Part shown: one piece after another, positions 1 to 64,000 of the stretch
Layout: every line of letters begins with the position of its first letter
Numbering within the stretch: position 1 is the stretch's first letter
Assembly (NCBI GenBank): GCA_903825305.1
Contig: CAIKAC010000023.1
Location: 146,464 to 210,463 of the forward strand
DNA from: an uncultured Actinomycetes bacterium
Lineage (GTDB): Bacteria; Actinomycetota; Acidimicrobiia; Acidimicrobiales; RAAP-2
Direction: 5' to 3'
DNA length: 64,000 nt
Notes under the pieces: model-generated
Seen by the model: only the letters and a program-made list of their open reading frames with translations
What the model was told of the DNA's origin: nothing
The model's database searches: none
Program-made: the position numbers and the translations under genes

Positions 1-1527
1 GTCACCATCGAAGGAGGGGTGAATACCTCCCACCATGCACACTTCCGTGCAACCCAGTTCTTCGGCCTCAGTGACGCGCCTCGTTACTTCGGAAAGATCG
101 AGCAGGTAGGGATCACCACGAAGATTCAACGAGAGCGGACCCTTCGAGAATGCGCAAAAGCGACATTTAAAGGTGCAGACGTTGGTGTAGTTGATATTGC
201 GATTTCGGACGAAGGTCACCTCATCGCCGGCAATATCGCGACGCATGTGATCAGCTACCTCAGCCACAGCCGCAACTTCACGCCCACGCGCAGAGAACAG
301 CGTGACCATCTGATCCTCGTCGAGACGTGCGCCATCAGTCACGTCGGCCAAAATCCCGGCAATTTCGTCTCTGATCGGACCCTGCGTGATGGTGATCAGC
401 TGAGGTGGCAGCGCTTCGCCACCCGATACCCATGCATCTCCCCGGCCAAAGCCTTCAGCATCGTGGAGTGCGAGTACAGCTGACCGATTGGCTTCATCGA
501 TCCATGCCTCGGGCTGATTGGCAAAGCGAGGGTAGATCGTGAGCCTGGGCACCAGCGTCTTATTGAGCGACGACAAGGTTTCGCCCAGGCGAGTGATTTC
601 TGGCCACGCACGCTCGGGATTGACGTGGTCGAGGGTGACGGGTGAAATGCCGCCAAGGTCATCAATGCCTGCGTCAATGAGCATGGAGACGTCATCGATG
701 AGATTCGGCGGCGCCTGAAGATGGACGTCATCGGGGAGCACCATTCGAGCAGCGGCAATACTCCAGAGAAACTCATCAAGTGGAGCCGGATCCATCTTGG
801 CCATGGCAGTTCCCGGCTTGGGCAGGAAGTTTTGGATAATTACTTCCTGAACGTGGCCGTGGCGCCGATGCGACTCCGCAATGGCCAAAAGCGCCTCCAA
901 ACGATCCTGACGCGTTTCTCCGATGCCGATCAATAATCCCGTCGTGAAGGGAATCTTCAGTTCCCCTGCATACTCCAACGTCGCCAAACGACGCTCGGGA
1001 GTCTTATCAGGCGCAAGGCGATGGGCCTCGAGGTCGCTTCGAAGCGATTCGAGCATCATTCCCTGACTCGCCGAGGCCCCTCGAAGGTGACTGAGCTCTT
1101 CTCGATCGAGCGCACCTGCATTGGCGTGGGGGAGAAGACCGGTTTCATCTCTCACTGCCGCCATGGCTGCCGCAAGGTATGCAACGGTGCTCTCGTGTCC
1201 ACGCTCGCTCAACCAATCTGCAGCTTGTTCGTAGCGCAACTCAGGGCGCTCGCCGAGCGTGAATAGTGCTTCGGTGCATCCCTGTTCTTGACCTTTTCGT
1301 GCAATGGCGAGCACCTGGTCGATGTCGAGGTACGCAGCCTCAAGGTGAGCAGGTGCTTTGGCGAAGGTGCAGTAGCCACATCGGTCCCTGCACAACATGG
1401 TCAAGGGGATGAACACCTTGGGCGAATAGCTCACCAAGGGGCCGAACAGGGCATCGCGCTTTTTCGACGCGGCAGACGTGAGGACGCGAAGCGGCGTGTC
1501 CACTACATCATGCACGTCGATCGTCAT
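1..1527 (-). CDS. fbiC: FO synthase, fused CofG-CofH (5' part, runs off the left edge)
   Basis: Makes the 7,8-didemethyl-8-hydroxy-5-deazariboflavin (FO) chromophore of coenzyme F420 from tyrosine and the pyrimidine precursor 5-amino-6-ribitylaminouracil. Two radical-SAM iron-sulfur motifs are visible in one reading frame of 509 codons: CRDRCGYC near residues 46-53 (CofG half) and CTFKCRFC near residues 451-458 (CofH half), so this is the fused two-domain actinobacterial form and not separate cofG and cofH. The rest of the CofH domain lies beyond position 1. The ATG at 1527 is chosen because it gives a short CofG N-terminus; a G-rich stretch precedes it. It lies downstream of tkt on the same strand. 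Having this gene implies F420-dependent redox chemistry in the organism. Confidence 0.93.
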   Translation of the reverse strand, partial: MTIDVHDVVDTPLRVLTSAASKKRDALFGPLVSYSPKVFIPLTMLCRDRCGYCTFAKAPAHLEAAYLDIDQVLAIARKGQEQGCTEALFTLGERPELRYEQAADWLSERGHESTVAYLAAAMAAVRDETGLLPHANAGALDREELSHLRGASASQGMMLESLRSDLEAHRLAPDKTPERRLATLEYAGELKIPFTTGLLIGIGETRQDRLEALLAIAESHRRHGHVQEVIIQNFLPKPGTAMAKMDPAPLDEFLWSIAAARMVLPDDVHLQAPPNLIDDVSMLIDAGIDDLGGISPVTLDHVNPERAWPEITRLGETLSSLNKTLVPRLTIYPRFANQPEAWIDEANRSAVLALHDAEGFGRGDAWVSGGEALPPQLITITQGPIRDEIAGILADVTDGARLDEDQMVTLFSARGREVAAVAEVADHMRRDIAGDEVTFVRNRNINYTNVCTFKCRFCAFSKGPLSLNLRGDPYLLDLSEVTRRVTEAEELGCTEVCMVGGIHPSFDGD

Positions 1528-1586
1528 GTCACCCCCCGGTTACCACTCGTGAATATCAACTCTATCTGTTGCCAAGAATTTATGAC

Positions 1587-3602
1587 CTATCGAAATTGGC
1601 GATTCGGCCCAGGGTGCGTTCCCACAAGGTCTTGAGCCTCAGCCACCACACCATCAACCGTGATGCCAAAGAATTCGAAGACCCGATCCCCAGGAGCACT
1701 CGTTCCAAATCGATCAATACCGAGACTGCGATCGGCATAGGCCGACCATCCGTAGGTTGAACCCGCTTCAACCGAGAGCGTCGGGATATTTGCGGGCAAT
1801 ATGGCTGCTCGCGATGACGCATCGAGTTCATCGAACCACCGTTGGCACGGCATGGACACCACTCGGGCGCCGACACCTTGATCCGATAGCGCATCGGCGG
1901 CTTTCATGCAGAGGGAAACCTCTGAACCAGTACCGATCAAGATCACATCGGGGGTGCCGGTTGGTTCGCGAAGTATGTACGCACCACGACGGAAACCCTC
2001 GGGGCCAAGAGATGCTGTCTCTGCCAAAACGGGCAAATTTTGACGACTCAGGATCATGGCTACTGGCCCGTTACACTCCACCGCCGCTCGCCATGCCAAC
2101 TCACATTCATTTGCGTCTGCCGGTCGAAGAACGGTCAGGCCAGGCATGGCTCGCAAACTCGCCAACTGCTCGATGGGCTGATGAGTTGGCCCGTCTTCGC
2201 CAACGCCGATGGAATCGTGCGTAAAGGCATAAACCACTCTGGCGCTAGAAATCGCGGCAACTCGAATAGCACCTCGCATGTAGTCCGAGAAGACAAAGAA
2301 GGTGCCCCCGACGGGCAACACGCCCCCATGAAGCGCCATGCCAGTCATGATTGCACCCATGGCGTGTTCTCGAACGCCGTAGTGAACCTTGGAGCCAGCT
2401 GGATTCTGTGCGGAGAATGGCGTCGAGCCGGCGAGTTCGGTACCTGTGTTGTCCGTAAGGTCCGCGCCGCCGGACATGATTGAGGGGAGCAATGGCCAAC
2501 TCGCCGCCATGGACTGAGCGAAGCTGCGCCTCGTTGCTACGTGGCTGCCCACCTCAAATTTGAGGGGAGCAGTTGCCTCGTATGCGGACACATCGCCAGC
2601 AATCTCTGCGGCTAGTGCTGGCCAGCTCGGATCAGAATCTGCATGCTGCGTCCAGAGTGCTCTGGCATCGCGCCCACGTTGAAGAGCCTCACGGTAGCGT
2701 TCCGTGACGCCATCGGGCACAAAAAATGGTTCGTCTTCGAGCTCAAGGATGGCCTTAGTGGCACTGACCTCTTCGGCCGAGAAGGGGTTGCCGTGAGCGG
2801 CGGGGCTGTCGGTGAACGAAGGTGAGGGGAAGCCGATTCGAGTGCGAAGGATGACTAGGCTTGGGCGAGAGGTCTCGGCAATGGCTTCACGAAGTCCCGC
2901 TTCGATGGCATCGAGATCGTTCGGAACTTCGCCAAGTTCCACGACATGCCAGCCATAGGCTCGAAAACGTCCTGCCGTGTCATCGCTGAGGGCCAACTCC
3001 GTAGCTCCGTCAATGGTGATGTGATTGTCGTCATAGATAGCGATGAGGTGACCGAGGCCCAGGTGACCAGCCAGTGATGCAGCCTCATGGCTGATGCCCT
3101 CTTCAAGGCAGCCATCACCGACAATCGTGAAGACGTTATGGTCCACGAGGTTCGCCGAATAACGCGCCCGCAAGTGAGCCTCTGCCATCGCCATACCTAC
3201 TGCGTTAGCAAAACCTTGGCCCAGGGGGCCCGTCGTTACTTCAATCCCTGGGGTGTGATGGACCTCGGGGTGACCCGGAGTCTTAGAGCCCAGCACCCGA
3301 AATGCTTTGAGGTCTTCGCGCGTTACGTCATAGCCAGTCAGATGCAACATGGCGTATTGCAAAATTGAGGCGTGACCGGCCGACAAAATGAATCGATCCC
3401 GATCGGGCCACAAGGGATCTTGGGGATCGATATTCATCACTCGGCCAAAGAGCACATGGGCGAGAGGGGCAAGTGCCATTGCCGTTCCTGGGTGGCCCGA
3501 TTTCGCTGCAGTAGGGCCATCCATAGCAATGCCTCGGATGGTTCTAACCGCAAGGTCTTCCCAGTCGTGCCCGTTGATGATTCCGCCGTTATTGATTCCC
3601 AC
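1587..3602 (-). CDS. tkt: transketolase
   Basis: Transfers two-carbon ketol units between sugar phosphates in the pentose phosphate pathway, using thiamine diphosphate and a divalent cation in the cytoplasm. The 671-residue product has the usual full length. Visible features are the SGHPG segment with the conserved His37, the thiamine-diphosphate motif starting GDG at 162-164, the LSAGH segment near 73-77 and, in the pyrimidine-binding domain, the VREHAMG segment with the catalytic Glu. The start is a GTG with no clear Shine-Dalgarno; a TATCGT hexamer lies 8 bases upstream, which fits a leaderless or near-leaderless transcript. It is divergent from the thioesterase gene with only 65 bases between the two starts. 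Confidence 0.96.
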   Translation of the reverse strand: MGINNGGIINGHDWEDLAVRTIRGIAMDGPTAAKSGHPGTAMALAPLAHVLFGRVMNIDPQDPLWPDRDRFILSAGHASILQYAMLHLTGYDVTREDLKAFRVLGSKTPGHPEVHHTPGIEVTTGPLGQGFANAVGMAMAEAHLRARYSANLVDHNVFTIVGDGCLEEGISHEAASLAGHLGLGHLIAIYDDNHITIDGATELALSDDTAGRFRAYGWHVVELGEVPNDLDAIEAGLREAIAETSRPSLVILRTRIGFPSPSFTDSPAAHGNPFSAEEVSATKAILELEDEPFFVPDGVTERYREALQRGRDARALWTQHADSDPSWPALAAEIAGDVSAYEATAPLKFEVGSHVATRRSFAQSMAASWPLLPSIMSGGADLTDNTGTELAGSTPFSAQNPAGSKVHYGVREHAMGAIMTGMALHGGVLPVGGTFFVFSDYMRGAIRVAAISSARVVYAFTHDSIGVGEDGPTHQPIEQLASLRAMPGLTVLRPADANECELAWRAAVECNGPVAMILSRQNLPVLAETASLGPEGFRRGAYILREPTGTPDVILIGTGSEVSLCMKAADALSDQGVGARVVSMPCQRWFDELDASSRAAILPANIPTLSVEAGSTYGWSAYADRSLGIDRFGTSAPGDRVFEFFGITVDGVVAEAQDLVGTHPGPNRQFR

Positions 3603-3610
3603 GAGTAATG

Positions 3611-3616
3611 ACGATA
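3611..3616 (-). promoter_or_regulatory. -10-like hexamer of tkt
   Basis: TATCGT (TANNNT type) on the minus strand, 8 bases before the GTG start. No good -35 is evident. Proposed from position only. Confidence 0.4.
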
Positions 3617-3654
3617 GGCCACGGGAATCGAGTCGTCGTCCATCGTCGTGCTTG

Positions 3655-3660
3655 TAGCCT
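3655..3660 (+). promoter_or_regulatory. -10-like hexamer, leaderless start of the thioesterase gene
   Basis: TAGCCT, 7 bases before the ATG at 3668, with no Shine-Dalgarno between. This spacing places the transcript start at or next to the ATG and supports that start over the more upstream in-frame ATG at 3608. Confidence 0.45.
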
Positions 3661-3667
3661 GATAACC

Positions 3668-4069
3668 ATGGCGCACCCGCTCCAAATACCGCCCAACTGT
3701 GATCTCACCCTTGGCCTCCATTGCGTCGACAAGTCGACACCCGGAGTGAGCACCTGGGAGATGGTGGCAGACGAGCGCTTCGAAAACCCTGCCGGCATCA
3801 TGCAAGGTGGCTTTATCAGTGCTTTTGTCGATTCAGCGATGGGTGCTTCAGCCGTGACGTTTGCCGAAGGACGTTCGGTGTTCGTTGCCAACACAGAATT
3901 GTCGATCCGCTTTTTGAGCCCTGCTCGCAGTGGACAGCGGCTGCGCTGTGTTGCTGAAGTTGTAAAAGGCGGCTCCACGGTGGCATTTTTAGAAGCCAAG
4001 GTGACTGATCAAGACAACAACGTGGTTGCCAAGGCAAGTTCCACCTACATCTACCGAGACCGCAAGTAG
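3668..4069 (+). CDS. PaaI-type hotdog-fold acyl-CoA thioesterase
   Basis: Predicted to hydrolyse an acyl-CoA thioester; the substrate cannot be told from sequence. The 133-residue protein is one hotdog domain, with the family segment NPAGIMQGGF at about 40-49 followed by an acidic residue (Asp55) on the hotdog helix, the position used for catalysis in PaaI-like enzymes. I prefer the ATG at 3668 to the in-frame ATG at 3608, because the longer form has a non-conserved basic N-terminus and would leave only 5 bases to the divergent tkt start. Downstream lies a small membrane-protein gene 9 bases away. Confidence 0.82.
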   Translation: MAHPLQIPPNCDLTLGLHCVDKSTPGVSTWEMVADERFENPAGIMQGGFISAFVDSAMGASAVTFAEGRSVFVANTELSIRFLSPARSGQRLRCVAEVVKGGSTVAFLEAKVTDQDNNVVAKASSTYIYRDRK

Positions 4070-4072
4070 GCT
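4067..4072 (+). promoter_or_regulatory. -10-like hexamer, possible leaderless start at 4079
   Basis: TAGGCT, 6 bases before the GTG at 4079. It overlaps the TAG stop of the previous gene, so the match is partly dictated by the stop codon and needs transcript data. Confidence 0.3.
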
Positions 4073-4078
4073 CGACTC

Positions 4079-4420
4079 GTGGCACGAATCAAAAAGGGCA
4101 AGGTTCTTAAAGACCGTGGCGGCCGACTGGTCGAGATGATTCTTGGCTACATCAAGCAAGAGACGCTGGCACCACTCAAGTCCCTAGGGCGTTTTGTCGG
4201 CTTTGGCATTGCGGGGTCAATCTTTTTGACCTTTGGTCTCGTCTTGGGGCTCGTAGCCGAGCTTCGTGCCCTCCAAACGGCCACCGGAGCGTTTCACGGG
4301 AATTTGTCCTGGATTCCCTACTTGATCGTGGTGGTGACGGCGTTAGGTCTCATTGCGATTGCAGCGTGGCGCGTGGTCAGCGGTCCGGCTAAACGCCGTA
4401 TTCCAAAGGGTAAGCGATGA
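4079..4420 (+). CDS. small membrane protein, holin/phage-shock-like, two membrane segments
   Basis: A 113-residue protein with a basic N-terminus, an amphipathic first third and two predicted membrane helices at about residues 38-62 and 81-100, ending in a strongly basic tail. This layout resembles the actinobacterial holin superfamily III or Holin-X proteins found next to small membrane partners, but I recognise it only by architecture. The function is unknown; a role in the cell envelope is an inference. It overlaps the next gene by four bases (ATGA), so the two are translationally coupled. Confidence 0.65.
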   Translation: MARIKKGKVLKDRGGRLVEMILGYIKQETLAPLKSLGRFVGFGIAGSIFLTFGLVLGLVAELRALQTATGAFHGNLSWIPYLIVVVTALGLIAIAAWRVVSGPAKRRIPKGKR

Positions 4421-4620
4421 ACGAACACATCAGCCGAGACGACCTTGAGACCGCAATGAAGGATTTGGTTGGCGAAGGAGAAGCCACGGTCGCGGGCGCC
4501 GCTAAAGGGGCGGCGGGTGCAGCTGGAGCGGTGACGGTGTTGGCGTTGACCTTGGCCTTTCTCTTTGGTCGCCGAAAGGGTCGGCGTTCGAAGGCGGTCG
4601 TCGAAGTTCGAAGGATCTGA
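4417..4620 (+). CDS. small single-pass membrane protein of unknown function
   Basis: A 67-residue protein with an acidic N-terminal helix (about 5-25), an Ala/Gly-rich region leading into one membrane helix (about 34-51) and a basic cytoplasmic-type tail. It begins inside the stop codon of the preceding gene and is followed after 5 bases by another small gene. The pairing with the two-helix protein upstream suggests they act together. No known function. Confidence 0.6.
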   Translation: MNEHISRDDLETAMKDLVGEGEATVAGAAKGAAGAAGAVTVLALTLAFLFGRRKGRRSKAVVEVRRI

Positions 4621-4625
4621 GCGCA

Positions 4626-4826
4626 ATGATTTTGCGATGGATCTTTAGGAACGCTTCTCGTCGTGCATCGACAGGTGGCCACTGGGGTTGGTGGCTCATC
4701 GTCGCATCCACGTGGCTGCTGCAACGCGATCGCGACCAGCGCAGTCGCCCGGTTGTCTCCATGCCCATCAAGCCTGGCCAAAGCATCATCGTCACAATGG
4801 ATGAGCGCGATGAGGCAACTCGATGA
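4626..4826 (+). CDS. small protein of unknown function
   Basis: A 66-residue product with a hydrophobic, Trp-rich segment at about residues 18-32 flanked by basic residues and an acidic C-terminus. It is not recognised. Support for it being real is positional: it starts 5 bases after the previous stop, its own stop overlaps the trmI ATG (ATGA), and no other gene fits in this interval. Its composition is ordinary for the region. Confidence 0.5.
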   Translation: MILRWIFRNASRRASTGGHWGWWLIVASTWLLQRDRDQRSRPVVSMPIKPGQSIIVTMDERDEATR

Positions 4827-5596
4827 GCGCCGGCGTGTTGCTCGCAGGTGAGCGGGTCATGCTGATTGATGCGAAATCTCGTCGGTACTTGCTGACGTTG
4901 AACCCGGGAGAAGAGTTCCACACCCACGCGGGCATTATTGGTCACGATGTCTTGATCGGTGCACCGGATGGTTCAGTCGTAGAAGCATCGACGGGTCGCA
5001 GCTTCATCGCCATTCGTCCGCGGCTCTGTGACGTGGTGGTCAAGATGCCCAGAGGCGCCCAGGTGATCTACCCCAAGGATTTAGGGGCCATCTTGATGGA
5101 GGCTGACATCGCACCTGGGGTCCGAGTTCTTGAAGCAGGAGTGGGTTCCGGTGCTTTGTCGATGACCTTGCTGCGGGCCGGCGCTTCAGTGGTGGGCTAC
5201 GAATTGCGAGAGGATTTCGCTGAGATCGCCAAGCAAAATGTGACCCAGATGCTGGGGCCCTCAGTGGATTACCGCATTGAAATTCGAGACGTCACCCACG
5301 GCATTGACGAGCGCGACTTAGACCGAATCGTGCTCGATATGCCCGATCCATGGAACGTGGTTGAACACGCCGCGAGAGCATTGAGGCCCGGAGGAATTTT
5401 CCTCGCGTACTTGCCAGGGATTAATCAAAGCGCACAACTTCGCGCAGCGCTTGAGTCATCGAACTTTGCGATGGCCGAGACCATGGAGATTCTTCGGCGC
5501 ACCTGGCACATTGAAGGGCCGAGCTGTCGACCTGATCACCGCATGGTGGCACACACTGGTTTCCTCACCACGGCTCGGTTGCTGCTGGATCGTTGA
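4823..5596 (+). CDS. trmI: tRNA (adenine(58)-N1)-methyltransferase
   Basis: Methylates N1 of A58 in the T loop of tRNA using S-adenosylmethionine. The 257-residue protein has the short N-terminal beta domain of TrmI (about 1-75) and a Rossmann methyltransferase domain with motif I VLEAGVGSG at about 103-111, an acidic motif II residue near 127 and the MPDPW segment near 173-177 that lines the adenine pocket. Length is typical of the bacterial homotetrameric enzyme. In actinobacteria trmI commonly lies just upstream of the proteasomal ATPase gene, as here, with the ferredoxin gene in between on the other strand. Confidence 0.92.
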   Translation: MSAGVLLAGERVMLIDAKSRRYLLTLNPGEEFHTHAGIIGHDVLIGAPDGSVVEASTGRSFIAIRPRLCDVVVKMPRGAQVIYPKDLGAILMEADIAPGVRVLEAGVGSGALSMTLLRAGASVVGYELREDFAEIAKQNVTQMLGPSVDYRIEIRDVTHGIDERDLDRIVLDMPDPWNVVEHAARALRPGGIFLAYLPGINQSAQLRAALESSNFAMAETMEILRRTWHIEGPSCRPDHRMVAHTGFLTTARLLLDR

Positions 5597-5618
5597 GGTC
5601 ACGAAAACCTCAACGGGC

Positions 5619-5855
5619 TTACTCGCCTTCGATAAAGATGCATTCACCGGGGCACTCTTCCGATGCCTCGGTGACAGATTCTTTGAGTTCTTCAGGAACT
5701 TCAACCTGGGAGCCTGAGCCGCCAGGCTCGTTTTGGGGCTCGCCGTCTTGCTTGACATAGGCCAGGCCGTCCTCGAGAAGCGTGAATACCGCTGGTGCGA
5801 TTTCCTCGCACAGCCCGTCACCGGTGCACAGATCCTGATCGATCCAGACCTTCAT
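5619..5855 (-). CDS. small ferredoxin, probably [3Fe-4S] type
   Basis: An electron carrier of 78 residues that probably serves a cytochrome P450 or similar oxidoreductase encoded elsewhere. Cysteines are at 10 and 16 near the N-terminus and at 68 and 72 near the C-terminus, the arrangement seen in single-cluster actinobacterial ferredoxins; a Gly-Asp pair fills the place where a four-iron protein would carry its second cysteine. The whole protein is acidic. The start at 5855 is preceded by GGAG at a good distance; an upstream in-frame start at 5939 would add 28 unrelated basic residues. It converges on trmI and diverges from mpa. Confidence 0.85.
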   Translation of the reverse strand: MKVWIDQDLCTGDGLCEEIAPAVFTLLEDGLAYVKQDGEPQNEPGGSGSQVEVPEELKESVTEASEECPGECIFIEGE

Positions 5856-5956
5856 CGATAATCTCCTCGGTTTGCTCCATCGTGCCGCGGCACATCTCGT
5901 CGAATAAATGTAGCGCCTTGAGCCCCGTGCGATGGGCATTGGCCAAAGCGGACCGA

Positions 5957-5962
5957 TAGGGT
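5957..5962 (+). promoter_or_regulatory. -10-like hexamer of the mpa-dop-pup-prcBA cluster
   Basis: TAGGGT in the 125-base divergent spacer; the predicted transcript start near 5969 would leave a short leader containing the AGGAGGT ribosome-binding site of mpa. No convincing -35 is seen. Confidence 0.4.
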
Positions 5963-5980
5963 CTCGCTAGGAGGTACATC

Positions 5981-7669
5981 GTGAGCACAGACCAGAGCCC
6001 TGAGCCCAACGAGGCACTCGCGGCCGCACAAGCCGAAATCGCCGAACTTGAAGAGCGTTTTCTGGAGATCAATGGCCAACTCGTTCAGTCGCGCTCGCAC
6101 AACGAGGCTTTGAGCGCCAAGCTCGCAGCGGTAAGAGAACAGATGACCGCAATGCGCATGGAGGTCGACAAGCTCAGCCAACCTCCTTCGGGCTATGGAT
6201 CGTTCCTAGCGTTCAACGATGATGGCACCGCTGACATCGTGTCGTCGGGCAGAAAGTTGCGCGTGAGTTTGCATCCCAACCTTGATCCTGGCCAGATCAA
6301 ACGAGGCGACGAGGTGGTTTTGAATGAATCACTCAATATCGTCCACGTGCGAGCAGCTGATCTGTCAGGCGACGTAGTCAAGTTGAAAGAGCTCCTTGAT
6401 GGCGGTCGGCGAGCGATTGTTTTTGGTGCGAGTGATGAAGAGCGCATCGTTGGAGTGTCTGAGGCTCTCAATGGCACCGAACTTCGCGCCGGAGACGCCA
6501 TGGTCTTAGATCCGCGTTCGGGAATTTTGGTGGAACGTCTCGAACGCCAAGAAGTTGAAGACTTGGTGCTCGAGGAAGTGCCTGACGTCACCTACGACCA
6601 AGTGGGTGGCCTCGATGAACAGATTGAAGCCATTACCGACGCCGTGGAATTGCCGTATCTTCACGCAGAACTTTTTGGCAAGTATCACTTGCCTGCTCCC
6701 AAGGGGATTTTGCTCTACGGCCCACCGGGCTGTGGCAAGACCTTGATTGCCAAGGCAGTGGCAAACTCACTGGCCCAACGCGTTGCCGAGGTGACGGGTA
6801 GGCAAAACGTGCGGAGTTACTTTCTCAACATCAAGGGTCCCGAGTTGCTGAATAAGTACGTCGGCGAAACGGAGCGGCAAATTCGCCTGGTCTTTGAGCG
6901 CGCCAGAGAGAAGGCGGCTGAAGGCGTGCCAGTCATCGTCTTTTTTGACGAAATGGACTCGTTGTTCCGAACTCGTGGAACGGGAATCAGTTCAGACATG
7001 GAATCAACCGTTGTGCCGCAACTGCTTGCGGAAATCGATGGTGTCGAATCTCTTCGCGATGTCATCGTTATTGGCGCGTCCAACCGCGAAGATCTCATTG
7101 ACCCCGCTATCTTGCGGCCAGGTCGACTCGACGTGAAAATCAAAGTGGACCGTCCAGGCGAAGAGGCAGCAGCGTCAATTTTCTCTCGCTACCTCTCGAC
7201 GGAGATTCCCATTGATGAGGGCTGCGTACAGGATCTCGGCGGCGGTGATCCCGATAAGGCGGTACGCGTCATGATCGAGCAAACCGTTGCCGAAATGTAC
7301 CGAGAAGACCACGACACCGAATTCCTCGAGGTCACTTATCAAAACGGAGACAAAGAGACCTTGTATTTCAGGGACTTCTCATCGGGAGCCATGATCGAAA
7401 ACATTGTGCGTCGAGCCAAGAAGCTTGCCGTGAAGCGAGAAATTGAATCAAGTGGCCAAGGCATCACCCTTGACGATCTATTGGTGTCGATTCGCCAAGA
7501 GTACAAAGAGAACGAGGATCTACCCAACACAACGAATCCCGATGACTGGGCTCGAATTTCAGGCAAAAAGGGTGAACGCATTGTCTACGTTCGCACCTTG
7601 GTGTCGCGAGAAGGCGAAGACGGCGGGGGACGCGCTATCGAGCGCGTCGGCACCGGTCAGTACCTCTAG
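5981..7669 (+). CDS. mpa: proteasome-associated AAA+ ATPase (Mpa/ARC)
   Basis: Hexameric ATPase that captures pupylated proteins, unfolds them and threads them into the 20S proteasome. Domains in order: N-terminal coiled coil (about 10-66) that binds Pup, tandem OB folds (about 70-190), AAA+ module with Walker A GPPGCGKT at 247-254 and Walker B FFDEMD near 321, and a C-terminus ending in Gln-Tyr-Leu, the gate-opening tail that docks into the proteasome alpha ring. The 562-residue length is a little below the mycobacterial protein. The GTG start is supported by a strong AGGAGGT upstream. It leads the pup-proteasome cluster, with dop 8 bases downstream. Confidence 0.97.
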
Positions 7670-7677
7670 GCCCAATT

Positions 7678-9171
7678 ATGGCTCTCGCGAAGGTCATGGG
7701 CATAGAGACCGAGTACGGCATCTCAAGTTCGGATCGACATGCTGACCCCGTCGTTACGTCGACCTTGCTGGTCAATGCGTACGCCCAGGCGCTTGAGCAT
7801 CACATTGCTTGGGACTTCGAGGACGAATCTCCCCATCGAGACGCACGTGGCGTCATGCGCAGCTCGTCACGGGCGCCCATGGTTGAGCGACACCTCGCCA
7901 ATACGGTGCTGACCAACGGTGCACGCTTTTACGTTGATCACGCTCATCCTGAGTATTCAAGTCCTGAATGTAGATCGCCACTCGAAGCCGTGCTCTACGA
8001 CGTGGCGGGGGAGCTCATTGTTCGAGATGCCATGGAGAAGGCACAGTCGTTATATCCCGACGCACCCGAGATCGTGGTCTATAAGAACAATTCGGACGCC
8101 AAAGGCCAAAGCTACGGGTGTCACGAGAACTACTTGCTCGATCGATCGATTCCCTTCGATGCGGTAGCCAATGCTGTGATCCCGCACTTCGTCACCAGAC
8201 AGATTTACTGCGGAGCCGGCAAGGTAGGACAAGAGCTGATCGATGCCATCAGTTTGGACCGCTACCAAATTTCTCAACGGGCAGAATTCTTTGAAGCAGT
8301 GATCGGCCTCGAAACGACCATTAAGCGGCCCATCGTGAATACGCGCGATGAACCTCATGCGGATTCATCGCGATTCCGACGCCTGCACGTGATTATTGGA
8401 GACGCCAACTGTTCTCATGTTGCCACCTTCCTCAAACTGTCGACAACAGCCCTGATTCTGGCCATGCTTGAAGATCGAGCGCTCCCAGAATCCATTGGTC
8501 AGCCTCTTGATCCGGTCCACGCGGTGCATGTCATCAGCCAAGATCCTTCGCTACACGCCACGATTGCCACCGACCAAGGTGACATGACCGCTCTTGAAAT
8601 TCAGTATCAGTACCTTGAGGCGGCAGAGCACTACTTGGAGGGCGCTGATCCCTCCTTTTTGGGAGGCCAAAATCAGGCCACCATGGCGTTGTGCCGCTGG
8701 CGAGAAGCGCTCGAGGGGCTAGAAGCTGATCCCGAGTCCATGGCAACCACGATTGACTGGATTGCCAAACGCCGCCTCCTGCGAGGATTTGCTGAGCGTC
8801 ATCACCTTGCACCGACCAATCCCAAACTGCAAGTCATTGACTTGCAGTATCACGACTTGCGACCAGAGCGCTCCCTTGCACTTCGTGCCGGCCTCGAGCA
8901 GCTCATCGACCCAGTCGCCGCGGCAATCGCCACCACACAGCCGCCCGAGGAAACCAGAGCGTGGTTCCGCGGTACGGCCCTATCGCGCTTCCCTGAATCG
9001 GTGGTGACCGCTAACTGGGATTCGGTGGTCTTTGATGTAGGGGAAGATCCATTACGTCGGGTCCCTATGATGGATCCATTACGAGGTGGAAAAGCCGCCA
9101 CCGAGGACATTTTTGCCAAAGCGAGTAGCGCCAAACATCTCATTGCGCTGCTTGCACAAGAGAAAGGGTGA
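7678..9171 (+). CDS. dop: depupylase / Pup deamidase
   Basis: A glutamine-synthetase-fold enzyme that removes Pup from proteins and, in species whose Pup ends in Gln, deamidates that residue. The 497-residue protein has the family N-terminus GIETEYG at about 8-14 and the nucleotide/metal segments around PEYSSPEC (91-98) and SYGCHENY. It carries the extra loop (about residues 43-75) that distinguishes Dop from the ligase PafA. Because Pup here already ends in Glu, the deamidase activity seems unnecessary and the likely job is depupylation (inference). It lies between mpa and pup. Confidence 0.95.
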   Translation: MALAKVMGIETEYGISSSDRHADPVVTSTLLVNAYAQALEHHIAWDFEDESPHRDARGVMRSSSRAPMVERHLANTVLTNGARFYVDHAHPEYSSPECRSPLEAVLYDVAGELIVRDAMEKAQSLYPDAPEIVVYKNNSDAKGQSYGCHENYLLDRSIPFDAVANAVIPHFVTRQIYCGAGKVGQELIDAISLDRYQISQRAEFFEAVIGLETTIKRPIVNTRDEPHADSSRFRRLHVIIGDANCSHVATFLKLSTTALILAMLEDRALPESIGQPLDPVHAVHVISQDPSLHATIATDQGDMTALEIQYQYLEAAEHYLEGADPSFLGGQNQATMALCRWREALEGLEADPESMATTIDWIAKRRLLRGFAERHHLAPTNPKLQVIDLQYHDLRPERSLALRAGLEQLIDPVAAAIATTQPPEETRAWFRGTALSRFPESVVTANWDSVVFDVGEDPLRRVPMMDPLRGGKAATEDIFAKASSAKHLIALLAQEKG

Positions 9172-9174
9172 GCC

Positions 9175-9372
9175 GTGGCTGAACAAGAGCACAAGCAACG
9201 CCCCAAACCAGCTGAAACTGAAGCCGAATCAACGCAGACGCCGCCGGCGAGCAGTGTCGAGTCAGACAAGATCAAGGCAGATCTCGACAGCCTGCTCGAC
9301 GAAATCGACGAAGTCCTTGAAGGCAATGCCGAAGAGTTTGTTCGCAACTATGTGCAAAAGGGAGGGGAGTAG
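9175..9372 (+). CDS. pup: prokaryotic ubiquitin-like protein Pup, ending in Gly-Gly-Glu
   Basis: A 65-residue modifier that PafA attaches through its C-terminal glutamate to substrate lysines. The N-terminal half is polar and disordered; the C-terminal half holds the Mpa-binding helix (about 32-58, with the NAEEFVRNYVQKG segment). The last residues are GGE and not GGQ, so the protein is ready for ligation without deamidation. A GTG start lies 3 bases after dop; the stop overlaps the GTG of prcB. Confidence 0.96.
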   Translation: MAEQEHKQRPKPAETEAESTQTPPASSVESDKIKADLDSLLDEIDEVLEGNAEEFVRNYVQKGGE

Positions 9373-10175
9373 TGGCACTACCGCTCTTTCAACCCCAGCA
9401 AGACCCAGGTCCTGATTTCACGTCGCTTCTCGCGACGAAGGGTGCGCTAGGACTTTCGGAAAATGCTGCGACCTTGGCACCCCATGGCACCACGGTGTTG
9501 GCAATTCGATACGCAGATGGGGTCATCATGGCAGGCGATCGCCGAGCCACCGCTGGGCACTCCATCGAACACCGAGCGATGGAGAAGGTCTTTCCAGCGG
9601 ATCGCTATTCAGCCGTAGCTATCTCGGGTTCAGCTGGCATGGCAATAGACATGGTGAAGCTCTTTCAGGTGCAACTTGAGCACTATGAAAAGGTCGAAGG
9701 GGTCACCTTGAGTCTCGAGGGTAAAGCCAACCAACTCGCCCAAATGGTCCGAACCCATCTACCGATGGCCATGCAGGGCTTCATTGTCATTCCGCTCTTT
9801 TGCGGTTTTGATCTTGCGAGCGGCCTGGGACGTATTTTCACCTATGACGCCACCGGCGGCCACTACGAAGAGGGCGACTTCCAAGCAACAGGATCTGGTG
9901 GTCGCGACGCACGAAACACCATCAAGTTGGGGTATCGCGAACAACTCGGCCTCGACGATGCAGTGGAGCTTGCGGTTCTTGCCCTCTATGAAGCAGCCGA
10001 TGCTGATTCGGCGACAGGCGGGCCTGACTTGGTCCGTGGCATCTATCCCATCGTGGCGTCGGTAAGCGCCGAGGGATACCGACAAATTGACGAAGCAGTC
10101 GTGGCTCAGCGCTTCGAAGAAGCAATTGAACGACGTCGCCAAAGCGGTGGCCTAGCAGGAGGAACGCTTCGATGA
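9372..10175 (+). CDS. prcB: 20S proteasome beta subunit
   Basis: Catalytic subunit of the 20S core particle, an N-terminal threonine hydrolase. A propeptide of about 39 residues precedes the cleavage site HG|TT, so Thr40 becomes the nucleophile; the following VIMAGDRRAT segment contains the conserved Asp and Arg of the active site, and GSGG appears further on. Length 267 residues matches actinobacterial PrcB. Translation starts at a GTG that overlaps the last base of the pup stop codon, and the end overlaps prcA by four bases, which fits equal production of both subunits. Confidence 0.96.
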   Translation: MALPLFQPQQDPGPDFTSLLATKGALGLSENAATLAPHGTTVLAIRYADGVIMAGDRRATAGHSIEHRAMEKVFPADRYSAVAISGSAGMAIDMVKLFQVQLEHYEKVEGVTLSLEGKANQLAQMVRTHLPMAMQGFIVIPLFCGFDLASGLGRIFTYDATGGHYEEGDFQATGSGGRDARNTIKLGYREQLGLDDAVELAVLALYEAADADSATGGPDLVRGIYPIVASVSAEGYRQIDEAVVAQRFEEAIERRRQSGGLAGGTLR

Positions 10176-10849
10176 GCATGCCCTACTACGTTGCTCCTGA
10201 ACAAGTCATGAAGGACAGGGCCGAGTACGCCCAAAAAGGCATCGCGCGTGGACGATCTCTCATTGCGACCACTTACAACGCCGGCATTGTCTTGGTGGCT
10301 GAAAATCCCTCCAAGACCCTTCACAAGATCTCAGAAATTTATGATCGCATCGCTTTCGCAGGCGTCGGCAAGTTCAATGAATACGATCAGCTTCGAGTTG
10401 CTGGCGTTCGCCATGCCGATCTCAAGGGCTTCCAATTCTCGCGAGCCGATGTTGATGCACGGTCTCTCGCCAACCTCTACGCCCAGTACCTTGGCAATGT
10501 GTTCACCCACGAAATGAAGCCACTCGAGGTAGAAATTTTGGTTGCAGAGTTAGGTAGTTCACAGCGCCCCACGCAACTGTTCCATGTTGCCTACGAAGGC
10601 ACGATCACCGACGAGGGTGAGTGGGCGGTACTCGGTGGCGACGCCGACACCATTCGCCAAAACTTTGAGGGGCGCTTTGCATCCTCGTGGGACCTCGCCC
10701 AAGCCGTTAAGGCCTGTGCAGCAGCCCTCAGCGGTCCCGAGCGCTCTCTTGGTGCCCTAGATCTCGAAGCTGCCACGCTCTCCGATGGCAACGGTCGACG
10801 CACCTTTGAGCGCCTTGACGATACGAGGCTCGCATCCTTGCTCGCCTAA
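10172..10849 (+). CDS. prcA: 20S proteasome alpha subunit
   Basis: Forms the gated outer rings of the 20S particle that dock to Mpa. The 225-residue protein starts with the alpha-subunit N-terminal helix ([18 protein letters not shown]) followed by the KGIARGRS and [15 protein letters not shown] segments of the family. It has no catalytic threonine. The gene overlaps prcB by ATGA. A small acidic C-terminal tail follows, shorter than in mycobacteria. Confidence 0.95.
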
Positions 10850-10885
10850 GGCTCGCGCCGACTCGCAATCAAGCCGCACTTTCGC

Positions 10886-10891
10886 TACGGT
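10886..10891 (+). promoter_or_regulatory. -10-like hexamer, leaderless start of pafA
   Basis: TACGGT, 7 bases before the GTG at 10899, with no Shine-Dalgarno in the interval. It suggests pafA has its own promoter after prcA and is translated from a leaderless message. Confidence 0.45.
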
Positions 10892-10898
10892 TCGCATA

Positions 10899-12257
10899 GT
10901 GCAGAGGCGAATCATGGGCATCGAGACCGAGTTCGGCGTGACCTTTTCTCACCAGGGGCAACGTCGGCTCTCGCCCGATGAGGTTGCGCGACACCTCTTC
11001 AAGCGGGTCGTCACGTGGGGGCGAAGCTCTAATGTCTTTTTGGAGAATGGCTCGCGGCTCTACCTTGATGTGGGCAGCCACCCGGAATACGCGACACCCG
11101 AATGCGACAGCATTTCCGATCTCATCGCCCATGACAAGGCTGGTGAGTGGATTATTCATCAGCTGGTGACCGATGCCCAAGAGCGTCTCAGGGCAGACGG
11201 CCACCGAGGTGAGATATTCGTCTTCAAGAACAACACCGACTCGGCCAACAACTCTTATGGGTGCCACGAGAACTACCTCACGCCCCGAGAAGAGGATCCT
11301 GGTACTTACAACCAGTACTTGATTCCCTTTTTGGTGAGCAGACAGATTTATGCGGGGGCTGGCAAGGTGCTTTTTGACGGCCGCGATACGCGCTATGTCA
11401 TCTCGCAACGAGCTGAACACATGTGGGAAGCCATGTCATCCGCCACTACTCGTTCACGACCACTCATCAACACCCGAGACGAACCTCATGCTGACGCTGC
11501 GAAGTACCGACGGCTCCACGTCATCGTGGGTGATTCCAACATGTCAGAGCACGCGACCTTCCTCAAGGTTGGTGCGACTTGCGTAATGCTGAGCATTCTC
11601 GAGGACCACGGACAGGTACTCCGAGATTTCACGCTGGAGAATCCGGTGAGGGCAATTAGGGAAATTTCGCAAGACCCAAGTTTGCGAGCCAAGGTGCGCT
11701 TGGCTAATGGTCGAGAGGTGTCCGCACTCGAGATTCAGACTGAATTTGTGGAGCGCGCGTTAAAATATCGAGACCGAAAAGGTCTGCCCGTCGAAGAGGA
11801 TCGCGCACTCGATCTGTGGGCCAACACCATCGATGCCCTATGGCGCGATCCCAATGAGCTCAGCAGCCAAGTCGACTGGATCGCCAAGCGGCGACTCATT
11901 GATGAATACCGAGATCGACGAGGCTTAAGCCTCGACGACCCCAAGATTGCCATGATCGATTTGCTCTATCACGACATTGATCCCGATCGCGGCCTGTTCT
12001 ACCGGCTCCAGAAGTCGGGGCATGCAGACCGTATCGTGAGCGATCGCCAAATTCGCGAAGCTGCGGTAATCCCGCCACAGACAACTCGGGCTCGACTTCG
12101 AGGCGCCTTTGTCAAGCGGGCAAAGGAACAGCGTCGTGACTACACCGTCGACTGGGTTCACCTCAAACTCAACGATCAAGCGCAGCGCACCTTGACCCTT
12201 AAAAATCCATTTAAGTCGCACGATGAGCGCGTCGAAAAGTTGATCAGTTCCCTCTAA
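10899..12257 (+). CDS. pafA: Pup-protein ligase
   Basis: Joins the gamma-carboxylate of the Pup C-terminal glutamate to substrate lysine side chains using ATP; related to glutamine synthetase and Dop. The 452-residue protein starts (V/M)[13 protein letters not shown], just as the mycobacterial ligase does, which fixes the GTG at 10899; more upstream in-frame starts would reach into prcA. Visible are the GIETEFG metal/ATP segment (7-13), the LDVGSHPEY segment with the conserved Asp57, and the absence of the Dop loop. In mycobacteria pafB and pafC follow, but here lepB and the tat genes follow directly. Confidence 0.96.
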
Positions 12258-12310
12258 ATCTTGGCTTCCCGAACCAACTACCGTCGCGGCCTCTACTAAC
12301 CTGCCTCAGC

Positions 12311-12946
12311 GTGGAGATCGAAGAAACCCAGAATCCAAGTTCAGATGGTGATTTCTTCTCCCAAGCACCACTTCCGAGTACCGAGCGAAAAGGCCGGCAC
12401 CGCAAGCGCGGACAGGGAAAGCGTGCCGCGGGCGAATGGCTCGTCGTGGTGGTGGTTGCGCTCTTGGTTGCCTTTTTGGTTCGAACCTTTCTCTTTCAGA
12501 CCTTTTACATTCCTTCTGCGTCAATGGAGCCAACGCTTCAAATCGGAGACCGAATCATTGTTTCCAAAATCACCTATGACATCCGCTCACCTGAGCGAGG
12601 TGACATCGTCGTGTTCCATGCACCAACGGCCGAACACAATGCTTGTGGTGACCCGGGTGTTACCGACTTGGTGAAACGAGTGATCGGCCTGCCGGGGGAG
12701 ACCATTGGCTCTCGCGGCAACAACGTCACCATCAATGGCAAAGCCATTGCCGAACCATGGTTCCCAGCCACCCCCCTTGGGCCGCCCATCACCACCCAAA
12801 AGATCCCTGCTGGCCAATATTTCGTCATGGGTGATAACCGCACCGACTCATGCGACAGTCGCACCTGGGGGACGGTGCCGCGATCGAACATCATTGGCCA
12901 TGTGGTCTTTAGGATCTGGCCAATTAGCCGTATTGGCGTTCCCTAG
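12311..12946 (+). CDS. lepB: signal peptidase I
   Basis: Membrane-anchored serine protease that cleaves signal peptides of Sec and Tat exported proteins. The 211-residue protein has a polar basic N-terminus, one membrane helix at about 42-62, the SASMEPT box with catalytic Ser71, the LVKRVIG box with catalytic Lys122 and the GDNRTDSCDSR box near the C-terminus. The GTG start is preceded by TAACCT 8 bases upstream and no clear Shine-Dalgarno. Its place between pafA and the tat genes fits an export role. Confidence 0.95.
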   Translation: MEIEETQNPSSDGDFFSQAPLPSTERKGRHRKRGQGKRAAGEWLVVVVVALLVAFLVRTFLFQTFYIPSASMEPTLQIGDRIIVSKITYDIRSPERGDIVVFHAPTAEHNACGDPGVTDLVKRVIGLPGETIGSRGNNVTINGKAIAEPWFPATPLGPPITTQKIPAGQYFVMGDNRTDSCDSRTWGTVPRSNIIGHVVFRIWPISRIGVP

Positions 12947-12970
12947 CGACGAACGAGGAGAATGCCTCGG

Positions 12971-12976
12971 TAGGAT
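12971..12976 (+). promoter_or_regulatory. -10-like hexamer, leaderless start of the TatB-like gene
   Basis: TAGGAT, 6 bases before the GTG at 12983, with no Shine-Dalgarno. One of the clearest examples of the leaderless layout in this window. Confidence 0.5.
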
Positions 12977-12982
12977 GGCCAC

Positions 12983-13381
12983 GTGTTGAGCCTGAGCCCC
13001 GCCAAGTTGCTCATCGTCGCAGTCGTGGCGCTGGTCCTCGTTGGCCCCAACAAATTGCCGCAAGTGGCACGCCAACTTGGGGGTTTTTGGAAGGCGTTTC
13101 GAAGCTTTTCCCAAAAGATCGAGTCCGAGGTGCGCGCCAGTGTTCCCGACCTCCCGAGTAGTGGCGAAATTGCCCGGTATGCGCGTTCTCCCGTCAGTTT
13201 GCTCGACACCCTCGCGGGTCTCGATGGCGACAAGTTGCAGGCTGATCCCGGGCAGAACGATCTGCCAGCAATGAATGAGGGTCTGCGCATCGACCCACAA
13301 GCGCCAAAGCGTGAATCTCACGATTCATCATCGTCCCCTCCCGACAGCGTGGATCCGCATTTCGATCCACGTTGGAATTGA
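12983..13381 (+). CDS. tatB: Sec-independent translocase subunit, TatB-like
   Basis: Part of the twin-arginine translocase that exports folded proteins. A single N-terminal membrane helix (about 8-22) is followed by the hinge GPNKLP and an amphipathic helix (about 26-52), then a long polar tail to residue 132. The Gly-Pro hinge and the length point to TatB; TatA normally has Phe-Gly in the hinge and is shorter. In the corresponding mycobacterial locus the gene is annotated tatA, so TatA is the alternative. tatC follows after 6 bases. Confidence 0.82.
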   Translation: MLSLSPAKLLIVAVVALVLVGPNKLPQVARQLGGFWKAFRSFSQKIESEVRASVPDLPSSGEIARYARSPVSLLDTLAGLDGDKLQADPGQNDLPAMNEGLRIDPQAPKRESHDSSSSPPDSVDPHFDPRWN

Positions 13382-13387
13382 GACGCC

Positions 13388-14128
13388 GTGACGCTCAAGG
13401 ATCGATTGAGTAACTCAAAGGCCAATTCGCTCACGCTGACCGAGCATCTCACCGAGCTGCGCCGTCGACTGATGGTGGGTCTCGGCGCCTTTGTGGTTGC
13501 GTCGATCGTGGGGTTTTTCCTCTACGGCCCCTTGCTCCACTTTCTTCGCCAGCCCTATTGCCTTGCGAGCGGCAATCGATGCGACTTGTATGTCACCGGA
13601 CCGCTTGATGGGATTACCGTGCGTCTTCAGATTGCCTGCTTCGCCGGTGTTGTGCTCGCTTCGCCCGTAGTGCTGTTTGAGCTGTGGCGCTTCATCACAC
13701 CAGGCCTCAAGTCCAAAGAGCGCAAATATGCCATTCCCTTCATTCTCGTCTCGCTCACATTGTTTGGCCTAGGCGCAGCCATTGCCTATGTAACCTTGGA
13801 ACACGCATTGAGTTGGCTTTCTGCCATTGGCGGCCCAAGCCTTCGACCCATCTACAACCCAAAGCAATACCTGTCCCTCGTCATGTGGATGATGATCCTG
13901 TTCGGCGCTGCCTTTGAATTTCCCGTCATTTTGGTGGGCTTGGAACTCATCCGAGCGGTGACCTGGCGACAATTGCTCGGATGGTGGCGCTGGGCAATCA
14001 TCGCAATCACGTTGGCATCGGCGCTGTTCACCCCCTCGAGCGACCCCTTCTCCATGCTCATGTTGATGATCCCATTGATCGTGTTTTATTTCATCTCCAT
14101 AGGCCTTGGATGGTTGTTTCGACGGTGA
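13388..14128 (+). CDS. tatC: Sec-independent protein translocase TatC
   Basis: Receptor for twin-arginine signal peptides, with six membrane segments. The 246-residue protein contains the family N-terminal segment LTEHLTELRRRL, the LVLASP-like periplasmic/membrane segment near 95-105 (here VVLASPVVLFELWRFI) and a C-terminal hydrophobic helix pair. Starts with GTG 6 bases after the TatB-like gene and its TGA overlaps the ATG of the helicase gene, so the three are co-translated. Confidence 0.95.
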   Translation: MTLKDRLSNSKANSLTLTEHLTELRRRLMVGLGAFVVASIVGFFLYGPLLHFLRQPYCLASGNRCDLYVTGPLDGITVRLQIACFAGVVLASPVVLFELWRFITPGLKSKERKYAIPFILVSLTLFGLGAAIAYVTLEHALSWLSAIGGPSLRPIYNPKQYLSLVMWMMILFGAAFEFPVILVGLELIRAVTWRQLLGWWRWAIIAITLASALFTPSSDPFSMLMLMIPLIVFYFISIGLGWLFRR

Positions 14129-16290
14129 TGAAGAACTCGTTAGATGAGTTAGATGCCATCAGAGAGCGTCGGCTGGCGTTCGCCGCTAGACAGGGTTTTG
14201 AGCTCGACAACTTCCAACAAAGAGCGCTCGACTCACTTGATGATGGCGCCTCTCTCTTGGTGAGCGCACCGACCGGTTCAGGAAAAACCTTGGTCGCCGA
14301 CTATGGGGTGCAACGGTCACTTGATCTCGGGATGAAGTCCTTTTACACGACACCCCTCAAGGCACTGTCGAATCAGAAGTATCTCGAGCTCAAGCGTCAA
14401 CACGGAGCTGATCGCGTCGGACTGCTTACGGGCGACACCTCCCAGAACCCTGGTGCACCCATTGTGGTGATGACTACCGAAGTTTTGCGCAACATGTTGC
14501 TCAACCACTCACCGCAGCTCAATCGATTGGGTCTCGTGGTCCTTGATGAGGTGCACTTCCTCCAAGACCCCTATCGAGGTGGCGTATGGGAAGAGGTCAT
14601 CATTATGACCCCAGCCCACGTGCAGTTCGTCTGCTTGTCAGCCACCGTTTCCAACGCCTCGGTGCTTGGAGAGTGGATTGCGACCAACCGCGGACGAACT
14701 GACGTGATCATTGAACGAGATCGCCCCATCACCTTGCATCACCATGTTGCCGTGACGCCTCGGGCTACCTTTTCGCCAGAACTATTCGATCTTCTCCAAG
14801 GTGATCGAGTCTCCGATTACGGCTTGCGGATTGACCAAAGCAACTCTCGCCGACGCGGAGGTGGTGCGAACGCATGGCGAGGTGCCAAATCTGGTCCCAA
14901 TACCGACCCGTATCGCACACCTCGCAGGAGCGAACTGGTCGCCTTGCTCTTCGAAGAAGAGCTGTTGCCGGCAATCTGGTTCATTTTTTCCCGAGCTGCC
15001 TGTGACGATGCTGCACGTGCCCTGTTGCGAGACGGCGTGCATCTCACCAAAAGTGCAGACCGCAAGCGCATCCGCGCCATCGTCGAGGCGCAAGTCGAAC
15101 AATTTACCGACGACGAACTTGACGCACTCGGCTATGACGACTGGGTTGAACAACTCGAAGCCGGCATAGCCGCTCACCATGCCGGCATGGTCCCTGCGTT
15201 TCGTGAAGCTGTAGAGACGCTGTTTTCTGAAGGCCTCCTCAAGGTTGTCTTCGCAACCGAAACGCTGTCTCTCGGCATCAATATGCCAGCACGAACCGTT
15301 GTGATGGATAGATTCACCAAATACGGAGGTTCGGGAAGGGCCACCTTGACTTCGGGTGAATTTGCTCAAATGTCAGGGCGTGCGGGTCGTCGAGGTCTTG
15401 ATGACGAGGGCCATGCAGTGGTGGTGTTTTCCAATGAGACACCCATCAATGATGTTGCGCGAGTCGCAACGGCACCACCGCCCGAACTTCATTCCAGTTT
15501 TCGCCCCACCTACAACTTGACCTCCAACTTGGTGCACCGATACAGCCGAGACCGAGCGCTTGAGATTCTCGATCAGACCTACGCCCAATTTGAGGCCCGC
15601 CGGCGCGGGGCGGGAGCAAATAATCGCGACATCACGGCCCAATTCCAACGTCGGCTCGGCATCTTGGAGGAGTTGGGATATCTCGATGGCTGGCGGTTGA
15701 CCGAACGTGGCAAGTTGCTCGAAGGTTTGTATCACGAATCAGATTTACTGCTTGCTGAAATCATCGAAGCTGGTTTTCTCGATGATCTCGAGCCAGCCCT
15801 CGTCGCAGGCGCCCTCTCTTCGCTGGTATTTGAGCCACGACACGCGAGGGTCGCGCCCCCCACACATCCCAAGAAGGCTTCCAAGAAGGCCAAAGGCGCG
15901 CTGCCTGACCGTCTTGGTGGGCCACGCCAACGCGAACTCAAAGAGCGCGTTGCGCTCATCACCGCACGCTCAGAGGTCATCCACGCCCTCGAGACCCAAC
16001 ATCGGGTACCGCGGTCTCGAAAGGCAGACGGCGGGATCGCGACAGCCGTTGCCTCTTGGGCTCGGGGTGCGCCACTTGGCGTGGTGCTTGATGTGGCACG
16101 GCGAGATGTCGGCGAAGTCGCAGCGGGAGACTTTGTTCGCATCGCAAAACAGGTCGCTGATCTGTGTGAACAGGTTAGTTATGCCAATACCCATCCGGAA
16201 TTAGTGGACGCTGCGGCTGAGGCAAAAACCCTCATCGTCCGCTCAGTGGTCGCGGCCGGTGGTCTTGAAGTATCCGCCAGCCAGCCTTAG
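14128..16290 (+). CDS. helY: Ski2/Mtr4-like DEAD-box RNA helicase, HelY type
   Basis: An ATP-dependent helicase of the Ski2-like superfamily 2 group, thought to act on RNA. The 720-residue protein has motif I APTGSGKT at 47-54, motif Ia TTPLKALSNQK, motif II DEVH, motif III SATVSN and motif VI QMSGRAGRRG, followed by a winged-helix and helical C-terminal region with a basic patch (KKASKKAKG). The start is ATG 14128 overlapping the tatC stop; an in-frame GTG immediately before it is equally possible. tatC-helY adjacency is the usual actinobacterial arrangement. Confidence 0.93.
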   Translation: MKNSLDELDAIRERRLAFAARQGFELDNFQQRALDSLDDGASLLVSAPTGSGKTLVADYGVQRSLDLGMKSFYTTPLKALSNQKYLELKRQHGADRVGLLTGDTSQNPGAPIVVMTTEVLRNMLLNHSPQLNRLGLVVLDEVHFLQDPYRGGVWEEVIIMTPAHVQFVCLSATVSNASVLGEWIATNRGRTDVIIERDRPITLHHHVAVTPRATFSPELFDLLQGDRVSDYGLRIDQSNSRRRGGGANAWRGAKSGPNTDPYRTPRRSELVALLFEEELLPAIWFIFSRAACDDAARALLRDGVHLTKSADRKRIRAIVEAQVEQFTDDELDALGYDDWVEQLEAGIAAHHAGMVPAFREAVETLFSEGLLKVVFATETLSLGINMPARTVVMDRFTKYGGSGRATLTSGEFAQMSGRAGRRGLDDEGHAVVVFSNETPINDVARVATAPPPELHSSFRPTYNLTSNLVHRYSRDRALEILDQTYAQFEARRRGAGANNRDITAQFQRRLGILEELGYLDGWRLTERGKLLEGLYHESDLLLAEIIEAGFLDDLEPALVAGALSSLVFEPRHARVAPPTHPKKASKKAKGALPDRLGGPRQRELKERVALITARSEVIHALETQHRVPRSRKADGGIATAVASWARGAPLGVVLDVARRDVGEVAAGDFVRIAKQVADLCEQVSYANTHPELVDAAAEAKTLIVRSVVAAGGLEVSASQP

Positions 16291-16313
16291 GGTCGCCGTA
16301 GGCTCGTCAGACG

Positions 16314-17933
16314 ATGTCCACGTACTCCGTCGAGATGTTCACTGAAGATGAACAGGCTGTCCTCAAGCCCTATTTTACGAACCTCGACCAGCCTGTGTTC
16401 GCCCTGGTCAACCTTCCCGAGGTGGTCAAAGGTGCGCTCTTTGCTCGCTACTCACGCAGCCCCAAGAGTTTGCGTCGCCTCTTCCTCGATGAATTTGTCG
16501 GTGACCTCGACCTCAGTGGAGACTTGAGTTTCGATGCGACTATTGGTCTTCGTCGAGCTGAAGAGCTCTACGAGAAGGTGTTCTTTGAATACGGAGATGA
16601 CTCGGTCGCTCAGCTCGGTGGCGTCCACCTAGCCTGCGAGCAAGCCTCGAACGTGCTCACCAAAGTCCTCGAGTGGGGACGTTTGATGAGCTATCTCGAG
16701 CAATCAACGCGCTATCTGAGCTACGACGCTCGGATGCCCAACGGCCACTATCGCTATTACCGGAGCCCCGAGATTCTCGATTCGAATCTGGGCGCTCGCT
16801 ACATCGGTGACATGGATCGAATTTTCGACTCGTACGCCGCCATGTTGCCCAAAGTGCAGCAGTGGCTAACCCAGCGCTATCCCCAAGAGCCAGGGGACTC
16901 GGATTTTGTTTATCGCCAAGCCATTCGAGCCAAGGCCTTAGACGCAGTTCGTGGATTACTCCCCGCATCGTCACTATCGAATGTTGGCATCTACGGTTCA
17001 GGGCAAGCCTATGAAATGCTGCTTCTGCGCATGAGGGCCCTTGCCTTGCCGGAGTCGCAGCGCTACGCCGACATGATGCTTGAAGAATTGCGCAAAGTGA
17101 TTCCGAGTTTCCTCCGTCGCGTTGACATCGCTGATCGCGGGGGAGTTTGGACTAAGTACTTCCAGGACACGCGATCTGATACGCAGCGTGTCCTTGAGCG
17201 GATTTGGCCCGATGCCCTCGCCCCGCAAGTGACCAGCAATGACGATGAGGTGCGACTCGTGGCCTTTGATCCCGAGGGCGAAGACAAGGTGCTCGCAGCC
17301 ATCGTGTTTGCTGCCACCCGGTTGTCAGAAGCAGAGGCGATGGAGCGCGTCAAGCGACTGAGTCACGAAGACAAAGTCGCCATGTTCCATGCCTATGTCG
17401 GGGAGCGAGAAAACCGTCGGCACCGCCCAGGACGCGCCTTCGAGCGCACTGATTACCGATTTGAACTAACGACTGACTATGGAGCGTTTCGTGACCTTCA
17501 GCGTCACCGCATGCTCACCGTGGATTGGCAGCCGCTCGATGTCTCACTGGGTTACGACATGCCTGCCGTCATCGAGGAAGCAGAACTTGATGTTGAGTAC
17601 GAAGAGACGATGGAGCGTTCACGTTCGCTCTACATCGATCTTGCTCGCACCATGCCCGAACAAGCCGGTTACGCAGTGAGCTTGGCGTATCGCATTCGCT
17701 ACGTGATGCAAATGAATGCGCGCGAAGCAATTCACTTGCTCGAGTTGCGCTCTGGCCCCCAAGGTCACCCTTCGTATCGACGCGTCGCCCAAGCCATGCA
17801 TCGCGAAATTGAGAACACGGCGAAGCATCGCGCTATCGCTGCCGCTATGAGTTTCGTTGACCACGGCGAGAGTGATTTGGAGCGACTGGAATCCGAGCGC
17901 CGAGCAGAGCAGCGTCGGCTTCGGGTCCTCTAG
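16314..17933 (+). CDS. tandem (two-domain) ThyX-related flavoprotein
   Basis: A 539-residue protein that is two ThyX-fold domains in a row; ordinary flavin-dependent thymidylate synthase is about 220-260 residues. ThyX makes dTMP from dUMP using FAD and methylenetetrahydrofolate. In domain 1 the signature RHRx7S is WGR(121-123)...S131 with Arg133 kept, so the RH pair is lost. In domain 2 it is R397-H398-R399 with the Ser and following Arg replaced by Pro407 and Asp409. Domain 2 keeps the later NAR and LR segments (MNAREAIHLLELR). Activity is therefore uncertain; the two domains may form composite sites. It is not at the mycobacterial thyX position (between dapB and dapA), and a canonical thymidylate synthase may exist elsewhere. 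Confidence 0.85.
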   Translation: MSTYSVEMFTEDEQAVLKPYFTNLDQPVFALVNLPEVVKGALFARYSRSPKSLRRLFLDEFVGDLDLSGDLSFDATIGLRRAEELYEKVFFEYGDDSVAQLGGVHLACEQASNVLTKVLEWGRLMSYLEQSTRYLSYDARMPNGHYRYYRSPEILDSNLGARYIGDMDRIFDSYAAMLPKVQQWLTQRYPQEPGDSDFVYRQAIRAKALDAVRGLLPASSLSNVGIYGSGQAYEMLLLRMRALALPESQRYADMMLEELRKVIPSFLRRVDIADRGGVWTKYFQDTRSDTQRVLERIWPDALAPQVTSNDDEVRLVAFDPEGEDKVLAAIVFAATRLSEAEAMERVKRLSHEDKVAMFHAYVGERENRRHRPGRAFERTDYRFELTTDYGAFRDLQRHRMLTVDWQPLDVSLGYDMPAVIEEAELDVEYEETMERSRSLYIDLARTMPEQAGYAVSLAYRIRYVMQMNAREAIHLLELRSGPQGHPSYRRVAQAMHREIENTAKHRAIAAAMSFVDHGESDLERLESERRAEQRRLRVL

Positions 17934-18225
17934 CACAAGTCAAGATTTCTTGCCGTAGATCTCGTTTTGACTCAGCCCGAAGTCCTTGCAATACTCAATG
18001 CGTCCTGTGGATCTGTGAGGTAAATCTCACTGCTTTCTCAGGGAACGGGCGGAGGATTGGCCCGGGTGGCTGAGTAGAGAACGTCGAGGCTGGACGTGCC
18101 CGAGAGGGCGCGAACAGAGCGATGGCACCAAAGGCTTCCCGGGTCGAACCCCCCGCGGGAGCAGGATGCACTGCTTGACCCCTCTGGGTGTCTAGGATGC
18201 CACCGATAGCGATACGGAAGGCACT
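17934..18225 (+). other. gene-free region with dense secondary structure; possible non-coding RNA or long leader
   Basis: No open frame of note. Potential pairing on the plus strand: an 8-base helix ggcccggg (18059-18066) with cccgggtc (18138-18145); inside it hairpins ACGTC/GACGT (about 18081-18097) and GCCC-GAGA-GGGC (about 18098-18109, a GNRA-type loop). Alternatively the right arm forms a hairpin ending about 18162 whose loop contains six cytosines. A TAGGAT hexamer at 18193-18198 could be a promoter for the next gene. It does not fold as a tRNA and matches no riboswitch I can recall; the six-C loop is reminiscent of actinobacterial 6C RNA, but the second C-rich loop is not convincing. 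Confidence 0.3.
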
Positions 18226-18675
18226 ATGACACCGCGTAAAAGCACCGCCAAGAACGAAGAAGAGATCGACGAGGAATTCGAGGTTGACCTCGAAGAAGAT
18301 CTCGACGAAGAGCTCGACGACGAGCTTGACGTTGTTGCCGATGACGACGCCGATGATGAATTGGCAGACGTCGATGATGACGATGATGATTCCATGGAGA
18401 TCCCCGTGGCCAAGCCTGGCGCGGAAGAAGACGATGACGTCATCCTCGACGCCGACGATGTCGAGGCGAGCCTCGACGAGATTCTGAAAGAACGGCTCGT
18501 AGTTGATGACCCAGATGACGAGAGTGATGGGGGAGACCCCGATCCCACGGGTGATGGGTTAGAGCGAGTCCTACCCAAACAAGCAGATGAGTTCGTCTGC
18601 AAGAGTTGCTTCTTGGTCAAGAGCTTTAAGCAGTTGGCCGACAAGAAGCGTGGCCTCTGCCGTGACTGCGTCTGA
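18226..18675 (+). CDS. DUF4193-like acidic protein with C-terminal zinc ribbon
   Basis: A 149-residue protein of unknown function found widely in actinobacteria. Residues 10-110 are extremely acidic (runs of Asp and Glu). The C-terminus carries PKQADEF followed by CKSC (Cys125, Cys128) and CRDC (Cys145, Cys148), a zinc-binding pair of CxxC knuckles. The PKQxDEFxCxxCFLV segment is what I recognise from the DUF4193 family. A GGAAGG ribosome-binding site precedes the ATG. The acidic stretch suggests nucleic-acid mimicry or binding of a basic partner (inference). The end overlaps the next gene by 14 bases. Confidence 0.85.
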   Translation: MTPRKSTAKNEEEIDEEFEVDLEEDLDEELDDELDVVADDDADDELADVDDDDDDSMEIPVAKPGAEEDDDVILDADDVEASLDEILKERLVVDDPDDESDGGDPDPTGDGLERVLPKQADEFVCKSCFLVKSFKQLADKKRGLCRDCV

Positions 18676-19123
18676 GCCCAGCAAACCTCGCGCCTCGGCC
18701 ATTGAGGATGTGATCCTCGCACCTCTTGGCGCACTGCTCAGCACTAGCCAAGAGCGAGCGGAGCTCTCGCAGCGAGCCAAGACGGGTTTAGAGGAACAGT
18801 GTCGTCGAGCCAAGTTGCTCGGCGAACTCACGGTCGCCTACAGCCTCCAAACGCTCAAGCGGTCCCTGTGGAGAGAATCAAACCCTGAACCCGTTGCGCC
18901 CAATGACGACGTTGTCGAAACAGAGCCAGACACGCCGCCCTCTCCTCCCGTCAATGACCTGATTGCCGACTATGACTCGCTCAGCGCCTCCCAGGTGGTT
19001 TCGTTGCTCGAATCCTTAGGGATGAGTGAACGCGAGCGTGTTCGCGCCTACGAGGCATCTCATCGAGGACGCAGAACCATTCTTGGGAAAATCGAGGCGC
19101 TCGGGCGCAACGAGGGCTCGTGA
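18662..19123 (+). CDS. conserved actinobacterial protein of unknown function
   Basis: A 153-residue protein, GTG start inside the preceding gene. The N-terminal half is helical and polar; the middle (about 70-95) is Pro/Asp-rich and probably disordered; the C-terminal 55 residues hold the segment DYDSLSASQVVSLLESL followed by RAYEASHRGRRTILGKI, a helical motif that I have seen repeated in actinobacterial hypothetical proteins. No catalytic signature. The overlap with genes on both sides (14 bases before, 4 after) indicates a coupled trio with the zinc-ribbon protein and the acetyltransferase. Confidence 0.7.
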   Translation: MTASEPSKPRASAIEDVILAPLGALLSTSQERAELSQRAKTGLEEQCRRAKLLGELTVAYSLQTLKRSLWRESNPEPVAPNDDVVETEPDTPPSPPVNDLIADYDSLSASQVVSLLESLGMSERERVRAYEASHRGRRTILGKIEALGRNEGS

Positions 19124-19611
19124 GAGTATCGGAACTCTCGGAGGATCAGGTTCAAGTAATTGCTGATCTCTTCGCCTCAGCGCACGCCGAGTTACAGACT
19201 CGCAGAGGTGGCCTCGAGTTGCTTCTCGAGCTCTTCGGAAATGCCCCTAGGTGGACTTCTGAGGCCACGAGGGGTCACTTGGCTCGTCTCGCTACCCATG
19301 TCGTCTTCTTGGGCTCTGATCGCTACCAAGATGCCCTAAGCCTCATCCGGCTTGAGGGGGCGACCGGGCATCTCGCTATCTACGTTCGACCCGAAGTTCG
19401 CTCACAGGGCATGGGTGCCGAATTATTTGCCACAACGCTGGAGGAAGCTCGACGGCTCGGCGCTCAGCGATTTGACGTACTGGTGTTGCCCGGCGATAGG
19501 CCGATGAAACAAATCTGTGAAAAAGCCGGGCTCAAAGCCCGAAAACTCACGATGGCTCTGAACGACGCTCCACTCGAACCGGACGGCGCGGCGGGGGCGG
19601 CGGAATCCTAA
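19120..19611 (+). CDS. GNAT-family N-acetyltransferase
   Basis: Predicted to transfer an acetyl group from acetyl-CoA to an unknown amine. The 163-residue protein has the GNAT core with the acetyl-CoA loop segment VRPEVRSQGMGAEL near residues 91-104, followed by the helix and the strand-turn KQICEKAGLKARK typical of the fold's end. The GTG start overlaps the preceding stop (GTGA). The last 65 bases overlap the 3' end of the convergent R/G-rich gene, so the Ala/Gly/Glu tail is encoded on the opposite strand of that protein's Pro/Arg tail. Confidence 0.82.
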   Translation: MRVSELSEDQVQVIADLFASAHAELQTRRGGLELLLELFGNAPRWTSEATRGHLARLATHVVFLGSDRYQDALSLIRLEGATGHLAIYVRPEVRSQGMGAELFATTLEEARRLGAQRFDVLVLPGDRPMKQICEKAGLKARKLTMALNDAPLEPDGAAGAAES

Positions 19612-20761
19612 GGCCCAAGAGTTTGGCCAATTCAGGCACCAAGCCAGCAGCGTTACGCGCTGCAGCCTCTACATCGTTCTCAGCGGGGATACCCACGGGC
19701 TTTACGTTGCGTCGAACGGGTGTGTCACACACCGCATCAAGCATGGCCATCCATTCGCGAGGTGGCGTATCAGGGGTCATCGCTGCTGAAACATCCTCAG
19801 CGAGACGCTTAGCCAACTCCGCCGAGAGCCGAGTGGCGTGCTCTGGAGGACGCGAAGCACTGTTCAAAGCATCCACGAAACGACCTTCATCGAGAGCGGT
19901 GCTGATGCGGGTCAACCACTCGTTCGCCAAGGCGCTTGAGCGCTGATCAAGCGTCTCTCGAAGTTGCTTGGCCATGGCCTTGGCCTCTTCGTCCATCGAG
20001 AGTGATCGAGAGGCCGACACAATGGCGCGCAGATCGCGAAGACGAGTCTCTTTGCCGGCGCTGATTGCTGCAGCGGCACGGTCCTTCCACGCCGCCAGCA
20101 ACGTGCCGGGCAGCAATGCTTCAGCCATAGAAACAATGGCTTCTTCAGGGGCGGGCAAACCACCAGATCGTGCCTGTTCGGCAATGGCTTGGCGCACTGC
20201 TGGCATGCCTCCACGCAGCAGTTGTTCTGCCACGGGAACCCGTTCAGCGGGAAGCTCACTCAAGAAACGGTTGCGGTGCTCAGTTGACTGAGGGAGCGTT
20301 GATGCTGCGCCCTTGTCGCGACCTTGGCCTTGGGGGCGGCGATCGCCTTGAGGGCGGCTCGGCCCACCTGCACGAGGTCCGCGCTCACGACCTTCACCGC
20401 CGGGGCGGCCAGGACGACGCTCTCCATCGCCACGAGGCTTGCGATCGCCATCGCGGCGACCCTTCTTCTTGGCCTCGAGGGTCCAAGTCACGCCAGCTTG
20501 CTGACGGCCTGAGCCGAGGAGTTCGATGGTTTCGACCTTTTTGGCTGGCTTAGCAACGGCCTCGAGGGTCTCGAGTTTGGTTACTTCCACGCCGTCGATA
20601 CTGAACTCAATCTCGGCACGCAGCGTCACCCCGGGGGCGACGTGGCCGGGTAAGAGGGATCCTTCAAGGGTGCCGCGAGGCTCCTTTGCTCCCGATGCGC
20701 GCCACGTAAAGCGGTCGTCGTCAAGTTTTGAGGTGATTTCGATATCAATTCGGCGTGCCAT
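19547..20761 (-). CDS. R/G-rich protein of unknown function
   Basis: A 404-residue protein I do not recognise. Three regions are visible: residues 1-97 look like a beta-rich domain; 98-150 are a low-complexity stretch of Arg, Gly, Asp, Pro and Gln with RG and RP repeats, like the disordered tails of RNA-binding proteins; 160-390 are mostly helical with several Leu/Ala-rich helices, ending in a PPPPPRRP tail. No signal peptide or membrane helix. The RG-rich linker suggests nucleic-acid binding (inference). Its 3' end overlaps the acetyltransferase gene by 65 bases. A TAGATT hexamer lies 9 bases before the ATG. Divergent from htrA. Confidence 0.75.
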   Translation of the reverse strand: MARRIDIEITSKLDDDRFTWRASGAKEPRGTLEGSLLPGHVAPGVTLRAEIEFSIDGVEVTKLETLEAVAKPAKKVETIELLGSGRQQAGVTWTLEAKKKGRRDGDRKPRGDGERRPGRPGGEGRERGPRAGGPSRPQGDRRPQGQGRDKGAASTLPQSTEHRNRFLSELPAERVPVAEQLLRGGMPAVRQAIAEQARSGGLPAPEEAIVSMAEALLPGTLLAAWKDRAAAAISAGKETRLRDLRAIVSASRSLSMDEEAKAMAKQLRETLDQRSSALANEWLTRISTALDEGRFVDALNSASRPPEHATRLSAELAKRLAEDVSAAMTPDTPPREWMAMLDAVCDTPVRRNVKPVGIPAENDVEAAARNAAGLVPELAKLLGLRIPPPPPRRPVRVERRSEPS

Positions 20762-20867
20762 GGACTGACTAATCTACTGCCTCAGCAGGACCCAGCGACC
20801 CGATACCGGCCACTTCGCACTCGGACCTAGGCTGTGGCCTCAAGAACGAGACACGGAGTGTCATACG

Positions 20868-22049
20868 GTGCCCCAAGGAATTGAACCAGAAGAGCTCGAG
20901 GCCTACTTTCCACGCGTCGGCCATGCCCACCATGATGAGCACCACGATCACCACGTTCACGGTGGCATCGGCCTGAAAGCCGTGGTGGCGCTCGTCTTGT
21001 GTGCCGGTCTCATTGGCGGCTTGATTGGTGGCTGGATTACCCGCGGGTCAGGCACATCCCCGGGAGCCGCCATTTTGCCGAATGGTGCCAGCATTCCGGC
21101 TCTCGTTGCCAGGGTTTTGCCCAGTGTGGTGTCGATCGACGTCAAGGGTTCGGGAACCGAAGATCTGGGTACCGGCATGATTATCTCCAGCGGAGGCTAC
21201 GTCGTCACCAATAATCACGTGATTGCGGCAGCCGCGGCTGGCGGCAGCATTTCGGTGACGAGATCAGGCTCAACCACGTCACTTCCCGCCACCTTGGTGG
21301 GCACCATTCCCAGCGACGATGTGGCGTTGCTCCACATCACGGGGGCTCACGGACTTCCAACCGTTCGCTTTGCCAATTCGGCCAAGTTGGTGGTGGGCGA
21401 CGCTGCGGTGGCCATTGGCAACGCCTTAGGCCTCCAAGCATCAACCCCCACCGTGACCTCGGGCATTATCTCGGCTCTCGGCCGAACCGTTACCGCCGGA
21501 GATGCAACATCGTCGGCGACGGAAACGTTGACCGACATGATTCAAACTGATGCCGCTATTAATCCGGGCAATTCAGGTGGACCGCTCCTTGATTCCGCTG
21601 GCGAGGTCGTCGGGATGAACACCGCGGTGGCAGCGACGACTTCAGATGGGACCTCGGCGCAAAATATTGGATTTGCCATCCCCGCTGCGCGCATCCAAGC
21701 TTTGTTGCCACAACTCGAAGCTGGGGGATCAAACATCCCGACGAGTACGTCTGGCTTCCTCGGCGTCGAGGTCACCACCTTGACGAGCCAACTTCGTAGC
21801 GAATATCACATCACGCCAGCCCATGGCGTAGTGGTGATCGCCATAGGTCAAGGAACGCCGGCAGCGAAGAGTTCCTTGGCCTCAGGAGACGTCATCACCA
21901 AGTTTGACGGCACTGAGGTCCTGAGCTCTACACAGTTTGCAAGTCTCGTGCACGCCAAACATCCGGGAGACCGTGTGGAGCTGACCTACTGGTCGGGCTC
22001 ACAAGCCAAACAAACCGTGATCACGTTGGGGAAAAATCCCAACGCCTAA
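20868..22049 (+). CDS. membrane-anchored HtrA/DegP-type serine protease with PDZ domain
   Basis: Envelope quality-control protease. The 393-residue protein has a cytoplasmic-side N-terminus with a striking His-rich stretch (seven His between residues 19 and 31), one membrane helix at about 36-57, a trypsin-like domain with catalytic His117 (TNNHV), Asp151 (SDDVALL) and Ser236 (GNSGGP), and a C-terminal PDZ domain (about 295-390). The layout is that of actinobacterial PepD/HtrA proteins with a single PDZ. The GTG start is preceded by a leader with a TAGGCT hexamer 35 bases upstream. Convergent with ppa. Confidence 0.93.
   Translation: MPQGIEPEELEAYFPRVGHAHHDEHHDHHVHGGIGLKAVVALVLCAGLIGGLIGGWITRGSGTSPGAAILPNGASIPALVARVLPSVVSIDVKGSGTEDLGTGMIISSGGYVVTNNHVIAAAAAGGSISVTRSGSTTSLPATLVGTIPSDDVALLHITGAHGLPTVRFANSAKLVVGDAAVAIGNALGLQASTPTVTSGIISALGRTVTAGDATSSATETLTDMIQTDAAINPGNSGGPLLDSAGEVVGMNTAVAATTSDGTSAQNIGFAIPAARIQALLPQLEAGGSNIPTSTSGFLGVEVTTLTSQLRSEYHITPAHGVVVIAIGQGTPAAKSSLASGDVITKFDGTEVLSSTQFASLVHAKHPGDRVELTYWSGSQAKQTVITLGKNPNA
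22024..22044. terminator. inverted repeat at the htrA/ppa convergent junction
   Basis: Perfect 7-base arms cgttggg and cccaacg with a 7-base A/T loop, lying in the last codons of htrA and 10 bases beyond the ppa stop on the other strand. No T tract on either side, so a bidirectional terminator is only plausible. Confidence 0.35.
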
Positions 22050-22053
22050 ACCA

Positions 22054-22548
22054 CTAGTGAGTAGTGCGGTATCGCTCGATGCACTCTTCGAGCTCTTTGA
22101 CAGCGGCGTCGCGACCTTCGAAGTAGCCAGGCTCAGCTGACTTGTTGGGCTCAAGGTCCTTGTAAACCCTGAAAAAGTGTGCGATCTCTTCACGCAGGTG
22201 TGACGAGATGTCTTCGAGATCCTTAACGTGTTCCCAGCGAGCATCGCCAGCAAGCACACAGAGCAACTTCGCATCGGGGCCGGACTCATCAACCATGAAG
22301 TAGACGCCGACAATACGAACATCAACGTGACAGCCAGGAAAGGTGGGTTCATCCAAGATGATGAGTGCATCAAGGGGGTCGCCGTCTCCACCAAGCGTGT
22401 CGGGAATGAAGCCGTAGTCAGCCGGGTAGGCCATGGCGGTGTAGAGCCGACGATCGAGTCGAATTGCTCCGGACTCGTGGTCGTACTCGTACTTATTGCG
22501 AGATCCTCGAGGAATCTCCACAATTACTTCGATCTTGTCTCCAGCCAT
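22054..22548 (-). CDS. ppa: inorganic pyrophosphatase
   Basis: Hydrolyses pyrophosphate in the cytoplasm, pulling biosynthetic reactions forward. The 164-residue family I enzyme contains the Mg-binding signature DGDPLDALI, the IPRGSRNKYEYD segment at the N-terminus and the YPADYGFIPDT segment. I start it at the ATG 22548, which follows GGAGG at the right distance; an in-frame TTG four codons earlier sits on the ribosome-binding site itself. Convergent with htrA. Confidence 0.95.
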   Translation of the reverse strand: MAGDKIEVIVEIPRGSRNKYEYDHESGAIRLDRRLYTAMAYPADYGFIPDTLGGDGDPLDALIILDEPTFPGCHVDVRIVGVYFMVDESGPDAKLLCVLAGDARWEHVKDLEDISSHLREEIAHFFRVYKDLEPNKSAEPGYFEGRDAAVKELEECIERYRTTH

Positions 22549-22609
22549 GCCATCCTCCAACGCTGTTTAGCAGGTTCGAATCTAGCGAACTCCTGAACAC
22601 TCGTGGGAC

Positions 22610-24106
22610 TTAGTCAACAATGGTGATGGGACCCTCGTCGGTGGGCACGGGGGCAGAAGGCAACGTAGGCAAGAAAAGTGCCGGAATGATGCCCACCGCA
22701 CAAAGGCCAACGGACCACCAGAAGGTGTTTCCGAAGGCATCGGCGAGCTTCACTGCTGCCCAATAGGGCACCGTTCCTGCCGCTGCGCCTTCGTGGAATC
22801 CGGGCAAGACGCGGTGGAATTGAGCCTGCAAGACCACGGCCAAAATAGCCACACCAATGGAACCGCCGACTTGGCGAATGATGTTTGAAGCCGTGGAGGC
22901 CCGAGGAACCTGATCATGCTTGAGGCCCTGGAAAGCGGCCGCAAAGACCGGCATCATGGCCAAGCCCAAGCCGGTTCCGCGGACAAAGAGCGACACACCA
23001 AGCAAGACAAAGCTGGTGTTCACCGTCACTTGGGTATAAGCAAAGGTACCGATGGCCAACAAGGCCATGCCAAAGGGCACAACTTTTCGAGCGCCGTATT
23101 TGTCGGCCATGAGAGCGCCTTTGCGCATGATCAGTGCAGCACCGATGCCTTGAGGTGCCATCATCAAGCCGGCAACCAGCGCTGATTGGCCTCGGGCAAC
23201 CTGGTAATACAGCGGCAACAAGAACGCAGTTCCATAGAGCGAAGCACCGACAATGAACGAACAGATCGTCGCGATCGAGAAGTACCGGTTTCTAAACAGA
23301 CTCATGTCGATCAACGGTTCGGGGGCCTTGAAGGATCGAAGCACAAAGAGTGCCGTCAACACCACGCCAATAGTGATGCAATACAGCACCGTGTGGTTCA
23401 TGAAACCACCTGGGTTATTCACGCTCGACAGGCCATAAACCATGAAGGCCAAACCGGGGGAGAGGAGCGCAAAACCCAGCATGTCAAACTTGTGATCCGT
23501 GTCTTTGGGTGAGGGCTTCAGCAGCTTGACAGCCAAAGCAATGGCCAAAATTCCTACGGGAACATTGACGTAGAAGATCCAACGCCACGAGAAGTTCGTC
23601 ACAATGAGACCACCAAGGACTGGTCCCAAGATCGGACCCAACATGGTCGGAATGCCCGCTACCGCCATAACGCGGTTCATCTTCTTCGGGCCGGCACTTT
23701 GTGCCATCAGAGTCTGGCCGACGGGCATGATCATGCCTCCACCGAAACCTTGCAACACTCGGAACACAATCAAGGTGGTTGCAGACCACGCCATGCCACA
23801 CAGGGCTGATCCCGCCACGAAAATAACCAGCGCTCCGATGTACAAGGGCTTGGCACCAATACGGTGGACACCCCATCCAGAAATGGGGATCACGATGGCT
23901 AACGCCAAGAGATAGCCCGTTGTGACCCACTGAATCGTGGCGATGTTGGTATGGAAATCTCTCGCCAAACTGTCAAGGGCAACCGAGACGATGGTGGTGT
24001 CCAGGATGGCCATGATCATCCCAATGACCACGACCACGGTCGTTCTGGTTACGTCGCGGCCGAGGGGCTCTACGGGCGTGAGGGTAGAAGATTTACGAAT
24101 CGGCAT
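22610..24106 (-). CDS. DHA2-family (EmrB/QacA-like) drug:proton antiporter
   Basis: Predicted efflux pump with 14 membrane helices over 498 residues. The DHA2 signature LDTTIVSVAL lies in helix 1, the motif A-like loop follows helix 2, and LQGFGGGMIMPVG (motif C region) is in helix 4-5. Substrate is unknown. The gene stands alone between ppa and cysE; upstream is an 8-base inverted repeat that may be an operator for a repressor encoded elsewhere, since no regulator gene is adjacent. Confidence 0.9.
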   Translation of the reverse strand: MPIRKSSTLTPVEPLGRDVTRTTVVVVIGMIMAILDTTIVSVALDSLARDFHTNIATIQWVTTGYLLALAIVIPISGWGVHRIGAKPLYIGALVIFVAGSALCGMAWSATTLIVFRVLQGFGGGMIMPVGQTLMAQSAGPKKMNRVMAVAGIPTMLGPILGPVLGGLIVTNFSWRWIFYVNVPVGILAIALAVKLLKPSPKDTDHKFDMLGFALLSPGLAFMVYGLSSVNNPGGFMNHTVLYCITIGVVLTALFVLRSFKAPEPLIDMSLFRNRYFSIATICSFIVGASLYGTAFLLPLYYQVARGQSALVAGLMMAPQGIGAALIMRKGALMADKYGARKVVPFGMALLAIGTFAYTQVTVNTSFVLLGVSLFVRGTGLGLAMMPVFAAAFQGLKHDQVPRASTASNIIRQVGGSIGVAILAVVLQAQFHRVLPGFHEGAAAGTVPYWAAVKLADAFGNTFWWSVGLCAVGIIPALFLPTLPSAPVPTDEGPITIVD

Positions 24107-24114
24107 GCTTGGAG

Positions 24115-24153
24115 GTTAATGGCAGGACCCCGAGATAGTTCGCATCCATTAAC
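24115..24153. promoter_or_regulatory. inverted repeat upstream of the MFS exporter, possible operator
   Basis: Perfect arms gttaatgg (24115-24122) and ccattaac (24146-24153) with 23 bases between, ending 9 bases before the exporter start. Drug-exporter genes are often controlled by TetR- or MarR-type repressors at palindromes; the regulator is not in this window. Confidence 0.35.
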
Positions 24154-24176
24154 TAAATGCTTGCTCCCAACGCTTA

Positions 24177-24878
24177 TCAGATCGAGAAATCCTCGCCTCG
24201 CCACATACCATCAGCGGCAGGACCCACAATGGCGGCACCTTTGTGACCAGTCACCAATTGCTCCAATTGGTCAATGCGCTCGAGCAAAGCTTGGAGACTT
24301 GAACCTACGGGGTCAGGGGAGAGCGATTGATCAGCATCGACGGCAGTTGCCTGCACCACTGGCTGCGAGCGCGAAATCACTTGGCCCGGAACACCCACCA
24401 CCACAGCACCTTCGGGAACGTCGCGAACAACCACCGAGTTGGCGCCAACGCGTGCGTCATCGCCCACCACAATCGGTCCCAATACTTTGGCGCCAGATCC
24501 AATAATCACCCGGTTCCCGAGCGTGGGATGGCGCTTTCCCTTGGCCAAACTGGTACCGCCCAAGGTCACGCCTTGATAGAGCGTTACATCATCGCCAATA
24601 ATGGCGGTCTCACCAATGACCACACCAATGGCGTGGTCAATAAAGAGGCCTGAACCAATCGTTGCCCCCGGATGGATATCCACCGACGTCATGAAGCGAG
24701 CAAGAGCCGAGATCACTCGAGCCGCAAAGCGCAGCTTGTGGTTCCATAGCGAATGGGCAATGCGATAGCACCACACCGCATGGAGTCCCGGGTAGACCAA
24801 GGCAATCTCAAGACGTGAACGTGCAGCTGGGTCACGCTCTTTAATGGCCTGGAGATCACGCCCCTTTAACAGCGACAC
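24177..24878 (-). CDS. cysE: serine O-acetyltransferase
   Basis: Makes O-acetylserine from serine and acetyl-CoA, the first step of cysteine synthesis. The 233-residue protein has an N-terminal helical region and a left-handed beta helix built from hexapeptide repeats, with DIHPGA (Asp67, His69) and [11 protein letters not shown] (Asp81, His82) of the active site. It is the shorter EpsC/plant-like version. A C-terminal extension of about 60 residues is polar. Starts 2 bases after the cysK stop, so the two genes form an operon and their products may associate. Confidence 0.94.
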
Positions 24879-24880
24879 CG

Positions 24881-25813
24881 TCAGTCTCCGAGACCCTCAA
24901 AGAGCACGGTGGAGAGGTAACGCTCACCATTGGAAGGAATGATCACAACAATGCGCTTGCCCTTATTTTCAGGGCGGGCAGCGACTTGTGCTGCGGCCCA
25001 GGTGGCGGCACCTGACGAGATACCCACCAAAATGCCCTCTTCGGTCGCCATACGACGAGCTGTTGCAAGGGCATCTTCGTTGGCAACTTGGATCACTTCA
25101 TCAACCACCGCAGCGTCGTAGTTACCTGGAACGAAGCCCGCACCAATGCCTTGAATGGGGTGCGGACCCTTTTCTCCACCCGACAAGACCGGGGAGGCAG
25201 CGGGTTCAACAGCAATGATCTTGATGTCAGGCTTGTACTCTTTGAGCACTTCGCCAATACCCGAGATGGTGCCACCAGTTCCTACGCCGCCAATAACAAT
25301 GTCGACATTGCCGTCCGTATCGCGCCAGATTTCCTCGGCGGTGGTGTAGCGGTGAATGGCCGGGTTGGCGGGGTTCTCAAATTGCTGCGGCAACCAGTAA
25401 TTGTCTCCTGAGGCAACAATTTCCTTTGCCTTAGCAATCGCGCCACCCATGCCATCAGGGCCTGGGGTCAAGACGAGCTCAGCGCCAAAAGCGCGAAGCA
25501 GTACTCGGCGCTCCTTCGACATGGTTTCTGGCATCGTCAAAATGGCCTTGTAGCCCTTAGCCGCAGCCACCATGGCCAGTGCGATTCCGGTGTTACCCGA
25601 CGTCGGCTCCACGATGGTCATCCCAGGCTTGAGTTCGCCACGGCGCTCGGCGTCTTCGATCATGGCAAAGCCAATGCGGTCCTTTACCGAACCTCCTGGG
25701 TTAAAAAACTCCAACTTGGCGACTACCTCAGCGCCACCGGATTCGATGACGCGGCGAATTCTGACCAGTGGGGTGTTGCCAATCAGTTGCGTAATGTCGT
25801 CAGCAATGGGCAT
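24881..25813 (-). CDS. cysK: cysteine synthase A (O-acetylserine sulfhydrylase)
   Basis: PLP enzyme that makes cysteine from O-acetylserine and sulfide. The 310-residue protein has the PLP lysine in GGSVKDR (Lys44), the TSGNTG substrate loop at 71-76 and the [10 protein letters not shown] phosphate-binding loop. AAGGAG lies at a good distance before the ATG. First gene of cysK-cysE; divergent from the hydrolase gene. Confidence 0.96.
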
Positions 25814-25854
25814 GAGGGCTCCTTATGGATCGTGAAACCTGACTTACTTAATCA

Positions 25855-25885
25855 ACTTTAGCAAGGTATCCGGTAATTGTGTCAA
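25855..25885 (-). promoter_or_regulatory. possible cysK promoter
   Basis: On the minus strand a perfect TTGACA (25880-25885) is followed by TAAAGT (25855-25860). The spacing of 19 bases is longer than ideal. A short leader with AAGGAG follows. Confidence 0.35.
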
Positions 25886-25903
25886 GGCCCACCCAAAAAT
25901 CAG

Positions 25904-25909
25904 TAAGTT
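25904..25909 (+). promoter_or_regulatory. -10-like hexamer, leaderless start of the hydrolase gene
   Basis: TAAGTT, 6 bases before the GTG at 25916, with no Shine-Dalgarno between. Confidence 0.45.
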
Positions 25910-25915
25910 TGTGCC

Positions 25916-26593
25916 GTGACCCCACCTACGAGCGTCTATTTCGTGCATGGATTCGCTTCGAGTTTTAGCGGTGACTGGGGGAGAACCGGTTGGGCAGATT
26001 TGTTGCTCGATGAAGGCGTGCAGGCTGTTGACGTGTCGTTGCCGGGCCACAATGACCCCACCGCATCTGATCAGGTCACTGATTATGTCAATATCGTTGA
26101 GCCAATATGGCGACAGCTCGACCTGCACACGCCTATTACGGCTGTCGGGTTCTCAGCAGGAGCCGAAGTATTGCTCCGGGTGGCCTGTGAGCACCCCGAG
26201 GCCTTCGAAAGACTCGTCCTGCTTGGCCTTGGCGATCGAGCCCTACGGCCCAATAACGTTGAGCGCCTCGTGGAGGCGCTCGGAGAAGACCAAGAGCCCG
26301 ATGACGTCAGGCTGAGAGTCTTTTGGCGCCTCGTTGAGTCGAACGCTTCACCCAGAGCGGCCCTCAAGGCATTCCTGGCCAGAGACCGCCAACCCTTGAC
26401 GGCTTCAGATCTGGCTTCGGTGACCTGTCCAGTTCTCAGCATCGTTGGCAGCCAGGAACAGATCAGCCAAGACGAACTTGCAGATTGCCTCACCAGCGTC
26501 GAAATACTGAGCGTAGAAGGCGCTGATCACTTTGGCTTGACCAGCAAATTCGAAACGATTGACGCAGTATTGCGATTCCTTGAATTGGGCTAA
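25916..26593 (+). CDS. alpha/beta-hydrolase fold protein
   Basis: A 225-residue cytoplasmic hydrolase of unknown substrate. The oxyanion segment FVHGFASS near the N-terminus, the nucleophile elbow GFSAG (Ser80) and the catalytic His205 in GADHFG are all present; an acidic residue in the SIVGSQE region after the last strands should complete the triad. The lid region is short. Single gene between cysK and dapE with no operon partner, so context does not indicate a pathway. Confidence 0.83.
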   Translation: MTPPTSVYFVHGFASSFSGDWGRTGWADLLLDEGVQAVDVSLPGHNDPTASDQVTDYVNIVEPIWRQLDLHTPITAVGFSAGAEVLLRVACEHPEAFERLVLLGLGDRALRPNNVERLVEALGEDQEPDDVRLRVFWRLVESNASPRAALKAFLARDRQPLTASDLASVTCPVLSIVGSQEQISQDELADCLTSVEILSVEGADHFGLTSKFETIDAVLRFLELG

Positions 26594-26682
26594 AGGCGGT
26601 TTCCCAAGGATTCCGCTCTTCTCCATAACGCCGATAATGTTCATTATGTCAAAACAGTACTTTCCAGTGCCTGCTTGCATCA

Positions 26683-27741
26683 TTAACCAAGAACTTCAAT
26701 GAACACAGATCTGAGACGTTCCAGATCACTATGAGTGACATGTTCGTCGATGTGATGAGCGAATTCTGGATTCCCTGCCCCAAAATTGGCAGCTGGTATG
26801 CCCATGGCAGAAAATGTCGCCGCATCGGTCCAGCCCAACTTCGCCGACACGGCTCCTCCCGTTGCAGCCACCAGACCACTGATGACGGGGTCCCCCAAAG
26901 CAGGTAGTGCCCCACTGGCAACATCGAGGATCTCCACGCGGTCACCATCATCGCGTAGGTGGCGATCAAGAACCTGTTCACTCAGGGACGCAAGGGCTTC
27001 GGTGGGCGAGCGATCGGGAGCAACGCGAAGATTCAGCGTGACCCACGCTTCGTCCGGCACCGAATTACCGCCGTGTCCTCCCCCAACGCCAACGGCCTCA
27101 ATCTGCTCTCCGAAGGTCACGCCATCGATATCAACGGTGCGCCGCTCGACGAGAGCCAAATCCTCAATCAGGTGGCCCACCCGATGGATGGCGTTGACGC
27201 CCATCCACGGTCGAGCCGTGTGCGCTGATTTGCCTGCCATCGAAATTTTGACGCGCACGCTGCCTTGACAACCAGCTTCGACCAGCGCGTTGGTGGGCTC
27301 CCCCAAAATTGCCACGTCACCTTCTAGCAACTCCGGCTGCGTCGCTTGAATCTCTAACAGGCCACTTTCACTGCGGGCAATCTCTTCGCGAGCATAAAAA
27401 ATCCAAGTGAGGTCATAGCGAGGTGCCCCCAGGTGGGTGGATACGTCCAACATGACCGCAAGCGTTCCCTTCATATCGGCTGATCCCAAACCGAAAAGGA
27501 CGTCGCCTTCACGGCGGGTACTGATACCCGGGGTGTCCACCGTGTCGAGGTGCCCCGCAACAATCACCCTTCGCTCTCGCCCCAAGTTCGTACGCGCGAT
27601 CACGTTGTCGCCGATTCTGATTACCTCAAGATGCGCCACCCCTGAGAGGTAATCGGCAACAAACTGAGCCATGGCTCCTTCGTTGCGACTCACCGAAGGT
27701 ATGGCGACGAGCTCCTGGGCAAGATCAAGAAGATTGATCAC
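26683..27741 (-). CDS. dapE: succinyl-diaminopimelate desuccinylase
   Basis: Removes succinate from N-succinyl-LL-diaminopimelate in lysine and cell-wall synthesis. An M20 metallopeptidase of 352 residues with the AGHLDTVD segment (His64, Asp66), Asp89 in SADMKG, and the catalytic/metal-binding REE pair near 119-120; a dimerisation domain occupies about 165-270. Its length and sequence match the actinobacterial branch. Overlaps dapD by four bases and is the last gene of the leftward dap operon. Confidence 0.9.
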   Translation of the reverse strand: MINLLDLAQELVAIPSVSRNEGAMAQFVADYLSGVAHLEVIRIGDNVIARTNLGRERRVIVAGHLDTVDTPGISTRREGDVLFGLGSADMKGTLAVMLDVSTHLGAPRYDLTWIFYAREEIARSESGLLEIQATQPELLEGDVAILGEPTNALVEAGCQGSVRVKISMAGKSAHTARPWMGVNAIHRVGHLIEDLALVERRTVDIDGVTFGEQIEAVGVGGGHGGNSVPDEAWVTLNLRVAPDRSPTEALASLSEQVLDRHLRDDGDRVEILDVASGALPALGDPVISGLVAATGGAVSAKLGWTDAATFSAMGIPAANFGAGNPEFAHHIDEHVTHSDLERLRSVFIEVLG

Positions 27742-28562
27742 GTTGCGATACCGTGCGTCCTCAGCACCTCGTTGAGCTGAGCCTTATCGTGACGCTCACC
27801 TTCACTCAAGCGCTTCAACACTAAGACACAGGGAAGAAAGAACTCTCCCCCGTTAAATTCCTTGCGGCGTGAGGCACCTACAGCGACTGACCAATCAGGC
27901 ACGTGGCCTCTGCTGATCTCGTCTCCTGTCTCGGCATCAATGACGGGTATGGATGGATTCAAAATGGTGCCTGCTCCAAGGACGGCACCCTTGCCAACTC
28001 GAGCTCCTTCGGTAACCATGCACCGACTGCCGATGAACGCGTCATCTTCGATCACCACGGGAACGGCATTCGGAGGTTCCAATACGCCGCCGATTCCCAC
28101 TCCCCCAGCCAGGTGCACATTCTTGCCAATTTGAGCGCAAGAGCCGACCGTCGCCCACGTATCGACCATGGTTCCCTCGTCAACATAGGCGCCAAGATTT
28201 ACAAAACTCGGCATCAGGACCACGCCAGGAGCTAGGTATGAACCCCATCGGGCAATGGCTCCAGGCACCGCCCGAACGCCGCAAGCGGCATAATCGGATT
28301 TCAATTCGAGTTTGTCGGCGTATTCGAACGGGCCGACCGTCTCTGTCTTCATTGACCGAATGCGAAAGAGCAGCAAAATTGCCTGCTTGGCCCACTCGTT
28401 GACAACAACGGATCCGTCCGCATCAACGTAAGCAACTCGCTCAACACCACGGTCAAGCAGACTTACCGCTTCCATTACAGCTTCCACCGCTGAGGTGTTC
28501 TCAGCAGTTACCGATGAGGCATCAGAGAACAACGATGAAATAGTGGCAGCAATCTCAGGCAT
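27738..28562 (-). CDS. dapD: tetrahydrodipicolinate N-succinyltransferase
   Basis: Adds succinyl from succinyl-CoA to tetrahydrodipicolinate. The 274-residue trimeric hexapeptide-repeat enzyme has the segments VVLMPSFVNLGAYVDEG and DTWATVGSCAQIG that are nearly identical to the E. coli-type DapD, and not the divergent form I know from mycobacteria. The N-terminal helical domain covers about 1-95. It lies between dapC and dapE in the operon. The type of enzyme is worth noting because neighbours follow actinobacterial patterns. Confidence 0.92.
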   Translation of the reverse strand: MPEIAATISSLFSDASSVTAENTSAVEAVMEAVSLLDRGVERVAYVDADGSVVVNEWAKQAILLLFRIRSMKTETVGPFEYADKLELKSDYAACGVRAVPGAIARWGSYLAPGVVLMPSFVNLGAYVDEGTMVDTWATVGSCAQIGKNVHLAGGVGIGGVLEPPNAVPVVIEDDAFIGSRCMVTEGARVGKGAVLGAGTILNPSIPVIDAETGDEISRGHVPDWSVAVGASRRKEFNGGEFFLPCVLVLKRLSEGERHDKAQLNEVLRTHGIAT

Positions 28563-28593
28563 GCCCTCAAGCGTAATGGAGGAAGCCTGTGGC

Positions 28594-29721
28594 CTATTGG
28601 ACTTGATAGGACTTCAGTCGCGTTGCTGCACGCTCAATGAGTTCATCTGGCTGCACCACAGCGATGCGAATGTGATCGGCGGCTGAAGGGCCATAGAACT
28701 CTCCAGGACTCACGATGAGGCCCGCCACGTCCGCCAGCACATTGGTCATCGCCCATGCATCGTCAAATTGCTCGGGGACGCGCACCCAGAGATAAAAGCC
28801 TCCTTCGGGCAAATCACACGGCATGCCCGCTTCGTTGAGTGCCGTGGCCATCAGCTCCAGGCGGTGGCGATAACGCCTACGTTGGAGCACCACGTGCTCA
28901 TCATCATCAAGGGCGATTGCTCCCGCAGCTTGCGCTGGGCCGGGCACCATAAGTCCTGCATGTTGACGAACGCTTCGGAGGTAGCCAACGAGCTCGGGGT
29001 CACCGGCATAAAACCCCACACGGAGTCCAGCAAGGTTTGATCGCTTCGAGAGCGAATGCACGGCAACGACCCCGTCGAGACCTCGCGACAGCATGGTTTC
29101 AGGATCACGAGACCAGGTGAACTCGCAGTAGCACTCATCGGAAAAAACAGGAACGTCATGGGCTCGCCCCCACGTGGCCACAGCATCGAGATCATCGAGA
29201 TATCCCGTCGGGTTTGACGGCGAGTTGCTCCACAGCATCACCGCTCGCCGAGCGTGGTCGGGCTCGATGGTCTCAAGGCATAAGCGTCCGCGCTCAAGTG
29301 GCACCCGCACTGGCGTCAGCCCAGCCAAGGTGGCACTCATCTCATAGGTCGGATAACTCACGTCAGGAAAGAGCACGACATCTCGATCAGGGTTTCTCAA
29401 TGCCAAATATCCAGCTGTTGAAGCCACAAACTCTTTGGTGCCCACGCAGGCCGCGAGTTCCTCCGGGTTCACTTCGACAGCAAAACGCCGCTGAAACCAG
29501 CGACTAACAGCTTCTCGAAGCACTGGACTGCCTGCCGATGTTGGATAGCCCCGCTCGCTCTTCGATGAGCCCAACGTCTCAATTACGGCCTCGAGCGGAG
29601 GATCACATGGGGTGCCGATCGAACAATCGATGCTGCCGCCTTCGTGGCGCGAAGCCAACTTCCGAGCCTCATTGAGCCGTTCGTAGGGATAAGCGGGGGG
29701 TTGAAAACCACGGGCACTCAT
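28594..29721 (-). CDS. dapC: succinyldiaminopimelate aminotransferase
   Basis: PLP-dependent class I/II aminotransferase that converts N-succinyl-2-amino-6-oxopimelate to succinyl-diaminopimelate with glutamate. The 375-residue protein has the NSPSNPTGY segment, the SDECYCEF segment and the PLP lysine in SLSKRSNLAG. The assignment as DapC rests on the actinobacterial DapC-like sequence and on placement between hflX and dapD; other aminotransferase substrates cannot be excluded from sequence alone. Overlaps hflX by four bases. Confidence 0.88.
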   Translation of the reverse strand: MSARGFQPPAYPYERLNEARKLASRHEGGSIDCSIGTPCDPPLEAVIETLGSSKSERGYPTSAGSPVLREAVSRWFQRRFAVEVNPEELAACVGTKEFVASTAGYLALRNPDRDVVLFPDVSYPTYEMSATLAGLTPVRVPLERGRLCLETIEPDHARRAVMLWSNSPSNPTGYLDDLDAVATWGRAHDVPVFSDECYCEFTWSRDPETMLSRGLDGVVAVHSLSKRSNLAGLRVGFYAGDPELVGYLRSVRQHAGLMVPGPAQAAGAIALDDDEHVVLQRRRYRHRLELMATALNEAGMPCDLPEGGFYLWVRVPEQFDDAWAMTNVLADVAGLIVSPGEFYGPSAADHIRIAVVQPDELIERAATRLKSYQVQ

Positions 29722-30998
29722 AGGGTCACCTCGAATTCGCGAAACTTTCCTCGACCAGCAGCGTCAAGCACCACATCCATGACTGTTGCGTCATCGTCAC
29801 GCTCAACGCCAATAACTTCACCTTCTCGGTGAACCGCCGCAATGATGTCGCCACGATCATGGGGCACTCGAAGACGTGCGACACGGTCAGCTACCCGCAG
29901 TCGATCGGCCATGGCGCGAAGCAGTCCATCAATCCCCTCCCCCGCTTGCGCCGATAGCGCTAAGGAGCCCTCATGATTGGCCACCAGAATTGCCGCCTCT
30001 TCGGGGTCTCGATCCGCCTTATTGAACACCATCAACACGGGAACATCATTCGCACCGATTTCGCGCAGCACTTCGTCCACCGCGCGAATTTGGAGTTCTG
30101 GATCAGGACTCGATGCATCGACCACATGGATCAGCAGATCTGCGAGCTGTACGGAATCCAGCGTCGAGCGAAACGCTTGAATCAATTCATGAGGCAATTT
30201 AGAAACAAAACCAACGGTGTCGGTGAGGAGCACCGTCTCTCCACCTGGCAAGGCCATTTGGCGAGTTCGAGGATCTAGGGTTTCAAAGAGTCGATCAGCT
30301 GCTGGCACCCCAGCGTCCGTGAGGCGATTCAACAAGGTTGATTTACCGGCGTTGGTGTAGCCAACCAAGGTCACTTCTCGTCGTCGCCCCCGACTGCGCT
30401 GAGCGCGTTGGGTCGAACGAATCTTCGTAACCGCTTTAAGTTCGGCCTCGAGCTTGTGCATGCGACGCACTAATCGTCGACGGTCAACCTCGAGCTGCGT
30501 TTCACCAGGACCCCTCGTCCCGATGCCACCGGCTTGCTGGCTCAAGCCTTGACCTCGACCGCGAAGCCGTGGCAATCGATATCGCAACAGGGCTAATTCA
30601 ACTTGGGCTTTACCTTCTGGGCTTCTCGCATTCTGGGCAAAAATGTCGAGAATGACCGCGGTGCGGTCAATGGCGGTGCGGCCCAAGAGCCGTTCGAGGT
30701 TGCGCTGCTGGGCCGGACTCAAACTGTGGTCAAAGACCACCGTGTCAACGTCATGATACAGACAGAGGTCGTGCAGTTCACGGGCCTTTCCCGAACCGAT
30801 GTAGGTGGCAGGATCCGGCGCATCTTTGCGCTGAATTAGCCGATCGACGACGTCGGCTCCAGCGGTAAGGACCAAGTTCTCGAGCTCGTCGAGTTCATTG
30901 GCGAGGACGTCGGGATCAGTTCCGGGGAAAATAACGCCAACCAAGATGATTCGCTCTCGAAACGTACGTTCGATCAGCGTGCTTGGGAAGTAGGTCAT
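29718..30998 (-). CDS. hflX: ribosome-associated GTPase HflX
   Basis: Splits stalled or heat-damaged ribosomes. The 426-residue protein has the HflX N-terminal domain (about 1-190) with GKARELHDL and a Gly-rich RLRGRGQGLSQQ segment, then a G domain with VGYTNAGKST (P loop), TVGF and NKAD. It lies between dapF and dapC, overlapping both by four bases, a placement also seen in mycobacteria for dapF-hflX. Confidence 0.95.
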   Translation of the reverse strand: MTYFPSTLIERTFRERIILVGVIFPGTDPDVLANELDELENLVLTAGADVVDRLIQRKDAPDPATYIGSGKARELHDLCLYHDVDTVVFDHSLSPAQQRNLERLLGRTAIDRTAVILDIFAQNARSPEGKAQVELALLRYRLPRLRGRGQGLSQQAGGIGTRGPGETQLEVDRRRLVRRMHKLEAELKAVTKIRSTQRAQRSRGRRREVTLVGYTNAGKSTLLNRLTDAGVPAADRLFETLDPRTRQMALPGGETVLLTDTVGFVSKLPHELIQAFRSTLDSVQLADLLIHVVDASSPDPELQIRAVDEVLREIGANDVPVLMVFNKADRDPEEAAILVANHEGSLALSAQAGEGIDGLLRAMADRLRVADRVARLRVPHDRGDIIAAVHREGEVIGVERDDDATVMDVVLDAAGRGKFREFEVTL

Positions 30999-31795
30999 GA
31001 ACTCCGCTCAAGCGTGGCAACAAGATCGGCAATGTGATGCGTTTGGCCAGAAAGCCAGGCCTCGCCTTCGACGATTCGAACACTGAGCGGCCCACCGGGG
31101 TTGTGGACGACGACGTCTGCGTCGGTGAGCCCCATGGCGTGGCTCGCAAGTGTTGCCGCCACGGAACCAGATCCACACGCCAAAGTGGGACCAACACCTC
31201 GTTCGTACACGCCCAACTTCATCTCATTGCGGTTGAGAATTTGAATGAACTCTACGTTGATACCACCACTGCGCACCTGTTGGAGCGATTCACCCTCACG
31301 GTCGATATCGATGGATTGCACATCATCAACCACACGAACCAAATGAGGGTTGCCCACCGATACATACGCTTCGTGGGCATCAGCGACAAGCGATTCGATA
31401 ATCGGGTGTCCCATCGAGGCTTCAGCCTGGGCGACGGAGCCAACAGGGTCATCGCAGGAGACTCGACGTAGCCCCGCGCCGGTCATTACGGAAAAAGATC
31501 CCGCAGCGACGACGCCGGCTCGCACTACCGCGTGGGCTACGCATCTCAGGCCGTTGCCCGAGATCTCCGCAAAGGATCCATCTTGATTCAGGAGCGCCAT
31601 CGTCACATCGCCGCCACCAGAGGGTCCCGTCACGGTAATGAAGCCATCGGCGCCGATCCCGGATTGGCGATTGGTTAGTGCGATCACTTCATCGGGCGTG
31701 ATCTGTACCCGATTTTCGAGGTCGAGCATGATGAGGAAATCGTTTCCCGCCCCATCAAATTTCGAAAGGCCAATCTGGAAAGATTGCTGCTCCAT
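30995..31795 (-). CDS. dapF: diaminopimelate epimerase
   Basis: Interconverts LL- and meso-diaminopimelate. The 266-residue protein has the two catalytic cysteines, Cys85 in SGNGLRC and Cys207 in LACGSG, at the usual spacing, plus the GAGNDF segment near the N-terminus. It overlaps hflX by four bases and lies 28 bases after miaA. Confidence 0.95.
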   Translation of the reverse strand: MEQQSFQIGLSKFDGAGNDFLIMLDLENRVQITPDEVIALTNRQSGIGADGFITVTGPSGGGDVTMALLNQDGSFAEISGNGLRCVAHAVVRAGVVAAGSFSVMTGAGLRRVSCDDPVGSVAQAEASMGHPIIESLVADAHEAYVSVGNPHLVRVVDDVQSIDIDREGESLQQVRSGGINVEFIQILNRNEMKLGVYERGVGPTLACGSGSVAATLASHAMGLTDADVVVHNPGGPLSVRIVEGEAWLSGQTHHIADLVATLERSS

Positions 31796-31823
31796 ATCTC
31801 TCTATTCTCTCACTGATTGTGAC

Positions 31824-32747
31824 CTAGGAACCGCTCAGCACCGTGCTCAGCGTGTCTCGAAGTTCCTCTAGGGATTCACACCAGCGAATACGGGGGTCTC
31901 TGCGAAACCAAGACCGTTGTCGCCGGGCAAACTGCTTGGTTGCTCCAACCGTGGACTCAGTAGCCTCCTCGAGCGAGCACTCCCCCCGCCGCCAGGCCAT
32001 GAATGGTTGATAACCAATAGCTTGTGCTGCTGTGCGAGACAGCCCATCGGGCCTTGCCAACAGCGCATCAATCTCATCAGCGAAGCCTTGGTCCAGCCAG
32101 CCGGCAACCCTGGACGCAATGGCTTCATCGATTTCTTCAATGGGGCGCGCAATGCCGAGTTGCACGATGTCATTGGGTGGATAGGACTCAAGGCCTGGAC
32201 CGAAACTAGAGAACGGACGGCCACTACCCAAGCAAACTTCGAGCGCTCTCACGATGCGTCGAGCATTGCTCGGCTCCATACGAGATGCTGCGAGGCCGTC
32301 GAGCTGCTTGAGTTGTTCATAAAGCCGTGGCAGATCCGCTTCGACTTGTGCTTCAAGATCTAGACGAATCGACGGATATTGCTTAGGGATATCGAGTCGA
32401 TCAAGTACCGCTCGGTGATAGAGGCCCGTTCCACCGACCAGCACACTGTGGCGACCTTGCGTGTTGAGGTCATCGAGGACGCTCCACGCCTGCTCTTGAA
32501 ACCACGACGCCGTCGCTTCTTCGTGGGGATCAAGCAAGTCAATCAAGTAGTGATCAACGACATCGCGTTGCCATTGGGATGCCTTGGCGGTGGCAATATC
32601 CATTCCTCGATAGACCGCCATCGAATCCACCGACAGCAGTGCGGTGTCGCCACGCTCTTTAGCCACCTCAAAGGCTATTTGCGACTTTCCGCTTGCGGTC
32701 ATCCCGACCACGGCCACCGTCGTCAGGGTGCTAACTCCGTACCTCAA
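31824..32747 (-). CDS. miaA: tRNA dimethylallyltransferase
   Basis: Adds the dimethylallyl group to N6 of A37 in tRNAs reading UNN codons. The 307-residue protein has the P loop GMTASGKS near 15-22, the SVDSMAVYRGMDIATAK segment and the GGTGLYHRA segment. The start is uncertain: TTG at 32747 gives the length used here and overlaps the miaB end by 17 bases; a GTG at 32717 (ten codons later) is an alternative. The product acts on the same nucleotide as MiaB, encoded just upstream. Confidence 0.93.
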   Translation of the reverse strand: MRYGVSTLTTVAVVGMTASGKSQIAFEVAKERGDTALLSVDSMAVYRGMDIATAKASQWQRDVVDHYLIDLLDPHEEATASWFQEQAWSVLDDLNTQGRHSVLVGGTGLYHRAVLDRLDIPKQYPSIRLDLEAQVEADLPRLYEQLKQLDGLAASRMEPSNARRIVRALEVCLGSGRPFSSFGPGLESYPPNDIVQLGIARPIEEIDEAIASRVAGWLDQGFADEIDALLARPDGLSRTAAQAIGYQPFMAWRRGECSLEEATESTVGATKQFARRQRSWFRRDPRIRWCESLEELRDTLSTVLSGS

Positions 32748-34119
32748 GCCGGCGCTTCACCCGAGTGGGCTCGACCAGTGCGACCTGCTCGCCTTCGAGG
32801 TGATGAGGGGCGCCGTGGGTAATCTTCACATCCACAATGGCTCCTGCTTGCAGCGCTTGGGCGTCGTGAGGTGCGTAGTGAACGAGCTTGCCTTGGGTGG
32901 TGCGCGCCGCAGCCACGTCCCCGTTGCGGCGACTCGGCCCTTCAACCATGACTCGCTCCACCATGCCAACGCGTGCCTCGTGCTTGAGGAGTCCCGAACG
33001 TTGCACCACGGCATCGAGGCGAGCGAAGCGATCGCCGATGACGTCAGGGTCGACGAACTGCTCAGTCATGGCTGCGGCTTGGGTGCCCGGTCGAGGAGAA
33101 AAAATGAAAGTGAATGCCGAGTCGAACTCAGCCTCAGCGGCGACGGCCAAGGTTTGTTCGAAGTCTGCTTCGGTTTCTCCGGGGAAGCCCACAATGATGT
33201 CGGTCGTGACTCCTAGATCCGGTACGGCGTCGCGGGCCATTGCCAACTTTTCGAGGTAGCGCTCTGCGGTATATCCCCGGTGCATCGCCGACAACACGGT
33301 GTTGGAGCCAGCCTGAAGAGGTAGGTGTAGTTGATTGCATACGGCGTCAACTTCGGCCATCGCCGCCACCGTGTCAGGTCGCAAATCTTTGGGGTGTGGG
33401 CTGGTGAAGCGCACGCGTTCAATGCCATCAACTGTCCCGATTTCCCGAAGCAACTGTGCGAAGAGTGGCGAGCGCTTGGTGATATCTCGGCCATATGAAT
33501 TGACGTTTTGGCCCAACAACGTCACCTCTCTGACGCCTCGGCGAGCGAGCACCTCGGCTTCGCGCACCAAGTCATCAATGGGCCGAGACACCTCTCCCCC
33601 ACGCACCGAAGGAACGATGCAGTAGGCACAGGTGTTATCGCAGCCCGTTTGAATGGTCATCCAAGCAGTGTGTGAGGCTTCTCGAACTGCATTCAGCGCC
33701 AGACTTGGATCAAGGTCCCCTTCGGGATCGGGCGCATCAAGAATTTCAACCTGTGGCCCATCCGTAACGGCTTTACGCAACAAGCCAGCCGTAGAGCCAA
33801 GGTTGTGTGTTCCTACGACAACGTCAACCCAACCAGCGCGATCCAATACGCCTTCTCGATCCTTTTGCGACAAGCACCCCGTCACGGCGATTTGCATGCC
33901 AGGCTTCTCGGCCTTCGTCGTGGCGAGATGGCCCAAGGTTCCATAGAGGCGATTGTCGGCATTCTCTCGAATGCAGCAGGTGTTGAGTACAACCACATCG
34001 GCCGATTCCAAATCTTCGGTCGGCTCCATGCCATCAGCTACGAGCATGCCAGCAAGACGTTCCGAGTCATGCTCGTTCATCTGACACCCGAAGGTTCGAA
34101 TCAAAAACTTCTTAGCCAC
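32731..34119 (-). CDS. miaB: tRNA-2-methylthio-N6-dimethylallyladenosine synthase
   Basis: Radical-SAM methylthiotransferase that modifies i6A37 in tRNA, following MiaA. The 462-residue protein has the N-terminal cluster cysteines (Cys12, Cys48 and one in VTGCLSQ), the radical-SAM CxxxCxxC in CDNTCAYC, and a C-terminal TRAM domain. Starts with GTG 6 bases after a TAGAAT hexamer, without a Shine-Dalgarno; probably the first gene of miaB-miaA-dapF-hflX-dapC-dapD-dapE. Confidence 0.96.
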   Translation of the reverse strand: MAKKFLIRTFGCQMNEHDSERLAGMLVADGMEPTEDLESADVVVLNTCCIRENADNRLYGTLGHLATTKAEKPGMQIAVTGCLSQKDREGVLDRAGWVDVVVGTHNLGSTAGLLRKAVTDGPQVEILDAPDPEGDLDPSLALNAVREASHTAWMTIQTGCDNTCAYCIVPSVRGGEVSRPIDDLVREAEVLARRGVREVTLLGQNVNSYGRDITKRSPLFAQLLREIGTVDGIERVRFTSPHPKDLRPDTVAAMAEVDAVCNQLHLPLQAGSNTVLSAMHRGYTAERYLEKLAMARDAVPDLGVTTDIIVGFPGETEADFEQTLAVAAEAEFDSAFTFIFSPRPGTQAAAMTEQFVDPDVIGDRFARLDAVVQRSGLLKHEARVGMVERVMVEGPSRRNGDVAAARTTQGKLVHYAPHDAQALQAGAIVDVKITHGAPHHLEGEQVALVEPTRVKRRLEVRS

Positions 34120-34125
34120 CGTACG

Positions 34126-34131
34126 ATTCTA
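34126..34131 (-). promoter_or_regulatory. -10-like hexamer, leaderless start of miaB
   Basis: TAGAAT on the minus strand, 6 bases before the GTG at 34119. Close match to the bacterial -10 consensus and probably the main promoter of the seven-gene operon. Confidence 0.55.
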
Positions 34132-34152
34132 CGGTGTGCGACCGCAGTCGAA

Positions 34153-35019
34153 TCAGATCAGGCCTCTGGCGTCTTCTCCGACCACCAAGCCTCTGCGATC
34201 AGCGCGCAAGACACTCGCTTTTCCTTCCACCCCGAACTCGGTGAGTGCGGCCTCGGCACCCTTCAACACCCCCGCTGCTTCGCCTGGTCCACAGATCGCC
34301 AGCAGGCTCGGTCCAGCACCCGACCAGCACGATGCTCGAGCCCCAGCGCGGTCGAGGGCTTTAAGCAGATCGGCTGACTCGGGGAACATCGGCGTGCGAT
34401 AGCTCTGGTGAAGACGGTCTTCGGTGGCTTCATGACTCAAAAATCGATAGTCAGCCAAACCAGCTAAGAGGAGGCTCATGCGACTCAAATTGAATACGGC
34501 ATCCTCCCGAGCAATTTGAGATGGCAGTGCTTTTCGGGCACTTGACGTTGGCAAGGTGCGATCGGGATTAATGAGAACAAATTCAAGTTCCTCATCTAAA
34601 GGCAGCCGGACGACCCGAACATGGTCACCAATAAAACAAGCCCCGACCAATCCCCCAACAACTGACGCCGCAGCATTTTCAGGGTGCCCATCAACGGCGG
34701 CAGCGATTGCCAATGGGTCCGGTGAGCCAGCAGCTGCCGCTGCAGCGGCGGCCAAGGCTGCCGAAGAGCCCATGCCACGAGCCACCGGGATACTTGATCG
34801 CACCGTAATGGCGAGTCGATCGTGGCCCGCTACATCGACTGCCACTTTGGCGGCAAGGTGGCTGGCATTGTCCGAAAGACCCGCGCCTTCTCCCTCGGTG
34901 CGCACGATCAACTTTGATGCAGGCTCAACCTCTACTTGGATGTAGCACTCGAGGGCTAAGGCGAGGGTGTCGAAACCGGGACCGAGGTTGGCAGAACTTG
35001 CAGGGGCGCTAGCGAGCAT
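34153..35019 (-). CDS. thrB: homoserine kinase
   Basis: GHMP-family kinase that phosphorylates homoserine in threonine synthesis. The 288-residue protein has the N-terminal SSANLGPGFD motif, the ATP loop PVARGMGSSAA and the C-terminal SGAGPS motif. It is not next to thrA or thrC. A TAGGGT hexamer lies 6 bases before the ATG, with no Shine-Dalgarno. Between miaB and ftsK. Confidence 0.9.
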   Translation of the reverse strand: MLASAPASSANLGPGFDTLALALECYIQVEVEPASKLIVRTEGEGAGLSDNASHLAAKVAVDVAGHDRLAITVRSSIPVARGMGSSAALAAAAAAAAGSPDPLAIAAAVDGHPENAAASVVGGLVGACFIGDHVRVVRLPLDEELEFVLINPDRTLPTSSARKALPSQIAREDAVFNLSRMSLLLAGLADYRFLSHEATEDRLHQSYRTPMFPESADLLKALDRAGARASCWSGAGPSLLAICGPGEAAGVLKGAEAALTEFGVEGKASVLRADRRGLVVGEDARGLI

Positions 35020-35025
35020 CTTCTC

Positions 35026-35031
35026 ACCCTA
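35026..35031 (-). promoter_or_regulatory. -10-like hexamer, leaderless start of thrB
   Basis: TAGGGT on the minus strand, 6 bases before the ATG at 35019. Confidence 0.5.
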
Positions 35032-35082
35032 GGCCAGCGACGAGGGGCCGTGAATGTTGCAAAACCGAACCATTGCTACGTC

Positions 35083-37545
35083 CTAGTCGATGGGTTCTTC
35101 CGAGACCACGAGCACTTCTCGAGCCTTGGAACCTGTCGAGGGACCAACAACACCTTGTTGCTCCAAGAGGTCCATCAATCGCCCGGCCCGAGCGAATCCA
35201 ACGCGGAGTTTTCGCTGCAACATCGACGTGGAGCCCAGTTGGGTTTCAATGACGATGCGTCGCGCTTGGGCCAGCAATTCATCGTCATCGTCACCACCGG
35301 CTCCACCTGAACCGAACAAGCTGCCTTGCTCGCCAGCCGAAGGGCCAACGAGCGATACAACCGACTCAGTTTCACCGCCCAGTGAGCGCCAGTACGCCAC
35401 AACTTCGCGCACTTCTTCTTCTGACACCCAGGGAGCTTGAATTCTTCTTGGAACGTTTGACGACGCTGTCAACAAGAGCATGTCACCCTTGCCGATGAGG
35501 CGTTCTGCACCTTGTTGGTCCAAAATCACTCGACTGTCAGCCAGAGAAGAAACAGAGAACGCCATCCGCGAAGGGATGTTGGCCTTGATCACTCCGGTAA
35601 TGACATTGACCGACGGTCGCTGCGTAGCCAACACCAGGTGGATACCGACAGCACGGGCCATTTGGGCGATGCGAACGACCGACTCTTCAACGTCGCGTGC
35701 CGCAACCATCATGAGGTCATTGAGCTCGTCGACGATGATGACGACGTAGGGAAGATCCTCTACCTCCTCCACCGTCTCCACCTCAATGTGGTCCGTATCT
35801 TCGCCCCGTGCCGCCAAGCGAGCCTTCTCAGCAATTGCCTCAATGGCAGCCGAATCGTCAGGTTTACCCTGTGGCTTCAACTGTCCAGCTGCTCGAGCTT
35901 GCATGTAACTCGTGATGTCTCGCACGCCATGTGAGGCAAGCAAGTCATAGCGACGTTCCATCTCCTTCACGGCCCACGCCAAAGCATTGGCTGCGAGTCG
36001 AGGATCCACTACCACTGGAGTGAGCAAGTGCGGCAGCCCGTTGTACTGACCCAATTCGACGCGCTTGGGGTCAATCAAAATCAAGCGAACTTGATCAGGT
36101 GTCGCTCGCATCAAGATGGAGGTAATCAGTGAGTTAATGGCCGAACTCTTACCAGCACCGGTTGCACCTGAAATCAAGAGGTGAGGAAAGCCCGAAAGCG
36201 GCTCCATCACCGTGCGGCCTGCGATATCTCTACCGATTGCCACTGACAAGGGATTGGGATCTGATTTTGCTTCCTTAGAGCTCAGCAAGTCACCAAGCGA
36301 TACCAACTGGCGTTGCCGATTTGGTACTTCCACGCCAATGGCCGAACGGCCCGGGATGGGTGCCAAGATTCGAACGTCTGGCGAAGCCATGGCATAGGCA
36401 ATGTCCTTCGACAATCCCGTAACCTTGGCCACTTTGACTGCCGGTCCGAGTTCCAACTCATAGCGAGTCACCGTTGGCCCAACGGTAAAGCCAACGAGCG
36501 TCGTCTCCACGCCGTGAGAGGCCAAGGCCGCGACGAGTTGTTGACCTGCTGCTTCAACCGCGCGCTGGTCGTGCTTGAGAATTTGACTGCGCTGCAGGAT
36601 CGATAGAGATGGCAACTTCCAGGTCTTTTTCTTATTGCCTCTGCTTGTCGTTCTTGAACTTGTAACCGCTGTATCGGCCGCGGGCACTTCGCTTGCCCCG
36701 ACGAACGCTGCTGGTTCTTCATCAGGGACGAGTGGCGTCGAGCGCTCGCCCACCTCCTCAAGATCGCGATCTTGGTCATAGATGCCACCGGGCTCAACGA
36801 GTAGCTCCGGCTCATCGAAATCGAAGGCCTCGAGGTCATCGGGATCGGCCACCACAAAACCATCGGGGACCTCTGCAGCGCGCCGTTGCTCTCGAACGGG
36901 CTCTACCCACGCTTCCTTGACCTTGTCAGAAAGGTCTCCCCCGGTCCACCAGCGACGCGCCATCGACGCCATCCAACTCACCGATGCGCCGAGTTTCTGC
37001 CCAAGGACCTTGAGCGGCAATCCCGTGATCAACACCAAGGACACGAACAGAGCGACGAGCAAGATAATGGCCGCCCCGAGTCCGCCAACGCCGGCAGCCA
37101 GGGTGTGGCCGATAAGAGCTCCGAGGTATCCCCCAGCAGCACGAAGCTCTTGTGTGGGTGCGCTCAGCGATGGTCGTCCGCCACTGAGGCCAAAGAGTCC
37201 CGACACCGCTCCGAGGGCAATTGCTCCGCCAATCCAAATTCGTCGCAATTCGACGTCTTCGCGGTTAACAAACAGCATGCTTGCGGCGAATCCGGTGAGA
37301 AGCGGGAGCAAATACCGCTCTTGGCCGAAAAGGTCAGCGAGTCCCGTATTCAGAGCACGGCCAACCGGCCCCAAGGTATTGAACCAAATGGCCAATACGA
37401 GGAGCAGGGTCAGGGTGCCGAGCCCAATGGCGGTTAAATCAACGGCATGGCGCGACAAAATACCCGGTTCTGGCGCTTTGGCTTTGGCCTTGGCGCGAGA
37501 TGCGGGAGCTTTCTTTGCTGCGTGCTTGGGGCGAGATGATGCCAC
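35083..37545 (-). CDS. ftsK: DNA translocase FtsK/SpoIIIE
   Basis: Septum-located motor that pumps chromosome ends apart at cell division. The 820-residue protein has an N-terminal basic stretch, four or five membrane helices (about 30-190), a polar acidic linker (about 210-310), the alpha/beta motor domain with Walker A SGATGAGKSS and Walker B VVIIVDELNDL, and the C-terminal winged-helix gamma domain (about 735-810) that reads polar sequences. GTG start. The linker is shorter than in E. coli FtsK, as usual for the SpoIIIE-like branch. Confidence 0.95.
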   Translation of the reverse strand: MASSRPKHAAKKAPASRAKAKAKAPEPGILSRHAVDLTAIGLGTLTLLLVLAIWFNTLGPVGRALNTGLADLFGQERYLLPLLTGFAASMLFVNREDVELRRIWIGGAIALGAVSGLFGLSGGRPSLSAPTQELRAAGGYLGALIGHTLAAGVGGLGAAIILLVALFVSLVLITGLPLKVLGQKLGASVSWMASMARRWWTGGDLSDKVKEAWVEPVREQRRAAEVPDGFVVADPDDLEAFDFDEPELLVEPGGIYDQDRDLEEVGERSTPLVPDEEPAAFVGASEVPAADTAVTSSRTTSRGNKKKTWKLPSLSILQRSQILKHDQRAVEAAGQQLVAALASHGVETTLVGFTVGPTVTRYELELGPAVKVAKVTGLSKDIAYAMASPDVRILAPIPGRSAIGVEVPNRQRQLVSLGDLLSSKEAKSDPNPLSVAIGRDIAGRTVMEPLSGFPHLLISGATGAGKSSAINSLITSILMRATPDQVRLILIDPKRVELGQYNGLPHLLTPVVVDPRLAANALAWAVKEMERRYDLLASHGVRDITSYMQARAAGQLKPQGKPDDSAAIEAIAEKARLAARGEDTDHIEVETVEEVEDLPYVVIIVDELNDLMMVAARDVEESVVRIAQMARAVGIHLVLATQRPSVNVITGVIKANIPSRMAFSVSSLADSRVILDQQGAERLIGKGDMLLLTASSNVPRRIQAPWVSEEEVREVVAYWRSLGGETESVVSLVGPSAGEQGSLFGSGGAGGDDDDELLAQARRIVIETQLGSTSMLQRKLRVGFARAGRLMDLLEQQGVVGPSTGSKAREVLVVSEEPID

Positions 37546-37625
37546 GATGGCTTCAACGCTAACGCTTAGGTGACCTCAAGAGGAGGACGCCCCCGATAAC
37601 CTCGATCCTGAGCTCAAGGAGATTC

Positions 37626-38393
37626 ATGCCCGTCAATGAAAAGACCGCTGCCCTGCTCGAGAGGCTCGGTGCCAATTTGGTTCCCCTCGTTCTCATTCGA
37701 CGAGAAATCCTCAGCCGCTGCATCATCGAACTCGAGTTTGCTGGCCCCGTTGAGGACCTTGTTGGTAAGCCCGGCAACGACGTCATGGTTGATATCCCAA
37801 CCACCGATCCAGATGTTCAAGCTCGGCGTCGCTACAGCATCCGCAGTATTGACGTCACGCAACAGCGCATGCGGCTCTGGATTGAAACCAGTTCAGGTGG
37901 GCCGGGCGCCACTTGGGCTCAGCAATTGCCCACCGGTGCTGCCATCGAGGTAATTGGACCCCGCGGTCAGATTTCTCTAGACCTTGAAGCTGATTGGCAT
38001 TGCTTTGTTGGTGACATGACCTTTGTGTCAGCCGCCTACGCCATGGCTGAAGCCATTGAACCTCCTGGTCAAGCCCTATTTGTCATCGAAGTAGAAGAAA
38101 CAGAGGACCTCGTCCTTCCTCAGTTGGGTGACGACATTGCCGTGACCGTGGTGGCGGTAGATCGCGCTGGTCGCCTCCCCAATGATCCATCTGGACTTCT
38201 CGCTGCATTTGCTGCCCTGGAATTACCCGAACTCGATGGCCACCTGTACTTCGGGGGTGAACTACGGGTCGTCGCTGCGCTTCGCAATGCAGCCAAGGAG
38301 CGGGGGCTCAGCGACGAACAGATCAGTTCTAAGCCCTACTGGCGGTACGGGGTTGCCAACTTGCCCCACGGGGAACCCAAAAAAGACAGCTAG
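37626..38393 (+). CDS. siderophore-interacting-type FAD-binding reductase
   Basis: A 255-residue flavoprotein of the SIP family (ViuB-like), which reduces ferric siderophores using NAD(P)H. An N-terminal FAD-binding barrel carries the RRYSIRSID flavin motif at about 68-76; the C-terminal NAD(P)H-binding half ends with the KPYWRYG segment typical of the family. AAGGAG precedes the ATG. No siderophore or iron-uptake gene is nearby, so the specific electron acceptor is unknown. Its TAG stop shares the bases CTAG with the stop of the convergent RNase J gene. Confidence 0.85.
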   Translation: MPVNEKTAALLERLGANLVPLVLIRREILSRCIIELEFAGPVEDLVGKPGNDVMVDIPTTDPDVQARRRYSIRSIDVTQQRMRLWIETSSGGPGATWAQQLPTGAAIEVIGPRGQISLDLEADWHCFVGDMTFVSAAYAMAEAIEPPGQALFVIEVEETEDLVLPQLGDDIAVTVVAVDRAGRLPNDPSGLLAAFAALELPELDGHLYFGGELRVVAALRNAAKERGLSDEQISSKPYWRYGVANLPHGEPKKDS

Positions 38394-40057
38394 ACGCCGA
38401 CGATCACAGGCACGATCATGGCCTTGCGGCGCATTTTGGTGCCCACAAAGCGCCCCAGCGCTCGACGCGCAACTTTGGTGAGGGCGTCTTTGTCTGTGGC
38501 CGGATCCCGAAGGGCACTCCGCACCGCTGCAGCAACGGTTTCCACGCCCTCGGAGGCCAGCATTTGCTCTGCAGCTTCAGCTTTCCATCCACGAGTGATG
38601 ATCTCAGGTTCGGTGACGAGATCTCTTGCCTCGAGATCAACCGTTACCACCACCATCACGAGCCCTTCGGTGGCGAGCACCTGGCGATCTCGCAAGATGC
38701 CATGGTCCACATCGCCATCCGCACCATCGACATAGAGATACCCGGAGGGCACATGACCTTCGCTTCGAATGCCTCGCTCATCCAAGACGACAACGTCACC
38801 ATCTAGTGCCAGCAACGTATTCGACGAGGTCATACCCATCGAGTGGGCAAGTTGCCGATGATGAAAGAGGTGACGATACTCACCGTGGACGGGAACGAAA
38901 TACTCAGGTTTGGTAACACTGTGAAGTATGGAGAGTTCACCACGACGGGCATGGCCTGAAACGTGTACCGCATGGTTGCCTGAGTGGATGACTTCACATC
39001 CATGGCGGTGGAGTTGATCAATCACGCGACCCACACCCCACTCATTGCCGGGAATGGGATGCGCCGAGATCACCACTACGTCATGATCACTGAGTTCGAT
39101 GAAACGAGATTGCCCCGACGCCATAAGCGAGAGTGCCGCCATGGGCTCACCTTGGGATCCGGTAGAGATCACACAGATCTGAGATGGGTCGTAGTTATCG
39201 ATCGTCGTGATGTCAATCAACGTGCCCTCGGGAACGCTCAAGATGCCAAGCCTGCGCGCAAGCTCAACGTTATTTTGCATGGATCGGCCCAGGGTTGCCA
39301 CTTTTCGACCACACGACACGGCTGCGTCAACGATTTGCTGAATGCGGTGCAAGTGACTTGCGAAACATGCACAGATGATGCGCTTGTCCGTACGCGTTAG
39401 GAAAATACCCCGAAGTACGGCACCAACGTCCGTTTCTGAGGCGGTAAAGCCTTCTTCTTCTGCATTCGTTGAATCCGCCAACAGCAGGCGAATGCCTTTG
39501 GTGTTTGCCAATTCTCCGAAGCGTGCCAAGTTGGTTCTGCGGCCATCAACTGGTTGGAGGTCAATCTTAAAGTCACCTGAATGCAGCACCACGCCTTGGG
39601 GTGTGTGAAAGGCAATGGCATGTGCGCTTGGTACTGAGTGGGTCACCGCGATGAACTCGACATCGCAGGGTCCGATCCGCAACGTTTCCCCGTCAGCGAC
39701 TTCCACGAATTGTGCTTGATCAGACAAGCCAGCTTCTCGCACCCGATGGCTCGCAATTCCGATGGACAGTGCCGATCCATAGATCGGGGCCGAGAGGTCA
39801 CGCAAGAGATAGCTCAATCCGCCGACATGGTCTTCATGACCATGCGTGAGCACAATTCCATCAACGCGATCAGCATTCTCACGCAGGTATGTGAAATCCG
39901 GCAAGACGAGATCAACGCCGGGCATATCTGCTTCAGGGAACATGATGCCCACGTCGATAATGATCAAGCGTCCTGCTACTTCTATCGCAGCACAATTTCT
40001 GCCGATTTCGCCGAGTCCACCAAAAAATATGACCCGAAGGGCGTCCGCCTCAGCCAT
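38390..40057 (-). CDS. rnj: ribonuclease J
   Basis: Metallo-beta-lactamase-fold RNase with 5'-3' exo and endonuclease activity in mRNA decay and rRNA processing. The 555-residue protein has the HxHxDH signature as His72-Gly-His74-Glu-Asp76-His77, the beta-CASP domain with ADSTNAE and the C-terminal oligomerisation domain. ATG 40057 gives the normal N-terminus (FFGGLGEIGRN near residue 11) and overlaps the dapA end by 8 bases; a longer frame up to 40228 lies wholly within dapA. dapA-rnj is the mycobacterial order. Confidence 0.95.
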   Translation of the reverse strand: MAEADALRVIFFGGLGEIGRNCAAIEVAGRLIIIDVGIMFPEADMPGVDLVLPDFTYLRENADRVDGIVLTHGHEDHVGGLSYLLRDLSAPIYGSALSIGIASHRVREAGLSDQAQFVEVADGETLRIGPCDVEFIAVTHSVPSAHAIAFHTPQGVVLHSGDFKIDLQPVDGRRTNLARFGELANTKGIRLLLADSTNAEEEGFTASETDVGAVLRGIFLTRTDKRIICACFASHLHRIQQIVDAAVSCGRKVATLGRSMQNNVELARRLGILSVPEGTLIDITTIDNYDPSQICVISTGSQGEPMAALSLMASGQSRFIELSDHDVVVISAHPIPGNEWGVGRVIDQLHRHGCEVIHSGNHAVHVSGHARRGELSILHSVTKPEYFVPVHGEYRHLFHHRQLAHSMGMTSSNTLLALDGDVVVLDERGIRSEGHVPSGYLYVDGADGDVDHGILRDRQVLATEGLVMVVVTVDLEARDLVTEPEIITRGWKAEAAEQMLASEGVETVAAAVRSALRDPATDKDALTKVARRALGRFVGTKMRRKAMIVPVIVGV

Positions 40058-40964
40058 TGATGAGGCCGAGCTCAACACACAGGGCTCGAGCGGCTGCATC
40101 GAGGGCGGCATCGGCCTCCCCCATGGGCAACCGACACTGGCCGCCAGGGAGTCCCAACGCGCGCAATATGGCCTTCGTCGGAATAGGGTTCGGCCAGTCC
40201 AGTTGCGATTCGAAGCGATAGGACGCAAGCAGTCCTTGATTCATCGCCACCGCCTCTGCCAGATTCCCCGATACCAACGCTTCCATGGATGCTCCCATTT
40301 GGGCTCCCACCCAATGAGAAGCCACCGAAATCACGCCCACCGCCCCAACGCTCATTAACGGGATGATGAGTCCGTCATCGCCCGCATACACTTCGAAATC
40401 GCAACTGGCTTGGCGAATGAATTCCGCCGTCGAGGCCACGTCCCCCGCTGCATCTTTAAGCGCCACAATGTTGGCGTGAGATTTGGCCAAAGCGAGAACA
40501 GTCTCGCTTTCAATTTTTCGTCCCGTTCGAATGGGGATGTCGTAGAGCACGACGGGCAAGTCTGTAGCTTCAGCAATCGCGCCGAAGTGTCCGAGAAGTC
40601 CTCGTTGACTTGGCCGGTTGTAATACGGCGTTACCGCCAACACGCCAGCGGCACCAATGTCGCGCGCACGCTTCGTGAGGCCAACCGAGTGGGCCGTGTC
40701 ATTCGTCGTGGTGCCAGCCAATACCGGAACGGTGACCGAAGCCGCGACAGCCTCAATGAGATCCATGCGTTCTTCGTCAGTGAGCACCGGTGCTTCGCCA
40801 GTCGTTCCGGCCACGACGAGTCCATCCGAACCATTGGCGACCAACCACCGAGCCAGCGTGGCGGCTCCGTCCAGATCGAGCACGCCATTGCCGTCAAACG
40901 GAGTCACCATTGCGGTGAGGACGCGTCCAAATCGAGGGGTTGCAACAGACATCGTGCTGCTCAT
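40050..40964 (-). CDS. dapA: 4-hydroxy-tetrahydrodipicolinate synthase
   Basis: Condenses pyruvate and aspartate semialdehyde, the first committed step to diaminopimelate and lysine. The 304-residue TIM-barrel enzyme has the GTTGE motif (53-57), the catalytic Tyr141 (VVLYDIP) and the Schiff-base Lys170 (VALKDAAGD). Overlaps rnj by 8 bases. Together with dapB 30 bases upstream it begins the pathway completed by dapD, dapC, dapE and dapF 10-20 kb away. Confidence 0.95.
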   Translation of the reverse strand: MSSTMSVATPRFGRVLTAMVTPFDGNGVLDLDGAATLARWLVANGSDGLVVAGTTGEAPVLTDEERMDLIEAVAASVTVPVLAGTTTNDTAHSVGLTKRARDIGAAGVLAVTPYYNRPSQRGLLGHFGAIAEATDLPVVLYDIPIRTGRKIESETVLALAKSHANIVALKDAAGDVASTAEFIRQASCDFEVYAGDDGLIIPLMSVGAVGVISVASHWVGAQMGASMEALVSGNLAEAVAMNQGLLASYRFESQLDWPNPIPTKAILRALGLPGGQCRLPMGEADAALDAAARALCVELGLING

Positions 40965-40994
40965 GCTACCGCCCCTATCTCAGGGCCTCCGGCA

Positions 40995-41768
40995 TTACAC
41001 CAACAGCGAATCGATACCCCTGGTGAGACCCTTCAGTGAACTCACGTGGCGTACCGCAAGGACAACGCCTGCCATAAACGATGATCGATCCGTGGAATCG
41101 TGCCGGATTGAGAGCGTTTGGCCTTGGTCGCCGAGGATCACCTCTTCATGGGCAACAAATCCTGGAAGCCGAACGGAGTGAATGTGGATGCCTCCTGGAC
41201 CGAGCGCACCTCGTGCGCCCTCCAGTAGTTCTTGTTCAGTTGGATCCACTATCGGAGCGCACCCCGCCGCCTGGCGACTTTGGGCAATACGTTGCGCCGT
41301 TACTACGGCGGTTCCTGACGGAGCGTCGCGCTTCTCATTGTGGTGAAGTTCAATGATCTCAACCGAAGAGAAATGCGGTGCCGCAAGCGCCGCAAACTTC
41401 ATCAGCAGCACCGCCCCGATTGCGAAATTCGCAGCCACGATGGCAGCTGCGGAGCCTTCATCGCAGGCACGGGAAATGGCGTCAAAATCCTCCTCGCTCA
41501 GGCCAGTCGTGCCAGATACGACATGGATGCCTTGAGCCAAGAGAGCCGGAATGTGGTCGCGCGCAGCGCTTGCAATGGTGAAATCAATCGCCACATCAAC
41601 CTCGGGAAGGCCAAGGATTGAGTCGCTTCGATGTAGCGCATCAGGACCGGGGATAGTTGACGGGTTTTGGTCGATTCCAGCGACGAGCGTCAGGTCAGAA
41701 GACGCCTCGACTGCAGCTACGACTGCTCTTCCCATCTTGCCATTGGCACCTAGCACCGCTACACGCAT
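40995..41768 (-). CDS. dapB: 4-hydroxy-tetrahydrodipicolinate reductase
   Basis: NAD(P)H-dependent reductase that gives tetrahydrodipicolinate. The 257-residue protein has the nucleotide-binding GANGKMGRAV at 8-17, the catalytic segment ELHHNEKRDAPSGTA (His pair and Lys) and the GxxAPN-type segment replaced by a family-typical variant. The start ATG has TAGGGT 6 bases upstream. First gene of dapB-dapA-rnj. Confidence 0.95.
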   Translation of the reverse strand: MRVAVLGANGKMGRAVVAAVEASSDLTLVAGIDQNPSTIPGPDALHRSDSILGLPEVDVAIDFTIASAARDHIPALLAQGIHVVSGTTGLSEEDFDAISRACDEGSAAAIVAANFAIGAVLLMKFAALAAPHFSSVEIIELHHNEKRDAPSGTAVVTAQRIAQSRQAAGCAPIVDPTEQELLEGARGALGPGGIHIHSVRLPGFVAHEEVILGDQGQTLSIRHDSTDRSSFMAGVVLAVRHVSSLKGLTRGIDSLLV

Positions 41769-41774
41769 GCTTTG

Positions 41775-41780
41775 ACCCTA
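41775..41780 (-). promoter_or_regulatory. -10-like hexamer, leaderless start of dapB
   Basis: TAGGGT on the minus strand, 6 bases before the ATG at 41768; the same hexamer and spacing as thrB. Confidence 0.5.
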
Positions 41781-41783
41781 GCC

Positions 41784-44534
41784 TCAGCCTCTGAGTCGGC
41801 GACGAATGATCCACGCCAGCACCAGCGCTCCAAGGAACGAGGCCATGCCGATGGCGCTAGCGACGAGGCCCAATGTCAAGTGTGGCGCTCGGTACGACAA
41901 GGCGACGGTCCATGATCCGCGAGGAATGGCAACACTTTGGATGCTGTTCATGCTTTGAACAGGCACAGTTCGACTCAAGCCACCCGAACGCGGAGTAATG
42001 GTGGCGCTCCAGCCAGGCAACGACGACTCTGAGAAATACAGTGTCGTCGGTGTCGTTGCCTCAACAACTGCACGTTCGCTGCCGTAGGGACTCATAGACG
42101 AGGAGATCACCGCTCCTGATTGCATCCATGCCATGGGTCTCACCGTGGGGGCCTTAAAGATCGACCCGTTGGTTGCCATGCGGGTGAGTCGCCAACTCGA
42201 CATATCCATCACGTCCTGCATGCCGCCGCTGAGCATCCAATACCGGGTTGGCCCTGCCGTCGTTACTTGGGTTGCATCGCCGATTTGGACCAGATTGTCA
42301 GTGACAGAGCCTCTCGCTACCACCTTCATCTCAACGGCGTAAGGATTGCCAGCCACGGAGATGCCAACGCCACCAATAATTGCTGTTGAGGTTTGCTTAG
42401 GTATGAACCACGGACCGAGATAGCCATCAGGCCCCGACACATTTCGCAACATCACGGTCACATCAGATGGCGTCATGCCAGAAGCAAGATCCACTTCGAC
42501 AGAAACCTTCGCGACTGATAACGCTGTACCGAAGTAGAAAGTCCTCACGCCATGCTTCGTCGGATTCGGTAAACCAATGCAATAGGGCTGGGCGGAGACG
42601 ACATTGGCCTGACCAGGCGAATACCCTTGAATGAGCTGTTCAGAGCCAATGAACATCGAGGCGAGTCGAAGATCTTTGAAGTTGCCGTAGGCAAACTGAC
42701 ACGCTCCAAGTGTTTGTTGTGTGTGGTCGTTGGCGATGGCGCTGTAGTTGCTTGCGATGAGCGATCCGTAACCTTGAACACTCGGCATCTGGGTAAACAC
42801 GTTGAGATTCGGCATGCCAAGGGCGACCGCGTCATCAATGTTGGCCCCCGGGTTATCAACGATGGCAAATCTGCCCTGCGTGCCGAGATAACTCAGTGCA
42901 TAACTCCTCGATGGCGTTACTTGCGCGTTTCCTGAGGTCAATCCTGTGGTGGCGAACGCCACGAAAAACACAAGGTCGGCCATCAACACCGAACACAGAG
43001 CAAAGGACCTCCCGCGGCGAGACATCTTCGAAGCCCACAGCACTACTGCCAAAGTGATCAGCGTCAGGACAAGATCAACGAGATAGATCCCTTTGAGGTG
43101 GGTTGCCCCGACTGCCTGAGCAGCCACGTCGAGGTGGTCCATGACGTGAAAGGGTCCTGCGACAACCGCGAGGAGACTCAGTATCACGAGGGCAAGCGGA
43201 GCGACGCTCAGCCACCGTCGCCACGAAGTGAGAGAGATATCGGCCCTTCGGCCTTCGATGAATCCTTGAGCGAACCAGCCGACCAATAAGGCTCCAGCCA
43301 AATCGAAGAAAATAATGCTTCGGCTCTGAAGGCGCGTTTTGCCCCATAGGGGAATTGCGTAGAACACATGTCCGAGTGGCGTCACCCCAGCCGTAGCGAG
43401 CAAAAGCCCAGCAATCGCCAACCCCACGAACAGCCAGAGGTAGCGAGGCCCCCGCCATGAGCCGCGACGAAGCAATTGCAGGGCTCCAGCGCTCACCGCG
43501 ACAAGGCCGATGAGGCCGATGTAGCCCGTCACTTCTGGCAAGTTGTAATCAGCAAAAAAGCCCTGTTGCCCCAACACCCCATTGGTTCCGTAGAACAAGG
43601 GCATACCAAGCAGCACGAGGTGATGGAGTGCTGTCGAGCCAGTGGTGAAAAACCAGTAGTTCTCATCTGATCGTTGCGAGATCCCGATGAAGGCGTAGCC
43701 CGGCAGTAGTTGGATCGCACCAATCAAAGTGCCCCATAAGGCTGCGATGCCATAGGCGGCCAGCGTCCACACGCTGCGCCATCCACGATGACCTCGCGCC
43801 ACCCATGCGCCATAGATTCCGACCAGCAAACCAATCATCTCAAGATCGGCAATAGCCCGGGGCTCACCGGTCAGCATCACGAGTGCGGTTACCGCACCGA
43901 GACCAAGTACTGGCCACAGGACCGACAAGGTGCCAGCCTTATCGAAGCTGAACGAAGGATGTCGCAGCCGATCGGCAATCATCACCATGGCAAGCAACGC
44001 CCAAGGAAGCAAGCCCTGGCCTTGGATGACACCTAAGTGCACCATCTGGCCCCATTGGGCCCCCATAAATGTGAACACCAAACCAGCGAGCAGAGAACCC
44101 TGAGTGGAAATGCCAAAGTACCGTGCGACTAGGTAGACGCCAATACCGGCTGCCCAGTAACACGCCATCATGTTGATAGTCCAGATCAATACCCCTGGCA
44201 AAAAGGCAAAGGGGATGGTGAGCGGAAACAGAGAACCTGCGTTCATGGCACCGAGCAGCGGTGTGCCGCTAAAGCTCAGAGGATTCCACAGAGGTAAATG
44301 ACCAGCTGCAAGTTGTTGACCCGAGAGAACCCGCAATGGGTAATTCTGGATCAAATTGTCAGCCGATATTGATGGATGGCCAAGGAGTGCGGGAATCGAA
44401 AAGATCACCCCAACGCTCAGGAACAGCGTTGCGAGGGCCCACCAATCTCCCCGCGAGACGATGAGCTGAGCAAGCCGAACAGGACCATAGGGATGCGCGC
44501 CTTGTGCTCGCTGCTCTGCTTGGGTCATCGTCAT
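41784..44534 (-). CDS. large YfhO-like multi-pass membrane protein
   Basis: A 916-residue protein with about 13 membrane helices in the first 540 residues, a long extracytoplasmic beta-rich region (about 540-870) and a final membrane helix with basic tail (about 885-912). The NLIQNYPLR and LPLWNPLSFSGTPLL segments after the first helix resemble the YfhO family, which are GT-C-like proteins linked to glycosylation of envelope polymers. The substrate is unknown. ATG 44534 is chosen because an upstream in-frame start lies within the terminator hairpin of pnp. It is the only clearly accessory-looking gene in the housekeeping block between dapB and pnp. Confidence 0.8.
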   Translation of the reverse strand: MTMTQAEQRAQGAHPYGPVRLAQLIVSRGDWWALATLFLSVGVIFSIPALLGHPSISADNLIQNYPLRVLSGQQLAAGHLPLWNPLSFSGTPLLGAMNAGSLFPLTIPFAFLPGVLIWTINMMACYWAAGIGVYLVARYFGISTQGSLLAGLVFTFMGAQWGQMVHLGVIQGQGLLPWALLAMVMIADRLRHPSFSFDKAGTLSVLWPVLGLGAVTALVMLTGEPRAIADLEMIGLLVGIYGAWVARGHRGWRSVWTLAAYGIAALWGTLIGAIQLLPGYAFIGISQRSDENYWFFTTGSTALHHLVLLGMPLFYGTNGVLGQQGFFADYNLPEVTGYIGLIGLVAVSAGALQLLRRGSWRGPRYLWLFVGLAIAGLLLATAGVTPLGHVFYAIPLWGKTRLQSRSIIFFDLAGALLVGWFAQGFIEGRRADISLTSWRRWLSVAPLALVILSLLAVVAGPFHVMDHLDVAAQAVGATHLKGIYLVDLVLTLITLAVVLWASKMSRRGRSFALCSVLMADLVFFVAFATTGLTSGNAQVTPSRSYALSYLGTQGRFAIVDNPGANIDDAVALGMPNLNVFTQMPSVQGYGSLIASNYSAIANDHTQQTLGACQFAYGNFKDLRLASMFIGSEQLIQGYSPGQANVVSAQPYCIGLPNPTKHGVRTFYFGTALSVAKVSVEVDLASGMTPSDVTVMLRNVSGPDGYLGPWFIPKQTSTAIIGGVGISVAGNPYAVEMKVVARGSVTDNLVQIGDATQVTTAGPTRYWMLSGGMQDVMDMSSWRLTRMATNGSIFKAPTVRPMAWMQSGAVISSSMSPYGSERAVVEATTPTTLYFSESSLPGWSATITPRSGGLSRTVPVQSMNSIQSVAIPRGSWTVALSYRAPHLTLGLVASAIGMASFLGALVLAWIIRRRLRG

Positions 44535-44559
44535 TGAAGATCCATTCTTACCGGTAAAC

Positions 44560-44593
44560 GGAAACAACCCGGACGTTTGTCCGGGTTGTTTCC
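44560..44593 (-). terminator. strong hairpin after pnp
   Basis: Perfect 15-base stem (ggaaacaacccggac with its complement) around a 4-base loop, 33 bases beyond the pnp stop. No long T run follows on the minus strand, as is common in actinobacterial terminators. It may also protect the 3' end of the pnp message. Confidence 0.75.
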
Positions 44594-44626
44594 GCGAGAA
44601 GGCTCCTCCGCCCTCTTAGAATTTCT

Positions 44627-47017
44627 TTAGTTGCGACGACGATTGCGTCCGCCACGTGACGGTCCACGGTCCTCGCGAGGTGCCGGTCCACCAGGACCCA
44701 AGTCTCCAAGTTCCGCTTCGAGCTCGGCCTCGAAGCTTGCTTCAAAACTGCTCGAGGTGCTCGAGGACGCGCGAGGCGCTTGGGCTGCGTCAGATGATTG
44801 CCCTGAAGGCTCGGCAGGAGCAGCGTTCTCAGCACCTGCCACCGACAGTGAAACCTTGCCCTGAGGGTCAATGTCATCGACACGAACTTCAATGGCTTGA
44901 CCCAACTCGACGACGTCTTCTACTTGACCAACGCGCTTGCCATCGTTGAGCACTGACATCTTCGAGATGTGCAAGAGTCCATCGCGGCCAGGCAGGATGG
45001 AGACAAAGGCTCCAAACTTCGTAATGTTGACGACCTTGCCTTGATAGACCTCTCCAACCTCTGCGGTCGGTGGGTCGAGGATGAGGGCAATGCGGCGGCG
45101 TGCCTCTTCAACAGCACGGCCATCTACGGCACCGATGGTCACGGTTCCGACGACGCCATCGTCATCAACGGCAATGTCTGCGCCAGTTTCCTGCTGCAAG
45201 GTGTTGATGACTTTGCCCTTCGGACCGATGACCTCACCGATCTTGTCAATCGGGATCTCCAACGAGATAATCTTGGGCGCACTATTTGCCACTTCTCCGC
45301 GAGGTGCGGGGATGCAGGCCGTGATCACGTCAAGAATGGCCAGTCGAGCTGCCTTTGCTTGGTTCAGCGCTTCAGCAAGCACGTTGGCGGGAAGGCCATC
45401 GATCTTGGTGTCGAGCTGCAGTGCGGTTACCGCATCGGCAGAACCTGCAACCTTGAAGTCCATGTCGCCAAAAGCGTCTTCAGCCCCCAAGATGTCCGTC
45501 AAGGTGACGTACACGCCGTTCTCGTAGATCAAACCCATTGCGATACCAGCGATCGGTGCAGCGATAGGCACACCGGCCGCCATCAGCGACAACGTGGAGC
45601 CGCACACCGACGCCATTGACGTGGAGCCATTGGACGCCATGATGTCTGAAACCAGACGAAGGGTGTAGGGGAACTTCTCCTGCGAAGGAATAACCGGAAC
45701 CAAGGCACGCTCGGCGAGCATGCCGTGGCCGATTTCGCGACGCTTGGGTCCACGCATGAAGCCCGTCTCTCCCGTTGAGTAAGGAGGGAAGTTGTAGTGA
45801 TGCATGTAACGCTTGGACTCGTCAGGCGTGATCGTGTCGATCAACTGGTTCATGCGCGGCATTCCCAAGGTGGTGACGTTAACGACTTGTGTCTCACCAC
45901 GTTCAAACAGGGCAGAACCGTGAGCCGTTGGGAACAGGTCAATTTCCGCGTTCAGGGGACGAATATCAGCGACGCCACGGCCGTCAATACGAATCTTCTC
46001 GTTTATGACCCGTTCACGGACGAGCTTCTTGGTCAGCGAGCGAATTGCACCCTTGATCTCTGACTCGCGGTCTTCGAATTGTCCGGCGAGCTGCTCAACA
46101 ATGGCGGCACCAGCTGCATCGAGTGCAGCGTTGCGCACGGCCTTAGGAGACTGGACGTTGGCTTCAGCAAGCGAGGCACGACCAACGCGCTCCACCGCTT
46201 CCATGACGTCATCGCCGTAGTCAGAGAAGGTCTCGTAGGGAATGGTCTCAATTGGTCCGCGAGCCGCGACATATTCCTTGACCATTTGTCGCTGCAGCTC
46301 AATGGACTCACGGATCCACTTCTTCGACGCTTCCAAACCAGCGGCAAGCACTTCTTCGTCAACCTTGGGGGCACCATTGGCATACTTCTCAAAGCTGCCC
46401 TCGGTACCTCCGGCCTCAACCATCATGATGGCAATTTCTGAATCGGCCGACTCGTCAAGGGCGCGACCAGCGACCACGAGCTCGAAGGTGGAGTCATCGC
46501 CCTCTTGGAAGGTGGGGTGAGGAATCCACGTGCCGTCCGTGGTGTAGGCCACGCGCACAGCGCCAATGGGACCCTCAAAGGGGATACCCGAGATCATCAA
46601 CGCTGCTGAAGCGGCGTTGATCGCAATGATGTCGTGCGGGTTTTCCTGGTCAGCACCAAAGACCGTGCCAACAATGTGTACCTCGTTGCGGAAGCCCTTG
46701 GGGAAACTCGGGCGTAACGGCCGGTCGATGAGACGGCAAATGAGAATTGCTTGGTCTGATGCCTTTCCTTCGCGGCGGAAGAAAGAACCAGGGATCTTTC
46801 CTGCGGCGTAGGTGCGCTCTTCGATGTCTACGGTCAGCGGGAAGAAATCCGCTCCGGGTCGTACCGAGCGAGCGGCCGTAGCCGTTGCCAGAACAATGGT
46901 GTCGCCGATACGAACCTGCACGGCTCCGTCAGCGAGTTGGGCAAGCTTGCCCGTTTCAAACGTGATGGTGCGATCAGTTCCACTGATCGGTCCACTCACA
47001 ACAATGGCTTCAGCCAT
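44627..47017 (-). CDS. pnp: polyribonucleotide nucleotidyltransferase (PNPase)
   Basis: Phosphorolytic 3'-5' exoribonuclease. The 796-residue protein has two RNase PH domains (about 10-220 and 320-540) separated by a helical domain, then KH (about 570-630) and S1 (about 640-710) RNA-binding domains, and a polar Arg/Gly-rich tail. ATG 47017 has AGGAG at the right distance and gives the normal N-terminus; the frame stays open upstream to 47098 through a hairpin. The upstream rpsO gene and hairpins between them match the classic rpsO-pnp arrangement. Confidence 0.96.
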   Translation of the reverse strand: MAEAIVVSGPISGTDRTITFETGKLAQLADGAVQVRIGDTIVLATATAARSVRPGADFFPLTVDIEERTYAAGKIPGSFFRREGKASDQAILICRLIDRPLRPSFPKGFRNEVHIVGTVFGADQENPHDIIAINAASAALMISGIPFEGPIGAVRVAYTTDGTWIPHPTFQEGDDSTFELVVAGRALDESADSEIAIMMVEAGGTEGSFEKYANGAPKVDEEVLAAGLEASKKWIRESIELQRQMVKEYVAARGPIETIPYETFSDYGDDVMEAVERVGRASLAEANVQSPKAVRNAALDAAGAAIVEQLAGQFEDRESEIKGAIRSLTKKLVRERVINEKIRIDGRGVADIRPLNAEIDLFPTAHGSALFERGETQVVNVTTLGMPRMNQLIDTITPDESKRYMHHYNFPPYSTGETGFMRGPKRREIGHGMLAERALVPVIPSQEKFPYTLRLVSDIMASNGSTSMASVCGSTLSLMAAGVPIAAPIAGIAMGLIYENGVYVTLTDILGAEDAFGDMDFKVAGSADAVTALQLDTKIDGLPANVLAEALNQAKAARLAILDVITACIPAPRGEVANSAPKIISLEIPIDKIGEVIGPKGKVINTLQQETGADIAVDDDGVVGTVTIGAVDGRAVEEARRRIALILDPPTAEVGEVYQGKVVNITKFGAFVSILPGRDGLLHISKMSVLNDGKRVGQVEDVVELGQAIEVRVDDIDPQGKVSLSVAGAENAAPAEPSGQSSDAAQAPRASSSTSSSFEASFEAELEAELGDLGPGGPAPREDRGPSRGGRNRRRN

Positions 47018-47057
47018 GATGCTCCTATGGGGTAGTAGACACCTCACCCCTGGATCC

Positions 47058-47100
47058 CAGTGGTCGGCGCGCTCCCGGGAAAGCAGCGCACCGACCACTG
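47058..47100 (-). promoter_or_regulatory. long hairpin in the pnp leader
   Basis: Arms cagtggtcggcgcgct (47058-47073) and agcgcaccgaccactg (47085-47100) pair over 16 positions with a single exception that is a G-U pair only in the minus-strand RNA, so the fold fits the pnp transcript. In E. coli a long hairpin at this place is cut by RNase III and lets PNPase control its own synthesis; an actinobacterial pnp leader motif is also known. Whether this is the same is not established. Confidence 0.55.
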
Positions 47101-47129
47101 AGCGCCAGTCAGCGGTGGTGTCGATGGAT

Positions 47130-47154
47130 GTTGACGGGGACCTTCCCCGTCAAC
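47130..47154 (-). terminator. hairpin after rpsO
   Basis: Perfect 11-base stem gttgacgggga / tccccgtcaac with a 3-base loop, 11 bases after the rpsO stop. Terminator or mRNA-stabilising hairpin; no T tract, so read-through to pnp is likely. Confidence 0.6.
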
Positions 47155-47165
47155 CAGGGTTCTAT

Positions 47166-47423
47166 CTAGCGACGAATACCCAACTTGGCGATGATGGTGC
47201 GGTAGCGCTCCACATCGTTGTCACGCACGTAGTCCAAGAGACGACGACGACGACCAATGAGCTTCATGAGACCACGACGCGAGTGGTGATCGCCCTTGTG
47301 GACCTTGAGGTGGTCGGTGAGGTGCGAGATGCGATCCGACAGGATGGCAATCTGAACCTCGGGAGATCCGGTGTCGGTGTCGTGGAGCTTGTGCTCAGCG
47401 ATGATGGTTTGCTTTTCGGCCAT
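47166..47423 (-). CDS. rpsO: 30S ribosomal protein S15
   Basis: Small-subunit protein that binds the central domain of 16S rRNA early in assembly. The 85-residue protein has the typical [19 protein letters not shown] segment split here as [11 protein letters not shown] and the [18 protein letters not shown] segment. ATG 47423 follows AAAGGGA; a longer frame to 47498 adds unrelated residues. The 126-base leader contains a gggaat/attccc inverted repeat (47459-47478), which could belong to an S15 autoregulatory site. Confidence 0.95.
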
Positions 47424-47531
47424 TGCGCGTTCCCTTTCGAACTGTGCAGGTAACGGACGGGAATCACAATCAATTCCCACAGCAAGCGAGCCCGCCAAGG
47501 CTTGTCTTGTGCGCTTCCCATGATAGCAGGG

Positions 47532-47545
47532 GGCCTCACGAGGCC
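47532..47545 (-). terminator. short inverted repeat after ribF
   Basis: ggcctc/gaggcc with a 2-base centre, directly after the ribF stop. Weak terminator candidate; a TATCAT hexamer just downstream may belong to the rpsO promoter. Confidence 0.3.
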
Positions 47546-47549
47546 AGAA

Positions 47550-48524
47550 TCAGCCCAACGGGAGTGCTTGAGGGGCCCACGATGCGCCCTCAGCCAGGCG
47601 AGTCCTGGCCGCCGCTACGTCAGCATTCATCTGGGTGATGAGCTCATCGACTGATTCGAAGCGCTGTTGGCCACGGAGGCGCTCCAAGAAGCTCACTCCG
47701 GCCCGCCTGCCGTAGAGATTTCCTTCAAAGTCCAAAACAAAGGCCTCAATAAGAGGCTCCGCTCCTTCAAGAAAGGTGGGTCGGCGTCCTACGGAGATTG
47801 CCGCCGCCTTAACGCCAACAACGTCGTCTCGATACCAACCGGCGTACACCCCGTCAGCGGGATAGACCACGGTGCGATCGGTAGCAAGGTTTGCCGTCGG
47901 GAATCCCAAGTCCTTCCCGCCACGGCCATCACCATGGGAGACCACGCCAATCGTTTCATGGACACGCCCGAGCATGGAAGTCACAGTCTGAAAATCTCCA
48001 GCCCCAATGGCTGAACGTATTCGAGTTGAAGAAATCGGCTGTCCGGATTCACCAAGCAAGGGAGCAGCATGTGCTTCGAATCCACGTTCGCGACCGACAC
48101 TGAGCAACAATCCAAGATCCCCCCCGCGATTGTGGCCAAAGTGAAAGCCCTCCCCCACAATCACGTCGGCTGCACCGAGCTGGGCGACCACGACGTCATC
48201 GATGAAGGCTCGGGCTGATTCTTGTGAGCGTTGCTCGTCAAAATCAATAATCACCGTCGCATCGACACCCGTTTGCTCGAGCCAAGCCAAACGCTGGGCT
48301 AGGGAACCAATCATTTGAGGAGCCGCCTCTGGTCGCACCACGGTCGCGGGATGTGGATCGAACGTCGCCACCACCGATCGCAGGCCCAAGCGTTGCGCCT
48401 CATCCACCACGCGCGCAATCGTTGCCTGGTGGCCACGATGCACGCCGTCGTAGACGCCAATGGTCACCACTGAGCTGTTCTTGGCAAACTGTGGCTGCTG
48501 GCGGGCAAGGGAAAAAATATCCAT
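47550..48524 (-). CDS. ribF: bifunctional riboflavin kinase / FAD synthetase
   Basis: Makes FMN from riboflavin and FAD from FMN. The 324-residue protein has the nucleotidyltransferase half with GVYDGVHRGHQ near the N-terminus and SSTRIRSAI near 155-163, and the kinase half with GRGGKDLGFPTANL. The start ATG 48524 gives the family N-terminus and overlaps the truB end by 13 codon-independent bases short of contact (14 bases apart). truB-ribF-rpsO-pnp is the usual order. Confidence 0.95.
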   Translation of the reverse strand: MDIFSLARQQPQFAKNSSVVTIGVYDGVHRGHQATIARVVDEAQRLGLRSVVATFDPHPATVVRPEAAPQMIGSLAQRLAWLEQTGVDATVIIDFDEQRSQESARAFIDDVVVAQLGAADVIVGEGFHFGHNRGGDLGLLLSVGRERGFEAHAAPLLGESGQPISSTRIRSAIGAGDFQTVTSMLGRVHETIGVVSHGDGRGGKDLGFPTANLATDRTVVYPADGVYAGWYRDDVVGVKAAAISVGRRPTFLEGAEPLIEAFVLDFEGNLYGRRAGVSFLERLRGQQRFESVDELITQMNADVAAARTRLAEGASWAPQALPLG

Positions 48525-48538
48525 GGCTGATATTGAAC

Positions 48539-49462
48539 CTAGACGCTCGACGTCCGGGGTAAGACAACATCGGCACGCAGGAGCTCGCCTTTGCACTGGT
48601 AGACGCCAAGAAGATCACCGAGGGGGTCAAGAATGCGTAGCAACATACCTTCTTCGCAACCGGCCCGAGCTGGAAGCGCTGCTCCGTTACCAACAATGAT
48701 GCATTGTGCTTCGTCGATCGATACCGCGGGCAGTGATGCAAGCATCTGCGCTGGGGGCATGACCAACTCCGAGGCCGGCATTCCCTGATTGAGACGCTGT
48801 GCCAACTCCTCGAGCGTCACGGCATCGTCGATGCTGAATCGATCATTGCGAGTTCGACGAAGTGCGCACAGATGCGCACCGCCGCCTAGGGCCGTCCCGA
48901 GATCACCCGCGATGCTGCGCACGTAGGTTCCACTTGAACAACGTACGCTGAACTCCCAGACCAACTCATCATCAGTTGGCGTGAGATCGAAAGATTCAAT
49001 GGTGATCGGTCGCGCTTCGCGATCAATCTCAATACCCTGTCTTGCCAATTCATGGAGTCGCTTTCCATCAACTTTGAGCGCTGACACCATGGGAGGAATC
49101 TGCAGTGAATCCCCGAGCATCTCTGATGCTCGTGCACGAACGGCATCAGGATCGAGACCACTCATATCGAACGAGGCGGTGATCTCCCCAGCAGCATCCA
49201 AGGTGCTCGTAGTCGATCCGAATTGGATGCGGCCCTCATAGGTTTTAAATGAACCTTGGAGGTAGCGAAGCAGTCGAGTCGCTGGCCCTACGCCGACAAG
49301 CAGCAGCCCGCTTGCCTGGGGGTCCAAGGTGCCAGCGTGGCCGATGCGGCGTTCGCGCAGCATGCCTCGCAATTTCGCGACGACGTCGTGGCTCGTCCAG
49401 CCAAGTTCCTTGTCGATCACGATGAGGCCGCTCAGTCCGCTGGGATTACGGCTTCGACTCAT
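48539..49462 (-). CDS. truB: tRNA pseudouridine(55) synthase
   Basis: Makes pseudouridine 55 in the T arm of tRNA. The 307-residue protein has the catalytic Asp47 in GHAGTLDPQASG, the KTYEGRIQFG segment and a C-terminal PUA-like domain. Overlaps rbfA by four bases. Confidence 0.95.
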   Translation of the reverse strand: MSRSRNPSGLSGLIVIDKELGWTSHDVVAKLRGMLRERRIGHAGTLDPQASGLLLVGVGPATRLLRYLQGSFKTYEGRIQFGSTTSTLDAAGEITASFDMSGLDPDAVRARASEMLGDSLQIPPMVSALKVDGKRLHELARQGIEIDREARPITIESFDLTPTDDELVWEFSVRCSSGTYVRSIAGDLGTALGGGAHLCALRRTRNDRFSIDDAVTLEELAQRLNQGMPASELVMPPAQMLASLPAVSIDEAQCIIVGNGAALPARAGCEEGMLLRILDPLGDLLGVYQCKGELLRADVVLPRTSSV

Positions 49463-49863
49463 GTCTCCTCGATAGAGCCTTGCTCATCGCGTGATTCGGC
49501 CAAGAGTCGCAATTTCTCTTCGATTGCCCCTGCCGAGGTGTACACCGGATCCACCGCAAAACTCAGCACGGGGGTACGTTTCATCGTCGCTTGAGATCCA
49601 ATGGCACGCTGTAAAGCCACCCGACGCTCATCGAGTGCAGCCCGAGCGTCATCACTCAAGCTGGCAAACAGAACCAAGGCAGTTTTGATGTCCGCCGACG
49701 CTTCAACCCCGGTAATGGTGAGAAATCGCAAGCGCTCATCGGCGTCAGCCAAACGCTCCAACTCTTCGGCAATGACTTGTTGGAGCAAGTGGTTGACCCT
49801 GAGGGTGCGCGGATATGAGGCCGCACCTCCATATGCTCGATCGCTGCGACGTTTTCCAGCCAT
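49459..49863 (-). CDS. rbfA: ribosome-binding factor A
   Basis: Small KH-fold factor that helps mature the 5' end of 16S rRNA. The 134-residue protein starts with a basic stretch and the RTLRVNHLLQQVIAEEL helix, followed by the FLTITGVEASAD strand region and the TPVLSFAVDP segment. Located 5 bases after infB and overlapping truB, the normal order. Confidence 0.93.
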   Translation of the reverse strand: MAGKRRSDRAYGGAASYPRTLRVNHLLQQVIAEELERLADADERLRFLTITGVEASADIKTALVLFASLSDDARAALDERRVALQRAIGSQATMKRTPVLSFAVDPVYTSAGAIEEKLRLLAESRDEQGSIEET

Positions 49864-49868
49864 CGTGC

Positions 49869-52571
49869 CTAGGTTCTCGCGATCTCGCGCTCCTCGAAGG
49901 TTTCGATGATGTCGCCTTCTTTGAGGTCTTGGTAGTCAGTGAGTCCGATACCGCACTCAAAGCCACTCGCGACCTCGCGAGCATCTTCCTTGAAGCGACG
50001 CAGTGAACTCACGGCGCCTCGCCAAATAATGGTTCCCTCTCGCAAGAAACGAACCTTCGATCCACGAGTAATCACGCCATCGAGCACATAGCAACCAGCG
50101 ATAGCACCCACCTTGGGGATACGGAATACTTCGCGCACTTCCGCTTCACCGGTGACGATCTCCTCGTACTCAGGCGCGAGCATGCCGAGCATGGCGGCTT
50201 CAATATCCTCGATGAGCTTGTAGATGATTTCGTAGGTTCGAATTTGAACGCCTTCGCCCTCAGCTAAATCACGGCTCCGGCGATCAGGGCGCACATTAAA
50301 ACCGATGATGGTGGCGTTGGAAGCCTTCGCCAATTGAACGTCGTTTTCGTTGATACCACCAACGCCTCGACGCACAAACGACAACTTGACATCTTCGCGT
50401 TCACGCTTGCGCAGAGATTCTGTGCAGGCCTCCAACGAACCTTGGACGTCGGCTTTGAGCACCACGTTCAAGGTGACCGTCTCGCCACGCTGAATCTGTT
50501 CGAAGAGGTCCTCTAGACGACCGCCAGCACCAAAGGGGGCCGGGTTGTGAGCCGAGAGACGCAAACGCTGTTCACGAGCTTCAGCCAAGGTCCGCGCGTG
50601 AGCCAAGTCAGTAGCCGAACGAACTTCGTCACCAGCTTGTGGTGGCTCAGAGAATCCAAGAATCTGAACGGGCGTTGAAGGTCCGGCACTCTTAATCTGC
50701 TTGCCAGCATCGTTGATCAAGGCTTTGACCTTGCCCCATGCCGCTCCCGCAACCACCGGGTCGCCAACATTCAAAATGCCTCGCTGAACCATCACGGTCG
50801 CCACGGGACCACGGCCAACTTCCAAGTTGGCTTCGAGCACCGTTCCTCGAGCGCGTCCCGTGATCGGAGCTGTGAGCTCTTCCACCTCTGACACCAAGAC
50901 GACCTGTTCGAGCAACTCGTCAATTCCGAGACTCTGGAGGGCGGACACTTCGACAACAATCGTGTCGCCACCCCACTTCTCAGGCACCAGCTCACGCTCG
51001 GCAAGTTGTTGCAGCACGCGATCAGGGTTGGCATCTGGCCGGTCCATTTTGTTTACGGCAACAATGATCGGCACTTCGGCGGCCTTGGCGTGGTCGATGG
51101 CTTCCACCGTCTGAGGCATGACACCATCGTCGGCCGCCACCACCAAAATCACGATGTCAGTGACCTGAGCGCCACGAGCTCGCATCGCGGTGAAGGCTTC
51201 GTGACCCGGCGTGTCGATGAATGAGATCGGGTGACCGTTCCACACCACTTGGTAGGCGCCAATGTGCTGGGTGATGCCACCCGCTTCGCCGGCCACCACA
51301 TTTGCCGAACGAATACGGTCCAACAGCAAGGTCTTGCCGTGGTCAACGTGACCCATCACGGTCACCACGGGAGGACGAGGCAGGGCTTCGCCCTCATCTT
51401 CCTCTTCATCTTCTTCAAAGAATTTTGCGAGGAGTTCAGCCTCTTGTTCTTCGCCCGGGTCAACCAGCTTGATCTCAGCGCCGATCTCAGCAGCAAACAA
51501 CTCCATCATGTCGTCAGTGAGCGACTGTGTTGCTGTCACCATCTCGCCTTGGAGCAGCAAGAATCGAATGACATCAGTTGCTGATCGGTTGAGCTTTGAG
51601 CCGAGATCGCGAGCTGTAGACCCACGTTCGATGATGATTTCACCTTCGGGCACCGGAGCGGTCGATGGCGTGTACGAAATGAGCTGCGTTGGCTCGAGTT
51701 CTTCGGTGTTGCGACGACGGCGCTTGGAGCGACGCTGCGGTGGGCGTTGCCCACCACGTCCGGGAGGACCACCGCGACCCCCACCTGGAGGGCCACCAGC
51801 AAATCCACCACCGGTTCCGCCGGCGCCACCGGGACCACCAGGGCCACCGGGACGAGGTCCACCCGCCCCACCACCCATAGGGCGCTGGAACCCAGGACGA
51901 GCACCGGGGCCACCCGATGGACGCGCGCCGCCGGGGGCAGGACGTCGGCCAGGGGGTCCAGGGGGCGGTGGAATGGGTCGACCTGATGCACTTGTTGGCG
52001 GTACCCGACGCGGCGGTGGCGGAATCGGACGACCCGTAGTGCCAGAGACGGGAGGACGCGGCGGCATGGGGCGGCGCGGCGGCGCGGCCTCTCCAGCGCT
52101 TGGTGTCGCGACATCTTGGCTTCCAGCTGCTGTTTCACCATTCGCAACGCGAGGTTCGCTTGTCGACTCAGTCGTGACGTCTGCTACCTCGGGCGCAGCG
52201 GTTGGTGCTGTCGGACGCGGAGCAGGTGTCTCAGCGGCTCCTCGAGATGAAATCACCCGACGAGCTGGAGCCATGGTTGGCTCTGCCTGCTCGGCGCCCT
52301 GCTGCGTCGCCTCCTCTACCGGAGCGACAGCTTTCTTGGCAGCGGCCTTCTTCGCAGGAGCCTTCTTTGCAGGGGCAGGCTCTTCAGGTTGCACCTCACG
52401 GCGCAACCCCTCGGCGTCAGCCTTGCGGCGTACGCGGTCAGCTTGAGCGTCTTCGATGGAAGACGAATGACTCTTGACGTCAATGCCAAGCGTGAGAGAC
52501 AAGTCGACGGTCTCTTTGTTCGTCAGACCCAGCTCTTTTGCTAGCTCATAGACACGAATCTTTTTTGCCAA
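49869..52571 (-). CDS. infB: translation initiation factor IF-2
   Basis: GTPase that brings initiator tRNA to the 30S subunit. Of 900 residues, about 1-55 are the N-terminal helical IF2N domain, 60-275 a disordered Ala/Pro then Gly/Pro/Arg-rich linker, 275-390 a second IF2N and connecting region, followed by the G domain with GHVDHGKT and NKMD, and the C-terminal beta-barrel domains. The start is TTG, with GAGG upstream. The Gly/Pro-rich linker on the reverse strand produces a long spurious frame. The usual ylxR gene between nusA and infB is not found. Confidence 0.95.
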
Positions 52572-52769
52572 AACGTCCTCAGTTACTCAACATCCCTTGT
52601 CTGACTCCGCAGAACAAGGCTTCCTATTCTCACACAGTTCACGCCGTAGTCTGCGTTCTTGATCGCGCAGGCGACCTTTGCTCGCTACGTAGCCTCGCCA
52701 GGCGGCTCATATAAGTCGCGGGGCTCAGCACCACAGCCGACCTCGTGTGGTCGCTGCGGCGTGTTCGCC
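52572..52769 (-). other. spacer between nusA and infB, no gene found
   Basis: In most bacteria ylxR lies here. All three minus-strand frames are interrupted and none carries the CVGCR-type motif. A hairpin with arms ccttgt...acaagg and inner tctg/caga at 52595-52619 lies 24 bases before the infB start and may be part of its leader. Confidence 0.5.
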
Positions 52770-54017
52770 CTATGCGTCTTCTCCCTCGGTCTCAGCCTCT
52801 GCCTCAAGGGCCTCTTCCTCGGCAATTTCTTCTTCGATTTCCTCAATTACTGCTTCGACGATTTCAGCCTCGATCTCAGCTTCAATCACCGCTTCGACGA
52901 CTGCTTCCACCACGGCTTCTTGTGCATAGGCCTCGGCGGTCAGTTCTTCGCCACCTTCGGCGGGGTGCCACACCTGGTTGCCGTTTTCATCTTCGATCCA
53001 CTCGCCTTGGGCCCATTCGGCACCCTCTACGCCGTTCTCTTCGGCTTCAATCTGGCTCTCGGACTTGATGTCGATGCGCCAACCGGTGAGGCGAGCTGCC
53101 AGCCGAGCATTCTGGCCTTCCTTGCCAATGGCCAGAGAGAGCTGGAAGTCATTCACGATGACCGTGGCGATGCCAGTTTCCTCATCGAGACGAACTTCAC
53201 GAACCCGGGCCGGGGCCAAAGCATTTTGGATCAGCTCTACGGGGTCGTCGGAATAGGGAACCACGTCGATGCGCTCGCCGCGAAGTTCATTGGTGATCAT
53301 ACGTACTCGGCTACCGCGAGCACCCACGCACGCGCCTACAGGATCGACGTGAGGGTCGTTACTCCAGACCGCGATCTTGGTGCGGTGACCAGGCTCACGA
53401 GCGGCCGCACGAATCTCCACAAGACCCGAGGAGATCTCTGGCACCTCAAGCTCGAAGAGTCGCTTCACCAAACCAGGGTGCGTGCGACTTACGACAATTT
53501 GCGGACCCTTGGACGTCTTGCGAACTTCCACGATGTACGCCTTGAGTCGCTCCCCGTGCTTGTAGTGCTCGTAGGGCACCTGCTCTGCTTGGGGCATAAG
53601 TGCCTCAACCTTGCCCAAGTCAAGCAAGGTATAGCGGTTGTCAGCCTGCTGCACGATGCCCGTGACGATGTCACCTTCGCGACCGGCGTACTCGTCGTAC
53701 TTCATGTCACGCTCGACTTCGCGAATGCGCTGCATGATGACCTGCTTGGCAGTTTGAGCGGCGATACGACCAAAGTCTTCTGGGGTGTCATCCCATTCGC
53801 GCACCACTTCACCGTGTTCGTCCAACTCTTGGCCGTACACGCGAATCTCGCCGTTGTCTGGGTCAATGGTGACGACAGCTTCCTCAGCTGAGTCTGGAAG
53901 ACGCTTGTACGCCGCAACGAGCGCATTGGCCAGCGCATCTAGCAGGGTGTCGACTGAGATGCCCTTGTCCCGGGCAATTTGCCCCAAGGCGTCGAGAAAC
54001 TCGAAGTTCTTGCTCAT
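52770..54017 (-). CDS. nusA: transcription termination/antitermination factor NusA
   Basis: RNA polymerase-binding factor. The 415-residue protein has an N-terminal polymerase-binding domain (about 1-110), S1 domain (about 115-190) and two KH domains (about 200-325) with GACVGARGSR and the second GKEGQNARLA. After residue 345 comes an unusual acidic tail built from short repeats of Val/Ile-Glu-Ala type. GGAAGG precedes the ATG. Overlaps rimP by four bases. Confidence 0.95.
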   Translation of the reverse strand: MSKNFEFLDALGQIARDKGISVDTLLDALANALVAAYKRLPDSAEEAVVTIDPDNGEIRVYGQELDEHGEVVREWDDTPEDFGRIAAQTAKQVIMQRIREVERDMKYDEYAGREGDIVTGIVQQADNRYTLLDLGKVEALMPQAEQVPYEHYKHGERLKAYIVEVRKTSKGPQIVVSRTHPGLVKRLFELEVPEISSGLVEIRAAAREPGHRTKIAVWSNDPHVDPVGACVGARGSRVRMITNELRGERIDVVPYSDDPVELIQNALAPARVREVRLDEETGIATVIVNDFQLSLAIGKEGQNARLAARLTGWRIDIKSESQIEAEENGVEGAEWAQGEWIEDENGNQVWHPAEGGEELTAEAYAQEAVVEAVVEAVIEAEIEAEIVEAVIEEIEEEIAEEEALEAEAETEGEDA

Positions 54018-54538
54018 GATGATTTCCTTCCTACAGACTTTTCGCGGCGACCGGCGCCGACTTTGGCCTTTGACGGCGACACTTTCTTTTCTGAACCCCA
54101 GGCAAAGGTGGTGCGGGCGCGCTCTATAGAATCAAAGGGCACGTCGATGCGGTCGCCTGACGGGGTTTCGATGGTCACGCTCGCTTGGCTTGCATCCACC
54201 ACCAAACCGTCAAGTCGGCGTTCCATTCCAGAGGATTCAATCGTTCGAATCTTGACTGTTTCGCCTTGAGCTTGGGCGAAATGTTCGGGGGTGCGAAGTT
54301 TTCGCTCTAGCCCAGGCGAGGACACCTCGAGGGTGTACCGGCTCGAAAAGGGGTCCAGTCCGTCGAGCTTTGCTCCGATGGCATTGTTGGCCTGGGCGAG
54401 TTCGTCGAGGTTGATGCCACCACGCTTGGTCAGGCTGATGCGAAGGATGCCCCGATTCATTTCGAGGTCGTAGAGATCGAGACCCAAAGAGGCAACGACA
54501 GGAACGATGGCGTCATGGATTGTGTCGGTCTTGCTCAT
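54014..54538 (-). CDS. rimP: ribosome maturation factor RimP
   Basis: Helps assemble the 30S subunit. The 174-residue protein has the N-terminal alpha/beta domain with LGLDLYDLEM, the LEVSSPGLERKL segment that marks the family and a C-terminal SH3-like domain followed by a basic tail. ATG 54538 is preceded by AGGAGG at 8 bases; an in-frame GTG three codons earlier sits too close to that site. First gene of rimP-nusA. Confidence 0.93.
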   Translation of the reverse strand: MSKTDTIHDAIVPVVASLGLDLYDLEMNRGILRISLTKRGGINLDELAQANNAIGAKLDGLDPFSSRYTLEVSSPGLERKLRTPEHFAQAQGETVKIRTIESSGMERRLDGLVVDASQASVTIETPSGDRIDVPFDSIERARTTFAWGSEKKVSPSKAKVGAGRREKSVGRKSS

Positions 54539-54582
54539 GTTCGCCACCTCCTCTCGATTACGCCGTGCCTGTCTCCCAGGCC

Positions 54583-54597
54583 GGCCACGAGGTGGCC
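54583..54597 (-). repeat. hairpin in the rimP leader
   Basis: Perfect 6-base stem ggccac/gtggcc with a 3-base loop, about 45 bases before the rimP start. Possible leader structure; function unknown. Confidence 0.4.
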
Positions 54598-54608
54598 ACT
54601 AATAGAGA

Positions 54609-54633
54609 GAGCGCGGGCCTAAGGCCTGCGCTC
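54609..54633 (-). terminator. probable terminator after ispG
   Basis: 11-base arms gagcgcgggcc/ggcctgcgctc with one non-Watson-Crick position and a 3-base loop, followed on the minus strand by a pyrimidine-rich run ending in TATT. It separates ispG from rimP-nusA. Confidence 0.55.
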
Positions 54634-54711
54634 CCTACCGATGTCAACACCGAGACCGGACTGGGCTTCAAGGATAGCACGAGCCCTCGGCCCGCACTCA
54701 ATAAACCCAGA

Positions 54712-55956
54712 TCAGCGGCCTTCTCGCTCACGGATGAGGCGCTCGTGGATTGCATCAACCTTCTCCGAAGCATGATTCGCGTCAGAACCCTTAATTTCTA
54801 GGAGTTCTTCTCGGTCTCGACGGGCCTCTTCTTCGGCTGAGGCGTCAGCGGCGGCGAGTCGAGCCTCCACGCCTTCTGCCACGAGCTTCTGGGCTTCTTC
54901 CACCAAAGCCTCAACCATGTCGGCTTCGGGAACTACGCGGACAATTTGACCCTTGATGAAGAGGTGGCCCTTGTTGCGACCTCCAGCGATGCCAATATCG
55001 GCGTGTTTTGCCTCGCCGGGCCCGTTCACCACACAGCCCATCACGGCCACCTGAATAGGCAGCGAGAGCGCTTCAAGCGCGGCTTGTGCGGCCGCAGCGA
55101 TGCCAATGACATCGACTTCTGCTCGGCCACAACTCGGACAGGCAATCAGGTCCAGGCCTTGGCGCTCCCGCAGGCCAAGCGCCTCGAGGAGCTGTCGGCC
55201 TGCCCGAGCTTCTTCGACCGGATCAGCGGTCAGCGAATAGCGGATGGTGTCTCCGATGCCCTCGGTGAGCAGGGCACCGATACCGGCCGTTCCTTTAATG
55301 AGCCCGGCAGGAGGTGGCCCGGCTTCGGTGACCCCGAGGTGCAAGGGAAAGTCAAAACGCTCCGACGCAAGTCGATATGCCGCCACCATAAGGGGGACCG
55401 ATGATGCCTTGACCGAAATCTTGACATCTTCAAATCCGACTTCTCGGAAATAGGCCAACTCGAGTTCTGCGGATTCGATCAATGCTTCAGGGGTCGCTCC
55501 CCCGTGGCGTTTCGCGATTTCTGGATGCAGCGATCCAGCGTTGACGCCAATGCGAATGGGAACACCACGATCCTTGGCCTCAGCGGCGATGCCCTTGATC
55601 TCTTCTGGCTTGCGCAAATTGCCCGGATTAAGTCGCAGGCCGTGGACGCCAGCTTCGAGCGCGGCATAGGCCATCTCTTGGTGGAAGTGAACGTCAGCGA
55701 CAATAGGAACCGGCGATCGAGGCACGATGTGAGCAAGACCCGCTGCCGCCTCTTCTTCATTGCAGGTGCAGCGAACGATGTCAGCCCCAGCTGCAGCCAG
55801 GCGATAGATCTGCTCCAGCGTGCCCTCAACATCGGCAGTCTTGGTCGTGGTCATGGACTGGACAGAAATGGGAGCGTCGCCACCGACTTTTACTTTTCCG
55901 ACCGAAATTTGGCGAGTGGGTCGCCGAGGCGTAAGCAATTCTGAGGGCGTCAGCAT
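54712..55956 (-). CDS. ispG: 4-hydroxy-3-methylbut-2-enyl diphosphate synthase
   Basis: Iron-sulfur enzyme of the MEP isoprenoid pathway. The 414-residue protein has a TIM-barrel half and a C-terminal cluster domain with the cysteines of CPSCGR and, further on, MGCVVNGPGEA. An extra acidic, helical tail of about 50 residues follows. dxr and rip lie upstream on the same strand, as in mycobacteria. Confidence 0.95.
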   Translation of the reverse strand: MLTPSELLTPRRPTRQISVGKVKVGGDAPISVQSMTTTKTADVEGTLEQIYRLAAAGADIVRCTCNEEEAAAGLAHIVPRSPVPIVADVHFHQEMAYAALEAGVHGLRLNPGNLRKPEEIKGIAAEAKDRGVPIRIGVNAGSLHPEIAKRHGGATPEALIESAELELAYFREVGFEDVKISVKASSVPLMVAAYRLASERFDFPLHLGVTEAGPPPAGLIKGTAGIGALLTEGIGDTIRYSLTADPVEEARAGRQLLEALGLRERQGLDLIACPSCGRAEVDVIGIAAAAQAALEALSLPIQVAVMGCVVNGPGEAKHADIGIAGGRNKGHLFIKGQIVRVVPEADMVEALVEEAQKLVAEGVEARLAAADASAEEEARRDREELLEIKGSDANHASEKVDAIHERLIREREGR

Positions 55957-55996
55957 GGTTCTATTCTGCCTGCTTGGAGCCCGTTATCAAGCACCC

Positions 55997-57310
55997 CTAT
56001 TTAAACGGGTTCGGCATGGGGTGGGAAACGTCGAGATACACCGAGGAGATCACGAGCATCAACAAAATGGCCACGAATACGTAGACAACGGGCATCAACT
56101 TCGTCACGTCGGCCCGGTAGCGCGTCTTGGAGCGGCCGGTACGAATCCATTCGTAGCCTGCGATCACTACATGGCCACCATCGAGGGGCAGCATCGGCAA
56201 CATATTGATGATGCCAATGAACACATTCAGTGCAATGAAGACTTCCAAAATCGCCAGCCAGCCTGCTTGCACCGCCTGGGTCGCGGTCCTGACCGCGCCG
56301 ACAATGGATTCGGGGCGATTTTGAGCCGCCGAGCTTGATGCCGATTTCGTGGACGCAGCCGGGTGCGTCAAGGTGTGGACATAGGAGCTAATTCCTGAGG
56401 GGCTGAAGAGGTGGCCGATGGCGGCCACCGAACCTGAAACCACCGACCAGACAATGGATCCCGCTGCTGGAATTCCAGCCAAAATACTGGTTTTGGAACT
56501 CCCCTCCGAAAGACTCACTCCCAAATACCCACGCGAGGGCCCGGAGGGGTTGGCCAGGGTCGACCCGTCGTAGCGAACGGTCCTCCCGTCAACGGGCGTG
56601 ACACTATAGGTGTAAGTGTGGCCCGAACGGCTTACGGTGACGTGAACAGACTTCCCCGCATGACTTGCGACCACTGAACTCAACGCCGAGGTCGAGTTAA
56701 TGCGATGGCCATCGATGGACAGCAATTGGTCGCCCGGGAGAATGCCAGCTTGTTGTGCTGGCGTCTCACCTGAGGCGAAGGTCAGGTAGTTCGAGACCGT
56801 GATCACTGAAGGATTGGGTCTCCCGATGGCGCACACCACGATGAGTGCCAACACGAACGCAATAATCAAGTGCATTACCGAGCCGGCAGAGGCCACAATG
56901 ATGCGCTTGCCAAAGGGTTGGTTGCGATACGCACGAGGCTCATCATCAGGATGGATTTCCTCGGCCGAGGTCATGCCAATGATTCGGACGTAGCCACCGG
57001 CAGGAATCGCTTTGACCCCGTACTCGGTTTCCCCTCGACGAATCGACCACAGGCGAGGCCCGAAGCCCACAAAGTATTCGGTGACCTTCATCCCTGACCA
57101 TTTCGCCGTGGCGAAGTGACCGAGTTCATGAAGCATCACCATGGCAACGATGGCAGCGATGACCGCCAGAAGAGCTCCCAGGCCGAAGGCTACGAATAGG
57201 GCTACAACGACGGCGACCCCGATGAGTAATTTCAACAAGGCAAAACGGCTCGGTTGCTCGTCAGGCGCGGCGGTTTGTTCAGGTGCCTCAATAGGCGCGA
57301 TCGTGCTCAC
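55997..57310 (-). CDS. site-2 zinc metalloprotease, RseP/Rip1-type
   Basis: Intramembrane protease that clips membrane-bound regulators such as anti-sigma factors. The 437-residue protein has two N-terminal membrane helices with the HELGH zinc motif at 61-65, a PDZ domain (about 190-260), a further extracytoplasmic stretch and the second active-site segment LPLDGGH near 380. Overlaps dxr by four bases; sits between dxr and ispG exactly as rip1 does in mycobacteria. Confidence 0.93.
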   Translation of the reverse strand: MSTIAPIEAPEQTAAPDEQPSRFALLKLLIGVAVVVALFVAFGLGALLAVIAAIVAMVMLHELGHFATAKWSGMKVTEYFVGFGPRLWSIRRGETEYGVKAIPAGGYVRIIGMTSAEEIHPDDEPRAYRNQPFGKRIIVASAGSVMHLIIAFVLALIVVCAIGRPNPSVITVSNYLTFASGETPAQQAGILPGDQLLSIDGHRINSTSALSSVVASHAGKSVHVTVSRSGHTYTYSVTPVDGRTVRYDGSTLANPSGPSRGYLGVSLSEGSSKTSILAGIPAAGSIVWSVVSGSVAAIGHLFSPSGISSYVHTLTHPAASTKSASSSAAQNRPESIVGAVRTATQAVQAGWLAILEVFIALNVFIGIINMLPMLPLDGGHVVIAGYEWIRTGRSKTRYRADVTKLMPVVYVFVAILLMLVISSVYLDVSHPMPNPFK

Positions 57311-58488
57311 AACTTCATTCTGTCGGCAATTACTCGCCGCGCAACGTCACGAGCATAAGAATCTGCTTCAAGAACCGATTCCAAGCTTTCGCCGGGATCT
57401 GGCAGATATTGCTGCATCGTTGCCTCAATCGTCTCAGTGATGCCGAGCCAATTCAGTGCCCCAGATAAGAATGCCTCCACCGCCACTTCATTGGCAGCGC
57501 TCAGCCAGGCTGGCGCTACTCCCCCGGCTCGACCTGCTTCATAGGCCAAGTCCAGCGCTTGAAATGTCTGTCGGTCGGGTGCTTCAAAGTGGAGGTCCAG
57601 CGCGGCCGAAAAATCAAGTGCTCCAAAGGGGCCCGCCAAGCGATCTGGATAGCCCAGGGCGTAGGCAATGGGAAGCCTCATGTCAGGATCAGACAATTGC
57701 GCAATGGTCGCGCCATCGATGAAGGTCACCATAGAGTGCACTATGGATTGAGGATGTACCACCACATCAATGCGGTCCACACTCAGGCCAAACAGAGCTT
57801 GTGCCTCGATGACTTCGAGCCCTTTGTTGATCAAGGTTGACGAATCAATCGAAATCTTTGGCCCCATGGCCCAGGTCGGGTGTGCCAGTGCTTCGCTGAG
57901 ACCAACGTCGCGCAATTGGTCTCTGGTTCGACCCCGAAACGGACCTCCCGAAGCGGTCAGCACCAAGCGGTCCACGCCGCGGTTTGCTTCACCAAGACAC
58001 TGGTGGATCGCACAGTGCTCGGAATCCACCGGAACGATGGATCCGCCACCTGCTGCCTGGGCCAACGCAACCACGTTCGGAGCCGCAATCAGGGATTCTT
58101 TGTTGGCAAGAGCGAGTCGGCGGCCTCCCTTCAATGCCCCAATGGTGACGGGCAGCCCCGCGAATCCCACCACAGCGTTGACGGCAATCTCGACACTTCC
58201 CGCCGCTTCTTCCAATGCATCTCGACCAAAGGCCACGGTGCACTGAGGATCGATGCGTGGCGCAAGCAGTGACGCTTGCTCGGCGTCAGCGACGACCACT
58301 AGACGTGGTCGGAGTTGAGCAATCTGGGATACCAGCGCTTCCGATGCGACTCGCGCACCGAGCACTTCAACGACGAAGCGGTCGGCATGGCGCTCAATCA
58401 CATCAATGGTTTGCGTACCAATAGATCCGGTGGAACCGAAAATCCCGACGCTCAACGGTGCCCCCATGGTCACGGCCGCACCTGACAT
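57307..58488 (-). CDS. dxr: 1-deoxy-D-xylulose 5-phosphate reductoisomerase
   Basis: Second enzyme of the MEP pathway, making methylerythritol phosphate with NADPH. The 393-residue protein has the NADPH loop GSTGSIGTQ at 18-26, the ALANKESL segment and the VDSEHCAI metal/substrate segment. ATG 58488 is used; an in-frame ATG seven codons later is also possible. Lies 13 bases after cdsA. Confidence 0.96.
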   Translation of the reverse strand: MSGAAVTMGAPLSVGIFGSTGSIGTQTIDVIERHADRFVVEVLGARVASEALVSQIAQLRPRLVVVADAEQASLLAPRIDPQCTVAFGRDALEEAAGSVEIAVNAVVGFAGLPVTIGALKGGRRLALANKESLIAAPNVVALAQAAGGGSIVPVDSEHCAIHQCLGEANRGVDRLVLTASGGPFRGRTRDQLRDVGLSEALAHPTWAMGPKISIDSSTLINKGLEVIEAQALFGLSVDRIDVVVHPQSIVHSMVTFIDGATIAQLSDPDMRLPIAYALGYPDRLAGPFGALDFSAALDLHFEAPDRQTFQALDLAYEAGRAGGVAPAWLSAANEVAVEAFLSGALNWLGITETIEATMQQYLPDPGESLESVLEADSYARDVARRVIADRMKL

Positions 58489-58501
58489 CCATGCTCCCGG
58501 C

Positions 58502-59953
58502 TTAGCCGAGGTGGAATGCCTTCACCAAGTAGTAAGTGGCTGGCAGTACGAACAGCAAGCCGTCAACTCGATCCAACACGCCGCCATGCCCTGGCAAGAG
58601 GCGACCCATGTCTTTTAAGTTCAAGGATCGCTTGATCAGCGATTCCGTGAGGTCTCCCAAGGGGGCAACGATCATGACGATGATGCCGAGCACAATGGCA
58701 GAGGTTTCCGTCCACGGATGCATGAGCGGAATCACAATGGCGCTGAATAGCACCACGACCACTGAGCCGCCAATCAAGCCTTCCCACGTTTTGTTAGGAC
58801 TGATCACCGCGAGCTTTCGCTTCCCGATGGCTCGACCAATAAAGAGACACGAGGTGTCATAGACCGCCGTCGCGATGATCGCGGCCAGCAAATAAGCGAG
58901 ACCGTGGCGGTTGGGGAATTCGTTGGGGTTGAGCAAGAGTGCCGCAAAAGATCCGCAGGTCGACACCCAAACGAACACCAACATGGTGGAAGACAAACCC
59001 GTAAGCGCATCGGCCTTTTCAACACCAGACAAGAACCAAAGACCCGTAAAGGCAAATAACATCACGGCAATAAGCGCGAAACTTTGAGCCCCTCGGTTGT
59101 ATACGCCAAGGAGCAAGCCAACGGTGGCCACGAGTCCAATCAAGGTGGCCGGATGTTGACCTCCCCGACGGAATGCGGCGTAGGTCTCGGCAGCGGCCAA
59201 GGTCACCACCACCAACACGAGGGCCATGGCGAGCACGGTGCCCAGATCAAAGGTCACCAAGACCAATGCAAGAATCACCGCACCCGTCACAACAGCGGTG
59301 AGCATGTTGCGGTCTCGGGGCCTAGGTTCGTCGCGATCAGGCCGAGATGGACGGGTCGGGCGAGGCGCGCGACGACGGTTGGGGCGTTCGCGCTCAAACC
59401 CAGCGCGAGGCATCACATCTTCATCGTCGAAGTCGGATTCACCACTGCTTGTTGCCTGCGACGCAGTTCCTAATGCTGCCCCTGCAACGAGGACATCGAG
59501 GTCATCGAAATCCCAAGGCTTAGCCCCCGCAGATTCCTCAGGCGCACCTGCCTCGTCCGCGGGACCTTCTGAGAAGTCAAAATCCCATGGTTGCGATGCT
59601 GGAGCGGTCTCGTCATTGGTTATCGCTGAGGGAGGCTCGTCTTCAAGCAACATGCCCATGTCAAATACTTCTTCTTCAGCAACCCAGTCGCTCGATTCCT
59701 CTCGCCAAGTCGGCGCCGGGACCGACGCCCATGGGTCGTCGCTCGATGGTGTCTCTGTCTGCAAGATTGCAGGCACGACGCCAGTGGGCTCATCGGTCCA
59801 GTGTGGCATCTCAAAACTAGGTTCTGGCGTTGGTACCTCAGTCGATTCCGGTTCTTGAGCCCCCACACGGTGGGCACCGGTAATGCTCACGCCACTCGTG
59901 GGTGCATCATCAGCCTCGAGGGGCCCAAACAGGTTGTCGTCGTCAGACTTCAA
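58502..59953 (-). CDS. cdsA: phosphatidate cytidylyltransferase with a long acidic N-terminal extension
   Basis: Makes CDP-diacylglycerol for phospholipid synthesis. The C-terminal 270 residues are the membrane enzyme with about eight helices and the family signature SLIKRSLNLKDMGRLLPGH followed by DRVD. The first 200 residues are acidic, Pro/Ser/Thr-rich and probably disordered, with a basic Arg/Pro cluster just before the first helix. Start is TTG within the end of frr (11-base overlap). The extension is unusual for the family but similar to those of some actinobacteria. Confidence 0.92.
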   Translation of the reverse strand: MKSDDDNLFGPLEADDAPTSGVSITGAHRVGAQEPESTEVPTPEPSFEMPHWTDEPTGVVPAILQTETPSSDDPWASVPAPTWREESSDWVAEEEVFDMGMLLEDEPPSAITNDETAPASQPWDFDFSEGPADEAGAPEESAGAKPWDFDDLDVLVAGAALGTASQATSSGESDFDDEDVMPRAGFERERPNRRRAPRPTRPSRPDRDEPRPRDRNMLTAVVTGAVILALVLVTFDLGTVLAMALVLVVVTLAAAETYAAFRRGGQHPATLIGLVATVGLLLGVYNRGAQSFALIAVMLFAFTGLWFLSGVEKADALTGLSSTMLVFVWVSTCGSFAALLLNPNEFPNRHGLAYLLAAIIATAVYDTSCLFIGRAIGKRKLAVISPNKTWEGLIGGSVVVVLFSAIVIPLMHPWTETSAIVLGIIVMIVAPLGDLTESLIKRSLNLKDMGRLLPGHGGVLDRVDGLLFVLPATYYLVKAFHLG

Positions 59954-60512
59954 GGAGTTCCTTCTCCTTTTGCGCGGTCAATTCATCGACCTGATCAACG
60001 AAACCTTGCGTGATCTTGTCCAGTGCCTTTTCTGCACGTTCCATGTCGTCACTGCTCAGACCATCTTTTTCCATCTGCTCGAGCTCTTGACGAGCGCTCC
60101 GACGGTGGTTGCGCATCGCAACACGACCCTCTTCCGCCTTCCCCTTAACGACTTTGACCATTTCCTTACGGCGCTCTTCGGTGAGCGGAGGGAAGCCCAA
60201 GCGGATGACTTGGCCGTCATTCGAAGGGGTAATACCAAGGTCTGAAGCACCGATGGCCTTTTCAATGGACGCCATTGTCGATTTATCAAAGGGGGCTACG
60301 ACCAGCATCTTGGCGTCGGGTACTTGGAAGCTCGCGAGACTCTTCAATGGCGTTGCAGTGCCGTAGTAGTCCACCATGATGCCCTCCACGAGGGCGGGGG
60401 TTGCTCGTCCAGTTCGAACAGAGCTGAACTCGGCCTTGAGGTGATCGATGGCTTTGGCCATCTTGTCCTTGGCCTCTTCGAGGACCAGTTCTGTCATTGA
60501 GTCGTCCATCAC
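59943..60512 (-). CDS. frr: ribosome recycling factor
   Basis: Splits post-termination ribosomes with EF-G. The 189-residue protein has the typical helical domain I (about 5-35 and 105-189) and beta domain II, with EFSSVRTGRATPAL near the N-terminus and the PLTEERRKEMVKVVK segment. GTG start overlaps pyrH by four bases. Confidence 0.95.
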   Translation of the reverse strand: MMDDSMTELVLEEAKDKMAKAIDHLKAEFSSVRTGRATPALVEGIMVDYYGTATPLKSLASFQVPDAKMLVVAPFDKSTMASIEKAIGASDLGITPSNDGQVIRLGFPPLTEERRKEMVKVVKGKAEEGRVAMRNHRRSARQELEQMEKDGLSSDDMERAEKALDKITQGFVDQVDELTAQKEKELLEV

Positions 60513-61216
60513 TTCACCAGCGTACCCACGGCGTCGCCCGAGAGGGCTCGTCGTAGGGTCTTGTCGCCCATTAGGTCAAAAACCCTGATGGGAATGCCAT
60601 TGTCTTTACAAAAGGTAATTGCCGTCATATCCATCACCCGCAGATCCTTGGCAATGACCTCTTCGAAGGAAACTTCGTCATAGCGCACTGCGTTGGGTTC
60701 AAGCCGTGGGTCCGCGTCGTACACCCCATCTACCCCACCGTGGGTTCCTTTAAGCAGCAACTCAGCTTCCATCTCGGCAGTTCTGAGCGCAGCTGAGGTG
60801 TCAGTAGTGAAGTACGGACTCCCCATGCCGGCAGCGAACACCACCACGCGACCCTTTTCAAGGTGACGCACCGCACGACGCCGAATGTATGGCTCGGCCA
60901 CTTGAGCCATGGCTACCGCGGACAGCACTCGAGTGTCTTGACCATGCTGCTCGAGGGCATCTTGGAGGGCCAAGGCATTAATGGCAGTTCCCAGCATGCC
61001 CATCGTGTCTGAGGTGGCGCGATCCATACCTGCCATGGCGCCAGTGGCACCACGCCAGATGTTGCCGCCGCCCACCATGACACAAATTTCTAAGTCCTGG
61101 GCTTCTTTGGCCGCAATAATTTCGCGCGCCAAGTGATCCACAACGCTCGCGTCAATGGTCTCATCTCTTGCGGATGATGCCAGCGCTTCGCCTGACAACT
61201 TCAGTACGACTCGCAT
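60509..61216 (-). CDS. pyrH: UMP kinase
   Basis: Phosphorylates UMP to UDP. The 235-residue amino-acid-kinase-fold protein has the KLSGEAL loop near residue 6, the GGGNIWRG segment and the DGVYDADPR segment. A GGAGGG ribosome-binding site precedes the ATG. Follows tsf by 21 bases. Confidence 0.96.
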   Translation of the reverse strand: MRVVLKLSGEALASSARDETIDASVVDHLAREIIAAKEAQDLEICVMVGGGNIWRGATGAMAGMDRATSDTMGMLGTAINALALQDALEQHGQDTRVLSAVAMAQVAEPYIRRRAVRHLEKGRVVVFAAGMGSPYFTTDTSAALRTAEMEAELLLKGTHGGVDGVYDADPRLEPNAVRYDEVSFEEVIAKDLRVMDMTAITFCKDNGIPIRVFDLMGDKTLRRALSGDAVGTLVK

Positions 61217-61237
61217 GGCTATCCCTCCGTTTGCTGA

Positions 61238-62029
61238 CTAACCGATGAGAACCTGCGCGTATGCGACGAGTTCTGCACCCTTCAGCAAGTCGCTGATTGA
61301 TTGCTTCTCATCCTTGGCGTAGGCCTGCTCCAACAAGACGCGCTCTTTGAACCAGCCGTTGAGGCGGCCTTCGATGATCTTGGGGAGTGAAGCTTCCGGC
61401 TTACCCTCATTGCGAGAGATCTGCTCAATCGTCGCACGCTCGGCTTCAACTTCTTCAGCCGGCACGTCTTCGCGACGCAGGTATGAAGGGCGAGCAAAGG
61501 CAATGTGCACAGCAATATCGTGAGCGAGCTCTTGGTCTCCACCCTTGATGACGACCGCCGTTGCATTAACCCCACGGCCAGCTTGGTTGTGCTGGTAGGT
61601 GTCGATGATCTCGCCCTCTCCAGCCTTCAAGTAGACCACTTCGCCAACTGAGATGTTTTCTTTCAGCGTGGTGCGAAGCGTGTCGACTTGATCGCTGAAG
61701 CCATCAACGGCACTCGGGCCATCCTTGGCTACGGCAGCGGCAATGGCTTCCACCAAAGGAAGGAATTCCTCGGCCTTGGCCACAAAGTCAGTCTCGCTGC
61801 GCAACTGCACGATGGCTGCAGATTGGCCATCTTTGACCGCGGCTACGGCGCCTTGTGCCGCTTCGCGGTCTGAGCGCTTTGCTGCACCGGCGAGACCCTT
61901 CTCGCGCAACCACACCGTGGCTTTCGCGACGTCGCCGTCATTCTCTTCGAGCGCGCGCTTGGCGTCCATCATGCCGACGCCAGTCGACTTGCGCAGTTCT
62001 TGAACGTCCTTGGCTGAAATAGCTGCCAT
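61238..62029 (-). CDS. tsf: translation elongation factor Ts
   Basis: Nucleotide-exchange factor for EF-Tu. The 263-residue protein has the N-terminal UBA-like domain with VQELRKSTGVGMMDAKRAL and the core segment SETDFVAK, then a C-terminal helical region. It follows rpsB by 6 bases. Confidence 0.96.
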   Translation of the reverse strand: MAAISAKDVQELRKSTGVGMMDAKRALEENDGDVAKATVWLREKGLAGAAKRSDREAAQGAVAAVKDGQSAAIVQLRSETDFVAKAEEFLPLVEAIAAAVAKDGPSAVDGFSDQVDTLRTTLKENISVGEVVYLKAGEGEIIDTYQHNQAGRGVNATAVVIKGGDQELAHDIAVHIAFARPSYLRREDVPAEEVEAERATIEQISRNEGKPEASLPKIIEGRLNGWFKERVLLEQAYAKDEKQSISDLLKGAELVAYAQVLIG

Positions 62030-62035
62030 TGCTTC

Positions 62036-62815
62036 TTATGCCTCCGTGGTGGCTGAGCCCGCTACTGCAGGCTCGGGGGTTGCAGGGGTGGTGGGAGCGG
62101 GCTCAGCGGCACGCTTGGCTGGGCGGTTCTCGCGGATGAAGCGACCTTCGGTCACCGCATCAGCAATGATGCGACACAGCAAAGCGCCGGAGCGAATTGC
62201 GTCGTCGTTGCCCGGAATGACAAAATCAATCAAGTCAGGGTCACAGTTGGTGTCCACGACAGCGACGACCGGCAAGCCAAGCTTGTTGGCCTCGGTAACC
62301 GCAATGTGTTCCTTCTTCGTGTCAATAACGAAGATGGCGTCGGGAAGCTTGTCAAGCTTGGCGATACCGCCAAGGTTGCGCTCGAGCTTTTCGAGTTCGC
62401 GGGTGTGGCGAAGGGCTTCACGCTTGGGCATGCCATCAAAGTCACCGGCACGCTGCATCTGGCGCAACTCGCCCATGCGCTTCACGCGACCGAGCAAGGT
62501 TTGGAAGTTCGTCAACATGCCGCCCAGCCAACGCTGGTTCACATAGGGCATGCCGCACGCATCGGCGAAGTCGGCCACAGGGCCCTGGGCCTGCTTCTTG
62601 GTGCCAACGAACAAAATGGTTCCGCCGCCTGCAACCAAGTCACGGACATACGTGTAACTGCTTTCGACGCCTTTGAGGGTCTTGTGCAGGTCGATCAGGT
62701 AAATCCCATTGCGCTCACCGTAAATAAAACGGCGCATCTTTGGGTTCCAACGACGGGTCTGGTGACCCAAGTGGACGCCAGAGTCAAGCAACTGGCGCAT
62801 CGTGACCACAGCCAT
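62036..62815 (-). CDS. rpsB: 30S ribosomal protein S2
   Basis: Small-subunit protein. The 259-residue protein starts [19 protein letters not shown], has the [12 protein letters not shown] segment and the [17 protein letters not shown] segment, and ends in an Ala/Pro-rich tail. ATG 62815 is preceded by GGAG; the frame stays open further upstream to 62935 without family similarity. First gene of rpsB-tsf-pyrH-frr-cdsA-dxr. Confidence 0.96.
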
Positions 62816-62920
62816 GGTCGATTCTCCTTCTGTGTCTTGTGGTTGATCAACCCCACGGCAACAGCACCCACACGGGGCGACCGCAAGAAACGTGCCGGGG
62901 ACTTCTCTCATGCCCTTCCT

Positions 62921-62965
62921 TTGAAGAGCCTTCACAGGCTAGTCGCTACCGGGCTGGCTCTTCAA
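62921..62965 (-). repeat. inverted repeat between the recombinase gene and rpsB
   Basis: Perfect 10-base arms ttgaagagcc (62921-62930) and ggctcttcaa (62956-62965) with a 25-base loop. It lies 8 bases after the recombinase stop and 105 bases before rpsB, so it may terminate the former or form part of the rpsB leader. Confidence 0.45.
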
Positions 62966-62972
62966 CCCGGGC

Positions 62973-63866
62973 CTAGGCCCTTGGGTGTGTGCGGTCATAA
63001 ACCTGTTGGAGCCGTTCTTTAGAAACATGGGTGTAGATCTGCGTGGTGCCCAAACTGGCGTGCCCCAAGAGTTCCTGGACTACCCGCAGATCGGCCCCCC
63101 CATCAAGCAGATGAGTGGCGTACGTGTGACGCAACGCATGGGGATGCGTGGGCCGCTCACTGCCTTGGTTCAAGATTCGGGCCACGTCTCGGGGGCCAAG
63201 CCGGATTCCCCGTCGGTTAACAAAGAGCGCTGGGGTCGGACTGTCTTGGTTCAGCAGTAGCGATCGCACCCTCAGGTAGCGCTCGACCGCTAAGCACGCC
63301 GCTTCATGGATCGGCACCATGCGCTCCTTCGATCCCTTGCCCACGACGCGAAGAAGGCCGGTTTCAAGGTCTAGTGAACCACTATCGAGGTTGCAGACTT
63401 CTGAGACACGAAGTCCTCCCCCATAGAGCACCTCGACCACGGCAACATCACGGAGATCCCAAGCACTTGGGTCTTCAGGTGTCGTCAGAAGTGCCTCGAG
63501 ATCTTCGGCATGAACGAGGTCGGGCAGCCGTGATCCGGCCTTCGGTGCACTCAGTCGCAGCGATGGATCGATACTTAACACCTGATTTCGAGCTAACCAG
63601 CTGAAATATCTGCGAACGGCGGCCACTTTTCGAGCCAAGGTGGACTTTGCCAGGCCTTGCTGGGTCAGATTCCCAAGCCACGCTCGAAGATGAGTTCTGG
63701 TCACCTGATTCGGATCGTCAAGGTTGTTTGCGACCAAGTATGAAATTAATTGAGCAATGTCGCCGCGATATGCCCGCTTCGTGGGGGCGGCCAAGCCATC
63801 AAGATTCAGGGCATAGTCCTCCAGAGCAAAGGCCTGGTATTCGTGTGCCAGCGCTTCGTATTCCAC
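62973..63866 (-). CDS. tyrosine recombinase, XerC/XerD type
   Basis: Site-specific recombinase, likely for resolving chromosome dimers. With the GTG at 63866 the protein has 297 residues, the normal Xer length; an in-frame GTG at 63914 would leave only 18 bases to the divergent response-regulator gene. Visible are the N-terminal SAM-like domain and the catalytic residues: Arg in GLRVSEV, Lys in KGSKERMVP, HALRH, the GHASLG His and the nucleophile Tyr in IYTH. Its place next to rpsB is that of xerC in mycobacteria, but whether it acts as XerC or XerD is not decided here. Confidence 0.92.
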   Translation of the reverse strand: MEYEALAHEYQAFALEDYALNLDGLAAPTKRAYRGDIAQLISYLVANNLDDPNQVTRTHLRAWLGNLTQQGLAKSTLARKVAAVRRYFSWLARNQVLSIDPSLRLSAPKAGSRLPDLVHAEDLEALLTTPEDPSAWDLRDVAVVEVLYGGGLRVSEVCNLDSGSLDLETGLLRVVGKGSKERMVPIHEAACLAVERYLRVRSLLLNQDSPTPALFVNRRGIRLGPRDVARILNQGSERPTHPHALRHTYATHLLDGGADLRVVQELLGHASLGTTQIYTHVSKERLQQVYDRTHPRA

Positions 63867-63873
63867 CGCCCCA

Positions 63874-63879
63874 ACGCTA
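63874..63879 (-). promoter_or_regulatory. -10-like hexamer, leaderless start of the recombinase gene
   Basis: TAGCGT on the minus strand, 7 bases before the GTG at 63866. This supports the shorter of the two possible starts. Confidence 0.4.
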
Positions 63880-63918
63880 GGGCCACCGAGCGCCTTTGGC
63901 GTGCCACCATTCACGCAT

Positions 63919-63924
63919 TAGCGT
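63919..63924 (+). promoter_or_regulatory. -10-like hexamer of the response-regulator gene
   Basis: TAGCGT, 8 bases before the ATG at 63933. Confidence 0.4.
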
Positions 63925-63932
63925 CTCAGTCG

Positions 63933-64000
63933 ATGAGCGAAGCCAGCAATGCCCACCAGCCCAGCATTCTGGTCGTCGAGGACGACGACCGTATTCGCAC
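63933..64000 (+). CDS. response regulator (first 22 codons only, runs off the right edge)
   Basis: After a short polar N-terminus the sequence reads ILVVEDDDRIR, the first strand and acidic triad of a receiver domain. The output domain and any partner kinase lie beyond the window. Confidence 0.75.
   Translation, partial: MSEASNAHQPSILVVEDDDRIR

Follow-up and report, generated by a model that had tools for sequence, protein, structure and literature searches.

A double-length ThyX from an acidimicrobial genome whose two domains keep complementary halves of the active-site residues

The flavin-dependent thymidylate synthase ThyX is essential in many microbes and is a drug target because it is absent from humans. 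The canonical enzyme is a homotetramer with four identical active sites, each of which draws on three subunits. Solved structures document how such a site is divided, and we use the residue numbers of Thermotoga maritima ThyX (R78, H79 etc.) throughout unless another protein is named. In the ThyX relative PolB with bound 5-Br-dUMP, one monomer makes contacts through F79, R82, H83, R86, and R193 and a second one through E94', S96', A97', R98', and R166' (PMC5003785). By our own spacing-based mapping, R86 and R193 of PolB correspond to R78 and R174 of T. maritima ThyX, and E94', S96', R98', and R166' correspond to E86, S88, R90, and R147. The site of M. tuberculosis ThyX is built from R95, H96, R97, and R199 of subunit A together with R87, Q103, S105, R107, and Y108 of subunit C (PMC6514825), and the ThyX of PBCV-1 shows the same division of the site over two monomers (PMC3498832). 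Of these residues, S88 and Y91 are critical to ThyX activity (PMC11940539).

The window, i.e., the whole stretch of 64,000 nucleotides of DNA that we analysed, contains an ORF on the forward strand that starts with ATG and encodes two fused ThyX (Thy1) domains. Its features are as follows:

16314..17933, + strand: fused double ThyX gene, 539 aa (Pfam, genome search, AlphaFold2)
16371..17189, + strand: domain 1, ca. residues 20-292, ThyX fold, putative dUMP-side half-site (profile vs. 3gwc, M. tuberculosis ThyX, E 1.1e-16; model Z 12.9 to 3gwc_G)
16602..16613, + strand: domain 1, S97 (T55/S71 position) to Q100 (E58 position, lost); S97 in 149/149, Q100 in 121/122 where the E58 block lies in domain 2
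16674..16715, + strand: domain 1, degenerate signature W121-G122-R123...E129-S131-R133-Y134; R78/H79 lost, E86, S88, R90, and Y91 kept
16950..16952, + strand: domain 1, R213 = R147 (dUMP phosphate); in domain 1 of 149/149, missing from domain 2 in 145/149
17238..17870, + strand: domain 2, ca. residues 309-519, ThyX fold, putative flavin-side half-site (Z 16.9 to T. maritima ThyX 5chp, rmsd 2.3 over 191 residues)
17433..17444, + strand: domain 2, R374...E377 (T55 and E58 positions), third block; 122/122 in the Actinomycetota-type lineage, 0/17 where the block lies in domain 1
17502..17510, + strand: domain 2, R397-H398-R399 = R78-H79-R80; 149/149
17715..17723, + strand: domain 2, N468-A-R470 (N163, R165), third block; 121/122 and 122/122 within its lineage
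17748..17750, + strand: domain 2, R479 = R174; in domain 2 of 149/149, variable in domain 1 of divergent lineages

A previous sequence-only reading of this DNA had proposed two ThyX-like domains in one ORF, and both Pfam and structure prediction bear this out. Thy1 (PF02511) is the only Pfam match of the ORF and occurs in two stretches (128.5 bits in total vs. a cut-off of 24.8), with 71.1 and 54.4 bits for the single domains, which both pass the family cut-off. In a search of the genome with Thy1, the two domains fall at 16551-17108 and 17301-17816 of the window; the ORF is not a Pfam match to ThyA (PF00303), and it stays below the cut-off of the TIGR02170 thyX equivalog (50.4 vs. 87.9). AlphaFold2 models the whole fused protein with a pLDDT of 90.2 and a pTM of 0.89, and domain 1 alone with a pLDDT of 91.1. 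The ThyX fold is present in the models of both domains, with Z scores against solved ThyX structures of 16.9 for domain 2 and 12.9 for domain 1, compared with ≤5 for unrelated structures (VIA-align). A profile of domain 2 also matches the ThyX structures of T. maritima and M. tuberculosis (E about 1e-8); phmmer with the single fused sequence found no solved structure, and profiles were required. Because direct profile comparison of domains 1 and 2 gives only a weak match (probability 7.9%), their shared origin rests on each of them matching ThyX.

As a reference set, 51 single ThyX of the phylum were aligned with both domains. R78, H79, R80, S88, R90, R147, N163, R165, and R174 are invariant among them, and the signature is intact in 51/51. 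This last result is slightly circular for the signature (not for R147, N163, R165, and R174) because the set had been gathered with a motif filter, which caught 51 of 52 loci. Against this reference, R78 and H79 are missing from domain 1 of the ORF, and S88, R90, Y91, and R147 from domain 2. The individual residues listed by the sequence-only reading (W121-G122-R123...S131-x-R133-Y134 in domain 1; R397-H398-R399...P407-x-D409, N468-A-R470, and L478-R479 in domain 2) are correct. The complementary loss that it had read from them is confirmed by the alignment with the single ThyX and by the fused relatives, which have the same split throughout. R78, H79, R80, and R174 all lie in domain 2, and S88, R90, Y91, and R147 all lie in domain 1, in 149 of 149 fused proteins, and none of the 149 has all eight key residues inside one domain. 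Since every fused relative shares it, the split is neither chance nor error. Remnants of the lost halves are few, with H79 in 1 and R78 in 24 of the 149 first domains, and S88 in 5 and R90 in none of the second domains. E86 (E129 here) is likewise retained by domain 1 of the fused relatives. All counts exclude three single-domain ThyX (L041-L043), which are the ones with Gln at the E86 position. The sequence-only reading would have been refuted by motif residues that do not superpose or by two complete signatures, and the outcome supports it: the signature residues do align, and neither domain's signature is complete. H53, which is invariant in single ThyX, is an Asp in domain 1 of this ORF, and H370 of domain 2 may substitute for it.

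The residues part along the line that separates two subunits in the solved structures. Domain 2 keeps exactly the set of the first monomer, and domain 1 keeps that of the second, including both S88 and Y91; as far as residue conservation can tell, one site shared between the two domains is strongly favoured.

The host genome (1.94 Mb, 97% complete, with its nearest relatives among the Acidimicrobiia) has neither ThyA (PF00303) nor any Thy1 gene besides the fused ThyX, which answers the check for thyA or a canonical thyX that the sequence-only reading had suggested. It also has no thymidine kinase and no DHFR, and it encodes both dCTP deaminase and thymidylate kinase. ThyX-dependent bacteria usually lack DHFR (PMC1971073). 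The place between dapB and dapA, already described as empty of thyX, is indeed so: dapB (40995-41768, - strand) adjoins dapA (40050-40964, - strand) with no thyX in between. Judged by gene content, the fused ThyX appears to be the only thymidylate synthase of this host, and this setting agrees with an inferred conversion of dUMP to dTMP with FAD, NADPH, and CH2THF.

Across the phylum, the fusion is present in 88 of 296 genomes (ca. 30% of the sample). Only three of these 88 have any match to PF00303 and only one a substantial match, which is interrupted. The fusion genomes avoid strong ThyA (Fisher's test, p = 0.0003, not corrected for relatedness), and 60 of them have neither PF00303 nor thymidine kinase. 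The latter is encoded by 26 of the 88, so salvage is possible there. In one fusion genome (G199:C39:1968-3886), the thyA match is in two parts (profile positions 1-176 and 172-266) about 1 kb apart, perhaps due to an intron, an intein, or an insertion. Separately, weak partial PF00303 matches (ca. profile positions 110-230) occur in many genomes of the phylum (G144, G155, G262, G176, G035, G068, and others), several of them with in-frame stops; these could be either a divergent type of ThyA or decayed genes.

With a probability of roughly 0.87, we read the protein as a working flavin-dependent thymidylate synthase that reconstitutes its active site between two specialised domains. What the data show are two ThyX domains with their modelled folds, a complementary split without exception, and a genome that lacks every other known way of making dTMP. 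The binding of FAD and dUMP, catalysis, the pairing of fused chains into a dimer, and the number of two sites are inferences without biochemistry behind them. The composite site that the sequence-only reading had raised as one option is strongly favoured by the match of the split to the known subunit boundary, by the retention of both halves in 149/149 relatives, and by the lack of any other thymidylate synthase found in the genome. An ancient ThyX duplication and fusion would have been followed by a division of labour between the domains, and two fused chains would assemble into a pseudo-tetramer. To each working site, domain 2 would supply the Arg/His side of the RHR motif (FAD phosphates and flavin) plus R479, and domain 1 would supply the substrate side (E129, S131, R133, Y134, and R213) for holding dUMP and for methylene transfer. 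The reciprocal sites, for which domain 1 would have to contribute RHR and domain 2 the Ser/Arg/Tyr loop, would be dead, so that two sites per dimer are expected instead of four.

Could the protein instead be a non-catalytic or regulatory relative of ThyX, with dTMP coming from an unknown enzyme or from salvage? There is a precedent in the non-essential atypical ThyX of C. glutamicum (titles of PDB 3ge9 and 3fnn), and either domain by itself does lack some catalytic residues. However, in all 149 proteins each domain retains without exception what the other has lost, and a dead protein would not keep such reciprocal invariance. This explanation would also have to cope with a host genome without a second thymidylate synthase or a thymidine kinase, and with the absence of both PF00303 and thymidine kinase from 60/88 fusion genomes, and we regard it as quite improbable. 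A composite site could also belong to a methylase with a main product other than dTMP, e.g., a UMP methylase like PolB, which prefers UMP and uses the same contacts (PMC5003785), or a phage base-modifying enzyme, as the Mom-family genes close to two phage copies might indicate. In the bacteria that carry it, however, the fused ThyX is the only dTMP candidate, and one phage copy adjoins a dCMP deaminase gene, which makes such a product, if anything, a shade less probable again. The notion that a single domain is the enzyme and the other a structural leftover can point to domain 2, which resembles T. maritima ThyX more closely in fold (Z 16.9) and retains the NAR and LR segments, but is scarcely credible: in nearly all relatives S88, R90, and R147 are missing from domain 2 and H79 from domain 1, and nowhere among the 149 do the eight key residues come together in one domain.

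Beyond these two halves, E58, N163, and R165 move as a unit among the fused ThyX. R165 corresponds to R190 of M. tuberculosis ThyX, which is supplied by a third subunit (PMC6514825). This block lies in domain 2 only in 122 fused proteins, whose domain 1 reads D95, Q100, and Q231; it lies in domain 1 only in 17 (H95, E100, N229, and R231 each in 17/17) and in both domains in eight phage proteins. The block states cover L033, L034, L038-L040, and L141-L163 and were read at residues 95, 100, 229, 231, 374, 377, 468, and 470 of the window's protein. Domain 2 alone carries the block in Actinomycetota and on a Parabacteroides plasmid, and domain 1 alone carries it in plasmid types of Bacillota and in one clade of phages. 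In a tree computed without the block columns, the latter state forms two separate groups and the former a single one (bootstrap 100), with the double-block proteins between them. These sequences show at least three one-sided losses of the block, which probably started from a double state.

If E58, N163, and R165 form the third-subunit part of the site at the adenosine side of FAD, which is an inference, then the different block-supplying partners of the lineages would follow from packing about either of two axes. It is conceivable, though we would sooner doubt than assert it, that a dimer of fused chains can assemble in two orientations and that lineages descending from a double-block ancestor, which could have functioned in both, fixed opposite ones and dropped the spare copy; the change of orientation itself is inferred. 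Should this be true, the flavin-dUMP interface would lie within one chain, and quaternary geometry would have switched after the fusion. S97 (T55/S71) is retained by domain 1 in 149/149 proteins, including those in which the rest of its block has stayed in domain 2, and this leaves the three-subunit geometry partly unexplained.

The fused relatives, whose identity runs from 79% down to about 21%, are found in Actinomycetota, on a plasmid of Parabacteroides (Bacteroidota), on Bacillota plasmids, and in phages including jumbo phages. In a tree of both domains and the single ThyX, the domain 1 copies form one group and the domain 2 copies another (SH-aLRT 99 and 100), so that a single fusion came before the dispersal among bacteria and phages. 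Alignment had been done group by group before merging, which somewhat favours the outcome of a single group per domain. Pfam annotation of neighbouring genes revealed no clear thymidylate operon around the phage copies, which are mainly accompanied by helicase and AAA genes; a copy on a Euzebya plasmid lies near dcd. The Parabacteroides distasonis plasmid record (L035, NZ_OY725790.1) carries an Actinomycetota-type fused ThyX of about 47% identity, which suggests transfer between phyla. A record titled Bifidobacterium breve (L110, CAMDSG010000010.1) includes a fused ThyX that shares 65% identity with the acidimicrobial one, and this MAG is probably misnamed. One genome with a listed contamination of 5% (G040) contains two full fused ThyX genes, G040:C71 and G040:C5, with 60% and 53% identity to the window's protein. 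The family is already catalogued, since RefSeq names relatives FAD-dependent thymidylate synthase, but the split itself is without a description that we could find: no paper on a fused, tandem, or duplicated ThyX or on the split came up, including for jumbo phages, Chlamydia, and Ma-LMM01 (subscription papers were not covered). Chlamydial ThyX may be long as well.

The fused family seems to be a pseudo-heterotetramer made and tested by evolution, in which each subunit role has been given to a separate domain. Unlike in a homotetramer, mutations can therefore be aimed at the FAD side or at the dUMP side of a site independently. The family, which occurs in ca. 30% of the sampled genomes of the phylum and in giant phages, is also a clear-cut example of domains that each lost, once fused, the part of an active site that the other retains.

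Canonical ThyX (PF02511, TIGR02170; T. maritima TM0449 and M. tuberculosis ThyX) shares the fold of both domains, each key site residue that we tested occurs once per fused chain, and the gene is likewise the only thymidylate synthase of its genome, with DHFR missing too. It differs in being a shorter protein (about 230 aa) with a single domain, and in having four equivalent sites and an unbroken RHR...SxRY signature, whereas the fused ThyX has two domains with half a signature apiece and falls under the TIGR02170 equivalog cut-off. PolB, a UMP/dUMP methylase of polyoxin synthesis (PDB 4p5a, 4p5b), has the ThyX fold and substrate contacts divided alike over two monomers (PMC5003785), but its site is intact in a single domain and serves an antibiotic pathway. 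The atypical ThyX of Corynebacterium glutamicum NCHU 87078 (PDB 3fnn, 3ge9) is another divergent actinobacterial protein with this fold, yet it has a single domain and is dispensable for thymidylate synthesis because ThyA is present. Closest in architecture are jumbo-phage and plasmid proteins of ca. 460-565 aa that carry the annotation thymidylate synthase (Tunturi_5 phage, Microcystis phage LMM01, Bacillus and Paenibacillus plasmids), which are fused and, where aligned, share the split (the LMM01 protein was matched by fold only), but are merely 21-33% identical and in some cases carry the third block in both domains or in domain 1 only. The protein described here is thus a member of the ThyX superfamily, and its most likely function is that of a ThyX with half the sites.
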